Origin: Bacteroidota bacterium
Lineage (GTDB): Bacteria; Bacteroidota; Bacteroidia; CAIKAF01
DNA: 37,003 nt
NCBI GenBank assembly: GCA_016866335.1
Contig: VGMT01000021.1
Coordinates: 1-37,003 of the forward strand
Reading direction: 5' to 3'
Below the pieces are notes generated by a model that was not told where the DNA came from, searched no databases, and worked only from the letters and a program-made list of their open reading frames with translations. The position numbers and the translations under genes are program-made. Below are positions 1-37,003 of this stretch, piece by piece (within the stretch, counting starts at the first letter, position 1; every line of letters starts with the position of its first letter).

Positions 1-1
1 A

Positions 2-166
2 CAGTATTTTCCTAAGAAAATGGACTTTAAATCTATAACAGAAGAACAAGTAAAAGAAGTTGAACTCAAAATAAATTCACGCCCAAGAAAACGATTCAAA
101 TTCGAAACACCTATATTTGTAATGAAAAAATTATTGTTTAATCCAAAAGTTGCATTTGTGGCTTGA
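2..166 (+). CDS. IS30-family transposase, C-terminal fragment (5' end outside window)
   Basis: An open frame enters the window at base 2 and ends at TGA 164-166, giving 54 residues. It contains NSRPRKRFKFETP, which matches the end of the DDE integrase domain of IS30-type transposases (family pattern N.RPRK.L.F.TP). These enzymes cut and join insertion sequence ends. Only the C-terminus is visible, so it cannot be said whether the element is intact. The IS end should lie between the stop codon and about base 215, but no terminal inverted repeat can be proven without the other end. The fragment is more A-rich than the genes to its right, as expected for an IS. The family call is from motif recognition only. 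Confidence 0.75.
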   Translation, partial: QYFPKKMDFKSITEEQVKEVELKINSRPRKRFKFETPIFVMKKLLFNPKVAFVA

Positions 167-217
167 ATTCAGCCTGTTAAATATTGCTTGAATTTTAAAA
201 TAACACACATTAGATTT

Positions 218-225
218 TACCTTTG
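218..225 (+). promoter_or_regulatory. Bacteroidota -7 promoter element TACCTTTG
   Basis: The octamer is a perfect match to TAnnTTTG and lies 21 nt before the ATG at 247. It overlaps an upstream in-frame TTG at 223, which argues for ATG 247 as the start. No convincing -33 TTG at the usual spacing was found. It lies just outside the IS30 fragment. Confidence 0.55.
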
Positions 226-246
226 TTTCTTAAAAAAATTAGGATT

Positions 247-2721
247 ATGAATTCCTTCAAACTTAGCCTCATCCTTTTGTGTTTGCCCATGGGCTTGATT
301 TTTGCCCAAACCAACCCAGCTCCGCGAACCCTGCCTTATTCAGAAAACTTTAATACTATGTTGGCACCGACCTATCCTACGGGCTGGGTGGGCTGGAGCC
401 AAGCCATCCTGGCGGGTGCGTTTCAAACCGCAGCACCTACCGGTGACCGTGTTCTTGCTGCCAATGGTACCGCAGCCCTTACGACCAACAACGTGTACGA
501 TTTTTCTCAAAAACTTGGCTTTTTGAACAGTGGAACCACGAACAATGGTTTGGCAACGGCCTTGGTAACCACTGGCCTTGCAAGCATTAACGTGAGTTAT
601 TCCATTATGACCATCCGCGACAACAATGAACGCACTTTGGTGGTTGGTTTGCAGTATCGGGTAGGTACTTCAGGAGCCTTCACCAACATTCTTGGAACCT
701 CATACCACAACAACCTTACTGTTCAAACATCAGGAAATGCTGGGGTCAATGTGCAGACTAGAAGCATTACCCTGCCTGCAGCGTGCAACAACCAATCGGT
801 GGTTCAGCTTCGTTTTATTGCCAAAGACTCTACGGGTGCCGGTGCTCGCCCAAGTTTTGCTATCGATAATTTTTCAGCTTCCGGAACCAGCTGTTCAGGG
901 TTTTCGATTTCGGCTTCGGCCCAATCTGCCACAACTTTTTGCCAAGGTGGTTCGGTGGTCTTAAAAGCCACTGGAGCAAACAGTTACCTTTGGAACAACA
1001 ATCAAAGTGGAGATTCCATTGTGGCAACCCAATCAGGTTCATACTCCGTTGTTGGTACAGACCCTTTTGGCTGTACTGCCAGCGCTGGCCCTATTGTTGT
1101 AACCGTAAACCCTTCACCTGCATTAACCTTAACACCAAACGGGCCAACCGTTCTGTGCCAAGGTGATTCGGTAACACTGCTAGCCTCGGGTGCCAATACT
1201 TACATTTGGAATACCGGTCAAAACGCAGACTCAATTACGGTTTCGGCGGCAGGAACGTATCAGGTGGTTGGTACTGACCAAAATGGGTGTTCAGATTCCA
1301 GCTCGGTGCAGATTGGCGTCAATCCTTTGCCTTCCATCAGTATATCTTCAAATGGTCCCTTGACTTTTTGCCAAGGTGGTCAGGTTACTTTGTTGGCATT
1401 TGGTGCCCAAAGCTTCCTGTGGTCCTCTAATTTGGTGGGCGATTCCATCGATGTTCAACAATCGGGAGGGTATTATGTAATTGGAACAGATCAAAATGGA
1501 TGCTCCGATACATCTCAAACCCTACAGGTTATTGTAAATCCTTTGCCTGTGGTTACCATTACTCCAAACGGACCCACCACTATTTGCCAGGGCAATTCTG
1601 TTCCATTTACAGCTCAAGGCGGCAGCACCTACGTTTGGCCATGCGGTTGCCCAGGTCAAACTCAAAACATTAACCTTGCTGGGCCGGTAACGGTTTGGGG
1701 AACCGATCAAAATGGCTGCAGCGATTCTTCAAATACCGTAATGGTTACCATCAATCCAAACCCAATGGCTCAAATAATTCCCAGCGGGCCCACCGTATTT
1801 TGCCAAGGCGGTTCAGTTAGCCTAATTGGGGTAACCGGACTGAGCAATTCATGGAGCAACGGGCAAATTTCCGATTCAATCACCGTAACCCAATCGGGAT
1901 TATACAGCTTAACCGTTACCGACGGCAATGGCTGCACCGACAGCTCTTTTATTCAGGTTACGGCCAATCCACTGCCAATTATTTCTGTTTCTGCCTTAGG
2001 AAATACAACCTTATGCCAAGGCGATAGCGTTGAAATTGCGGCCACAGGGGCACTTATTTACCAATGGAATACCAACTCAAATTCTGCCAGCATCTGGGTT
2101 AGCACTTCAGGAAATTATACGGTGTTTGGAACCGATCAAAACGGATGTTCCGACAGCTCAAATACGATTGCAATTGTTGTTTTAAATCCCCCCGTTGTTG
2201 TTCAGCAACCTAGCAACGTTCAAGAATTTGTTGGCAATTCAGCCACCTTTACTGTGGGTTCTCAAGATCCCAACGATACCTTCCAATGGCAGGGCAATAC
2301 CGGCTCAGGATTTACAAATCTAAGCAACGGAGGTCAGTACGCAGGAACAACAACAAATATGCTTAGCATCAGCAACTTAACCTTGGCCAATTCGGGCTAC
2401 ACATTCCGTTGCCAAGTCAGCAATTTGGCTTGCTCTACAAACAGCCAACAGGCTTCCCTAACGGTAAGTCCAAATTCGAGTTTCACGAACAACGGAAGTT
2501 CAGAATTCAGCATTTTCCCAAATCCAGCCCACGATTTCATCTCGGTTTGGCAATACGGGAAAAAGGTTTCCGATTCCTACACCCTTAGCGATTTGCAGGG
2601 CCGAATTTTGGGCCAAGGCAGGCTTAATCCTGGTTCTACCTCGCTGAATATTGAATTTTTGCCCGCCGGCACTTACCAGATTTCTGCAGGTGGTAGCGCA
2701 ATTCGCTTTATCAAAGAGTAG
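247..2721 (+). CDS. T9SS-secreted surface protein with six Cys-containing Ig/PKD-like repeats
   Basis: An 824-residue protein starting at ATG 247. A signal peptide (about residues 1-21, ending IFAQ) precedes a jelly-roll-like N-terminal domain starting LPYSENFNT (about 28-215). Six repeats of about 72 residues follow, each with the pattern CQGxSV...A.G...Y.WN.G..xxSI.V...G.Y.V.GTDQNGCSDSS...V.VNPLP. Then come one Ig-like domain (about 655-745, QPSNVQEFVGNSATF) and a C-terminal type A sorting domain (about 752-824, FSIFPNPAHDFISV ... LPAGTYQIS). The sorting domain implies export by Sec, then by the type IX system, and anchoring or release at the cell surface. Repeat proteins of this type are often adhesins, but the ligand is unknown. 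The fourth repeat is odd: it has WPCGCPGQ instead of WNTGQ, adding a Cys pair. Confidence 0.85.
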   Translation: MNSFKLSLILLCLPMGLIFAQTNPAPRTLPYSENFNTMLAPTYPTGWVGWSQAILAGAFQTAAPTGDRVLAANGTAALTTNNVYDFSQKLGFLNSGTTNNGLATALVTTGLASINVSYSIMTIRDNNERTLVVGLQYRVGTSGAFTNILGTSYHNNLTVQTSGNAGVNVQTRSITLPAACNNQSVVQLRFIAKDSTGAGARPSFAIDNFSASGTSCSGFSISASAQSATTFCQGGSVVLKATGANSYLWNNNQSGDSIVATQSGSYSVVGTDPFGCTASAGPIVVTVNPSPALTLTPNGPTVLCQGDSVTLLASGANTYIWNTGQNADSITVSAAGTYQVVGTDQNGCSDSSSVQIGVNPLPSISISSNGPLTFCQGGQVTLLAFGAQSFLWSSNLVGDSIDVQQSGGYYVIGTDQNGCSDTSQTLQVIVNPLPVVTITPNGPTTICQGNSVPFTAQGGSTYVWPCGCPGQTQNINLAGPVTVWGTDQNGCSDSSNTVMVTINPNPMAQIIPSGPTVFCQGGSVSLIGVTGLSNSWSNGQISDSITVTQSGLYSLTVTDGNGCTDSSFIQVTANPLPIISVSALGNTTLCQGDSVEIAATGALIYQWNTNSNSASIWVSTSGNYTVFGTDQNGCSDSSNTIAIVVLNPPVVVQQPSNVQEFVGNSATFTVGSQDPNDTFQWQGNTGSGFTNLSNGGQYAGTTTNMLSISNLTLANSGYTFRCQVSNLACSTNSQQASLTVSPNSSFTNNGSSEFSIFPNPAHDFISVWQYGKKVSDSYTLSDLQGRILGQGRLNPGSTSLNIEFLPAGTYQISAGGSAIRFIKE
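892..2193 (+). repeat. Six tandem Ig/PKD-like coding repeats (about 216 bp period)
   Basis: Six consecutive in-frame units begin near the Cys of each FCQGGSV-type motif and end in VNPLP-type linkers. Each has one Cys near the start and one in the NGC motif, which probably pair. The DNA is diverged between units, so the conservation is at protein level. Confidence 0.8.
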
Positions 2722-2743
2722 GTTCTCGATAAAATTCTTGGGT

Positions 2744-2895
2744 TTTTGGCGCTTTAACCGGCTGTCGCTCCAAGTCCTCGCCCTGCCGCCCTGCCGGCTG
2801 CGCGCTGCGGTGGCTCCTCGCGTCGCCTCCTCGCTGCGGCCGGCAGCCGCGGCAGGGCTGTGGGCTTTCCGACTCCATCCGGAGCGCAGCCCCTC
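2744..2895 (+). repeat. GC-rich intergenic repeat, copy A, with long hairpin
   Basis: This strongly GC-rich block starts at TTTTGGCGC and ends GGAGCGCAGCC. It shares GGCTCC, the central TCGCCTCC (about 2823-2830) and GGGCTTTCCG with the copies at 26932-27083 and 35709-35865. Perfect inverted arms flank the centre: GCCCTGCCG (2780-2788) with CGGCAGGGC (2850-2858), and CTGCCGGC (2791-2798) with GCCGGCAG (2839-2846). Outer ends GGCTGTCGCTCC (2760-2771) and GGAGCGCAGCC (2881-2891) are also nearly inverted. It fills most of the 336-bp gap between the two repeat proteins. Frames crossing it look like shadows. Confidence 0.75.
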
Positions 2896-3057
2896 AATAT
2901 CTAGTGCCAATTTACTGGTTAGGCCACAGGCATTGCCTTAATTTCATTGTTTTATTCTAAAGTCTTGAACTATTTTAGGCTTTAATTGTTAAAATTTTGT
3001 TTCAAACACGTTTGGAGTTTTAGCCTTTTCGGTTCCAATCTTTACATTCCTTTCCCT

Positions 3058-6000
3058 ATGAAACGTATACGTTTTGCCTCTGTAGTTGTCTTTTTTGTCC
3101 TCGCTCTGTCAATCCGTTCGCAAGTGCCAGCCTACGTCAATCCATCGGGTTTGGTAGGTTGGTGGGGTTTTAATGGAAATGCCCAAGATGCGAGTGGCAA
3201 TGGCTTTAACGGATCAGTAAACGGAGCAACCCTAGCCAACAACAGATTTGGCAATGCCTTTTCGGCTTATTCTTTTGATGGCACCAACGACCGCATTACG
3301 GTTGCAGACGCCCAAGCCCTGAATCCCGGGCAAATGACCATGAGTATTTGGGTGCGCCCTCAGGCATTTGGCCCAAGCGAGCAATACATCGTGAATAAGT
3401 CGTTTGACCCAGGTCCCCGGCATTGGTCCATTCGCATTACCAGCACCGGACAGCTACAGGTTGAAACCCGAATCAACAATACGTATTATTTGTACTCAGC
3501 AACCGGACCTTCAGCGAATTTATCTTTAAATCAATGGACCTTTTTATGCCTTATGTTCGATGGAACCCGAACCATTTTGCTTCGCAACCAAGACACCGTT
3601 GTGAATGTTGCGCAAAGTGGTAGTATGACCTCCTCAAATTTGGCCTTGAACTTTGGCTACTTTCCGCATGCCAACATGCCTCCTTTTGGGTATTTTTTCA
3701 ATGGTCAATTGGACGATGCCGGTATGTGGAATCGGCCGCTGACCAAGTGCGAAGTCAATAGGCTGTACAACGCCTCTGTATTAACCAACAATACCATCCT
3801 TTCTTCTACCCCCTATGCACCAATGACCCACGTGGTAAATAGTGCGGGGCTGATTTACAATCCCGATTCCATTAGCATTACTCAGGGCGATGCAGTTCAA
3901 TTCCAAATCGGAGGGAGCCACGATGCCAGGGAAGTTTCACAAGCCACCTACAATGCCAATGGAAATACTTGGAATGGTGGGTTTCAAACTGCATTCGGAG
4001 GTGGATTGGTTAATTTGCCCAACCTAGGAACCTATTATTATGTATGTACACCCCATGCTAGCCTTGGAATGAAGGGGCGAATTTTTGTTCAACCCTACGC
4101 CGGGAATCAAGCCCCTATTTCTATTTGTCAGGGCGACAGTTCCCAATTGCTAGCCACTGGCTCTCAATCGTACGTGTGGAGCAACGGTAAAACCGGCAGC
4201 AATACCTACGTTAAAAATACCGGTGTTTATTATGTGGTGGGCTTTGACCAACATGGATGTCCAGACACTTCGGCCAGCATTAACGTTACGGTTAATCCAA
4301 GGCCAACAGCTACGGTTGTAGCTTCGGGCCCCCTTCAATTTTGTTCTGGGGGATCTGTAAGTCTAACAGCTTCGGGGGGTACGTCCTACCTGTGGAATAC
4401 AGGATCAACCTCGGCGGCAATTCAGGTTCAAACCTCCAGCACGTTTTCGGTAATCGTTACCGATGCCAATGGCTGCAAAGATACCTCGGCAGTTTTTACC
4501 ACTCAGGTGTTTCCTAATCCCATTGCCCAAATTCAAAACCTAGGTCCCACCTCCTTTTGCTCTGGTGCTTCGGTTCAATTGCTGGCCTTGGGAGCACCCA
4601 ATGTGCTTTGGTCAAACGGCAGCACCAACGACACGCTCACCGTTACTCAAAGTGGCTTTTATCAAGCTACTGTTACTGATACCAACGGCTGTTCTGCCTT
4701 AAGTCCCTCGGTTCAGGTGAGCGTTTTTCCTCTTCCAAACGCGCAAATATCTGCTTCGGGACCTACTACGTTCTGCCAAGGAGGCTCCGTACAATTGTCG
4801 GCCACCGGAGGAAATACCTATCTGTGGAGTACGGGTCAATCGGGGGCCTCGATTTCTGTGAATAACCCCGGAACCTACTTTGCGGTCGCTTCTTCCAACC
4901 AAGGTTGTCAAGATTCAAGCAACGTTATTTCCATCACGGTCAATCCCTTGCCTCTGGTTTCCATTCAAGCTCAGGGACCTTTGTCTTTCTGTCCAGGCCA
5001 GTCGGTGGCTATGAATGCCCAAGGAGCCCAAACCTATGTATGGAGCAACGGACAAACAGGAAGCAACATACTGGTTTCGCAAGCAGGAACGTTTGGTGCA
5101 ACGGGCACAGATTCTCTGGGTTGTCAATCGGTTTCAAACCTTCTTTCAACCTCTTTGCATCCTGTTCCTGTGGCTCAAATTCAAGTTCAAGGGTCCTTGC
5201 AGTTCTGCCCCGGCGACAGTGTGGTATTGTTGGCCCAAGGGGGCGATACCTATATATGGAGCAATGGTAGCACAACCGCTCAGCAGGTAATTCAACAAAA
5301 TGGGGCTTTTTCCGTTGTTGCCAGCAACTCCTTTGGGTGCTCCGACACCTCAACTACCTTAACCACTCAGGTGGTTGCCGCCCCCACTGCAGTAATAACG
5401 CCTTCTGCCCCTTTGACCTTTTGCCAAGGCGATTCGGTGGTCTTGCAGGCCTCAGGGGGCAGCACGTATCTATGGAACAACGGCAGTACGAGCAGCAGCA
5501 TTACGGTTAATATAGCCGGAAATTGGTTTGTTCAAGCTTTTCTCGGTACCGGTTGTGTGGATACTTCTCAGTCTGTAAATACTCAGGTTTTGAGCCTTCC
5601 GAATGTGCAGGCTTCCGCTTCAGGGCCCAGCTCCTTTTGCTTCGGAGGTCAGGTCTATATTTTAGCATCTGGAGCCTCTACCTATCTATGGAACACAGGA
5701 CAAATCACCGATTCCATTTCCGTGGCTTCATCGGGCAATTACACGGTGCTGGGTACCGATTTGAATGGTTGCAGCAATGCCTCAGCGCCTGTAACGGTAA
5801 CTGTTTTTCCCCTTCCGATTTTAAGTTTAAGTCCCAGCGGTTCCGTTTCAATTTGTTCCACAGACAGTCTTGAGTTGACCGTTCAAGGGGCCTTGTCTTA
5901 CCTTTGGAACGATGGTATTCAGGTATCTTCGCGGTACCTAAACCTAGCCGGATCGTATTGGGCTACCGGCACCGACGCCAACGGATGTGCTGCTGAAAGC

Positions 6001-6567
6001 GATACGCTTACTCTTTCTGTACTACCCACACCCCAATGGATTGTTCAGCCTTTAGACAGTTCGGTTTTGGTGGGTAACCCAGTTGGCTTTACCGCTCAGA
6101 TTCAGGGTGGCAATGCGGTGTATCAATGGCAAATAAACCGTGGCAACCTATGGGAAATGCTTGCCGATACAGGTACCGTGAGCGGTTCCAATTCAGCTAA
6201 CCTTAGCTTGGCTTCGGTTGATTCAGCTTGGAACGGATACCGTTTTCGTTGTATTGCGAACCTCGATGGTTGTTCCGACACCTCAGACCTAGCAACATTA
6301 AACGTTGAAATTCCCGTTAATGGCTATTGGACGCCAAGCGAAATGCCCTGGTCCATTCTTCGCAATCCTTCGGGTTCCAAACTTCAGATTCTAGGGCCCG
6401 ATGCTGAAGTACGGTACCGCATTTTTGATTTTTCAGGACGATTACTTCTGCAAGGAAAGGAATCGGGTAAAGGCCTGACTATTGATGTTGGAAGTTTGCC
6501 ATTGGGTTGCTATTTACTGGAGCTTAATTCAGAAATACACCGTTGGAATACCCGGTTTTGCCCTTGA
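3058..6567 (+). CDS. T9SS-secreted protein: LamG domain, plastocyanin-like cupredoxin, nine Ig/PKD-like repeats
   Basis: A 1169-residue protein from ATG 3058, where a typical signal peptide begins (MKRIRFASVVVFFVLALSIRS); an upstream in-frame start at 2986 would bury it. A LamG/concanavalin-like lectin domain (about 30-245, GLVGWWGFNGNAQDASGNG) is followed by a cupredoxin domain (about 256-350) with H288, C330, H333 and M338 in VCTPHASLGMKG, the C-x2-H-x4-M arrangement of a type 1 copper site. Nine repeats of about 72 residues follow, like those of the preceding gene, then an Ig-like domain (about 1000-1085) and a divergent T9SS-type sorting domain (LQILGPDAEVRYRIFDFSGR ... LPLGCYLLEL). It is a paralogue of the upstream gene with a different head. 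Surface location and copper binding are inferred. Confidence 0.85.
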   Translation: MKRIRFASVVVFFVLALSIRSQVPAYVNPSGLVGWWGFNGNAQDASGNGFNGSVNGATLANNRFGNAFSAYSFDGTNDRITVADAQALNPGQMTMSIWVRPQAFGPSEQYIVNKSFDPGPRHWSIRITSTGQLQVETRINNTYYLYSATGPSANLSLNQWTFLCLMFDGTRTILLRNQDTVVNVAQSGSMTSSNLALNFGYFPHANMPPFGYFFNGQLDDAGMWNRPLTKCEVNRLYNASVLTNNTILSSTPYAPMTHVVNSAGLIYNPDSISITQGDAVQFQIGGSHDAREVSQATYNANGNTWNGGFQTAFGGGLVNLPNLGTYYYVCTPHASLGMKGRIFVQPYAGNQAPISICQGDSSQLLATGSQSYVWSNGKTGSNTYVKNTGVYYVVGFDQHGCPDTSASINVTVNPRPTATVVASGPLQFCSGGSVSLTASGGTSYLWNTGSTSAAIQVQTSSTFSVIVTDANGCKDTSAVFTTQVFPNPIAQIQNLGPTSFCSGASVQLLALGAPNVLWSNGSTNDTLTVTQSGFYQATVTDTNGCSALSPSVQVSVFPLPNAQISASGPTTFCQGGSVQLSATGGNTYLWSTGQSGASISVNNPGTYFAVASSNQGCQDSSNVISITVNPLPLVSIQAQGPLSFCPGQSVAMNAQGAQTYVWSNGQTGSNILVSQAGTFGATGTDSLGCQSVSNLLSTSLHPVPVAQIQVQGSLQFCPGDSVVLLAQGGDTYIWSNGSTTAQQVIQQNGAFSVVASNSFGCSDTSTTLTTQVVAAPTAVITPSAPLTFCQGDSVVLQASGGSTYLWNNGSTSSSITVNIAGNWFVQAFLGTGCVDTSQSVNTQVLSLPNVQASASGPSSFCFGGQVYILASGASTYLWNTGQITDSISVASSGNYTVLGTDLNGCSNASAPVTVTVFPLPILSLSPSGSVSICSTDSLELTVQGALSYLWNDGIQVSSRYLNLAGSYWATGTDANGCAAESDTLTLSVLPTPQWIVQPLDSSVLVGNPVGFTAQIQGGNAVYQWQINRGNLWEMLADTGTVSGSNSANLSLASVDSAWNGYRFRCIANLDGCSDTSDLATLNVEIPVNGYWTPSEMPWSILRNPSGSKLQILGPDAEVRYRIFDFSGRLLLQGKESGKGLTIDVGSLPLGCYLLELNSEIHRWNTRFCP
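4108..6033 (+). repeat. Nine tandem Ig/PKD-like coding repeats
   Basis: Nine in-frame units of about 72 residues, each starting near a FCxGxSV motif and ending in a VxPxP linker. Most carry Y(L/V)W(S/N)NG and DxxGC motifs with two conserved Cys. The unit is the same as in the gene at 247-2721, which has six copies. Confidence 0.8.
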
Positions 6568-6749
6568 TTTTTGAGCTTTAGGTGGCAGCCAACACAGGAA
6601 TATTTTACAGAACTGAATTGCAGCTGGCTTTCAAAGTCCCTATTCTTTTCTGAACAAATTTTAATCGGAGTCTCCTCTAAGAGGCTATACACTTTGCTTA
6701 TCCATAGGTTAATTTTTTATTTCTTCCATCAATCCACAAAAAGTTGGCT
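6568..6749. other. Intergenic gap, no recognised feature
   Basis: About 180 bp between two plus-strand genes before the promoter of the next gene. It is AT-rich at the right end. No terminator hairpin with a T tract, RNA gene or repeat copy was recognised. Confidence 0.5.
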
Positions 6750-6757
6750 TAATTTTG
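6750..6757 (+). promoter_or_regulatory. -7 promoter element TAATTTTG
   Basis: A perfect TAnnTTTG match 19 nt before the ATG at 6777, implying a leader of roughly 12-15 nt. No clear -33 TTG was seen at normal spacing. Confidence 0.5.
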
Positions 6758-6776
6758 AATTATACAACTTTATACC

Positions 6777-7994
6777 ATGCGTTTATTGTTTTCCCTAATT
6801 CTGTTTTTGTCGGCTCAGGCGATTTACGCTCAAGGAGTTCGAATTGGAGGCAATCCCGGCACTCCTGATCCCTCGGCTATTTTAGATGTACACGATACCA
6901 CCAAGGGGTTTTTGCCTCCGCGGTTAACAACGAGCCAGCGGAATTCGATTCAGAATCCTGCCGATGGATTGATTGTTTTTAACACCACAACCAATTGCTT
7001 GCAAATGTCCACATCGGGTATTTGGTTTGATATTCGATGCCAATGTACCTATCTACCCAATCCAAGTTTTTCGGGTTCCAACCAAGGTACTACCAATCAG
7101 GCAATTTCATTTACGCCCGCCGTGAACCTAGGACTTTCTTATTCTTGGACCTTTCAAAGCGGCAGTCCTTCCAGCAGCAACAGTGCATCACCTTCCGTTA
7201 CTTGGACTCAAACAGGTAGTTTTAACGTTGTTTTGGTTGTTACCGATGCGAATGGTTGCGTTGATTCCAGTACTCAGCAGGTTACCATTAGCAACCAAGC
7301 ACCCCAAAGCTGTTGGCACATCAAACAAAACAACCCCAATGCAACCAGCGGTATGTATCTGTTAGATCCAGATGGTCAAGGGGGCGCAAGTGCCGACCAG
7401 TTTTATTGCGACATGACTACAAGTGGTGGTGGATGGACCCTTATTGTCCTAACCAACGGCAACGTATCTGGACATCCAAACGTAGGTTTGTCGGCTGCTA
7501 AAAACACATTAATAAGTACGAATGGAGGTCAAGTCTCGGCCAATTTAGATGCCTTTGATCAATGGACGGGCACCAATTTTTGGAATCAGTTGGGAAGTCA
7601 AGGGCAGATGCTGTGGAAGGTAGGGTCTGCAAGCGGCAGTATTTTGGATATAGTTCGAAATAATTTTAATATCTACAGCAACGGCGATAGGGTTAGTTTC
7701 AGTGCTTATCAGGCATTGCAAGGAGGTATCCCCAACATTGATTACAACAACAATGGTTATTTGCAGGCGGCAGGTAGCAGTACTGGAGGCAGCAGTTGTA
7801 CCATTGAATCAAGCCCCAGTGTGGGATTACACGGGCCTTGGTTTTACCATAGCTGCAGTAATGTTAGTCCTTGGTGTACCGGCCATTCTGATTGCAGTGG
7901 CTTGCCCGTGCGGATGCAATGGAGGAATCAAAGCAATTATACAACGGCCACTTCTCCCAGTTGTTCGAACCACGGAGAAATCTATGTGCGCTAG
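6777..7994 (+). CDS. Secreted protein with PKD-like domain and C-terminal fibrinogen-like domain
   Basis: A 405-residue protein with a signal peptide (about 1-19, ending AIYAQG). A short module follows, AILDVHDTTKGFLPPRLTT and then GLIVFNTTTNCLQ (about 32-80), which is common at the N-terminus of Bacteroidota surface proteins. Next is a PKD-like domain (about 92-175, FNVVLVVTDANGCVDSS). The C-terminal part (about 182-405) starts SCWHIKQ and contains FYCDMTTSGGGWTLI, the hallmark of fibrinogen-like/COLFI domains, which in other proteins bind sugars or acetylated groups. No T9SS sorting domain follows, so the route to the surface is unclear. It is paralogous to 15349-16866 in both the N-terminal module and the C-terminal domain. 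Confidence 0.8.
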   Translation: MRLLFSLILFLSAQAIYAQGVRIGGNPGTPDPSAILDVHDTTKGFLPPRLTTSQRNSIQNPADGLIVFNTTTNCLQMSTSGIWFDIRCQCTYLPNPSFSGSNQGTTNQAISFTPAVNLGLSYSWTFQSGSPSSSNSASPSVTWTQTGSFNVVLVVTDANGCVDSSTQQVTISNQAPQSCWHIKQNNPNATSGMYLLDPDGQGGASADQFYCDMTTSGGGWTLIVLTNGNVSGHPNVGLSAAKNTLISTNGGQVSANLDAFDQWTGTNFWNQLGSQGQMLWKVGSASGSILDIVRNNFNIYSNGDRVSFSAYQALQGGIPNIDYNNNGYLQAAGSSTGGSSCTIESSPSVGLHGPWFYHSCSNVSPWCTGHSDCSGLPVRMQWRNQSNYTTATSPSCSNHGEIYVR

Positions 7995-8105
7995 CAATTT
8001 GGGTAAGGAACAATTATTACCAAAGGGGGTTTAGACCCTATGGTAAGTAATAGCTGAATCTGCCAAATTAGTAAATAGGTTTTTGGGAGCCTCGAGGCTT
8101 AAGCC

Positions 8106-8519
8106 TTAACAAAAATGATTGTAAACCGCCTTTAAATGTTCTGCCAGCATGCTTTCATTGCTGCCTTCAATTTGGTGGCGTTCAATGAAATGAACCAACT
8201 CCCCATTTTTGAAAATGGCAATGCTGGGCGAGGAGGGAGGGTAGGGCAAAAAATATTCGCGGGCCGTTTGCACCGCTTCGGTATCAACTCCTGCAAAGAC
8301 TGTACTTAAAGCCTCGGGGCGTTTTTCGTTTTCTAAACTATGAATAACGCCTGGGCGGGCACCTCTGGCAGCGCAGCCACAAACGGAATTCACTACAACC
8401 ACATGAACGCCCTCGGTATTTTCTATTGCCTCACGAACTTGGTCGGCCGTTTCTAAAGAGGCAAATCCTCGGTTTACCAATTCAGCACGGCAAGGGGCAA
8501 CTATTTGTTCTGGATACAT
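8106..8519 (-). CDS. BrxA/BrxB-family bacilliredoxin
   Basis: A 137-residue protein starting MYPEQIVAP. An in-frame GTG six bases upstream is less likely, because the family starts at MYP and the promoter octamer lies only 19 nt further out. The thioredoxin-like YphP/YqiW family carries a CGC motif, seen here as C47-G48-C49 in NSVCGCAARGARPG. In Firmicutes, bacilliredoxins remove bacillithiol from mixed disulfides on proteins under oxidative stress; whether this organism makes bacillithiol cannot be seen here. The PPSSPSIAIFKNGE segment fits the thioredoxin-fold cis-Pro region. It is probably monocistronic, with its own promoter, and converges with the fibrinogen-like gene. Confidence 0.85.
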   Translation of the reverse strand: MYPEQIVAPCRAELVNRGFASLETADQVREAIENTEGVHVVVVNSVCGCAARGARPGVIHSLENEKRPEALSTVFAGVDTEAVQTAREYFLPYPPSSPSIAIFKNGELVHFIERHQIEGSNESMLAEHLKAVYNHFC

Positions 8520-8538
8520 AATCACTTTATTTGATTCG

Positions 8539-8546
8539 CAAATTTA
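8539..8546 (-). promoter_or_regulatory. -7 promoter element TAAATTTG for the bacilliredoxin gene
   Basis: On the minus strand the octamer is a perfect TAnnTTTG match, 19 nt upstream of ATG 8519, leaving a leader of about 15 nt. Confidence 0.5.
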
Positions 8547-8653
8547 CAGGAAAATTGCGGTTTGATTTGGATTCCATCGTTTGTGACGACCCTTTTTAGT
8601 GATTTTAAACCTTTGAAAAGGACTGTGGAGTATGACATTTGGAGGTGGCTCCT

Positions 8654-9988
8654 TTATTCTCGGTCAAATTCCATGCGCATGCCCGAGTGAGCTTCAATCA
8701 CTTGACCTTTATCCCAAACCTTAACCCCATTTACCCAGGTTGTTTCAATTCGGTGTTGAAAGGTTTGCCCCTCCATGGGACTCCAACCACATTTGTACAA
8801 CAACCCCTCTTTGGTTACTGTTTCTGGATGGTTTGGGTCAACCAAAATCAGGTCGGCCTGGTAACCGGTTTCAATAAATCCCCTGTTTTTTATTTTGAAT
8901 AAGCGAGCTACCTGATGGGCCATTTTATCTACCACTTGTTCTGGACTAATCCAACCTTGCAAGCTCAACTCCAACATGGCTTGAACGCTGTGCTGTACCA
9001 ATGGTCCCCCGCTGGGACAATCAAAATAGGGTTGGATCTTCTCTTCAAGGGTATGTGGCGCATGGTCGGTAGCTACCACATCAATTCGGCCATCAAGCAA
9101 TGCCTGCCTAATTGCATCTCTGTCTTGCATAGATTTAACAGCAGGATTCCACTTGATTCTGCTTCCTTTTACTTTGTAATCTTCTTGACTAAACCACAAA
9201 TGATGGATACAAGCTTCTGAGGTGATTCTTTTGTTTTCTAAAGGACCCGGTCGAAACAAAGAGAGTTCTTTTTCAGTAGATATATGAAGAATGTGAATCC
9301 GGGTGTTGTATTGGGTAGCTAGTTCAACAGCTCGAGCCGATGAAGCATAACAGGCTTCTGCGTCGCGTATAACAGGATGGTAATCCATGGGGACCTGTTC
9401 GCCAAAGCGTTGCCTTGCAAGTTCTGAGTTTCTACGAATGTGGTCTTCTGATTCACAATGCAAAGCAATGATGCCCGGAAACTGCCGAAACACTTCCCTC
9501 AAAATACTGTCCTTGTCTACCAACATTCCTCCGGTCGAGGAGCCCATGAATATTTTTAGCCCACAAACCCGGCTTAAATCTGTTTTAAGAATCTCATCAA
9601 GGTTGTCGTTGCTGGTGCCCATGAAAAAGGAATAGTTCGCGGGCAGGCGTCCTTCAGCCAAAGTGTACTTGTCTGCCAATAAAGCTTGGGTAGTTGCAGG
9701 CGGCTTTGTGTTTGGCATTTCCATGAACGAGGTGATTCCTCCTGCTACCGCCGCACGGCTTTCTGAAAGCAAATCGGCTTTGTGGGTCAAGCCCGGTTCT
9801 CTAAAATGCACCTGGTCGTCAATGGCACCTGGCATTAGCCATTTTCCTTTTGCGTTTATTACCTCTTCTCCAGATTCTGGGCGACTTTGCCCCCAGGGCA
9901 CAATGGTTACAATCTTTCCCTCACTAATTCGAACATCGGCCATTTCTCGGCCTTGAACTCGAAATACCTCGGCACCGATTATCCACAT
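8654..9988 (-). CDS. pyrC: Dihydroorotase (class I amidohydrolase)
   Basis: A 444-residue cytosolic amidohydrolase that closes carbamoyl-aspartate to dihydroorotate in pyrimidine synthesis. The metal-site motif near the N-terminus is D57-D-Q-V-H61-FREPG, then the K145 segment GLKIFMGSSTGG (the carboxylated Lys), H177 in ALHCESEDH, H235 in IHILHIST, and D308 in VATDHAPHT. The first His of the usual HxH pair is Gln59; as I recall this is frequent in Bacteroidota dihydroorotases, so it need not mean loss of activity. Allantoinase or another cyclic amidohydrolase is the main alternative. It lies 4 bp after the glycosyltransferase gene and is probably transcribed with it. Confidence 0.85.
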   Translation of the reverse strand: MWIIGAEVFRVQGREMADVRISEGKIVTIVPWGQSRPESGEEVINAKGKWLMPGAIDDQVHFREPGLTHKADLLSESRAAVAGGITSFMEMPNTKPPATTQALLADKYTLAEGRLPANYSFFMGTSNDNLDEILKTDLSRVCGLKIFMGSSTGGMLVDKDSILREVFRQFPGIIALHCESEDHIRRNSELARQRFGEQVPMDYHPVIRDAEACYASSARAVELATQYNTRIHILHISTEKELSLFRPGPLENKRITSEACIHHLWFSQEDYKVKGSRIKWNPAVKSMQDRDAIRQALLDGRIDVVATDHAPHTLEEKIQPYFDCPSGGPLVQHSVQAMLELSLQGWISPEQVVDKMAHQVARLFKIKNRGFIETGYQADLILVDPNHPETVTKEGLLYKCGWSPMEGQTFQHRIETTWVNGVKVWDKGQVIEAHSGMRMEFDRE

Positions 9989-9992
9989 GGCT

Positions 9993-10721
9993 TTATTTTT
10001 TTAAGTACCGTTTTACCCCCGTCAAACGCAAGGATATAACACCCCAAATGGCTTCTTTGATTATTTTTTTTGAAATTTTTGAGGTCCCTTCTTGCCGATC
10101 GGTGAAAATAATGGGAACCTCTTTTAAGGTAAAACCCAAACGAAAGGCAATGTACTTCATCTCAATCTGAAAGGCATACCCCTTAAACCGAATTTTATCC
10201 AAGTTTAGGGCTTGAAAAAATTCCCTTCGATAACATACAAAGCCAGCGGTTGCATCGCGTACCGACATCCCAGTTATGGTGCGTACATAGGCCGAAGCAT
10301 AATAAGAGAGCATCACCCTACCCATTGGCCAATTAACCACATTCACCCCCGTTACATATCTAGATCCAATGGCAATGTGGGCTCCTTCTTGAGCGGCCAA
10401 AAGCAACCTTTCTAAGTCGGCTGGATTGTGCGAAAAATCGCAATCCATTTCAAAAAGGAATTCATAATCACGGCTTAAACCCCATTCAAAAGCGGCTAAA
10501 TAGGCCTTGCCTAGGCCCTCTTTTTTCGTTCGGTTAAGAATATGCAACCGGTCTTGATAGACCGATTTAAGGCCCTCAACCACTTGAGCTGTTCCGTCGG
10601 GCGACCCGTCGTCTACCACCAATAAATCAAAATTTGAGGGCAGAGCCATTACGGTATGAACCATACGCTCAATGTTCTCAATTTCATTGTAGGTGGGAAT
10701 TATGACCAAATAAGGGCTCAA
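9993..10721 (-). CDS. Polyprenol monophosphomannose synthase-like glycosyltransferase (GT2, DPM1-like)
   Basis: A 242-residue GT2 enzyme from TTG 10721. The longer frame begins at TTG 10739, but that codon lies inside a perfect -7 promoter element, so it would not be in the transcript. The start at 10721 gives MSPYLVIIPTYNE, like relatives. Visible motifs are PTYNE, VVDDGSPDGT (about 35-44) and the DxD at about 93-95 in EMDCDFSHNP. The family moves a sugar, typically mannose or glucose, from a nucleotide sugar to polyprenyl phosphate. No C-terminal membrane segment is seen, so this is the soluble, membrane-associated DPM1 type. It is followed after 4 bp by pyrC in one operon. Confidence 0.82.
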   Translation of the reverse strand: MSPYLVIIPTYNEIENIERMVHTVMALPSNFDLLVVDDGSPDGTAQVVEGLKSVYQDRLHILNRTKKEGLGKAYLAAFEWGLSRDYEFLFEMDCDFSHNPADLERLLLAAQEGAHIAIGSRYVTGVNVVNWPMGRVMLSYYASAYVRTITGMSVRDATAGFVCYRREFFQALNLDKIRFKGYAFQIEMKYIAFRLGFTLKEVPIIFTDRQEGTSKISKKIIKEAIWGVISLRLTGVKRYLKK

Positions 10722-10736
10722 GGGTATCTGTTTTAA

Positions 10737-10744
10737 CAAAGATA
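10737..10744 (-). promoter_or_regulatory. -7 promoter element TATCTTTG; decides the start of the GT2 gene
   Basis: A perfect TAnnTTTG octamer on the minus strand. It covers the in-frame TTG at 10739, which therefore should lie upstream of the transcript start. The next usable in-frame start, TTG 10721, then has a leader of about 10 nt. Confidence 0.55.
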
Positions 10745-10809
10745 GAAAGACTTATGCCAGTTTAAGCCATTGCTCAAATCTTATGTTGGTGTAGATGAAA
10801 ATGAACTCT

Positions 10810-12867
10810 TTATTTAGATTTTCCATACATCAAACGTTTCAACAAGGGATTGAGCGATGCCACCAATAGGCCTGCCGTTACAGGCACCATGGTGAATATC
10901 AAAAAGAAGGTGCTTAAACTGTAATTGGTCGAAATATGTTCAATTTGACCTCCAAGCGTGGCGGCCAATTTGTTGCCAATGGCAATGGCCAAATACCACA
11001 TTCCAAACATAAAGGCAATCATGCGTGGCGGCACCAGTTTTGATACATTGCTTAAGCCTACAGGCGAAACACAAAGCTCGCCAAGGGTATGGAAAAGGTA
11101 GGCAACAACCAACCAAACCATACTCACCTTTACAAAGCCCGGGGCGGCTCCTTGGGGTATGACAGCCGAGCCAATGGCCAAAAATCCAAACCCCAATCCC
11201 ATTACAATTAATCCCAGCCCATATTTTTGAGCTACGCTGGGATTGTATTTGCTGTCCCACCATTTGGTGAACAACGAGGCAAAGGCAATGATGAAAAAGG
11301 AGTTGAGAATGGAAAACCAGCTGGTGGTAATCTCTACCAAATTCGAAACAGGTTCTATCACCTTGGCAGGAATTAAGGCACTTTCTTTACCACTTTGCTG
11401 GTATGCCTCCCGAACCTTTGCCTCGTTTTTGGAATCCATTAATACCCAATTCCCTTTTTCCTTATGCAAATAAACAACCTGATTGGCTACAAGCTCTCCC
11501 GAAGATTTTAGCATTATAGAGGTGTCGCGGCTCAATCCCAATTGCGTTTGGCTTTCGGTTTTAGGCCGCCATTCTACCTCGCCCGCTGTGTTTGTTTGTT
11601 CTATTAAGGGCAATGAAATACGGTAGGCAAGCTGCTGGCTGTCGTTGTACACCATCCAACCTACAATGCTCCAAACTACAATGAAACTAAAGCCCATAAT
11701 CAGATTGGCCTTGGGGATGCTGTTTCGGGTTTCTCTGAGTAATTTAATTAATACCCAGGTAATGATTCCTAGTGGAACGGTTGTCAAAAGCGCGTTAACA
11801 ATACGGTATGTAACTGCCGCAGAATCGGTCAGCGTTCGCTGGGTAAAATCGCGGGCAAAAAGCACCAGTGAGGTGGCACCTTGCTCGAAGGACATCCAAA
11901 AGAAAACAGTGAAAAAGGCAAAAATCACCACGGCAATCATGCGGTTGCGAACGGGTTTACTGTAACGCATTAAACGGCTAACCACCACCGTTAACAAGGC
12001 TGCCAAACCCACCAAAGCAAGAACCACTGGACCGCTCAAAGGACCCACCGAAAGCGCCTCAGGAATTAAATTCACTTTGGCAATAGTGCTTAATGGGTCG
12101 TTCAACAAATAGCTTAAACCAATACCGGCAGCGATGAAAATTAAAATGCCATCTACCAGAGTGAAGGGGTTTCTTGGCTCTGGATCAATGGGGGCTTCCA
12201 TGGTGTTGTCTGACTTTTCTGTTTTTTTTTTTGGTCGGTCCCCCAATTCGCCAAACAAGGGTTTGGCTAACCAAAACTGCAGTGACCCCATGAGCATAAA
12301 AATTCCAGCTAAACCAAATCCCCAACTCCAACCAATATTCTCGGCTAAGTAACCGCAAATCAACATCCCAAAAAAGGCCCCAGCATTTACACCCATATAA
12401 AATATGGTGTAGGCTCCATCTTTCTTTTCGGGTAGGTCTTTGTACATCTGCGAGATGAAACTAATCATGTTGGGTTTGAAAAATCCAGTACCCATGACCA
12501 ACAATCCAAGCCCTATGTACAGCGAGGCTTCCGTTTCTAAGGCCATACTGGCATGACCCGCAGTCATTATCAATGCCCCAATCAGCACCGCCAGCCGATA
12601 CCCTAAAATGCGGTCTGCCAATATCCCTCCAACAATTGGACTTAAATACAGCAAGCCCGCATAGGTCCCAAATAAAGCACCTGCTTGCTTGCTAGACCAC
12701 TCCCAGCCTGGATTTGATCCTATAGCCGCCATGGTTAAAAAATTAATCAGCAGAACCCGCATTCCATAAAAAGAAAACCGCTCCCACATTTCGGTGAAAA
12801 ACAACACAAACAGTCCGGCAGGATGCCCCAAAACCCGGCTCTTGAAAAAATCAGGGGTTGTACTCAT
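10810..12867 (-). CDS. POT/PTR2-family proton-dependent peptide transporter
   Basis: A 685-residue inner-membrane protein of the major facilitator superfamily. The N-terminus carries the POT signature E26-M-W-E-R-F-S-F-Y-G in the first membrane helix, the site linked to proton coupling in di- and tripeptide transporters such as DtpT. At least 12 hydrophobic segments are visible. A polar insert of about 110 residues (about 410-515, from NDSQQLAYRISL to EPVSNLVEIT) interrupts the C-terminal half, making the protein longer than the usual 450-500. Such inserts occur in Bacteroidota POT proteins, but its role is not known to me. It appears to stand alone with its own promoter. Confidence 0.9.
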   Translation of the reverse strand: MSTTPDFFKSRVLGHPAGLFVLFFTEMWERFSFYGMRVLLINFLTMAAIGSNPGWEWSSKQAGALFGTYAGLLYLSPIVGGILADRILGYRLAVLIGALIMTAGHASMALETEASLYIGLGLLVMGTGFFKPNMISFISQMYKDLPEKKDGAYTIFYMGVNAGAFFGMLICGYLAENIGWSWGFGLAGIFMLMGSLQFWLAKPLFGELGDRPKKKTEKSDNTMEAPIDPEPRNPFTLVDGILIFIAAGIGLSYLLNDPLSTIAKVNLIPEALSVGPLSGPVVLALVGLAALLTVVVSRLMRYSKPVRNRMIAVVIFAFFTVFFWMSFEQGATSLVLFARDFTQRTLTDSAAVTYRIVNALLTTVPLGIITWVLIKLLRETRNSIPKANLIMGFSFIVVWSIVGWMVYNDSQQLAYRISLPLIEQTNTAGEVEWRPKTESQTQLGLSRDTSIMLKSSGELVANQVVYLHKEKGNWVLMDSKNEAKVREAYQQSGKESALIPAKVIEPVSNLVEITTSWFSILNSFFIIAFASLFTKWWDSKYNPSVAQKYGLGLIVMGLGFGFLAIGSAVIPQGAAPGFVKVSMVWLVVAYLFHTLGELCVSPVGLSNVSKLVPPRMIAFMFGMWYLAIAIGNKLAATLGGQIEHISTNYSLSTFFLIFTMVPVTAGLLVASLNPLLKRLMYGKSK

Positions 12868-12872
12868 AAAGG

Positions 12873-12880
12873 CGAAGATA
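12873..12880 (-). promoter_or_regulatory. Variant -7 element TATCTTCG before the POT transporter
   Basis: A one-mismatch variant of TAnnTTTG (TTCG for TTTG) on the minus strand, 5 nt before ATG 12867. It would give an almost leaderless transcript. The same TTCG variant occurs at 14170-14177. Confidence 0.3.
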
Positions 12881-12958
12881 GAAATTTAGGTTAAGGCTGG
12901 GCTTGTTGGTGGGCTAGTGGTTAAATGCACTGGATTTTCAAAACACAAATCCTAGGCC

Positions 12959-14056
12959 TTATTCTAAACCTAAAGCTTGAATCAAAACACGGGCAGATGT
13001 TCGATTTGAATACAGGGTTTGAAATTCAGCCAAATCTATTTTATTGCTGGTCTTTACGTTTTCTTTTATTTCTGAAGCTCTGGTGTAAAGATGCACCCAA
13101 GGCTCCAATCCCGTTCCAACAGCCAATTCTCTGTTTACCCAAACAGGCTTGCCACTGGCCAAGGCATTTAATATCCTCAATGGGACACCCCCCATGTATT
13201 CGCCACACAATACATGCGCCTCAGCATTTTTGTTTAATTCTGTTAGCAACCCTTCGCTGGGATTGGGAATGCATTTTATGGATTTCCTTTCTACTTTTGA
13301 TATATGCTCCAATCCTTGACCCGCTAAAATAAGCTCATACTCTAAACCAGTATATTCCAATAAAAATGCGTTTAGTCTTTGGGCTTGGTTGGGCTGGGTA
13401 AAATTGCCTTGCATAAGAACATAGGGCTTATTTTCGGGTGCATTTTTCTGAGCAACCTGAAGCTGCTCCCAGTCGCGAAAAAAGGGCGGAACCCAGTAAA
13501 CACGTTCTGACCTTTGTTGAAAAAGGGGCAGCTCTTGCTTAGATAGCGGAAATAAGGCGCTGGCCAAACCCAGCTCTTTTTCTTGTTTTTTTAGTCGGTG
13601 GGCTTCTAGATTAAAATAAATGGATTTCCACCCCGAACTTGCCTTGGCTATTCGTTGGTAGTAGTTAAACTCTATGTTATGGCACCGAACGAACAAGCCC
13701 CGCTTTGGCCAAGCTTTTCTCAATTCTTTTAACCAGGCAGTACAATGCTGACCTTCAAACAAAATGGGGGCATTGTCTATGTTTAATGCCTCCCACAAGG
13801 CCTTGGTTTTTCGACTTTGTACAATGTAAGGGCGAAAACTGAACTGGCTTTTCCATCCAATCTCCCTTTGGTACCGAATTGCCTCAACCTGATTCCAGGG
13901 GTTTGGTGCATCCGCTTGTTTTCCGTAGTCAAAATAATGCAAGCGAATGTTCAATCCCAGTTTTTCAAGGGTCGCAATTTTCCAGAACACATCTACAATT
14001 CCCCCATAGCTGGGAGGCCAGGGGCGGTCAAACGATACCACATGCAAATCAGGCAT
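12959..14056 (-). CDS. Glycosyltransferase, GT4/GT1-like (GT-B fold)
   Basis: A 365-residue protein starting MPDLHVVSFDRPWPPSYGG, typical of the first strand and glycine loop of GT-B glycosyltransferases. The middle has FVRCHNIEFNYYQ, a segment common in GT4 enzymes, and the C-terminal half has PYVLMQGNF and EYMGGVPLRILNALASGKPVWVN, which matches the sugar-nucleotide binding region with the expected E/G pattern. It probably adds a hexose to a surface glycan or lipid carrier in the cytoplasm; donor and acceptor cannot be told. It is divergent from another glycosyltransferase at 14182, with a 125-bp region between them. Confidence 0.72.
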   Translation of the reverse strand: MPDLHVVSFDRPWPPSYGGIVDVFWKIATLEKLGLNIRLHYFDYGKQADAPNPWNQVEAIRYQREIGWKSQFSFRPYIVQSRKTKALWEALNIDNAPILFEGQHCTAWLKELRKAWPKRGLFVRCHNIEFNYYQRIAKASSGWKSIYFNLEAHRLKKQEKELGLASALFPLSKQELPLFQQRSERVYWVPPFFRDWEQLQVAQKNAPENKPYVLMQGNFTQPNQAQRLNAFLLEYTGLEYELILAGQGLEHISKVERKSIKCIPNPSEGLLTELNKNAEAHVLCGEYMGGVPLRILNALASGKPVWVNRELAVGTGLEPWVHLYTRASEIKENVKTSNKIDLAEFQTLYSNRTSARVLIQALGLE

Positions 14057-14169
14057 ACCAAAGCATTGAAACGGCTCTAAAGTAGTTAATCTTGTGCTGC
14101 CGCTAGTACATCACTTGACCTAAAACCATTGCTTTGGATTAAATTCAAGCCTCTTTGCCCCTCTTTTTT

Positions 14170-14177
14170 TACCTTCG
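14170..14177 (+). promoter_or_regulatory. Variant -7 element TACCTTCG, near-leaderless
   Basis: A one-mismatch TAnnTTTG octamer that ends 4 nt before ATG 14182, so the transcript would start at or very close to the start codon. Confidence 0.3.
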
Positions 14178-14181
14178 AAGC

Positions 14182-15306
14182 ATGAAGCCGCTTCGGATAT
14201 CGGTAGCCGTTATAACCGATTTGGAAACAGACCAACGGGTAAGGAAGGTTTGTACTTGGATTCAGCAGCAAGGGTTTTCCGTTGTTGTAACTGGTCTTCA
14301 ACGTCCCTTTTCCAATCAATTGCCCGAGCGCCCGTATACCCAAAATCGCCTCATCACTAAGCGGCAAAAGGGCGTTTTATTTTATGCCGAATGGCAATGG
14401 AAGCTCTACCAAGCTCTACGAAAAGTTCCTGCCGATGTAGTTTATGCCAACGATCTGGATTCGTTATTCCCCGCTTGGTTAGCGGCTAGGTTGCACGGTG
14501 CCCTCTTGGTGTACGATAGTCACGAGTGGTTTACTGAAGTCCCTGAATTGACCAACCACCCAATTAAAAAATGGATTTGGAAGAAACTCGAAGCTTTTTT
14601 GGTTCCAAAAACCGCAGGCAGATTGACCGTTAATGCTTCCATAGCTCAAAAACTGAAGGACGCATATGGTTTCCCTTTTATGGTTTTACGAAATGTCCCC
14701 AATTCCATTTCCATATCGCCAAACCCAGCTTTATTGCCTCAGGACGCTCAAGCTAAATTCTGCCTGATTTTACAAGGAAATGGAATAAACATTGGCCGTG
14801 GCGCCGAAGAAGCCATTCGGGCATTGCATTTTTTACCCGAACAAGTTCATTTGATTCTTGTCGGCGCAGGCGATGTGTTCCCGCTTCTTCCAGGTTTAAT
14901 TGAAGCGGAGGGGTTGCAAAGCAGGGTTAGCCTTCTACACCGCATGCCTTACGAGAAAATGATGCAATTGGCGGCCTCATGCCACCTCGGACTTTCCTTG
15001 GATAAAAACCAAAGCGGGAACTACCTTTTTTCACTTCCCAATAAGGTGTTCGACTATTGGATGGCAGGCATTCCAGTCTTGGCTTCAAATCTGCCAGAAC
15101 TCCAAGCCCTTATTCATGCAACCGGAGCAGGTGTTTTATGCGAGGAGGTCCAACCAAAGCTAATCGCCCAAGCCATTCTGCCTGTTTTAGAATCCACAAA
15201 CCTGCATGCAGATTTGTGCCTTAAAGCTAAAAAGGCTGCAGCTTTGCATTGTTGGGAACACGAACAGCAGATCTTACAGCAGTTGTTTCAAACCGTTTGC
15301 CAGTAA
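14182..15306 (+). CDS. Glycosyltransferase family 4-like protein
   Basis: A 374-residue protein from ATG 14182 (MKPLRISVAVITDLETDQRV). The track of the frame extends upstream to 14155 but has no ATG there and would cross the promoter-like octamer. A GT-B fold is indicated by the Rossmann-like start, DVVYANDLDSL and VYDSHEWFTEVPEL in the N-terminal half, and by FCLILQGNGINIGRGAEEAI, HRMPYEKMMQLAASCHLGLS and SLPNKVFDYWMAGIPVLASN (the donor-binding region) in the C-terminal half. It probably works on surface polysaccharide or glycolipid. It converges with the fibrinogen-like gene after only 42 bp. Substrates are unknown. Confidence 0.8.
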   Translation: MKPLRISVAVITDLETDQRVRKVCTWIQQQGFSVVVTGLQRPFSNQLPERPYTQNRLITKRQKGVLFYAEWQWKLYQALRKVPADVVYANDLDSLFPAWLAARLHGALLVYDSHEWFTEVPELTNHPIKKWIWKKLEAFLVPKTAGRLTVNASIAQKLKDAYGFPFMVLRNVPNSISISPNPALLPQDAQAKFCLILQGNGINIGRGAEEAIRALHFLPEQVHLILVGAGDVFPLLPGLIEAEGLQSRVSLLHRMPYEKMMQLAASCHLGLSLDKNQSGNYLFSLPNKVFDYWMAGIPVLASNLPELQALIHATGAGVLCEEVQPKLIAQAILPVLESTNLHADLCLKAKKAAALHCWEHEQQILQQLFQTVCQ

Positions 15307-15348
15307 TTTAATACTACTTGCCCGCTATTTAGGCCCTCCAGTTGTGCT

Positions 15349-16866
15349 TTATTTAATCCAAACCTGATGAATGGTGTGGTTGTTAGCACCATTTGGATAA
15401 TCATCAACCTCCCAACGGTTGCCCAGCCCTTGAATCCCCCAATGAAATTGAGACGACCGAAAAAATGAGAAATCAGTTAGGGCAAAGTTCCCCATATCGT
15501 TAAAATAGGAATCTACCTGAGCAGGTATATTTGCTGTATGCCCTGATAAAGGGGAGAATGAAGAGTTTAATCCAATAAAAGACCCTGTTCCACTTTTCAT
15601 ATAAGACCGGACTGCATTTAAGTTTGTTTTAAAATGAACAATACGTCCATGTCCAGATGTGCGGCCATAAAATCGAACCGACGAAAACGAAAGCAGATTC
15701 GCCAAACTGTTCGAAACATGCCCCCAAGCCGTTGGGTGGTTGCTTTCATTGCTGCCAAGCGCAGTAGCATTTTGAATGGGCAATCGATTGCTCAATACCA
15801 ATAAGTTTGGATTGCTTCCGGCACTATGAAAATAATTCAAAACTAAGGTCCAGCCACCTCCATCGGTGGTCATGTCGCAATAACACTGAAAGGGAAGCAT
15901 CGGCCCCGTCGTGTCTGGATCCAACCAATAAATCCCCGTCCCAACGCTTTGACCTTGCGAAATGATTTGCTGGCAATTCAAGGCTGGGCTGTTGCTCGCT
16001 TCCCCCAATTTCTTGGTGGTAAACGTGATTTCAGAACCATAACTTGTCCCTGCTACATTGCTGGCATATGCCCGAAGATAGTAGGTTGTATTGTTTTGTA
16101 GATTTTGTAAGGTTGAAGTAAAAACGCCCGTTCCTGAGCCTGAAATTACGGTTGAATTTAAAGTAGTAGGATTTGCTGAGGTGGAATAGCATACCCCTCG
16201 AGCCAAAACCGGAGCCCCGCCATCTTGGCTAACATTTCCCCCAGATACCGCTGAATTTCCACCAATATTTGTTGCGCTGTCTGTTCCAACCGTGGGGGGA
16301 TTCGGAGTAGTAAAACTAAGTTCGTTTCCATATCCCGTTCCCTCTGAATTTGTGGCATAGGCACGCACAAAGTAGGTTTTTCCATTTTGAAGCGGCCCCA
16401 GAATACTGCTGAAAACGCCCATACCCACGCCATCGACCGTAAAGGAATCGGTTAAGGTTGGGCTGGCTGCGGTGTCCCAACAAACACCTCTGGCTGTAAC
16501 CAAGGTGCCCCCATCGTCGGTAACCGTTCCCCCCGACTGGGCCTGAGTTCCTGTAATTCCACTCACCAATGCTGTTAATACCAAGGGTGGTTTGGGACAC
16601 ATCGAATACCATCCCGATGGCCGATAGTATTGCATGCAATTCACGTCCGTATTGAATACCATTAGGCCAAATGCTGGATTTTGAATTGAATCGCGTTGAC
16701 CTGTAGTTAATCTAGGAGGTAAAAATCCCTTTGAGTTGCTTTCTACATCAAGCATGGCCGCAGGGTGTGGCGCATTTCCCGTTTGATTTATGCCAACCTG
16801 CCCATGGACAGCGGCAATAAACAGCCAAAAGGCCAAACCATACCAAGATCGAATACGATTTCCCAT
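15349..16866 (-). CDS. Secreted protein with two FN3-like repeats and C-terminal fibrinogen-like domain
   Basis: A 505-residue protein from ATG 16866 (MGNRIRSWYGLAFWLFIAAVHGQ, a signal peptide). The longer frame starts at a TTG. An N-terminal module AAMLDVESNSKGFLPPRLTT and GLMVFNTDVNCMQYY is nearly the same as in the protein at 6777-7994. Two repeats of about 95 residues follow (about 95-190 and 191-290), each with GGTVTDDGG...ARGVCWDT, LQNGKTYFVRAYATNSEGTGYG and SFTT, typical of Bacteroidota FN3-like modules. The C-terminal domain (about 300-505) has CYCDMTTDGGGWTL, the fibrinogen-like/COLFI hallmark. There is no T9SS sorting domain. The ligand is unknown; binding of glycans or host proteins would be inference. 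Confidence 0.8.
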   Translation of the reverse strand: MGNRIRSWYGLAFWLFIAAVHGQVGINQTGNAPHPAAMLDVESNSKGFLPPRLTTGQRDSIQNPAFGLMVFNTDVNCMQYYRPSGWYSMCPKPPLVLTALVSGITGTQAQSGGTVTDDGGTLVTARGVCWDTAASPTLTDSFTVDGVGMGVFSSILGPLQNGKTYFVRAYATNSEGTGYGNELSFTTPNPPTVGTDSATNIGGNSAVSGGNVSQDGGAPVLARGVCYSTSANPTTLNSTVISGSGTGVFTSTLQNLQNNTTYYLRAYASNVAGTSYGSEITFTTKKLGEASNSPALNCQQIISQGQSVGTGIYWLDPDTTGPMLPFQCYCDMTTDGGGWTLVLNYFHSAGSNPNLLVLSNRLPIQNATALGSNESNHPTAWGHVSNSLANLLSFSSVRFYGRTSGHGRIVHFKTNLNAVRSYMKSGTGSFIGLNSSFSPLSGHTANIPAQVDSYFNDMGNFALTDFSFFRSSQFHWGIQGLGNRWEVDDYPNGANNHTIHQVWIK

Positions 16867-16888
16867 AAATAAACAACGATTTTCCAAT

Positions 16889-16919
16889 TAAAAGTAGAAT
16901 ATCTGAATTAATTGGCCAA
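16889..16919 (-). promoter_or_regulatory. Candidate promoter: TTGG, 19 bp, TACTTTTA
   Basis: On the minus strand TTGG (16916-16919) is followed after 19 bp by TACTTTTA (16889-16896), one mismatch from TAnnTTTG. Spacing and position 22 nt before ATG 16866 fit a Bacteroidota -33/-7 promoter. Confidence 0.4.
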
Positions 16920-17059
16920 GCCTTGTCTATCTAAACGTTTGATTTGTTTACCTATACGCTTTGAATTTAACGTGGAATTCATCTTTGTATTTCACCTAAC
17001 CCAGAGTAAACCAACCCTGTTTTCATAAAAATGGGTAGCGCTTGGCAATCGGCGTGGAC

Positions 17060-17821
17060 CTACTGCAGAGCAGAATATTGGGGCTCGCGAAGCAATCTGA
17101 CTTCAATGTCTTTGGGCAGGTAATGACGAATGACCATTCGGAGTTTTTCGGTGTACAATTCCCTTCGTTCCGACCACCGAATTAAGCCATGGGCCAACAG
17201 TTCTGCATCGGGCTTTTTACCCTGTTTGCGCATGCTCGCCCGCATCTGCCTGAACTTTTTGTACGAATGAAAGGTGTTTATAGTTCGCATGTAATCTTTG
17301 ATTCCTTCGTACAAGGTCGAATACGATTTCAAATAATACGTGGTTGTTTCTGATTGGGTTACCACCAATCCGTTGGCTCTTCTTTGCGTTAATCCAAAAA
17401 AGTTGTTTGTTTTTCGGGCCGCAGATGACTTTCCCCAACCGCTTTCCACAATCGCTTGAGCCAATACCAATTTTTCGGGCACTATGTCGCAACGTTCCAA
17501 CCCAAGATTAATTCGTTCTATTATTTCTTTCCTAAATTCATCAACATTAGGGGTATCACTAGGAAGTTTATACCGCTGAGCCATGTTGGATAGAAAGTGT
17601 ATTTCATGAATGTAAAGACCATTTCCGGCTTCTAGTTTTTTTCGAATATTCAACAAATGCGCCCGTTGAAACAAAATATCTAAATTCACCCTACGTACTT
17701 GAGGCAAAAAATAGCTTACAAATTCTTTTCCCGAGGCAGTAAAGGGTACCGCACTATGCCCACCTTGAAGAAAGCATGCAAATGCAAACACCACCATAAG
17801 CCGAATGCCGACCTTTTTCAT
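17060..17821 (-). CDS. Bax/FlgJ-type glucosaminidase domain protein
   Basis: A 253-residue protein from ATG 17821, where a signal peptide begins (MKKVGIRLMVVFAFACFLQG). The longer frame has ten more residues without signal character. The central part (about 115-220) contains LVLAQAIVESGWGKSSAAR, then NNFFGLTQ and YSTLYEGIKDYMRTINTF, matching the glucosaminidase (lysozyme-like) fold of Bax and FlgJ; E in AIVESGWG is the expected catalytic acid. These enzymes cut the glycan strands of peptidoglycan in the periplasm. It sits downstream of the membrane-protein gene on the same strand with a 103-bp gap, so it may have its own promoter. Confidence 0.8.
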   Translation of the reverse strand: MKKVGIRLMVVFAFACFLQGGHSAVPFTASGKEFVSYFLPQVRRVNLDILFQRAHLLNIRKKLEAGNGLYIHEIHFLSNMAQRYKLPSDTPNVDEFRKEIIERINLGLERCDIVPEKLVLAQAIVESGWGKSSAARKTNNFFGLTQRRANGLVVTQSETTTYYLKSYSTLYEGIKDYMRTINTFHSYKKFRQMRASMRKQGKKPDAELLAHGLIRWSERRELYTEKLRMVIRHYLPKDIEVRLLREPQYSALQ

Positions 17822-17924
17822 AGTACAAATTTCGAAATTAAGGCCTGCCAATTCGCAGCAAGAACATTAACTTATTTACATTAATCTGTTCATAATCTGC
17901 AAATTCCACCTTTTTAATTCAAAT

Positions 17925-19334
17925 TCATTCCGATTTTAATGCTTTAATTTGATTCAAAACCTGCCCAATACCCATACCAACTATGGGCAATTGCAGAACG
18001 GCTAGGTACCTTGAAATATTACCCAAAACCGGCATCAATAATCCCATAAAAAAACATAGGCTAATGGCCCACAGCAAAGCCCCACCAATGCTGGCATTGG
18101 CGCTCTGCTCCTTAATGAAAGCCCACACCAACCCCAACCATGCCGCAAAAAAGACCAGCCGCTCGAAACCCCAAATCCAATACCTCCAATTCAATCCAAA
18201 CCATTCGTATCCTGTCAGCCCCCTAAATAAATAGTAGGGGCTTTCTGTCAACAATTCCTTTAAACTCCCCTCGAAGGGGGGTAGGTGAACTCCCGTTGCC
18301 GGTTGTTTCTGTTTCGCTTCCACTTCCAAATCCAAGCGCTTGAATTTTAACTTCTCTAGGATGTTTACTCCTGATTGTTGTACCTGTCTGGCGTACGATT
18401 CTCCGTTGTGCCGCTCATACTCTTCTTGACTTTGATACGCTGATCTTAAAACGGACGGCTGATGTTTCCATGCCCATATTTGTACCACGAACAATCCCAA
18501 TAAGGGAATTCCAACGCCAATAAAAAGGGCCAACCACTTGTTTAAACTTGGGGAAAGCCGAACAACCACCCAATAAAATGCCCCAGGAATGGCACAAGCC
18601 AGTAGAAACACCCTAAACTCAATCAATAGAAACAACCCTAAAATAACCATAAGAACGGCTTGGATTCTTTGTTTTTTTTCTGCTGAAATTCCCCAGAATA
18701 TTCCAGCAACCCCAAACAACAATAGGCTTTCTTTTCCAGGTAACGATGCCCATAATAGGGTAGAGGGCGATAGCAAAAGTGCTGGCCAACTATAATTTTT
18801 CTCAGCCTTCCCCACCATTCTGCTTAAGGCTCTTGATAACAACTGAATTCCCATCCAGGCTGTGAAAATGTAGCAAATAAATACAAAGGAATAGCTCCTG
18901 CCGCTAATCCATAGCAAAAAGGAGGTGCCCCTAACCATTCGTTGTTTTTCATTACCCAAGCCATAATGGTTGCTTTTGCTCCATATTTTCATATGCATCA
19001 CCGCTGTTTCCCCAGCAATGGTTTTGGGCTTACCTGTACCGATTAGCGACCAAAAATCACCGGGATTTGTGGTGTTCAGATTCCATAATTTGGTCGCATT
19101 TAAAAAAAGGGCCCCCGCGTCTCCGCCCTCTGAATCTGCATACTTTTGAGTTTGGTAGGCATAGGTCCCTAAGCCTATTCCTATTTGCAAAACCAACAAT
19201 CCAATCCAAGCCATTCCCTCCTTATGGCTATAACGGGTTCTGTTTAAATAATACCATACAATCAAGCATAAAAAAAGTGCCCCAAAGCCCTTTATTGCAT
19301 CAAAAAAAACGATGTCTTGAAGCCTCACTACCAT
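17925..19334 (-). CDS. Polytopic membrane protein of unknown function
   Basis: A 469-residue protein with roughly ten hydrophobic helices and a large polar loop (about 300-365, including SQEEYERHNGESYARQVQQ). I do not recognise the family. The acidic segment DSEGGDAGALFLNATKLW after helix 2 and the overall plan resemble polysaccharide polymerases or GT-C membrane glycosyltransferases, but no diagnostic motif is clear. The start ATG overlaps the stop of the aldolase gene as TAATG, so the two are translationally coupled. Neighbouring glycosyltransferase and sugar-modification genes make a role in surface glycan assembly possible, but this is inference. Confidence 0.6.
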   Translation of the reverse strand: MVVRLQDIVFFDAIKGFGALFLCLIVWYYLNRTRYSHKEGMAWIGLLVLQIGIGLGTYAYQTQKYADSEGGDAGALFLNATKLWNLNTTNPGDFWSLIGTGKPKTIAGETAVMHMKIWSKSNHYGLGNEKQRMVRGTSFLLWISGRSYSFVFICYIFTAWMGIQLLSRALSRMVGKAEKNYSWPALLLSPSTLLWASLPGKESLLLFGVAGIFWGISAEKKQRIQAVLMVILGLFLLIEFRVFLLACAIPGAFYWVVVRLSPSLNKWLALFIGVGIPLLGLFVVQIWAWKHQPSVLRSAYQSQEEYERHNGESYARQVQQSGVNILEKLKFKRLDLEVEAKQKQPATGVHLPPFEGSLKELLTESPYYLFRGLTGYEWFGLNWRYWIWGFERLVFFAAWLGLVWAFIKEQSANASIGGALLWAISLCFFMGLLMPVLGNISRYLAVLQLPIVGMGIGQVLNQIKALKSE

Positions 19335-19990
19335 TATCCGTTGGCCTTCCGATAATCAGCCAAGAATTTTTCTAACCCCAAATCGGTTAGGGGGTGATTC
19401 AATAAGGCGGTAATGGCATTTAAAGGGCAAGTAACCACATCGGCCCCCAATTCTGCGCATTTTACAATGTGCAGCGGATGGCGTATGCTCGCTGCCAAAA
19501 CCATGGTCGAAAATCCAAAAATGGCGTAAATCGATACTATTTGCTCTATCAATTGTATGCCATCGGTGGATATATCGTCCAATCTTCCTAAAAAAGGAGA
19601 CACATAAGTGGCGCCGGCTTTGGCGGCCAACAAGGCCTGCCCTGCCGAGAACACCAAGGTGCAATTTGTTTTAATGCCTTTGTTGCTAAAATACCGGATG
19701 GCTTTGATGCCGTCTTTGGTCATAGGAACCTTTACCACTATTTGGGGATGCAAGGCAGCTAAGGCCTCGCCCTCACTAATCATGCCCTCTACATCGGTTG
19801 ATATTACCTCGGCACTCACGTCTCCATCTACGATTTCACAAATGGCCTTGTAATGAGCAATAACCGCCGATTCGCCTGAAATCCCCTCTTTAGCCATTAA
19901 CGATGGGTTGGTGGTTACTCCATCTAAAATACCCATGTCTTGGGCTTCCCGAATTTGTGCCAAATTGGCCGTGTCAATAAAAAATTTCAT
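19334..19990 (-). CDS. Transaldolase / fructose-6-phosphate aldolase-like (TalC/Fsa)
   Basis: A 218-residue TIM-barrel enzyme of the short transaldolase group. [16 protein letters not shown] opens the protein, GVTTNPSL follows, K87 in VVKVPMT is the Schiff-base lysine, and [29 protein letters not shown] is typical of the family. It either transfers dihydroxyacetone units between sugar phosphates in the pentose phosphate pathway or cleaves fructose 6-phosphate; sequence alone does not decide between these. The length is normal for TalC/Fsa. Its stop overlaps the start of the membrane-protein gene (TAATG). Confidence 0.88.
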
Positions 19991-20214
19991 ATCGAAAAAT
20001 TAAAAAAGGGCAAGTTACTTGCATCGCACCGCTACAACCTTCTACCCTTGCTTCATTCCTGACCTGGGGGAGTTCAAAGGGAGCTGGTCGTACAAGACTT
20101 GCCCGGGGTCAAAGATAGGGAAAAGTTCAGTTATCTTGGAACCGCCTCAACCACCGATTTCGCCTACTTCATTACCTCATTTCCCATTCCCAACTCCAAT
20201 CCCAATTCCCTTGC
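19991..20214. other. Intergenic gap with C-runs (G-rich on the minus strand)
   Basis: About 220 bp between the aldolase start and the end of the acetyltransferase gene. Frames through it on the plus strand are shadows. At 20183-20210 there are four CCC runs (20183, 20189, 20201, 20208), so the minus-strand transcript just past the acetyltransferase stop has four GGG runs that might form a G-quadruplex. No terminator with a T tract was recognised. Confidence 0.4.
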
Positions 20215-20664
20215 CTATTCCGTTTCTTTGCCAATCCATTCATATACACCCATTTCCCTTTTTACAAAGCCTACTTTTTCTACCATTCGGCATGAGGCTA
20301 TGTTCTCTGGCTTTATTAAGGCTATGCACCTACCTTTTTCTCCTTCTATACCTAACCGCAAAAGGGTGGTTCCATATCCTTTTCCCCGATGCTCAGGCGC
20401 AATCATCCATGAAAGTTCTATTTCACCAGCCTCGGTCTCGTCTTTTCTTAAGCTGCCCAATCCTTCTCCATGTTCACTTTCCAATATGTATGTCCTTCTT
20501 TTGGGGTTGGCTAATGAAGCCGCCCACCAATTTAAATGCTCCTCTAAGGGAATTGGAGCCGAATTAAACGAAAATTGACGGCTTACGGGGTCGTTTCGCC
20601 ACCGCCAAATTTCAGGACCATCTTCCTGCTTTGCCAAACGCAGTCGAATTTTATGGGAATTCAT
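20215..20664 (-). CDS. GNAT-family N-acetyltransferase, sugar-cluster type
   Basis: A 149-residue acetyltransferase from ATG 20664 (MNSHKIRLRLAKQEDG); the longer frame starts at TTG. The acetyl-CoA loop is visible as R93-G-K-G-Y-G in APEHRGKGYGTTLL, and PENIASCRMVEKVGF is the conserved C-terminal GNAT segment. The N-terminal part IWRWRNDPVSRQFSFNSAPI with EEHLNWW resembles PseH-like acetyltransferases that act on amino sugars of nonulosonic acid or polysaccharide pathways. The gap of 49 bp after the Gfo/Idh dehydrogenase supports joint transcription and a role in sugar modification. The substrate is inferred; a protein or small-amine acetyltransferase is not excluded. Confidence 0.75.
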   Translation of the reverse strand: MNSHKIRLRLAKQEDGPEIWRWRNDPVSRQFSFNSAPIPLEEHLNWWAASLANPKRRTYILESEHGEGLGSLRKDETEAGEIELSWMIAPEHRGKGYGTTLLRLGIEGEKGRCIALIKPENIASCRMVEKVGFVKREMGVYEWIGKETE

Positions 20665-20713
20665 CAGATTTTTGCCGCTCAAGAATGGATTTACTCATTG
20701 TAGTAGGAAACCC

Positions 20714-21724
20714 CTACAAGGGTTTACACGCATAGATTCTTTCTATAATATCTACCACCTTCAATCCCTCTAAGGCATTCGTTGTTGCCATGGTCCGCCC
20801 TTCCAAGGTGTCCAATACATTTTGAATTACAAAATGGTGATTGGCAGCACTTCCTTTGTAGTGCCCATAATCGTTGGGTGGACTGCTTGGCGGCAACTCG
20901 GGCATGCTGTAGTCTTTTACATGGCAATATTCTACTTTGTCCATGTATTGCCCGCCCACTTTTACAGCTCCATGCTCCGCAACAATGGTCAAACTGCTTT
21001 CCATGTTTGAATTCCAAACCGCTGTTGAATAGTTGATGCTGCCCATACCTCCTTTCAAAAAAGAGAAGTTCACAAAACCTGAATCTTCAAAATCGGTTAA
21101 ATCCGCATGGTTAAAATCGTTGAATCGAGCTTGAATATCTGTAATATCTCCAAACAGCCAAAACATGATGTCAATAAAGTGGCTAAATTGGGTAAACAAG
21201 GTGCCTCCATCCAATTCTTGCTTTCCTTTCCAGGTTTTCCCAGTATAATAGCGCTCATCTCGGTTCCAATAGCAATTGATTTGAACCATGTATATCTTGC
21301 CTAATTTGCCTGATTGAATCAATTCTTTTAACCAAGCGCTGGGAGGGCTATAGCGGTTTTGCATCACACAAAATACCAAACGCTGCGATTGGAGCGATTG
21401 AAACAATACCTCTTCGCATTCGGCCTTGGTTAGCCCCATTGGTTTTTCGCATACCACATGGCACTCCCGACGCAAGGCATTCAAGCTTTGCTGAGCATGC
21501 AATCCATTTGGGGTGCATATGTTCACTACATCTATTTCTATCCCTGAAGCATACAAGGCCTCCTCCGATTCAAAAAAGGGAACCTTAAATTCGGTCTCCA
21601 AGCTTTCTTTTAACTCTGTTCTTACATCTACCAAGCCAACCAATTCGGCACCGGCCGTAGACCGAATCATGTGTGCATGGCGTTGACCAATGTGACCACA
21701 GCCTATTATTGCAAATTTTTTCAT
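20714..21724 (-). CDS. Gfo/Idh/MocA-family oxidoreductase
   Basis: A 336-residue NAD(P)-dependent dehydrogenase. The Rossmann motif is FAIIGCGHIGQRHA (GCGHIG at 8-13) and the family signature is E93-K-P in VVCEKPMGLTK. The second domain carries DGGTLFTQFSHFIDIMFWLFG. Members oxidise or reduce sugars, including UDP-N-acetyl-sugar acids (WlbA/WbpB type). The acetyltransferase gene directly downstream points to an amino-sugar pathway for surface polysaccharide, by inference. It has its own promoter, with TACCTTTG 16 nt upstream. Confidence 0.85.
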   Translation of the reverse strand: MKKFAIIGCGHIGQRHAHMIRSTAGAELVGLVDVRTELKESLETEFKVPFFESEEALYASGIEIDVVNICTPNGLHAQQSLNALRRECHVVCEKPMGLTKAECEEVLFQSLQSQRLVFCVMQNRYSPPSAWLKELIQSGKLGKIYMVQINCYWNRDERYYTGKTWKGKQELDGGTLFTQFSHFIDIMFWLFGDITDIQARFNDFNHADLTDFEDSGFVNFSFLKGGMGSINYSTAVWNSNMESSLTIVAEHGAVKVGGQYMDKVEYCHVKDYSMPELPPSSPPNDYGHYKGSAANHHFVIQNVLDTLEGRTMATTNALEGLKVVDIIERIYACKPL

Positions 21725-21740
21725 CCAAGGATTATTGAAT

Positions 21741-21748
21741 CAAAGGTA
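21741..21748 (-). promoter_or_regulatory. -7 promoter element TACCTTTG for the Gfo/Idh-GNAT unit
   Basis: A perfect TAnnTTTG on the minus strand, 16 nt before ATG 21724, giving a leader of about 12 nt. Confidence 0.55.
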
Positions 21749-21844
21749 GAAATTTGCATGCATTGAAAAAGGCCTTTGTTTTTGAATCGAAAGGGGCAAG
21801 CTTCCTTCAGTTCAAACATTCCTTTCTGAATCTACAGCCCAAGT

Positions 21845-22981
21845 TCAATGTTCAATCATCAGCTCGGCGCCCATTTTTCCGGCCAATGTACCTAAGGCTA
21901 TGCCCATTCCTCCCATTCGAATCGCAGTCCATACGCCCGGCTTCCACAGCCCTATTCTTGGTTTTTTACTGCCGCCAATTCCCATGGTACCGGCCCAGCT
22001 TTCTACCATTTTTGGGGGATTATTTCGAAACAACCTAGGCAATAATTCTTCCAACAGGTACTGTCTGATTTGTTCTGAATTTTCCGTCGAAAATGTGGAT
22101 TCTTCTTCAGGGGCTATATGCCTTCCTCCACCCAAAATCAATCGGCCTGCATGGCCACGAAAATAATTGTACCCTTCTTGATGGTGAAAGGTTCCTTTTG
22201 GAAAGGGGGTGGCCAATACCTCTGAAACCCATACTTGAGCCCTGGCAGCTCGCACCTCCTCTGGCAACCAAGCCTGGGCAAAGGCATTGTTCGCTACCAA
22301 AATTTTTTCACAGGGCAATTCGAAGTCTAAGCCCACTAGGCGCCCCGATTCAACCTGTTTCACTTCGACCCCACTTCGGTATTCAACCCCTATTTCCAAG
22401 CATTTAGCCAACAAGGAGTCCCATAGTTTTTGGGGATGCAATCCTCCCTCAAATTTGTTCTTTACTACCAAGTGTATATTTTTAAACCCGAGTGCTTCTG
22501 CTTCATCCCGCTGCAGTACCGAAAATACCTCCTGTTTAAATTCGCCCCGCTCCTTCAGTTGCTGGTTTACCTTCTCCAGTTGCTGCAATACCTTATCGGC
22601 CTTTTCTTTCTCCTCTTTAAAAAACACCTCAAATCCGCCACAATGCTCATATTCCAATGCCAAATCACCGTGTATTTCTCTGAGTAAGGTCAAGCCATTG
22701 TACCTTCTGCTGGCCAAATCAAAGGCTTCCGATTCCCCCATGCTTTTTACGTCTGCCAAAAGTTCGCTGGCTGAACCAAAACATGCAAATCCCGCACTGC
22801 GAACCGTTGCCCCCTCAGGCCTGCCTCCCTTTTCTAATACCAATACCCTTGCCTGCGGGGCACGCTTTTTTAGGAAATAGGCTGCCGAAAGACCAGTTAT
22901 TCCTGCACCCACCACCGCAAAATCAGCCCAGCGGTTCAATCCTTCTTTCTCCCACCAACTAAATTTGGGCTGTTGATGCAT
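21845..22981 (-). CDS. FAD-dependent oxidoreductase of the DAO (glycine oxidase-like) family
   Basis: A 378-residue flavoprotein. The FAD-binding motif FAVVGAGITGLSAAYFL (GAGITG at 25-30) follows a short N-terminal segment with paired Trp. LVLEKGGRPEGATVRSAGFACFG matches the DAO superfamily, where a Ser/Ala-Gly-Gly stretch contacts FAD. The C-terminal SWAGTMGIGGSKKPRIG and GMGIALGTLAGKMGAELM complete the FAD domain. Members oxidise the C-N bond of amino acids such as glycine or sarcosine; the substrate here is unknown. It lies 49 bp after the DUF6580 gene on the same strand and has no clear promoter, so it is probably cotranscribed. Confidence 0.82.
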   Translation of the reverse strand: MHQQPKFSWWEKEGLNRWADFAVVGAGITGLSAAYFLKKRAPQARVLVLEKGGRPEGATVRSAGFACFGSASELLADVKSMGESEAFDLASRRYNGLTLLREIHGDLALEYEHCGGFEVFFKEEKEKADKVLQQLEKVNQQLKERGEFKQEVFSVLQRDEAEALGFKNIHLVVKNKFEGGLHPQKLWDSLLAKCLEIGVEYRSGVEVKQVESGRLVGLDFELPCEKILVANNAFAQAWLPEEVRAARAQVWVSEVLATPFPKGTFHHQEGYNYFRGHAGRLILGGGRHIAPEEESTFSTENSEQIRQYLLEELLPRLFRNNPPKMVESWAGTMGIGGSKKPRIGLWKPGVWTAIRMGGMGIALGTLAGKMGAELMIEH

Positions 22982-23030
22982 GTCTGTTTATGGGTGAAAA
23001 CCGGTCAAAAAAGCCCCAACCCTTTTCCTG

Positions 23031-23621
23031 TCAGGCAAAATAGGGGACCCAGCGCCGAGCGGCGGAATAGGCTCCAAACAAGGCTCCAGTGTACAGCAAA
23101 TCTCCAACCACCTGGTTTAGGAAAAACGAACTGCTTACATCACCTGCCTGATAAAAAGGAATGCCGGCAGTTAATGCCAAACCCCAACCCGCCAAATTCA
23201 TTGGGTAAAATCCGGAACTTGCCCAAACCAAGGTGTTTGTAATTACATAAAAGCCAATCGAAGAGGCCAAACTGAAACCCATTATCCGAATGCCGGTTGC
23301 CTGAGATCCAGCTAAGGTGCTGCCCATCCACAACATCCAAGCTAAACCCAAATACACTCCAAGGGCCGTTCCACCCCAAAAATAAGACAGACCTTCAACA
23401 AAACTAGGTTGTATCAATACATTAACCAGCAAATCACTCATAAACCAGGCAGAAACGGCCACTCCAATTGCGGCCATTCGATTGCCAAAGGCAACCATTC
23501 CAAACAAGGCTATGCCAGCCATAGGCGAAACATTCCAAGGGTGGGGCAGCAAACGGCTGACCACCGCCAAAACAATTAGTGTTGCAGCTAAACGCTGTGA
23601 TGGTGTCATCTGAATACGCAT
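23031..23621 (-). CDS. DUF6580-family membrane protein
   Basis: A 196-residue inner-membrane protein with about five hydrophobic helices. The segment SRLLPHPWNVSPMAGIALFG is the hallmark of DUF6580, which resembles the substrate-binding S components of ECF vitamin transporters in size and topology. Its position directly downstream of the BtuB-BtuG unit suggests a part in cobalamin or precursor uptake, which is inference. It has its own perfect -7 element 20 nt upstream, so it need not be under the riboswitch. ECF core components (ATPases, T protein) are not in the window. Confidence 0.72.
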   Translation of the reverse strand: MRIQMTPSQRLAATLIVLAVVSRLLPHPWNVSPMAGIALFGMVAFGNRMAAIGVAVSAWFMSDLLVNVLIQPSFVEGLSYFWGGTALGVYLGLAWMLWMGSTLAGSQATGIRIMGFSLASSIGFYVITNTLVWASSGFYPMNLAGWGLALTAGIPFYQAGDVSSSFFLNQVVGDLLYTGALFGAYSAARRWVPYFA

Positions 23622-23640
23622 GGCGATTTTTTAGTTGGTT

Positions 23641-23648
23641 CAAAGGTA
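23641..23648 (-). promoter_or_regulatory. -7 promoter element TACCTTTG for the DUF6580 gene
   Basis: A perfect TAnnTTTG on the minus strand, 19 nt before ATG 23621, in the 80-bp gap after the BtuG-like gene. Confidence 0.55.
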
Positions 23649-23701
23649 AGAAAAGTACGTTTATCCTTTAGCATTCTTTTAGGTTCGCTTGATGTCGATG
23701 T

Positions 23702-24760
23702 TTAAGGATTTATAGCAAAACTGCTGGGAGCAATCCCTGCTGCAAAGCGCTTTTGAAATTGACCTTGGGAATTGTAAATGGCCACGTCCGATGCGCTCGA
23801 AAAATCTCCAGCTTCCCCAACCAATATGTCCCCATTCCTACTATCTACCCCCAAACCATACCCGTTGGCCCCCGAAATCAACACCCCTACCGTTTCCAAT
23901 TGTGCGTCTAAAAACCAAACATCTCCTCCAAATAAAAAGTAGGCATATCTGCCATCTGCCGATGCCACTGCCCGATTCGGGTTAATTTGAGCTTGATTTA
24001 AACTGATCTCGGTCATTATCTGTCCCTGCATGCTGAGTTTCATCCAGCTTCCATAACTGAAGGACCCCGTCCAGTCGGGCTTTCCTCCGTTCAGAACCCA
24101 AACCGATCCGTTTAGTGCTACACAGGCTTGTGGGTAATCGCCAACAACAACGTCGGCCGTTTTTGCAAAAGGCGACTCAGTTAAAACCGAAACCGTATTT
24201 TCATACGAATTGGGCACGTAAATCTTTCCCTGATACGCCAACAGCTGTTCGGGCAAGGCTCCTACTTCTACGCTTCCTTCCAGTTGAGCTGTTGCTGAAT
24301 TGATTTTTTGCACCCTTCCATTTCCTGAAAAGGTGACCCATTCACTCAAATACAATCCCTGTTGACCCTTTGCCAAATACCTTGGAAGGGCCAAATTGCT
24401 TATTTCTCCCTTGTATTTCATTCTATAACGGTCCAACAATAAAACCCGGTTTGAATTGTTTAGTACGGCAAATAAGAGGCTGTCGCTTGCAAATAAGCTT
24501 TGAAGCACATCGCCGGTTATAAAGCCTTGATTCGCGGCGCCAACCACATCTGCTTGGTAGGTTCCACCCGAAAAGGCTTTGAACCCTATACTTGCATTTG
24601 AACTGCCAAAGGCCCCCTCATTGCCAATCACATAGCCTTGTTCATAGGGCAAATTTTCCCCGTCAGGATTCTCCCCGTTAAAACAACCCCATAGGGCCGA
24701 AAGTACTAAGGCAATGGTTAGCCCCTGATGAAGCGCATTGAGTTTGATTTTTGTTTTCAT
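23702..24760 (-). CDS. BtuG-like surface lipoprotein (beta-propeller, YncE/DUF5074 type)
   Basis: A 352-residue lipoprotein with lipobox SALWGC, Cys26 being the lipidated residue. After the tether, GYVIGNEGAFGSSNASIGF matches the start of DUF5074/YncE-like proteins. Recurrent blades (KIYVPNSYENTVSVL, GSVWVLNGGKPDW, RYAYFLFGGDVWFLDA, GDILVGEAGDF) point to a seven-bladed propeller. In Bacteroides, BtuG is a lipoprotein of this fold that binds cobalamin at the surface and hands it to BtuB. The start overlaps the stop of the BtuB gene by four bases (ATGA) and both lie behind a cobalamin riboswitch, which strongly supports the role. B12 binding itself is inferred. Confidence 0.82.
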   Translation of the reverse strand: MKTKIKLNALHQGLTIALVLSALWGCFNGENPDGENLPYEQGYVIGNEGAFGSSNASIGFKAFSGGTYQADVVGAANQGFITGDVLQSLFASDSLLFAVLNNSNRVLLLDRYRMKYKGEISNLALPRYLAKGQQGLYLSEWVTFSGNGRVQKINSATAQLEGSVEVGALPEQLLAYQGKIYVPNSYENTVSVLTESPFAKTADVVVGDYPQACVALNGSVWVLNGGKPDWTGSFSYGSWMKLSMQGQIMTEISLNQAQINPNRAVASADGRYAYFLFGGDVWFLDAQLETVGVLISGANGYGLGVDSRNGDILVGEAGDFSSASDVAIYNSQGQFQKRFAAGIAPSSFAINP

Positions 24761-26691
24761 TGTTTTGATGTTAAGGAGTTTGATTGAAGTGTAAAAATTA
24801 GGTTTAGGGAATAATGCCGGCCGGGTTGCGGGCGGCGAAATACGGTTTCATAGCGTTGGTCCAATAGGTTGTGGCAACTAAAGCCCAACTTTAATTCACT
24901 GCCGTCAGTAAGTGAAAGTCTTCCATGAATTCCAACATCCAGCAACAGGTATTCTGGCAAGGCTTGTACCTGGTCTTCGCTGATGTATCGTTTAGAGGTG
25001 TACTGCCCCATCAGCGCCGTCCCCACATGGAGCGTTGGTTTGCCTGCTTTTCCCAACTTGTTTTCCATCTGCATTCCACCTTGAGCCTGATGTGCGGGAA
25101 CATAAGCCCAACGGTTCGCTCCAGACCCTTCGCCGGCATACTGCCAGTTGTGCTGAAGCCAGCATTGTATTGTGCCCATACCTAGCCCCCCTTTCCATTC
25201 TAGACGGTTCGATAACCCATGCTGAACGGCTTCTGGCCGCTGACTGGCTTGCCATACATTTCCCGCCGGTAGCCAGAGTAAATAATTTTTTAAGGCTCCC
25301 ATGTATGCTTTGCTTGTCCATGCAATCTGATGCTGATTTTTTTTCCAAACCACTTCCAAAAGGGCATCTAGGGTGTGCCCTGTTTCTGGATTTAGCTGGG
25401 TATTCCCACCTGGATTCCAATACAAATCGTTTAAGCTGGGCCAACGGTAATGCTCTCGGTAGGCTAGGCCCGGTTGAATGGTCCAGGTTTTTTTTGACCA
25501 ACCATATCCCAAATACAATGTGCCCACTGGCTTCAACACCTTTTCGGCCGACATAGGCAGCCGAAGGCTGTAATTTATTTTCCATTTTCCAGGGCTTAAC
25601 TCTGCCATGGCATAGGGCGAAAAAAAATGCTGTGGTGCCAAACCTTCCGGGTAATTGGTTTGACTTGCCCAGGCCGCACTTTGTTCATATCCAATCAGGG
25701 CATTCATCCAACGCAAACCCGTCCAACGGGCTTCCAAGCGAAAATGCCCGGCCATAGATCTGAATTCAGATTCCAGACCTTGTTGCCTATATACCAATGA
25801 ATCGCTGACCAAGCCCAAATTCGCCATAACTCTAAAATTTTGCCCCAACTCCCAATCCAAACGTTGAACCAAACGAATCGAAAAATCGCTTTGCCGCGCT
25901 TCTTGGTGCTGGCTTCCCATGGCCGCCGGAATTTCACGCTGAGCCTGACTTATCCAGCCATGCCAAGCAGCAATCAGTTTTCCCAATTTCACCGCGTATC
26001 CGCCCAGTACATCGTTTTTGAAATACCGGTTATTGGTCTGCTCCACCTCCGGAAATCCAAGCAGGGAATAATCTTTAAATACAAAGTTGTTTTGAGCCCA
26101 TTGCTGAGAAAAGTACAGATAGCTTCTGCTTTTGGTGCCTTCCCGATTAAATCCCCACCTTCCGGCTACCCCTCCAAAACTCCGTACTTGCAAGCCCCAC
26201 TCTAGCCCCCAACCCGATTTTCCGCTGGCCGAGGTTTCAACAAGCACCAATCCTCCGCTGCTCCCGCTTCCCCAGCGCCCCGCTTCTCCGCCCTCTAAAA
26301 CCTGCATGGTTTGCAAGGCTTGGCTGGGAAGAATGCTAAAATCAGCCTGCCCGGCCGACAGGTAGTTCAAGGGCAGTCCCTCCCAAATCAAGGCCGTTCG
26401 CGCGGCACCCAAACCCCGAAATGAAACGCTGCTTAAACTTCCGGGTCCATAACTGCGCAGCTGGGCGCCCGTCTGAAAGCTAAGTACCGAAGCCGCATCC
26501 CAATGTCCTAGCCTTTGCATTTCTGCCGCATTTAGACGCCTTGTCCCTGGTAAGCCAAGGTCGAATCCAATGGCTTCCGAAAACTCATACCGCTTCAGTA
26601 AAAGCACAAATCTAGAGCTATCGCTCTGCGCGTTTAACGTAAAAAACGGTAAAACATAAAGCCCAATCAATGGCCTTATCCATGTTTTCAT
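24757..26691 (-). CDS. btuB: TonB-dependent outer-membrane receptor, BtuB-type (cobalamin)
   Basis: A 644-residue outer-membrane receptor from ATG 26691, where a signal peptide begins (MKTWIRPLIGLYVLPFFTLNAQ); the longer frame adds seven residues. The plug domain (about 40-150) includes AASVLSFQTGAQLRSYGPG, LSSVSFRGLGAARTALIWEG and GSGSSGGLVLVE. The rest has the alternating aromatic pattern of a beta barrel and ends LDQRYETVFRRPQPGRHYSL plus a short final strand. The cobalamin riboswitch on the same strand just upstream and the coupled BtuG-like gene identify the substrate as cobalamin or a relative. No long carboxypeptidase-like N-terminal domain is present, unlike SusC-type receptors. Confidence 0.88.
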   Translation of the reverse strand: MKTWIRPLIGLYVLPFFTLNAQSDSSRFVLLLKRYEFSEAIGFDLGLPGTRRLNAAEMQRLGHWDAASVLSFQTGAQLRSYGPGSLSSVSFRGLGAARTALIWEGLPLNYLSAGQADFSILPSQALQTMQVLEGGEAGRWGSGSSGGLVLVETSASGKSGWGLEWGLQVRSFGGVAGRWGFNREGTKSRSYLYFSQQWAQNNFVFKDYSLLGFPEVEQTNNRYFKNDVLGGYAVKLGKLIAAWHGWISQAQREIPAAMGSQHQEARQSDFSIRLVQRLDWELGQNFRVMANLGLVSDSLVYRQQGLESEFRSMAGHFRLEARWTGLRWMNALIGYEQSAAWASQTNYPEGLAPQHFFSPYAMAELSPGKWKINYSLRLPMSAEKVLKPVGTLYLGYGWSKKTWTIQPGLAYREHYRWPSLNDLYWNPGGNTQLNPETGHTLDALLEVVWKKNQHQIAWTSKAYMGALKNYLLWLPAGNVWQASQRPEAVQHGLSNRLEWKGGLGMGTIQCWLQHNWQYAGEGSGANRWAYVPAHQAQGGMQMENKLGKAGKPTLHVGTALMGQYTSKRYISEDQVQALPEYLLLDVGIHGRLSLTDGSELKLGFSCHNLLDQRYETVFRRPQPGRHYSLNLIFTLQSNSLTSKQ

Positions 26692-26736
26692 AGGTACAAT
26701 CCTTAGGTGCACACCCCCCGGCGCACGATCGGTTAG

Positions 26737-26893
26737 GCTGGCAGGTCTCCTGGCTTTTTCCCTGTCGGCGGCCTTCCCATTTCATCGAAACAGTGGCTGA
26801 GGAAACCGACGCTTATCGGAAATTACAGTTGCGGGGACAGCTTGCGCTTTTACACAATTCCCTTTTCATTTTGCCCGTAAGCAAAACACCAGC
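26737..26893 (-). ncRNA. Cobalamin (B12) riboswitch
   Basis: Read on the minus strand, the region contains the conserved cobalamin aptamer blocks in order: AAAAGGGAA, then GCTGTCCCCGCAACTGTAA, then GCCACTG, GGGAAGGC and AGCCAGGAGACCTGCC. The ends GCTGG (26889-26893) and CCAGC (26737-26741) can pair as the closing stem. The 45 nt between the aptamer and the ATG at 26691 include GGTGTGCACC and a G run and could form the expression platform. It should repress the BtuB-BtuG unit when cobalamin is plentiful. Confidence 0.93.
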
Positions 26894-26896
26894 ATA

Positions 26897-26904
26897 CAAA
26901 GATG
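26897..26904 (-). promoter_or_regulatory. Candidate -7 element CATCTTTG before the riboswitch
   Basis: One mismatch from TAnnTTTG on the minus strand. It ends 4 nt before the first base of the riboswitch closing stem, so the transcript would begin right at the aptamer. It lies beside long A/T tracts (26908-26935). Confidence 0.4.
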
Positions 26905-26931
26905 CACATTTTTTTAATTTTTTTAATTTTT

Positions 26932-27083
26932 TTTTGGCGCCTTTTCCTGCCGTCCCTTCAAGTCCTCGGCCTAGGGCTGTGCCGGCAGCGGGCTGCGGTG
27001 GCTCCCCCTGGTCGCCTCCTCGCTCCGGCCGGCACTAGCCCCATGCCTGTGGGCTTTCCGTGTCCGTCAGGGGCGTGGGCCAT
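26932..27083 (+). repeat. GC-rich intergenic repeat, copy B, with hairpin arms
   Basis: Same family and orientation as copy A: it starts TTTTGGCGCC, shares AAGTCCTCG, GCTGCGGTGGCTCC, GTCGCCTCCTCGCT (27011-27024) and TGTGGGCTTTCCG, and ends near 27083. Arms GGGCTGTGCCGG (26974-26985) and CCGGCACTAGCCC (27029-27041) are complementary apart from one extra base and flank the centre. Their sequence differs from the arms of copy A. It sits between the riboswitch promoter and the MarR promoter. Confidence 0.75.
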
Positions 27084-27113
27084 CCTGCCACTTTTGTTCC
27101 CCTGGTTTGGTCG

Positions 27114-27146
27114 TTGGCCCACTCCTTTTTTAATTCCTTATTTTTG
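27114..27146 (+). promoter_or_regulatory. Promoter for the MarR gene: TTGG, 21 bp, TATTTTTG
   Basis: TATTTTTG (27139-27146) is a perfect TAnnTTTG, with TTGG at 27114-27117 as a plausible -33 element. It ends 7 nt before ATG 27154, so the leader is only a few nucleotides. Confidence 0.5.
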
Positions 27147-27153
27147 CTATGCT

Positions 27154-27615
27154 ATGGCAAGCATCGAAGAAGAAATTAAACAAAAGTCCTTTGTTAGCGA
27201 ACAAGCTCGGGCAACCATTAATCTGCTCTTTACGGCCAACTGGCTGCAAAGCAAAATTAGCGCAGTTTTAAGGCCTTATGGGTTATCGCCTGAACAATAC
27301 AATGTATTGCGTATTCTCAATGGCAGCCACCCCAATGCCCTTTGCCAAAAAGATATTTTGGACCGAATGATTGCTCCAAAATCTAACTTAACCTTAATAA
27401 TCGGCCGCCTTAAGCAAAAAAACTACATTGAGGTAAACAGGGCCAACCACGACAAGCGGGAATACAGCATATCTATTACCGAGGCGGCAAGAAGCATGCT
27501 CCAAGAGGTTAACCATGTTTTAAATCAACATCAATCCTCTACACTTCCTCTAATTGAAAAGGACGCCAAAAGACTAAATGCTTTGCTCGAAAAAATCCGA
27601 AACCCAGAAACCTAA
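27154..27615 (+). CDS. MarR-family transcriptional regulator
   Basis: A 153-residue regulator from ATG 27154 (MASIEEEIKQ). The frame continues upstream to 26902 only by running through the GC-rich repeat, and the promoter argues against that. The winged-helix core (about 45-115) shows LSPEQYNVLRILNGSHPNALCQKDI, MIAPKSNLTLIIGRLKQKNYIEV and the wing ANHDKREYSISITEAA. MarR proteins bind DNA as dimers and respond to small ligands or oxidants. It is divergent from the cobalamin locus and its stop overlaps that of the cytochrome peroxidase gene by 4 bases (convergent). Targets are unknown. Confidence 0.85.
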   Translation: MASIEEEIKQKSFVSEQARATINLLFTANWLQSKISAVLRPYGLSPEQYNVLRILNGSHPNALCQKDILDRMIAPKSNLTLIIGRLKQKNYIEVNRANHDKREYSISITEAARSMLQEVNHVLNQHQSSTLPLIEKDAKRLNALLEKIRNPET

Positions 27616-28658
27616 GGGGCCGAAAAAGCAGGGTTGCTCAAAAAATCGGTGTCGGTAAGGGTCAACAAAAAGGCAATCAATGCCTCTTTCTCTTGGGTAC
27701 TCAAATTCAAACCCGTACCCACATGCTTCATCAATGGGTCAATGGTCGACGAAGGATGCCCGCCCATATCATAGTGGTCAATTACCTCGTTCAATGTGGC
27801 AAATCGGCCATCGTGCATATAGGGAGCCGTTTGAGCGATGTTCCTTAAGGTCGGCACCTTAAATACACCAATTAAATTTGGGTTCGCCACAATTCCACCT
27901 AAGCCTGAGTCTTGAAATTCTCCTTCTTTATCCAAGCCATTGTTCATAAAACTAAAGGTGGTAAACTGAAAACGCTCCTCAAAAGGATGGCAATGAAAAC
28001 AATCGGCCGCTTCGGTAACGTACAAATTCATGCCCTGCAATTCCTGTGGAGTTAAAGCCGCTTGCCCAAGAATGTATTGGTCAAACCGAGAATTGCCTGA
28101 AATTAGGGTGCGTAAAAATTGAGCCAATGCCTTGGTTATATGAGTTGAATCAATGTATTCGATTCCGAAAGCTTGTTTGAAAAGGCTAGGATAATCAGGG
28201 TGTTGATTCAATCTGTCCGTGGCCGCTAGCCAAGGCAAATTCATTTCTATGGGATTGGGAACCGGTTCCAACAACTGTTCTTCCAACGAAAAGGACCTGC
28301 CGTCCCAGAACAACCGATTGTGGTAAGCTAAATTAATTAAGGGCATCGCATTCCTATTCCCCTGCGCCCCTGTAATTCCAGTACTAACTGCCGTTGCTTC
28401 GGCAAAAGAAAGGGATTGTTTATGGCAGCTTGAGCAGGATTGGGTGAAATCGCCCGATAAAATGGGGTCATAAAACAGCTTGCGGCCCAAGGCCACTCCC
28501 TCTACCGTTAAAGGATTGTCAAAAGGAATTTTAGGTTCTGAAAAATGAGGTGGTAGATTTAGGCTGTATGGAGTCGGGTTATAGGGTTCTTCTGCACAAG
28601 AAAACAAGCCCAACAGGACCGGTAGCAACCACACTACATGCAAACCTCTATTTTTCAT
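27612..28658 (-). CDS. Diheme cytochrome c peroxidase (CCP/MauG family) lipoprotein
   Basis: A 348-residue protein with a lipoprotein signal (LLGLFSC, Cys21), so it is probably anchored in a membrane facing the periplasm. Two c-type heme motifs are present, C75-S-S-C-H79 and C220-F-H-C-H224. Conserved family segments include GRKLFYDPILS, NAMPLINLAYHNRLFWDGR and KVPTLRNIAQTAPYMHDGRFATL, where the Met is a likely axial ligand. The family reduces hydrogen peroxide with electrons from cytochrome c; MauG-like relatives modify proteins instead. Its start overlaps the stop of the DUF7935 gene as TAATG, so the two are coupled. Confidence 0.9.
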   Translation of the reverse strand: MKNRGLHVVWLLPVLLGLFSCAEEPYNPTPYSLNLPPHFSEPKIPFDNPLTVEGVALGRKLFYDPILSGDFTQSCSSCHKQSLSFAEATAVSTGITGAQGNRNAMPLINLAYHNRLFWDGRSFSLEEQLLEPVPNPIEMNLPWLAATDRLNQHPDYPSLFKQAFGIEYIDSTHITKALAQFLRTLISGNSRFDQYILGQAALTPQELQGMNLYVTEAADCFHCHPFEERFQFTTFSFMNNGLDKEGEFQDSGLGGIVANPNLIGVFKVPTLRNIAQTAPYMHDGRFATLNEVIDHYDMGGHPSSTIDPLMKHVGTGLNLSTQEKEALIAFLLTLTDTDFLSNPAFSAP

Positions 28659-29188
28659 TAATACAAAGTACGACTTTCTCGTTTAATGGCATCAATGGCT
28701 GATTGTGCTGGGATGTTTTCTATTTCTACCACCACCTCTAAAACTTTTCTTACCAATTCTATGGCTGGCGCTTGAGGAGAAACCTGCGAGGCGGCAACGT
28801 TGACCATTTTAATGCTCTCTTCTTTGGCTTTTTTTATGGCCTCCCACAAGCCTCTTGAAACATAAATTTGCTGGGTTAGGTTGTGGTCGTATTCCTGCTT
28901 AATGGTTCCAATCAAATCCAAATGCAATTCGCCGGCCGTTGCTTTGGTTCCGTTCATGCGCATAGCCAGGTGAGCAGGGTGCACCCGCTCCATCAACAAA
29001 ACCAACCGCTCATAGGCTTGCAAACGCAAGGGGGTTATGGTTTGTTGGTTCAGCCGTCGAATGTCCATGCTTTCTTTGCGCAACTGATGCTCCAAAAACT
29101 GTTTCATTATCATGTAAATGGTAATGAAAGCTACAATGGCTGGCATTGAATACTTCACTATTTCTATAAACAAATCTGCTGCTTCCAT
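28658..29188 (-). CDS. DUF7935-family protein, single-pass membrane protein
   Basis: A 176-residue protein from ATG 29188 (MEAADLFIEIVKYSMPAIVAFITIYM...). A longer frame starts at GTG 29224, but that codon overlaps the last base of a perfect -7 element. One N-terminal membrane helix (about 12-30) is followed by a soluble helical region with PLRLQAYERLVLLMERVHP and EYDHNLTQQIYVS, matching a conserved Bacteroidota family I recall as DUF7935. The function is not known. It is coupled to the cytochrome c peroxidase gene through a TAATG overlap. Confidence 0.7.
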   Translation of the reverse strand: MEAADLFIEIVKYSMPAIVAFITIYMIMKQFLEHQLRKESMDIRRLNQQTITPLRLQAYERLVLLMERVHPAHLAMRMNGTKATAGELHLDLIGTIKQEYDHNLTQQIYVSRGLWEAIKKAKEESIKMVNVAASQVSPQAPAIELVRKVLEVVVEIENIPAQSAIDAIKRESRTLY

Positions 29189-29223
29189 ATCGGGTATTAT
29201 GCCTTGGTTAACGTTCTTTACCA

Positions 29224-29231
29224 CAAAGGTA
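29224..29231 (-). promoter_or_regulatory. -7 promoter element TACCTTTG for DUF7935-peroxidase
   Basis: A perfect TAnnTTTG on the minus strand. It overlaps the GTG at 29222-29224 and so favours ATG 29188, with a leader of about 30 nt. Confidence 0.55.
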
Positions 29232-29320
29232 ATACAGGTACTTCAAAGTTGAACCTTGTATTCCCTTGTTCATTCCGTTTACCTTTTCTAACAACAAAAC
29301 CAATTCCAATGTTTTTTTTT

Positions 29321-29328
29321 AACCTTTG
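29321..29328 (+). promoter_or_regulatory. Candidate -7 element AACCTTTG before the aminotransferase
   Basis: One mismatch from TAnnTTTG, 26 nt before ATG 29355 and directly after a run of T. Confidence 0.35.
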
Positions 29329-29354
29329 CTCTAATCAAATAACAAGAATCGTAC

Positions 29355-30563
29355 ATGGACCGGAACTTTGTGGCTAATAGGGTAGAAACCATGAATGAGT
29401 CAGAAACCTTGGCCATGGCACGAAAAAGCCGTGAACTTAAGGCTCTAGGAAAGGATATCATTAGCCTGTCCCTGGGCGAACCCGATTTCGATACGCCCAG
29501 TTTTATCAAAGATGCTGGAATCCGAGCCATTCAAGATAATCATTCGCATTACACCCCCGTTCAGGGCTATTCTGATTTGCTCGATGCCATTTCCTTTAAA
29601 TTCAAACGAGACCAAGGACTTAGCTATTCCCAAAAACAAATCGTTTGCTCGAACGGAGCAAAGCAAAGCATTGCAAATCTATGTTTGGCTGTTCTTAATC
29701 CGGGCGACGAGGTGCTTGTTCCCGCCCCGTATTGGGTAAGTTACCGTGAAATTATTCGCTTGGCGGGAGCCATTCCTGTAGAACTTAATGCAGGGCACGA
29801 ACAAAATTTTAAGGTTGATGCCCATCAATTGGAACAAGCCATTGGACCCAAAACCAAAATGCTTTTGTTCAGTTCTCCTTGCAACCCTACCGGGGCTATG
29901 ATGACCCAATCTGAGTTGGAAGCTTGGGTGCAGGTTTTGCTTAAACATCCATCTATTTTGGTGGTTTCTGATGAAATTTATGAGCTTATAGCATTTGATC
30001 AGCCTCATATTAGCATAGCAACCTTTCAAGGCATGTACGACCGTACCGTAATCGTGAACGGTATGTCGAAAGGATTTGCCATGACGGGTTGGCGTTTAGG
30101 TTACTTAGCTGGCCCCGTGGACGTTATAGATGCTTGCCTTAAAATTCAGGGGCAGCTAACCTCTGCTCCTTCTTCCATAGCCCAAAAAGCCGCTATCGCT
30201 GGACTTTTGGCCGAGCCAGCTTTGGTTCAATTTATGGTTGATGCGTTTAAAAGCCGCCGAGATAAAATGGCCGAGGCGGTGAAATCCATTCCTGGATTTG
30301 TGCTGAGCGTCCCTCCTGGAGCTTTTTATTTGTTTCCCGATATTTCAGCCTGCTTGAATTGGTCTTGGGGAGGTAAATCTGTAAATGACGCACAGGATTT
30401 TTGCAGTCTGATGCTCGAAGAAGCAGGGGTGGCAATGGTTCCAGGAGATGCTTTTGGCGCACCTGGCTGTATTCGAATGTCTTATGCTGCCGATTGGCAT
30501 ATTCTTGAGGAGGCCGTGCTTAGGATTCGTAAGGTAATAGAACACTACCATGCCCTTGGCTAA
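29355..30563 (+). CDS. Class I/II aminotransferase (aspartate aminotransferase-like)
   Basis: A 402-residue PLP enzyme of fold type I. N177 in SSPCNPTG, D206 in VVSDEIY, the Schiff-base lysine K239 in VNGMSKGFAMTGWRLGY and the early segment IISLSLGEPDFDTP are the expected cofactor and substrate contacts of the AspB/1-gamma subgroup. It most likely swaps amino groups between aspartate and 2-oxoglutarate, though subgroup members can prefer other amino acids. The start follows the family pattern (S.TLAM..KSRELK at 16-29). Its last 14 bases overlap the TrkH gene, so the two are cotranscribed. Confidence 0.88.
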   Translation: MDRNFVANRVETMNESETLAMARKSRELKALGKDIISLSLGEPDFDTPSFIKDAGIRAIQDNHSHYTPVQGYSDLLDAISFKFKRDQGLSYSQKQIVCSNGAKQSIANLCLAVLNPGDEVLVPAPYWVSYREIIRLAGAIPVELNAGHEQNFKVDAHQLEQAIGPKTKMLLFSSPCNPTGAMMTQSELEAWVQVLLKHPSILVVSDEIYELIAFDQPHISIATFQGMYDRTVIVNGMSKGFAMTGWRLGYLAGPVDVIDACLKIQGQLTSAPSSIAQKAAIAGLLAEPALVQFMVDAFKSRRDKMAEAVKSIPGFVLSVPPGAFYLFPDISACLNWSWGGKSVNDAQDFCSLMLEEAGVAMVPGDAFGAPGCIRMSYAADWHILEEAVLRIRKVIEHYHALG

Positions 30564-32394
30564 ATTAATTCAATCGGTTCGCGAACGCATTAACGTCCGA
30601 ATTTACTCCTCCAAAGGAAGGGTTACAAGCATATTGCGCTTTTTCAGAGTAATTGTTGCTTTGGCCATGGCTGCCATGTTGGTTTATGTGCACGGCTTCC
30701 CCCAATCCTTGATTGATTTGGCAACCTACCAACTTTGGATTCGGTTTGCGCTGCTGTTTTTTGTTGTAAGCTTTTTGGTCCGCTGGTTTTTTGATTTTGA
30801 ACCCTCAAAGTACTTAAAGTCAAATGTCTTTGAGGCGGGAATTCTCGGTGTTATTCTTTTAGATGCCCTATTTAGAATCAGCATCGGACATCCATTCATT
30901 GGCATAATTTTTACAAATTTAACCGAGTTCGAAATCGCATATTGGAGGTTTGCCATCAGTCAAATTTTACTTCTGCTCATTATTTTTGTTGAACTAGGAA
31001 GATTTTCTCAACTCCTTGGTCAATTAAAAATAAATCCTTCGCACCTTTTCATTGCAAGTTTTATTTTGTTGATTGCTGTTGGAACTTTATTGCTGATGCT
31101 TCCGAATATGACCACCATCGCTGGCGCTATGCCGTTTATGGATGCTTTATTTACTTCGGTTAGTGCCTCTTGCGTTACTGGACTTATTGTTGTTGATACG
31201 GCTACCTATTTTACTTGGAAAGGTCAGCTTGTTATTCTTGTATTGATTCAACTAGGTGGACTTAACATCATTTCTTTTGCCAGCTTCTTTGGGGCTTTCT
31301 TAAAAGGTGGAATTGGGTTGAAACACAATTTGATGATCAGAGATGTGATGAGTTTTGATACCCTGAGCGATTCAAGGAGCTTAGTTAAGCGTATTTTTCT
31401 TTTCACCTTTATTTTAGAAGCTGCCGGTGCCATTTTCATTTATATGACCTGGGATAGCTCCGTGGTTTTTTCCAGTGTTCCGTCTAGGATTTTCCATTCT
31501 GTTTTCCATTCTGTTTCTGCTTTTAACAACGCAGGTTTTAGTACCTATACAAATGGACTTTTTGAGCAGGGGGTGCGCAACAGTTATGTTATGCATTTTG
31601 GCATTGCCGGCCTAATTTTTCTTGGCGGAATTGGGGTTACCGTACTCAACGACTTGTTTTCGCCTGAACGACTTAGAATGCGCATGTTGACCCCCTGGCG
31701 CAGGCTTGAAACCAGTACCCGCTTGTCTCTTTACACCTCTTTAATTTTAATTTTTGTTGGTGCCATTGGATTTGCTGCTCTTGAGAGCTTTAATGCAGCT
31801 CAATACGCTGAGGGTGGATTTTTAAGAATGAACTGGTTTGAACAAACCATTACCTCCATATTTCAAAGCATGACCACCCGTACCGCTGGTTTTAATAGTG
31901 TTGACATTTCCATTTTAAGCGTTCCAACCCTACTTATGTTTATGGTTTTGATGGTAATTGGGGCATCCAGTGGAGGAACAGGTGGGGGTATAAAAACAAG
32001 TACTTTTGCCGTTGTTTTCTTGTCAGCCTTGGCTACCATTCGCGGCAAAAAGCACGTGCAGATTTACCGCAGAACCATCAGCAATGAACTTGTCAACAAG
32101 GCATCTTCTATTTTTCTGTTCTCGGTTTCGGTCATTTTTATTGGGGTTTTTGCTTTAACCATCCTCGAGCCGCAAATCCCCTTTCTTCATTTGTTATTCG
32201 AACAAATTTCAGCCGTTGCAACTGTTGGGTTAAGCACGGGTATAACAGGAGAACTGAGTTCTGCAAGCCGTATTGTGATTATATTAAGCATGTTTGTAGG
32301 TAGGGTAGGCGTGCTTACAGTAGCTGTTGCCATTAGTAGGCGGGTCGATACCAACAACTACAAATACCGTGAAGCCCATGTTATGCTGGGCTAA
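30550..32394 (+). CDS. TrkH/KtrB-family potassium transporter subunit with extra N-terminal helices
   Basis: A 614-residue inner-membrane protein. The four pore-loop repeats of TrkH/KtrB are visible: SVSASCVTGL (about 203), SVSAFNNAGF (about 323), MTTRTAGF (about 441) and SAVATVGLS (about 556), each with the selectivity-filter glycine. It moves K+ into the cell, normally with a cytosolic TrkA/KtrA RCK partner, which is not in the window. About 150 residues precede the first TrkH unit and hold about four hydrophobic segments, making it longer than the usual 450-490. It overlaps the aminotransferase gene by 14 bases. Confidence 0.88.
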   Translation: MPLAKLIQSVRERINVRIYSSKGRVTSILRFFRVIVALAMAAMLVYVHGFPQSLIDLATYQLWIRFALLFFVVSFLVRWFFDFEPSKYLKSNVFEAGILGVILLDALFRISIGHPFIGIIFTNLTEFEIAYWRFAISQILLLLIIFVELGRFSQLLGQLKINPSHLFIASFILLIAVGTLLLMLPNMTTIAGAMPFMDALFTSVSASCVTGLIVVDTATYFTWKGQLVILVLIQLGGLNIISFASFFGAFLKGGIGLKHNLMIRDVMSFDTLSDSRSLVKRIFLFTFILEAAGAIFIYMTWDSSVVFSSVPSRIFHSVFHSVSAFNNAGFSTYTNGLFEQGVRNSYVMHFGIAGLIFLGGIGVTVLNDLFSPERLRMRMLTPWRRLETSTRLSLYTSLILIFVGAIGFAALESFNAAQYAEGGFLRMNWFEQTITSIFQSMTTRTAGFNSVDISILSVPTLLMFMVLMVIGASSGGTGGGIKTSTFAVVFLSALATIRGKKHVQIYRRTISNELVNKASSIFLFSVSVIFIGVFALTILEPQIPFLHLLFEQISAVATVGLSTGITGELSSASRIVIILSMFVGRVGVLTVAVAISRRVDTNNYKYREAHVMLG

Positions 32395-32428
32395 TTCAGC
32401 CCCATCAAGCCTATCTGCCATTATTGCC

Positions 32429-32436
32429 TACCTTTG
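32429..32436 (+). promoter_or_regulatory. -7 promoter element TACCTTTG for ubiE-porT-FAD unit
   Basis: A perfect TAnnTTTG 16 nt before ATG 32453, giving a leader of about 10 nt. It separates this unit from the TrkH gene. Confidence 0.55.
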
Positions 32437-32452
32437 CAAGCAAATTTAAGGC

Positions 32453-33172
32453 ATGAGCGTTACGCCATATACCTCCAACAAGAGCAAAAAGGAACAGGTT
32501 ACCCAGATGTTCGATTCCATTTCAGGGAAATACGACCTGCTAAACCGAACCTTAAGTATGGGAATTGATCGTATTTGGAGGGCTAGAGTTGTGCGCGAAA
32601 TCAAGCGTCAAAATCCTGAATCCTTGCTTGATGTGGCAACTGGCACCGGCGATTTAATTCTTGCCGCAGCCCCAGCCGTTCAAAAAAACATGGTGGGACT
32701 TGATATTTCTCCGGGCATGCTGGAATTGGGAATTAAAAAGGTTGGTAAAAGCCCCTACAACAATCGCATTCAAATGCAGGTGGGCGATGCAGAAAATTTA
32801 CCTTTTCCTGAGGGGTGCTTCCAAGCCATTACCTGTGCCTTTGGAGTGCGCAATTTTGAAAATCTTCACGCTGGGCTCGCTGAATTTTACCGAACCCTTA
32901 GCCTTGGGGGCAAAACCTATATCCTTGAATTTAGCCGCCCAACACAAGGAGTTTTAGCCGCCCTCTTCCTTTTCTATTTTCGTCATATCTTACCTCGAAT
33001 TGGGCGGTTGGTTAGCAAAGACCCCGCTGCTTACACCTATTTGCCCCAAAGTGTAGCGGCATTTCCAGACGGGGAAGATTTTTTGAACGAACTCAGGGCG
33101 GTAGGTTTTAAAAATGCGAAACAACATCGAATGACCTTAGGCGTTGCTACCCTTTATGTTGCCGAAAAATAA
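32453..33172 (+). CDS. menG: Demethylmenaquinone methyltransferase
   Basis: A 239-residue SAM-dependent methyltransferase (UbiE/MenG family) that methylates demethylmenaquinone in the last step of menaquinone synthesis. SAM motif I is D60-VATGTGDL, and the family signatures MFDSISGKYDLLNRTLSMGID and AFGVRNFENLHAGLAEFYR are clear, as is YTYLPQSVAAFPDGEDF near the C-terminus. In Bacteroidota the quinone is menaquinone, so menG (also called ubiE) is the fitting name. It is followed after 28 bp by a PorT-like gene, an order I recall from other Bacteroidota. Confidence 0.93.
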   Translation: MSVTPYTSNKSKKEQVTQMFDSISGKYDLLNRTLSMGIDRIWRARVVREIKRQNPESLLDVATGTGDLILAAAPAVQKNMVGLDISPGMLELGIKKVGKSPYNNRIQMQVGDAENLPFPEGCFQAITCAFGVRNFENLHAGLAEFYRTLSLGGKTYILEFSRPTQGVLAALFLFYFRHILPRIGRLVSKDPAAYTYLPQSVAAFPDGEDFLNELRAVGFKNAKQHRMTLGVATLYVAEK

Positions 33173-33200
33173 ATCTTTCTTGAGGTCGTTTACTCTGCAT

Positions 33201-33917
33201 ATGGCTCTTCGAGGCTTTCTGATCTTCCTTATGGTTTTGGTCTTTGTTCCAGCTCAGGCTCAACAGCGCCGACGAAGCCAAAAGGGAGTGAAAACAGAAA
33301 ATATGCCCAAGTACGACCGAAGAAAATTCCATTTTGGGATCAATTTGGGTATTTCACATGCGGGGTTAGCTGTTCGCCCTCGGGGCGACCTTAGAGAATT
33401 GCTCCCCGACACCGTTTATGGTGTGCGGTCTATTTGGCAGCCGGGGTTCTCCATGGGAATTGAATCAAACATGCGCCTTTCTGAACTTATTGATTTGAGG
33501 TTTACTCCAACCCTAACTCTTGCAAGCCGTTACCTTGAATTTGACCGACCCAACGGTATCGATGTGTTTCAGTTCGAATCTACCCTAGCTGAATTTCCAG
33601 TGTACTTTAAATTTAAATCTGTTCGTCTAACCAACTTCAGAATGTACCTAATTGGCGGGTTTAAGTACACATTTGATATGGCAAGTAAGGTTGGCGCCGA
33701 AGATGGAGCTTCTTATCCTATTAAATTAAGGCCGCATGACCTTATTACCGAAGCGGGTTTAGGAATGGATTTTTACACCCCCTTTTTTAAATTTTCACCT
33801 CAATTAAAAGTATCTTGGGGCTTGTTGGATTTAAATTACCCTGAATCCAATTTTTACAACCAAAGCATCGATGCTCTGCGTACTCGAGCTGTGTACATTA
33901 GTTTTTTGTTTGAATAA
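33201..33917 (+). CDS. porT: PorT-like outer-membrane protein of the type IX secretion system
   Basis: A 238-residue protein from ATG 33201 (MALRGFLIFLMVLVFVPAQAQQ, a clear signal peptide). An in-frame ATG at 33156 overlaps menG and would lengthen the n-region. The mature part begins with a basic stretch (RRRSQK) and then has the alternating strands of an eight-stranded outer-membrane barrel: KFHFGINLGISHAGLAV, GFSMGIESNMRLSELIDLRF, FPVYFKFKSVRLTNFRMYLIGGFKY and a final AVYISFLFE. PorT is needed for T9SS function. Assignment rests on this topology, size and position after menG. The stop overlaps the next start (TAATG). Confidence 0.75.
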   Translation: MALRGFLIFLMVLVFVPAQAQQRRRSQKGVKTENMPKYDRRKFHFGINLGISHAGLAVRPRGDLRELLPDTVYGVRSIWQPGFSMGIESNMRLSELIDLRFTPTLTLASRYLEFDRPNGIDVFQFESTLAEFPVYFKFKSVRLTNFRMYLIGGFKYTFDMASKVGAEDGASYPIKLRPHDLITEAGLGMDFYTPFFKFSPQLKVSWGLLDLNYPESNFYNQSIDALRTRAVYISFLFE

Positions 33918-35467
33918 TGAGTTCTCGGACCCTAGAATGGATCTGTTCTCCCGACCGCCTTTCTCCGGAATCCTTGCATCAAGATTTGGAGAGCGAACTG
34001 GGCCATGCCGATTTTAGCTTTCGGGTTTTGCGCCAAACCTTAGATGCTAGGCATGGAAATGTGCGGTATCGGCTTCAAATTCAAATTGTGGAAGCTGGCC
34101 TGCTGCCATCATTGGAACGGGAACAACCTCAGCACCGTTCGGTACAATCCTGCCCTGAAGTGGCCGTTGTCGGAGCCGGACCAGCAGGTTATTTTGCTGC
34201 TCTTCGTTTGATTGAATTGGGCTTTAAACCCATCGTTTTAGAAAGGGGAACCGATGTGCGTACCCGCCGCCGCGACCTGGTTGAGATTACGCGAAATGGA
34301 CGAATAAATCCCGAATCCAACTATTGCTTTGGTGAAGGAGGGGCCGGAACCTATTCCGATGGTAAACTTTACACCCGCAGCAGCAAACGCGGAAGCGTAA
34401 ATCGAATTTTGGACTGGCTAATTTATTTCGGCGCGGCAGAATCTATTGCCGTAGATAGCCGACCTCACATTGGAACCAACAAGCTGCCTGGAATCATTGC
34501 CGATATCCGTGCATTTATTTTGGATTGTGGGGCTGAGGTTCGATTCGATACCCGTGTTACCAATCTAAAGATTGAGGGCGGAAAAATTAAAGCATTGGAA
34601 CTCAATTTCACCGATTCGCTTTCCATTTCAAAGGTTGTTTTAGCCACAGGTCATTCTGCCTCTGATGTTTTCCGCATGCTGGTTCAAAGTGGCTTGAGGG
34701 TTGAAGCGAAACCATTTGCTCTTGGCCTGAGGGTGGAACATCCACAAAGCTACATTGACCAGCTTCAATACCATGGGTGCGAACTTCAGTATGCCTTACC
34801 CCCTGCCAGTTACCAACTGGTAAGTCAAGTGAAAGGCCGTGGGGTTTATAGCTTTTGCATGTGTCCCGGGGGCATTATTGCCCCTTGTTCTACCCAGCAA
34901 GATTTGGTGGTTACCAACGGTTGGTCGCCCAGCAAACGAAACAATCCTTTCGCCAATTCCGGAATGGTTACTGAAATTCAACTGGATGACGTGGCTCAAA
35001 CCGATCCGGATGGCTTACACACCTTGGCCTTTCAAACCCAGGTTGAACGCCAAGCGGCCAAGGCTGGCGGCGGCAATCAGGTGGCACCGGCGCAGCGATT
35101 GCACGATTTTATAGACCGGAAAACAAGTCAGGGAGAATTGATTACATCCTACCGTCCAGGCGTTCAGTCGGTCAATTTGAATGAGGTTTTACCTCGGTTT
35201 GTAGCCGAGCGACTTAGGCTTGGTTTTTTGGATTTTCAGTGGAAAATGAAAGGCTTTTTGCATCCCGATGCGGTTTTAGTAGGCGTAGAAAGCCGTACTT
35301 CTAGTCCTGTTCGAATTCCCCGAGACCCGGTAAGCCTACAGCACCCTGAAGTGCTAGGACTTTTTCCTTGCGGAGAAGGTGGCGGCTATGCCGGAGGAAT
35401 CGTTTCTGCTGCCATAGATGGCATTCGCTGCGCAGAGGCATTAGCTCATGCCTACCCATTAAAGTAG
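33917..35467 (+). CDS. FAD-dependent oxidoreductase, COG2509 type
   Basis: A 516-residue flavoprotein. After about 80 residues of N-terminal domain comes the dinucleotide motif VAVVGAGPAGYFAALRL (GAGPAG at 86-91). Family-specific segments follow: NYCFGEGGAGTYSDGKLYTR, VEHPQSYIDQLQY, YSFCMCPGGIIAP and, at the end, LGLFPCGEGGGYAGGIVSAA, where FAD is capped. These proteins are widespread, often annotated only as FAD-dependent dehydrogenases, and their substrate is not known. It is coupled to porT by a 1-base TAATG overlap and thus shares the menG promoter. Confidence 0.85.
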   Translation: MSSRTLEWICSPDRLSPESLHQDLESELGHADFSFRVLRQTLDARHGNVRYRLQIQIVEAGLLPSLEREQPQHRSVQSCPEVAVVGAGPAGYFAALRLIELGFKPIVLERGTDVRTRRRDLVEITRNGRINPESNYCFGEGGAGTYSDGKLYTRSSKRGSVNRILDWLIYFGAAESIAVDSRPHIGTNKLPGIIADIRAFILDCGAEVRFDTRVTNLKIEGGKIKALELNFTDSLSISKVVLATGHSASDVFRMLVQSGLRVEAKPFALGLRVEHPQSYIDQLQYHGCELQYALPPASYQLVSQVKGRGVYSFCMCPGGIIAPCSTQQDLVVTNGWSPSKRNNPFANSGMVTEIQLDDVAQTDPDGLHTLAFQTQVERQAAKAGGGNQVAPAQRLHDFIDRKTSQGELITSYRPGVQSVNLNEVLPRFVAERLRLGFLDFQWKMKGFLHPDAVLVGVESRTSSPVRIPRDPVSLQHPEVLGLFPCGEGGGYAGGIVSAAIDGIRCAEALAHAYPLK

Positions 35468-35572
35468 TGCATTAAAAGACGTTTTATGGCTTAGGATTAG
35501 TGGCAAAACCATTATTTCTGTGCCTTTTGACAAAGTCACTAGATCGGCGAACCTCGATTAAATTTTAATGCA
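35468..35572. repeat. 10-bp inverted repeat spanning about 105 bp after the FAD gene
   Basis: TGCATTAAAA (35468-35477), directly after the stop codon, is the exact reverse complement of TTTTAATGCA (35563-35572). The interior shows no gene. It might be a small mobile-element remnant, a 3' structure or chance. Confidence 0.35.
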
Positions 35573-35643
35573 TTGGAATTTCATTTTTGAGGTTCAATTG
35601 AACTTTTTTCTTTCCATTCATGCTGAACTTTTGTTTTAAACTG

Positions 35644-35676
35644 GTGGGTGCTTTTGCGCCCACTCTTTTTATTTTA
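35644..35676 (+). terminator. Rho-independent terminator
   Basis: The stem GTGGGTGC (35644-35651) pairs with GCGCCCAC (35656-35663) through a TTTT loop, with one G-U pair, and is followed by TCTTTTTATTTT. It would end transcripts of the menG-porT-FAD unit about 180 nt after the last stop. A weaker palindrome, GTTCAATTGAAC (35592-35603) followed by a T run, lies just upstream. Confidence 0.7.
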
Positions 35677-35708
35677 AAGGCTGTATTGTATCAATTGAAG
35701 GTTAATGC

Positions 35709-35865
35709 CTTGGGGCGGCCGCGCCACGGATGGCAGCGGCAGGCGGAGCAGACCGGCCGGCAGCTGGCCCAAGGCCGCGGAGGCGACCTTGGGAGCCCAC
35801 GCAGGCCCAGGGCCAGCCCGGCTGGGCAAGCCGACTACAGCGGACAGCCGGAAAAGGCGCCCAAA
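35709..35865 (-). repeat. GC-rich intergenic repeat, copy C (inverted)
   Basis: Read on the minus strand it starts GGGCGCCTTTTCCGGCTGTC, like copies A and B, and shares GGCTCC, GGTCGCCTCC (centre, plus-strand 35779-35788) and a closing CCATCCGT.GCGC. Arms GGGCCAG (35810-35816) and CTGGCCC (35764-35770) flank the centre, and CCCAAGG (35768-35774) pairs with CCTTGGG (35786-35792). Frames crossing it are not taken as genes. It fills the gap before the DUF5522 gene. Confidence 0.72.
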
Positions 35866-35923
35866 TTCCCCTTTTCTCGTGCTTTCTGAATTGAATTTCA
35901 GGCAAATCTTGCTATGCAATCTG

Positions 35924-35931
35924 TACCTTTG
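35924..35931 (+). promoter_or_regulatory. -7 promoter element TACCTTTG, leaderless DUF5522-hutU transcript
   Basis: A perfect TAnnTTTG that ends only 4 nt before ATG 35936, so transcription would begin at about the start codon itself. Confidence 0.5.
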
Positions 35932-35935
35932 AGGT

Positions 35936-36130
35936 ATGTGCAGTTCCCCGCCCAATGAATGGGGCAAAGCCCCGCTGGAACCCGGTGATTTTTACAAAAG
36001 CCCAGAAGGGTATTTGGTATTTACCGAACAATACCACCTGAAACGCGGTTATTGTTGCAAAAGCGGCTGCAAACATTGCCCGTACGGATTCAATGTGAAA
36101 ACTGGAAAAATCAAAAAATCTGAGCCATGA
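35936..36130 (+). CDS. DUF5522-family small Cys-rich protein
   Basis: A 64-residue protein. The conserved part reads [24 protein letters not shown] and then [11 protein letters not shown], with C40, C41, C45 and C48 as a likely metal site (zinc or an Fe-S cluster). This pattern matches the small DUF5522 family; its function is unknown. The stop TGA overlaps the ATG of the urocanase gene by 4 bases (ATGA), so both are made from one transcript. Confidence 0.78.
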
Positions 36131-37003
36131 ACCCTACCGATGCCCAGCAAAAATTAGATATGGCCTTGTGGCCTACTCCCACCGGAAAAACCTTAAACTG
36201 CAAGGGTTGGGTGCAAGAAGCTGCCCTACGCATGCTGCTGAACAACCTGAATCCAGACGTAGCCGAGCGCCCCGAAGATTTGATTGTGTACGGCGGTCGA
36301 GGGAAAGCCGCTCGAAATGTGGAGGCCTTTCACGCTATTGTGAAGTCGCTGAAGGAGTTGGGCGATACCGAAACTCTGCTGATTCAAAGCGGTAAGCCCA
36401 TTGGAATTTTGCCAACCCATGCCGATGCTCCCCGTGTTTTGATTTCGAACTCGATGCTGGTGCCCAACTGGGCCAACTGGCAGCATTTTGATGAACTGGA
36501 GAAAAAAGGCCTGATGATGTATGGGCAAATGACCGCAGGAAGTTGGATTTACATTGGCTCGCAAGGCATTGTTCAAGGCACCTACGAAACCTACGCCGAG
36601 TGCGCTCGGCAGCATTTTGGGGGCTCCCTAAAAGGCACATTGAATGTAACCGCCGGTTTGGGGGGAATGGGCGGTGCTCAACCCCTAGCCATTACCATGA
36701 ATGAAGGGGTGTGCCTAGCAGCCGAAATGGAAGAGTGGCGGATCGACAAACGCTTGGAAACCCGCTATCTAGACGAGAAATACTTGAACGTGGACCAAGC
36801 CATTGATCGGGCGCTGGAGTGCAAACAGCAAGGAATTGCTGTAAGCATTGGAGTGCGGTGCAATGCCATTGAACTGCTGCAGCGTCTGGTGGACCGAAAC
36901 ATTGTGCCCGATACCCTGACCGATCAGACCTCGGCCCATGATCCATTGGTGGGATATTTTCCGGAGAATATGAGCACAAGCGAGGCCAACGCGCTGAGGG
37001 AAA
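36127..37003 (+). CDS. hutU: Urocanate hydratase, N-terminal part (continues past window end)
   Basis: Starting at ATG 36127 ([18 protein letters not shown]), the frame stays open for 292 codons to the window edge. Urocanase hydrates urocanate to imidazolone propionate in histidine breakdown, using tightly bound NAD+. Recognised family segments are [44 protein letters not shown] (about 138-156) and the NAD-binding [14 protein letters not shown] (about 175-188). The full family length is about 550-670 residues, so roughly half is visible. Codon use here has more CTG and looks more GC-rich than the genes to the left. No other hut gene is in the window. Confidence 0.92.

Follow-up and report, generated by a model that had tools for sequence, protein, structure and literature searches.

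A plastocyanin-type cupredoxin domain between a LamG domain and Ig-like repeats in a Bacteroidota protein with a marginal type IX sorting domain

A 37,003-nucleotide stretch of DNA from a Bacteroidota bacterium, hereafter the window, encodes a PF00127-family cupredoxin domain with predicted type 1 copper ligands, which bears out an initial annotation made from the sequence. As its domains and fold model suggest, the gene product would be a secreted, adhesin-like multidomain protein with an intact plastocyanin-type domain. In the scheme that we propose, this domain would hold one copper as a type 1 center, the protein would leave the cell through Sec and the type IX secretion system (T9SS) and stay on the surface, and an Ig stalk of ~720 residues would hold the LamG and copper domains at its far end, the former probably binding glycans. 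The copper site would then pass single electrons between partners outside the outer membrane; we give this function, a one-electron carrier displayed at the surface, an even chance, and we favor it over copper buffering, its main rival. Blue copper proteins are familiar chiefly as carriers located in the periplasm, in thylakoids or bound to membranes. The present comparison adds that, judging from domain matches, T9SS-tagged cupredoxins occur on several kinds of stalk and that the form with a LamG head comes from this genus.

Domain layout and predicted copper site

The open reading frame (ORF) 3058-6567 begins with ATG, and the open frame around it already starts upstream, with TTG at 2986 (Table 1). 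An exposed Gln, as found after the probable signal peptide, is presented as a tendency of Bacteroidetes signal peptidase substrates in one study (PMC5837995). The initial annotation had placed the cupredoxin between the LamG domain and nine Ig-like repeats: this order agrees with the Pfam domain positions, and nine repeat starts were found, all eight spacings being exactly 72 aa. A tenth, divergent Ig stretch adjoins the regular repeats. In a two-domain model of LamG and cupredoxin, all residues but one between 1 and 226 had pLDDT <50 and LamG was covered by only 4 alignment rows; the LamG part of this model failed, so that it gives no orientation of the two domains relative to each other.

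Table 1. Features of the cupredoxin gene, with nucleotide positions in the window
Feature	Position	Strand	Basis or remark
Whole gene: LamG / cupredoxin / nine Ig-like repeats / divergent Ig / T9SS sorting domain	3058..6567	+	1169 aa
Probable signal peptide, residues 1-21, Gln at residue 22	3058..3120	+	judged by eye from sequence
LamG_3 / concanavalin A-like domain, residues 74-233	3277..3756	+	Pfam, E 2.3e-17
Plastocyanin-type cupredoxin domain, residues 258-345	3829..4092	+	PF00127; model and fold matches
Predicted copper ligand His288	3919..3921	+	alignments, scripted position check
Predicted copper ligand Cys330, sole cysteine in cupredoxin domain	4045..4047	+	alignment, scripted position check
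Predicted copper ligand His333	4054..4056	+	alignment, scripted position check
Predicted axial ligand Met338	4069..4071	+	alignments, scripted position check
Ig-like repeats, nine copies with a period of 72 aa, each with two cysteines; outer bounds approximate	4108..6027	+	Pfam Ig_7, scripted check
Divergent Ig-like stretch, residues 992-1067	6031..6258	+	Ig_3 match, weak (E 0.048)
T9SS type A sorting domain, residues 1103-1160, marginal score	6364..6537	+	Por_Secre_tail

The plastocyanin-like domain claimed for this protein is recovered by PF00127 at E 2e-7 (31.8 bits, cut-off 21.2). The positions and coordinates proposed for H288, C330, H333 and M338 were confirmed by script, and the C-x2-H-x4-M spacing is exact in the ORF. 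Structure prediction, which the initial annotation had suggested, yields a cupredoxin fold matching plastocyanin and pseudoazurin. The single-domain AlphaFold2 model reached pLDDT 93 and pTM 0.84, and its Foldseek matches included pseudoazurin (1.7e-7) and plastocyanin (5e-7). In VIA, the model superposes on the purple cupredoxin 5fc9 with Z 11.1 (1.5 Å over 81 residues) and on plastocyanin 1bxu with Z 10.8 (1.7 Å over 79 residues), two matches that are ties. A profile of 67 relatives found solved plastocyanins at E 2.3e-12 and the window domain as a single sequence did so at E 6.3e-6; in three alignments of the profile with solved structures, the H, C, H and M are in register with the plastocyanin H..C..H..M. 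A chance motif is ruled out by the Pfam score, the profile-to-PDB matches and the fold matches. The domain is predicted to hold a single copper in a type 1 center. A blue color is not guaranteed, since AcoP is reported to be a green single-domain cupredoxin (PMC4059628).

One genome per species was scanned, which gave 72 loci (L060-L131); the domain scan set comprised 72 proteins, the window protein and those of 71 loci. Alignment A3 excludes L130 (49 aa); L103, L104, L115, L128, L130 and L131, whose matches contain a stop or are partial, short or distant, are left out of alignment A4. Domain positions H44, C86, H89 and M94 are invariant in 67/67 rows of the subfamily alignment, where only the first His and the Met are free of collection bias because the Cys and the second His belonged to the collecting pattern. 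Among 21 matches collected from the phylum by profile, 15 have H, C, H and M in column; two more, L136 and L137, seem to be slips by one residue (L262, which covers the region of L136, reads G-F-H-N), L135 (complete in L261) has Tyr at the second His position, and L139, L143 and L148 make up the rest. For PF00127 loci, 30 were submitted and H, C, H and M were found in 15 of the 23 scored matches. As far as these alignments indicate, nearly every subfamily member examined retains the ligands.

The window protein was also compared with three same-genus orthologues. Conservation is given as identity and pN, without dN/dS, because most comparisons approach saturation at synonymous positions. The cupredoxin is better conserved than any other part of the protein (91-97% identity, pN 0.017-0.047), LamG being about 85% identical (pN 0.085-0.094) and the Ig repeats 72-82%. 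This pattern, together with the retention of the ligands, argues against a plain adhesin in which the cupredoxin fold would be only a beta-sandwich scaffold or a module that binds a ligand, and the copper site a relic or of minor importance. Such a protein would fit the position of the cupredoxin among adhesin-type domains, the many kinds of stalk that carry it in relatives and the loss of a ligand in one subfamily member, but we consider it rather improbable. The LamG-joined member with Tyr for the second His does suggest that the copper site is not indispensable everywhere, a point against the carrier reading.

Sorting domain and distribution of related proteins

The initial annotation had also described a type IX sorting signal. 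A sorting domain is present, but its score is marginal: Por_Secre_tail reaches 27.3 bits for a Pfam cut-off of 27, and TIGR04183 stays below its cut-off of 23 with both the ATG form (18.2 bits) and the longer frame (21.5 bits). The T9SS machinery, checked by SprA, is represented in the genome by a full-length match of 2281 bits, and Por_Secre_tail has 70 matches there, 55 of them above cut-off. Directly upstream of the cupredoxin gene lies a paralogue, 223-2721 (+), an Ig-repeat T9SS protein without cupredoxin that passes both sorting-domain cut-offs; between both T9SS genes, at about 2770-2870, is a G+C-rich, repetitive-looking stretch. The protein is plausibly displayed on the cell surface via T9SS; the marginal score of its sorting domain counts against a surface carrier. 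The cupredoxin might instead work in the periplasm, the sorting domain being unused. The thin excess of 0.3 bits for Por_Secre_tail and the failure of TIGR04183 point that way, as does the identity of the sorting domain among orthologues (57-90%), which in two of the three comparisons falls short of that of every other folded part. The presence of SprA and of the 70 sorting-domain matches, the adjacent paralogue and the sorting domains of relatives, found in 51/72 proteins at E up to 0.01 (best E 1.4e-16), speak against a periplasmic role, and we hold it to be quite improbable. Among the same 72 proteins, TIGR04183 is matched by 52 and the type B signal TIGR04131 by two.

The architecture had been implied to be singular, and this was rejected in part. 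T9SS-tagged cupredoxins recur and several are borne on long repeat stalks, a combination commoner than had been implied. LamG is matched by four of the 72 proteins (E up to 0.01): the window protein and L060-L062, same-genus orthologues by full-length alignment. Copper-bind is matched by 69/72 proteins at E up to 0.01. ORF lengths over the 72 loci are 190-290 aa in 36 and 450 aa or more in 20, and the scanned long forms carry PKD_6, CHRD, Calx-beta with LTD, LTD or SprB repeats. The deltaproteobacterial and myxococcal proteins (L102, L105, L110, L112-L114, L116, L119, L121-L123) stop inside the cupredoxin or a few residues after it. One of the 72 proteins matches the NADH:quinone oxidoreductase family PF00361. 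It is likely the ORF L125:6926-8791 (+) of an archaeal metagenome-assembled genome (MAG), 622 aa long with a cupredoxin near its N-terminus, because of its long membrane-type tail. L066, L073, L075, L093 and L097 come from MAGs whose titles name Chitinophaga pinensis or Chryseobacterium gleum; in the tree their domains group together or with unclassified Bacteroidales, and these titles look doubtful.

Within its own genome, which is 99% complete, the window protein is the only PF00127 match, and each of five other same-genus genomes searched contains one: three of these frames measure 1180-1189 aa and two, of 529-565 aa, are without LamG. PF00127 misses some cupredoxins, as the genomes G008 and G012 have no PF00127 match yet match the window domain. 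Over 395 genomes of the phylum, its own included, a subfamily profile matched 19 at E up to 1e-8 and four at E <1e-30; the subfamily is sparse but spread across the phylum. One of the latter four genomes, G390, encodes a cupredoxin and a LamG domain joined in another order. In the tree, whose bootstrap had not settled, the LamG copies, four in all, fall into a single clade (100/99) apart from the same-genus non-LamG copies L069 and L072. With the backbone of this tree unresolved, the LamG form may stem from either transfer or paralogy.

Neighboring genes, candidate partners and copper handling

A block of genes is conserved within the genus: the paralogue 223-2721, the cupredoxin gene, those for one GGGWT and one Disulph_isomer protein, an amidohydrolase and a GT2. 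In L060, where the contig starts a short way before the cupredoxin gene, no paralogue was found. Two fibrinogen-C-like proteins are encoded in the window at 6777-7994 (+) and 15349-16887 (-), both with Fibrinogen_C and the first also with the GGGWT domain. Neighbor clustering covered 563 ORFs from 66 loci (loci <6 kb left out), with 150 residues each and clusters judged by eye. No recurrent redox or copper neighbor cluster was recognized across these 66 loci, the largest cluster grouping 6 loci, and this result counts against the carrier reading.

Candidate partners were also sought among the other T9SS cargoes of the genome. The 67 frames read correspond to the 70 sorting-domain matches minus two on the window contig and the second match in frame C8:82405; the Pfam scan covered 10 of them. 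Only two of the 67 contain CXXCH. The first, L188:115-1512 (-) on contig C54, is a di-heme CCP_MauG peroxidase of 466 aa with two CXXCH and a sorting domain of 30.1 bits, apparently a heme protein exported to the surface. The second, L173:91-1650 (-) on contig C3, is a PHM-like Cu2_monooxygen protein; its CXXCH is N-terminal and its sorting domain scores below cut-off (21.2 bits). A second CCP_MauG-type protein, with no sorting domain listed, is encoded in the window at 27615-28658 (-). Seven regular-expression hits to copper-like motifs were obtained in T9SS cargoes, none of them cupredoxin-like by eye.

Azurin or pseudoazurin can donate electrons to bacterial di-heme peroxidases, which makes the MauG-like peroxidase an attractive partner. 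Its homologues were counted when they scored 400 bits or more and reached query residue 454 or beyond. Peroxidases with the C-terminal part were thus found in 6/6 genomes of the genus (split over two contigs in G004) and in 0/10 other genomes of the family; 2/44 genomes of the class (G016 and G052) have one, both without a PF00127 match, and G022 and G023 have a T9SS-type cupredoxin of the window subfamily and no peroxidase. Monooxygenase homologues occur in 37/60 genomes, including G006, G007, G010 and G013, which are without a PF00127 match, and are too common for a link with the cupredoxin. Since neither enzyme tracks the cupredoxin outside the genus, the pairing is backed by nothing beyond shared ancestry, which also counts against the carrier reading. 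A broader scenario would have the genus export a redox set through T9SS, composed of the cupredoxin, the MauG-like peroxidase and the PHM-like CXXCH monooxygenase, with the LamG-anchored cupredoxin relaying electrons to these enzymes at glycan surfaces beyond the outer membrane; we find it very doubtful.

Copper handling bears on the main rival, in which the domain would take up copper outside the outer membrane, for protection or scavenging, and would not transfer electrons. The copper ATPase model TIGR01511 has one partial match in the genome, at 20.8 bits for a cut-off of 397, while 13/14 control genomes pass; with a match so partial and weak, copper handling may differ in this organism. 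A heme-copper oxidase is present, for which the organism presumably needs copper. This oxidase and the weak ATPase match keep buffering a live rival. In addition, NF051440, the model for CopI, picks up 7/72 relatives at E up to 0.01, and the cupredoxin-like CopI is reported to be linked to copper tolerance (PMC13308877). Against buffering, NF051440 is not among the NCBIfam matches listed up to E 1 for the window protein, no copper gene was recognized among the neighbors of its gene, and a single site per 1169-aa protein would make a poor sink. We therefore regard surface buffering as unlikely, although more seriously than any other rival, and retain the one-electron carrier as the favored reading.

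In the open-licence papers searched, 'plastocyanin' and 'T9SS' were not found together, which is weak evidence of absence. There, 'plastocyanin' and 'sorting domain' met only in a haloarchaeal silver study, and 'cupredoxin' and 'type IX secretion' co-occurred only in unrelated passages. Recurrent T9SS-tagged cupredoxins with their ligands kept would place a one-electron site outside various Bacteroidota and Ignavibacteriota. If they are true carriers, donors and acceptors are needed outside the outer membrane; if they are copper buffers, they would represent a surface form of copper handling.

Comparison with known systems

The window domain has in common with plastocyanin (PF00127; PDB 1bxu, 1m9w) its predicted fold, the four ligands and the C-x2-H-x4-M spacing. 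It differs in being part of a secreted repeat protein, in its score against the plastocyanin equivalog TIGR02656, whose cut-off of 87.85 bits is not reached by the window protein (31.9 bits), and in the stretch between the first His and the Cys, where the window subfamily has a conserved E-V-x-x-x-T and G-G-F. Pseudoazurin and the purple cupredoxin of Nitrosopumilus maritimus (PDB 8k9p, 5fc9) are, together with plastocyanin, the best structural matches of the model; these are solved proteins of other organisms with 17-24% identity in the VIA rows.

Also related are the short T9SS-tagged cupredoxins of Bacteroidota and Ignavibacteriota (L063, L085, L107), which have the same copper-domain subfamily, a signal peptide and a sorting-type C-terminus. 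Unlike the window protein, they are about 200 aa long and lack both LamG and the Ig stalk. The long T9SS cupredoxin proteins resemble the window protein in that a long repeat region and a T9SS signal come after the cupredoxin, but their stalk domains are different (PKD_6 in L064, L066 and L078, CHRD in L083, Calx-beta and LTD in L093, SprB repeats in L098) and their cupredoxin occupies the extreme N-terminus, with no LamG before it. The G390 protein (L261:2612-6019 -) unites cupredoxin, LamG and sorting domain in one protein, as in the window, yet it has another domain order, SdrD_B and propeller-type repeats, and the Tyr for the second His, a natural ligand loss. Its union of cupredoxin and LamG is probably an independent combination.
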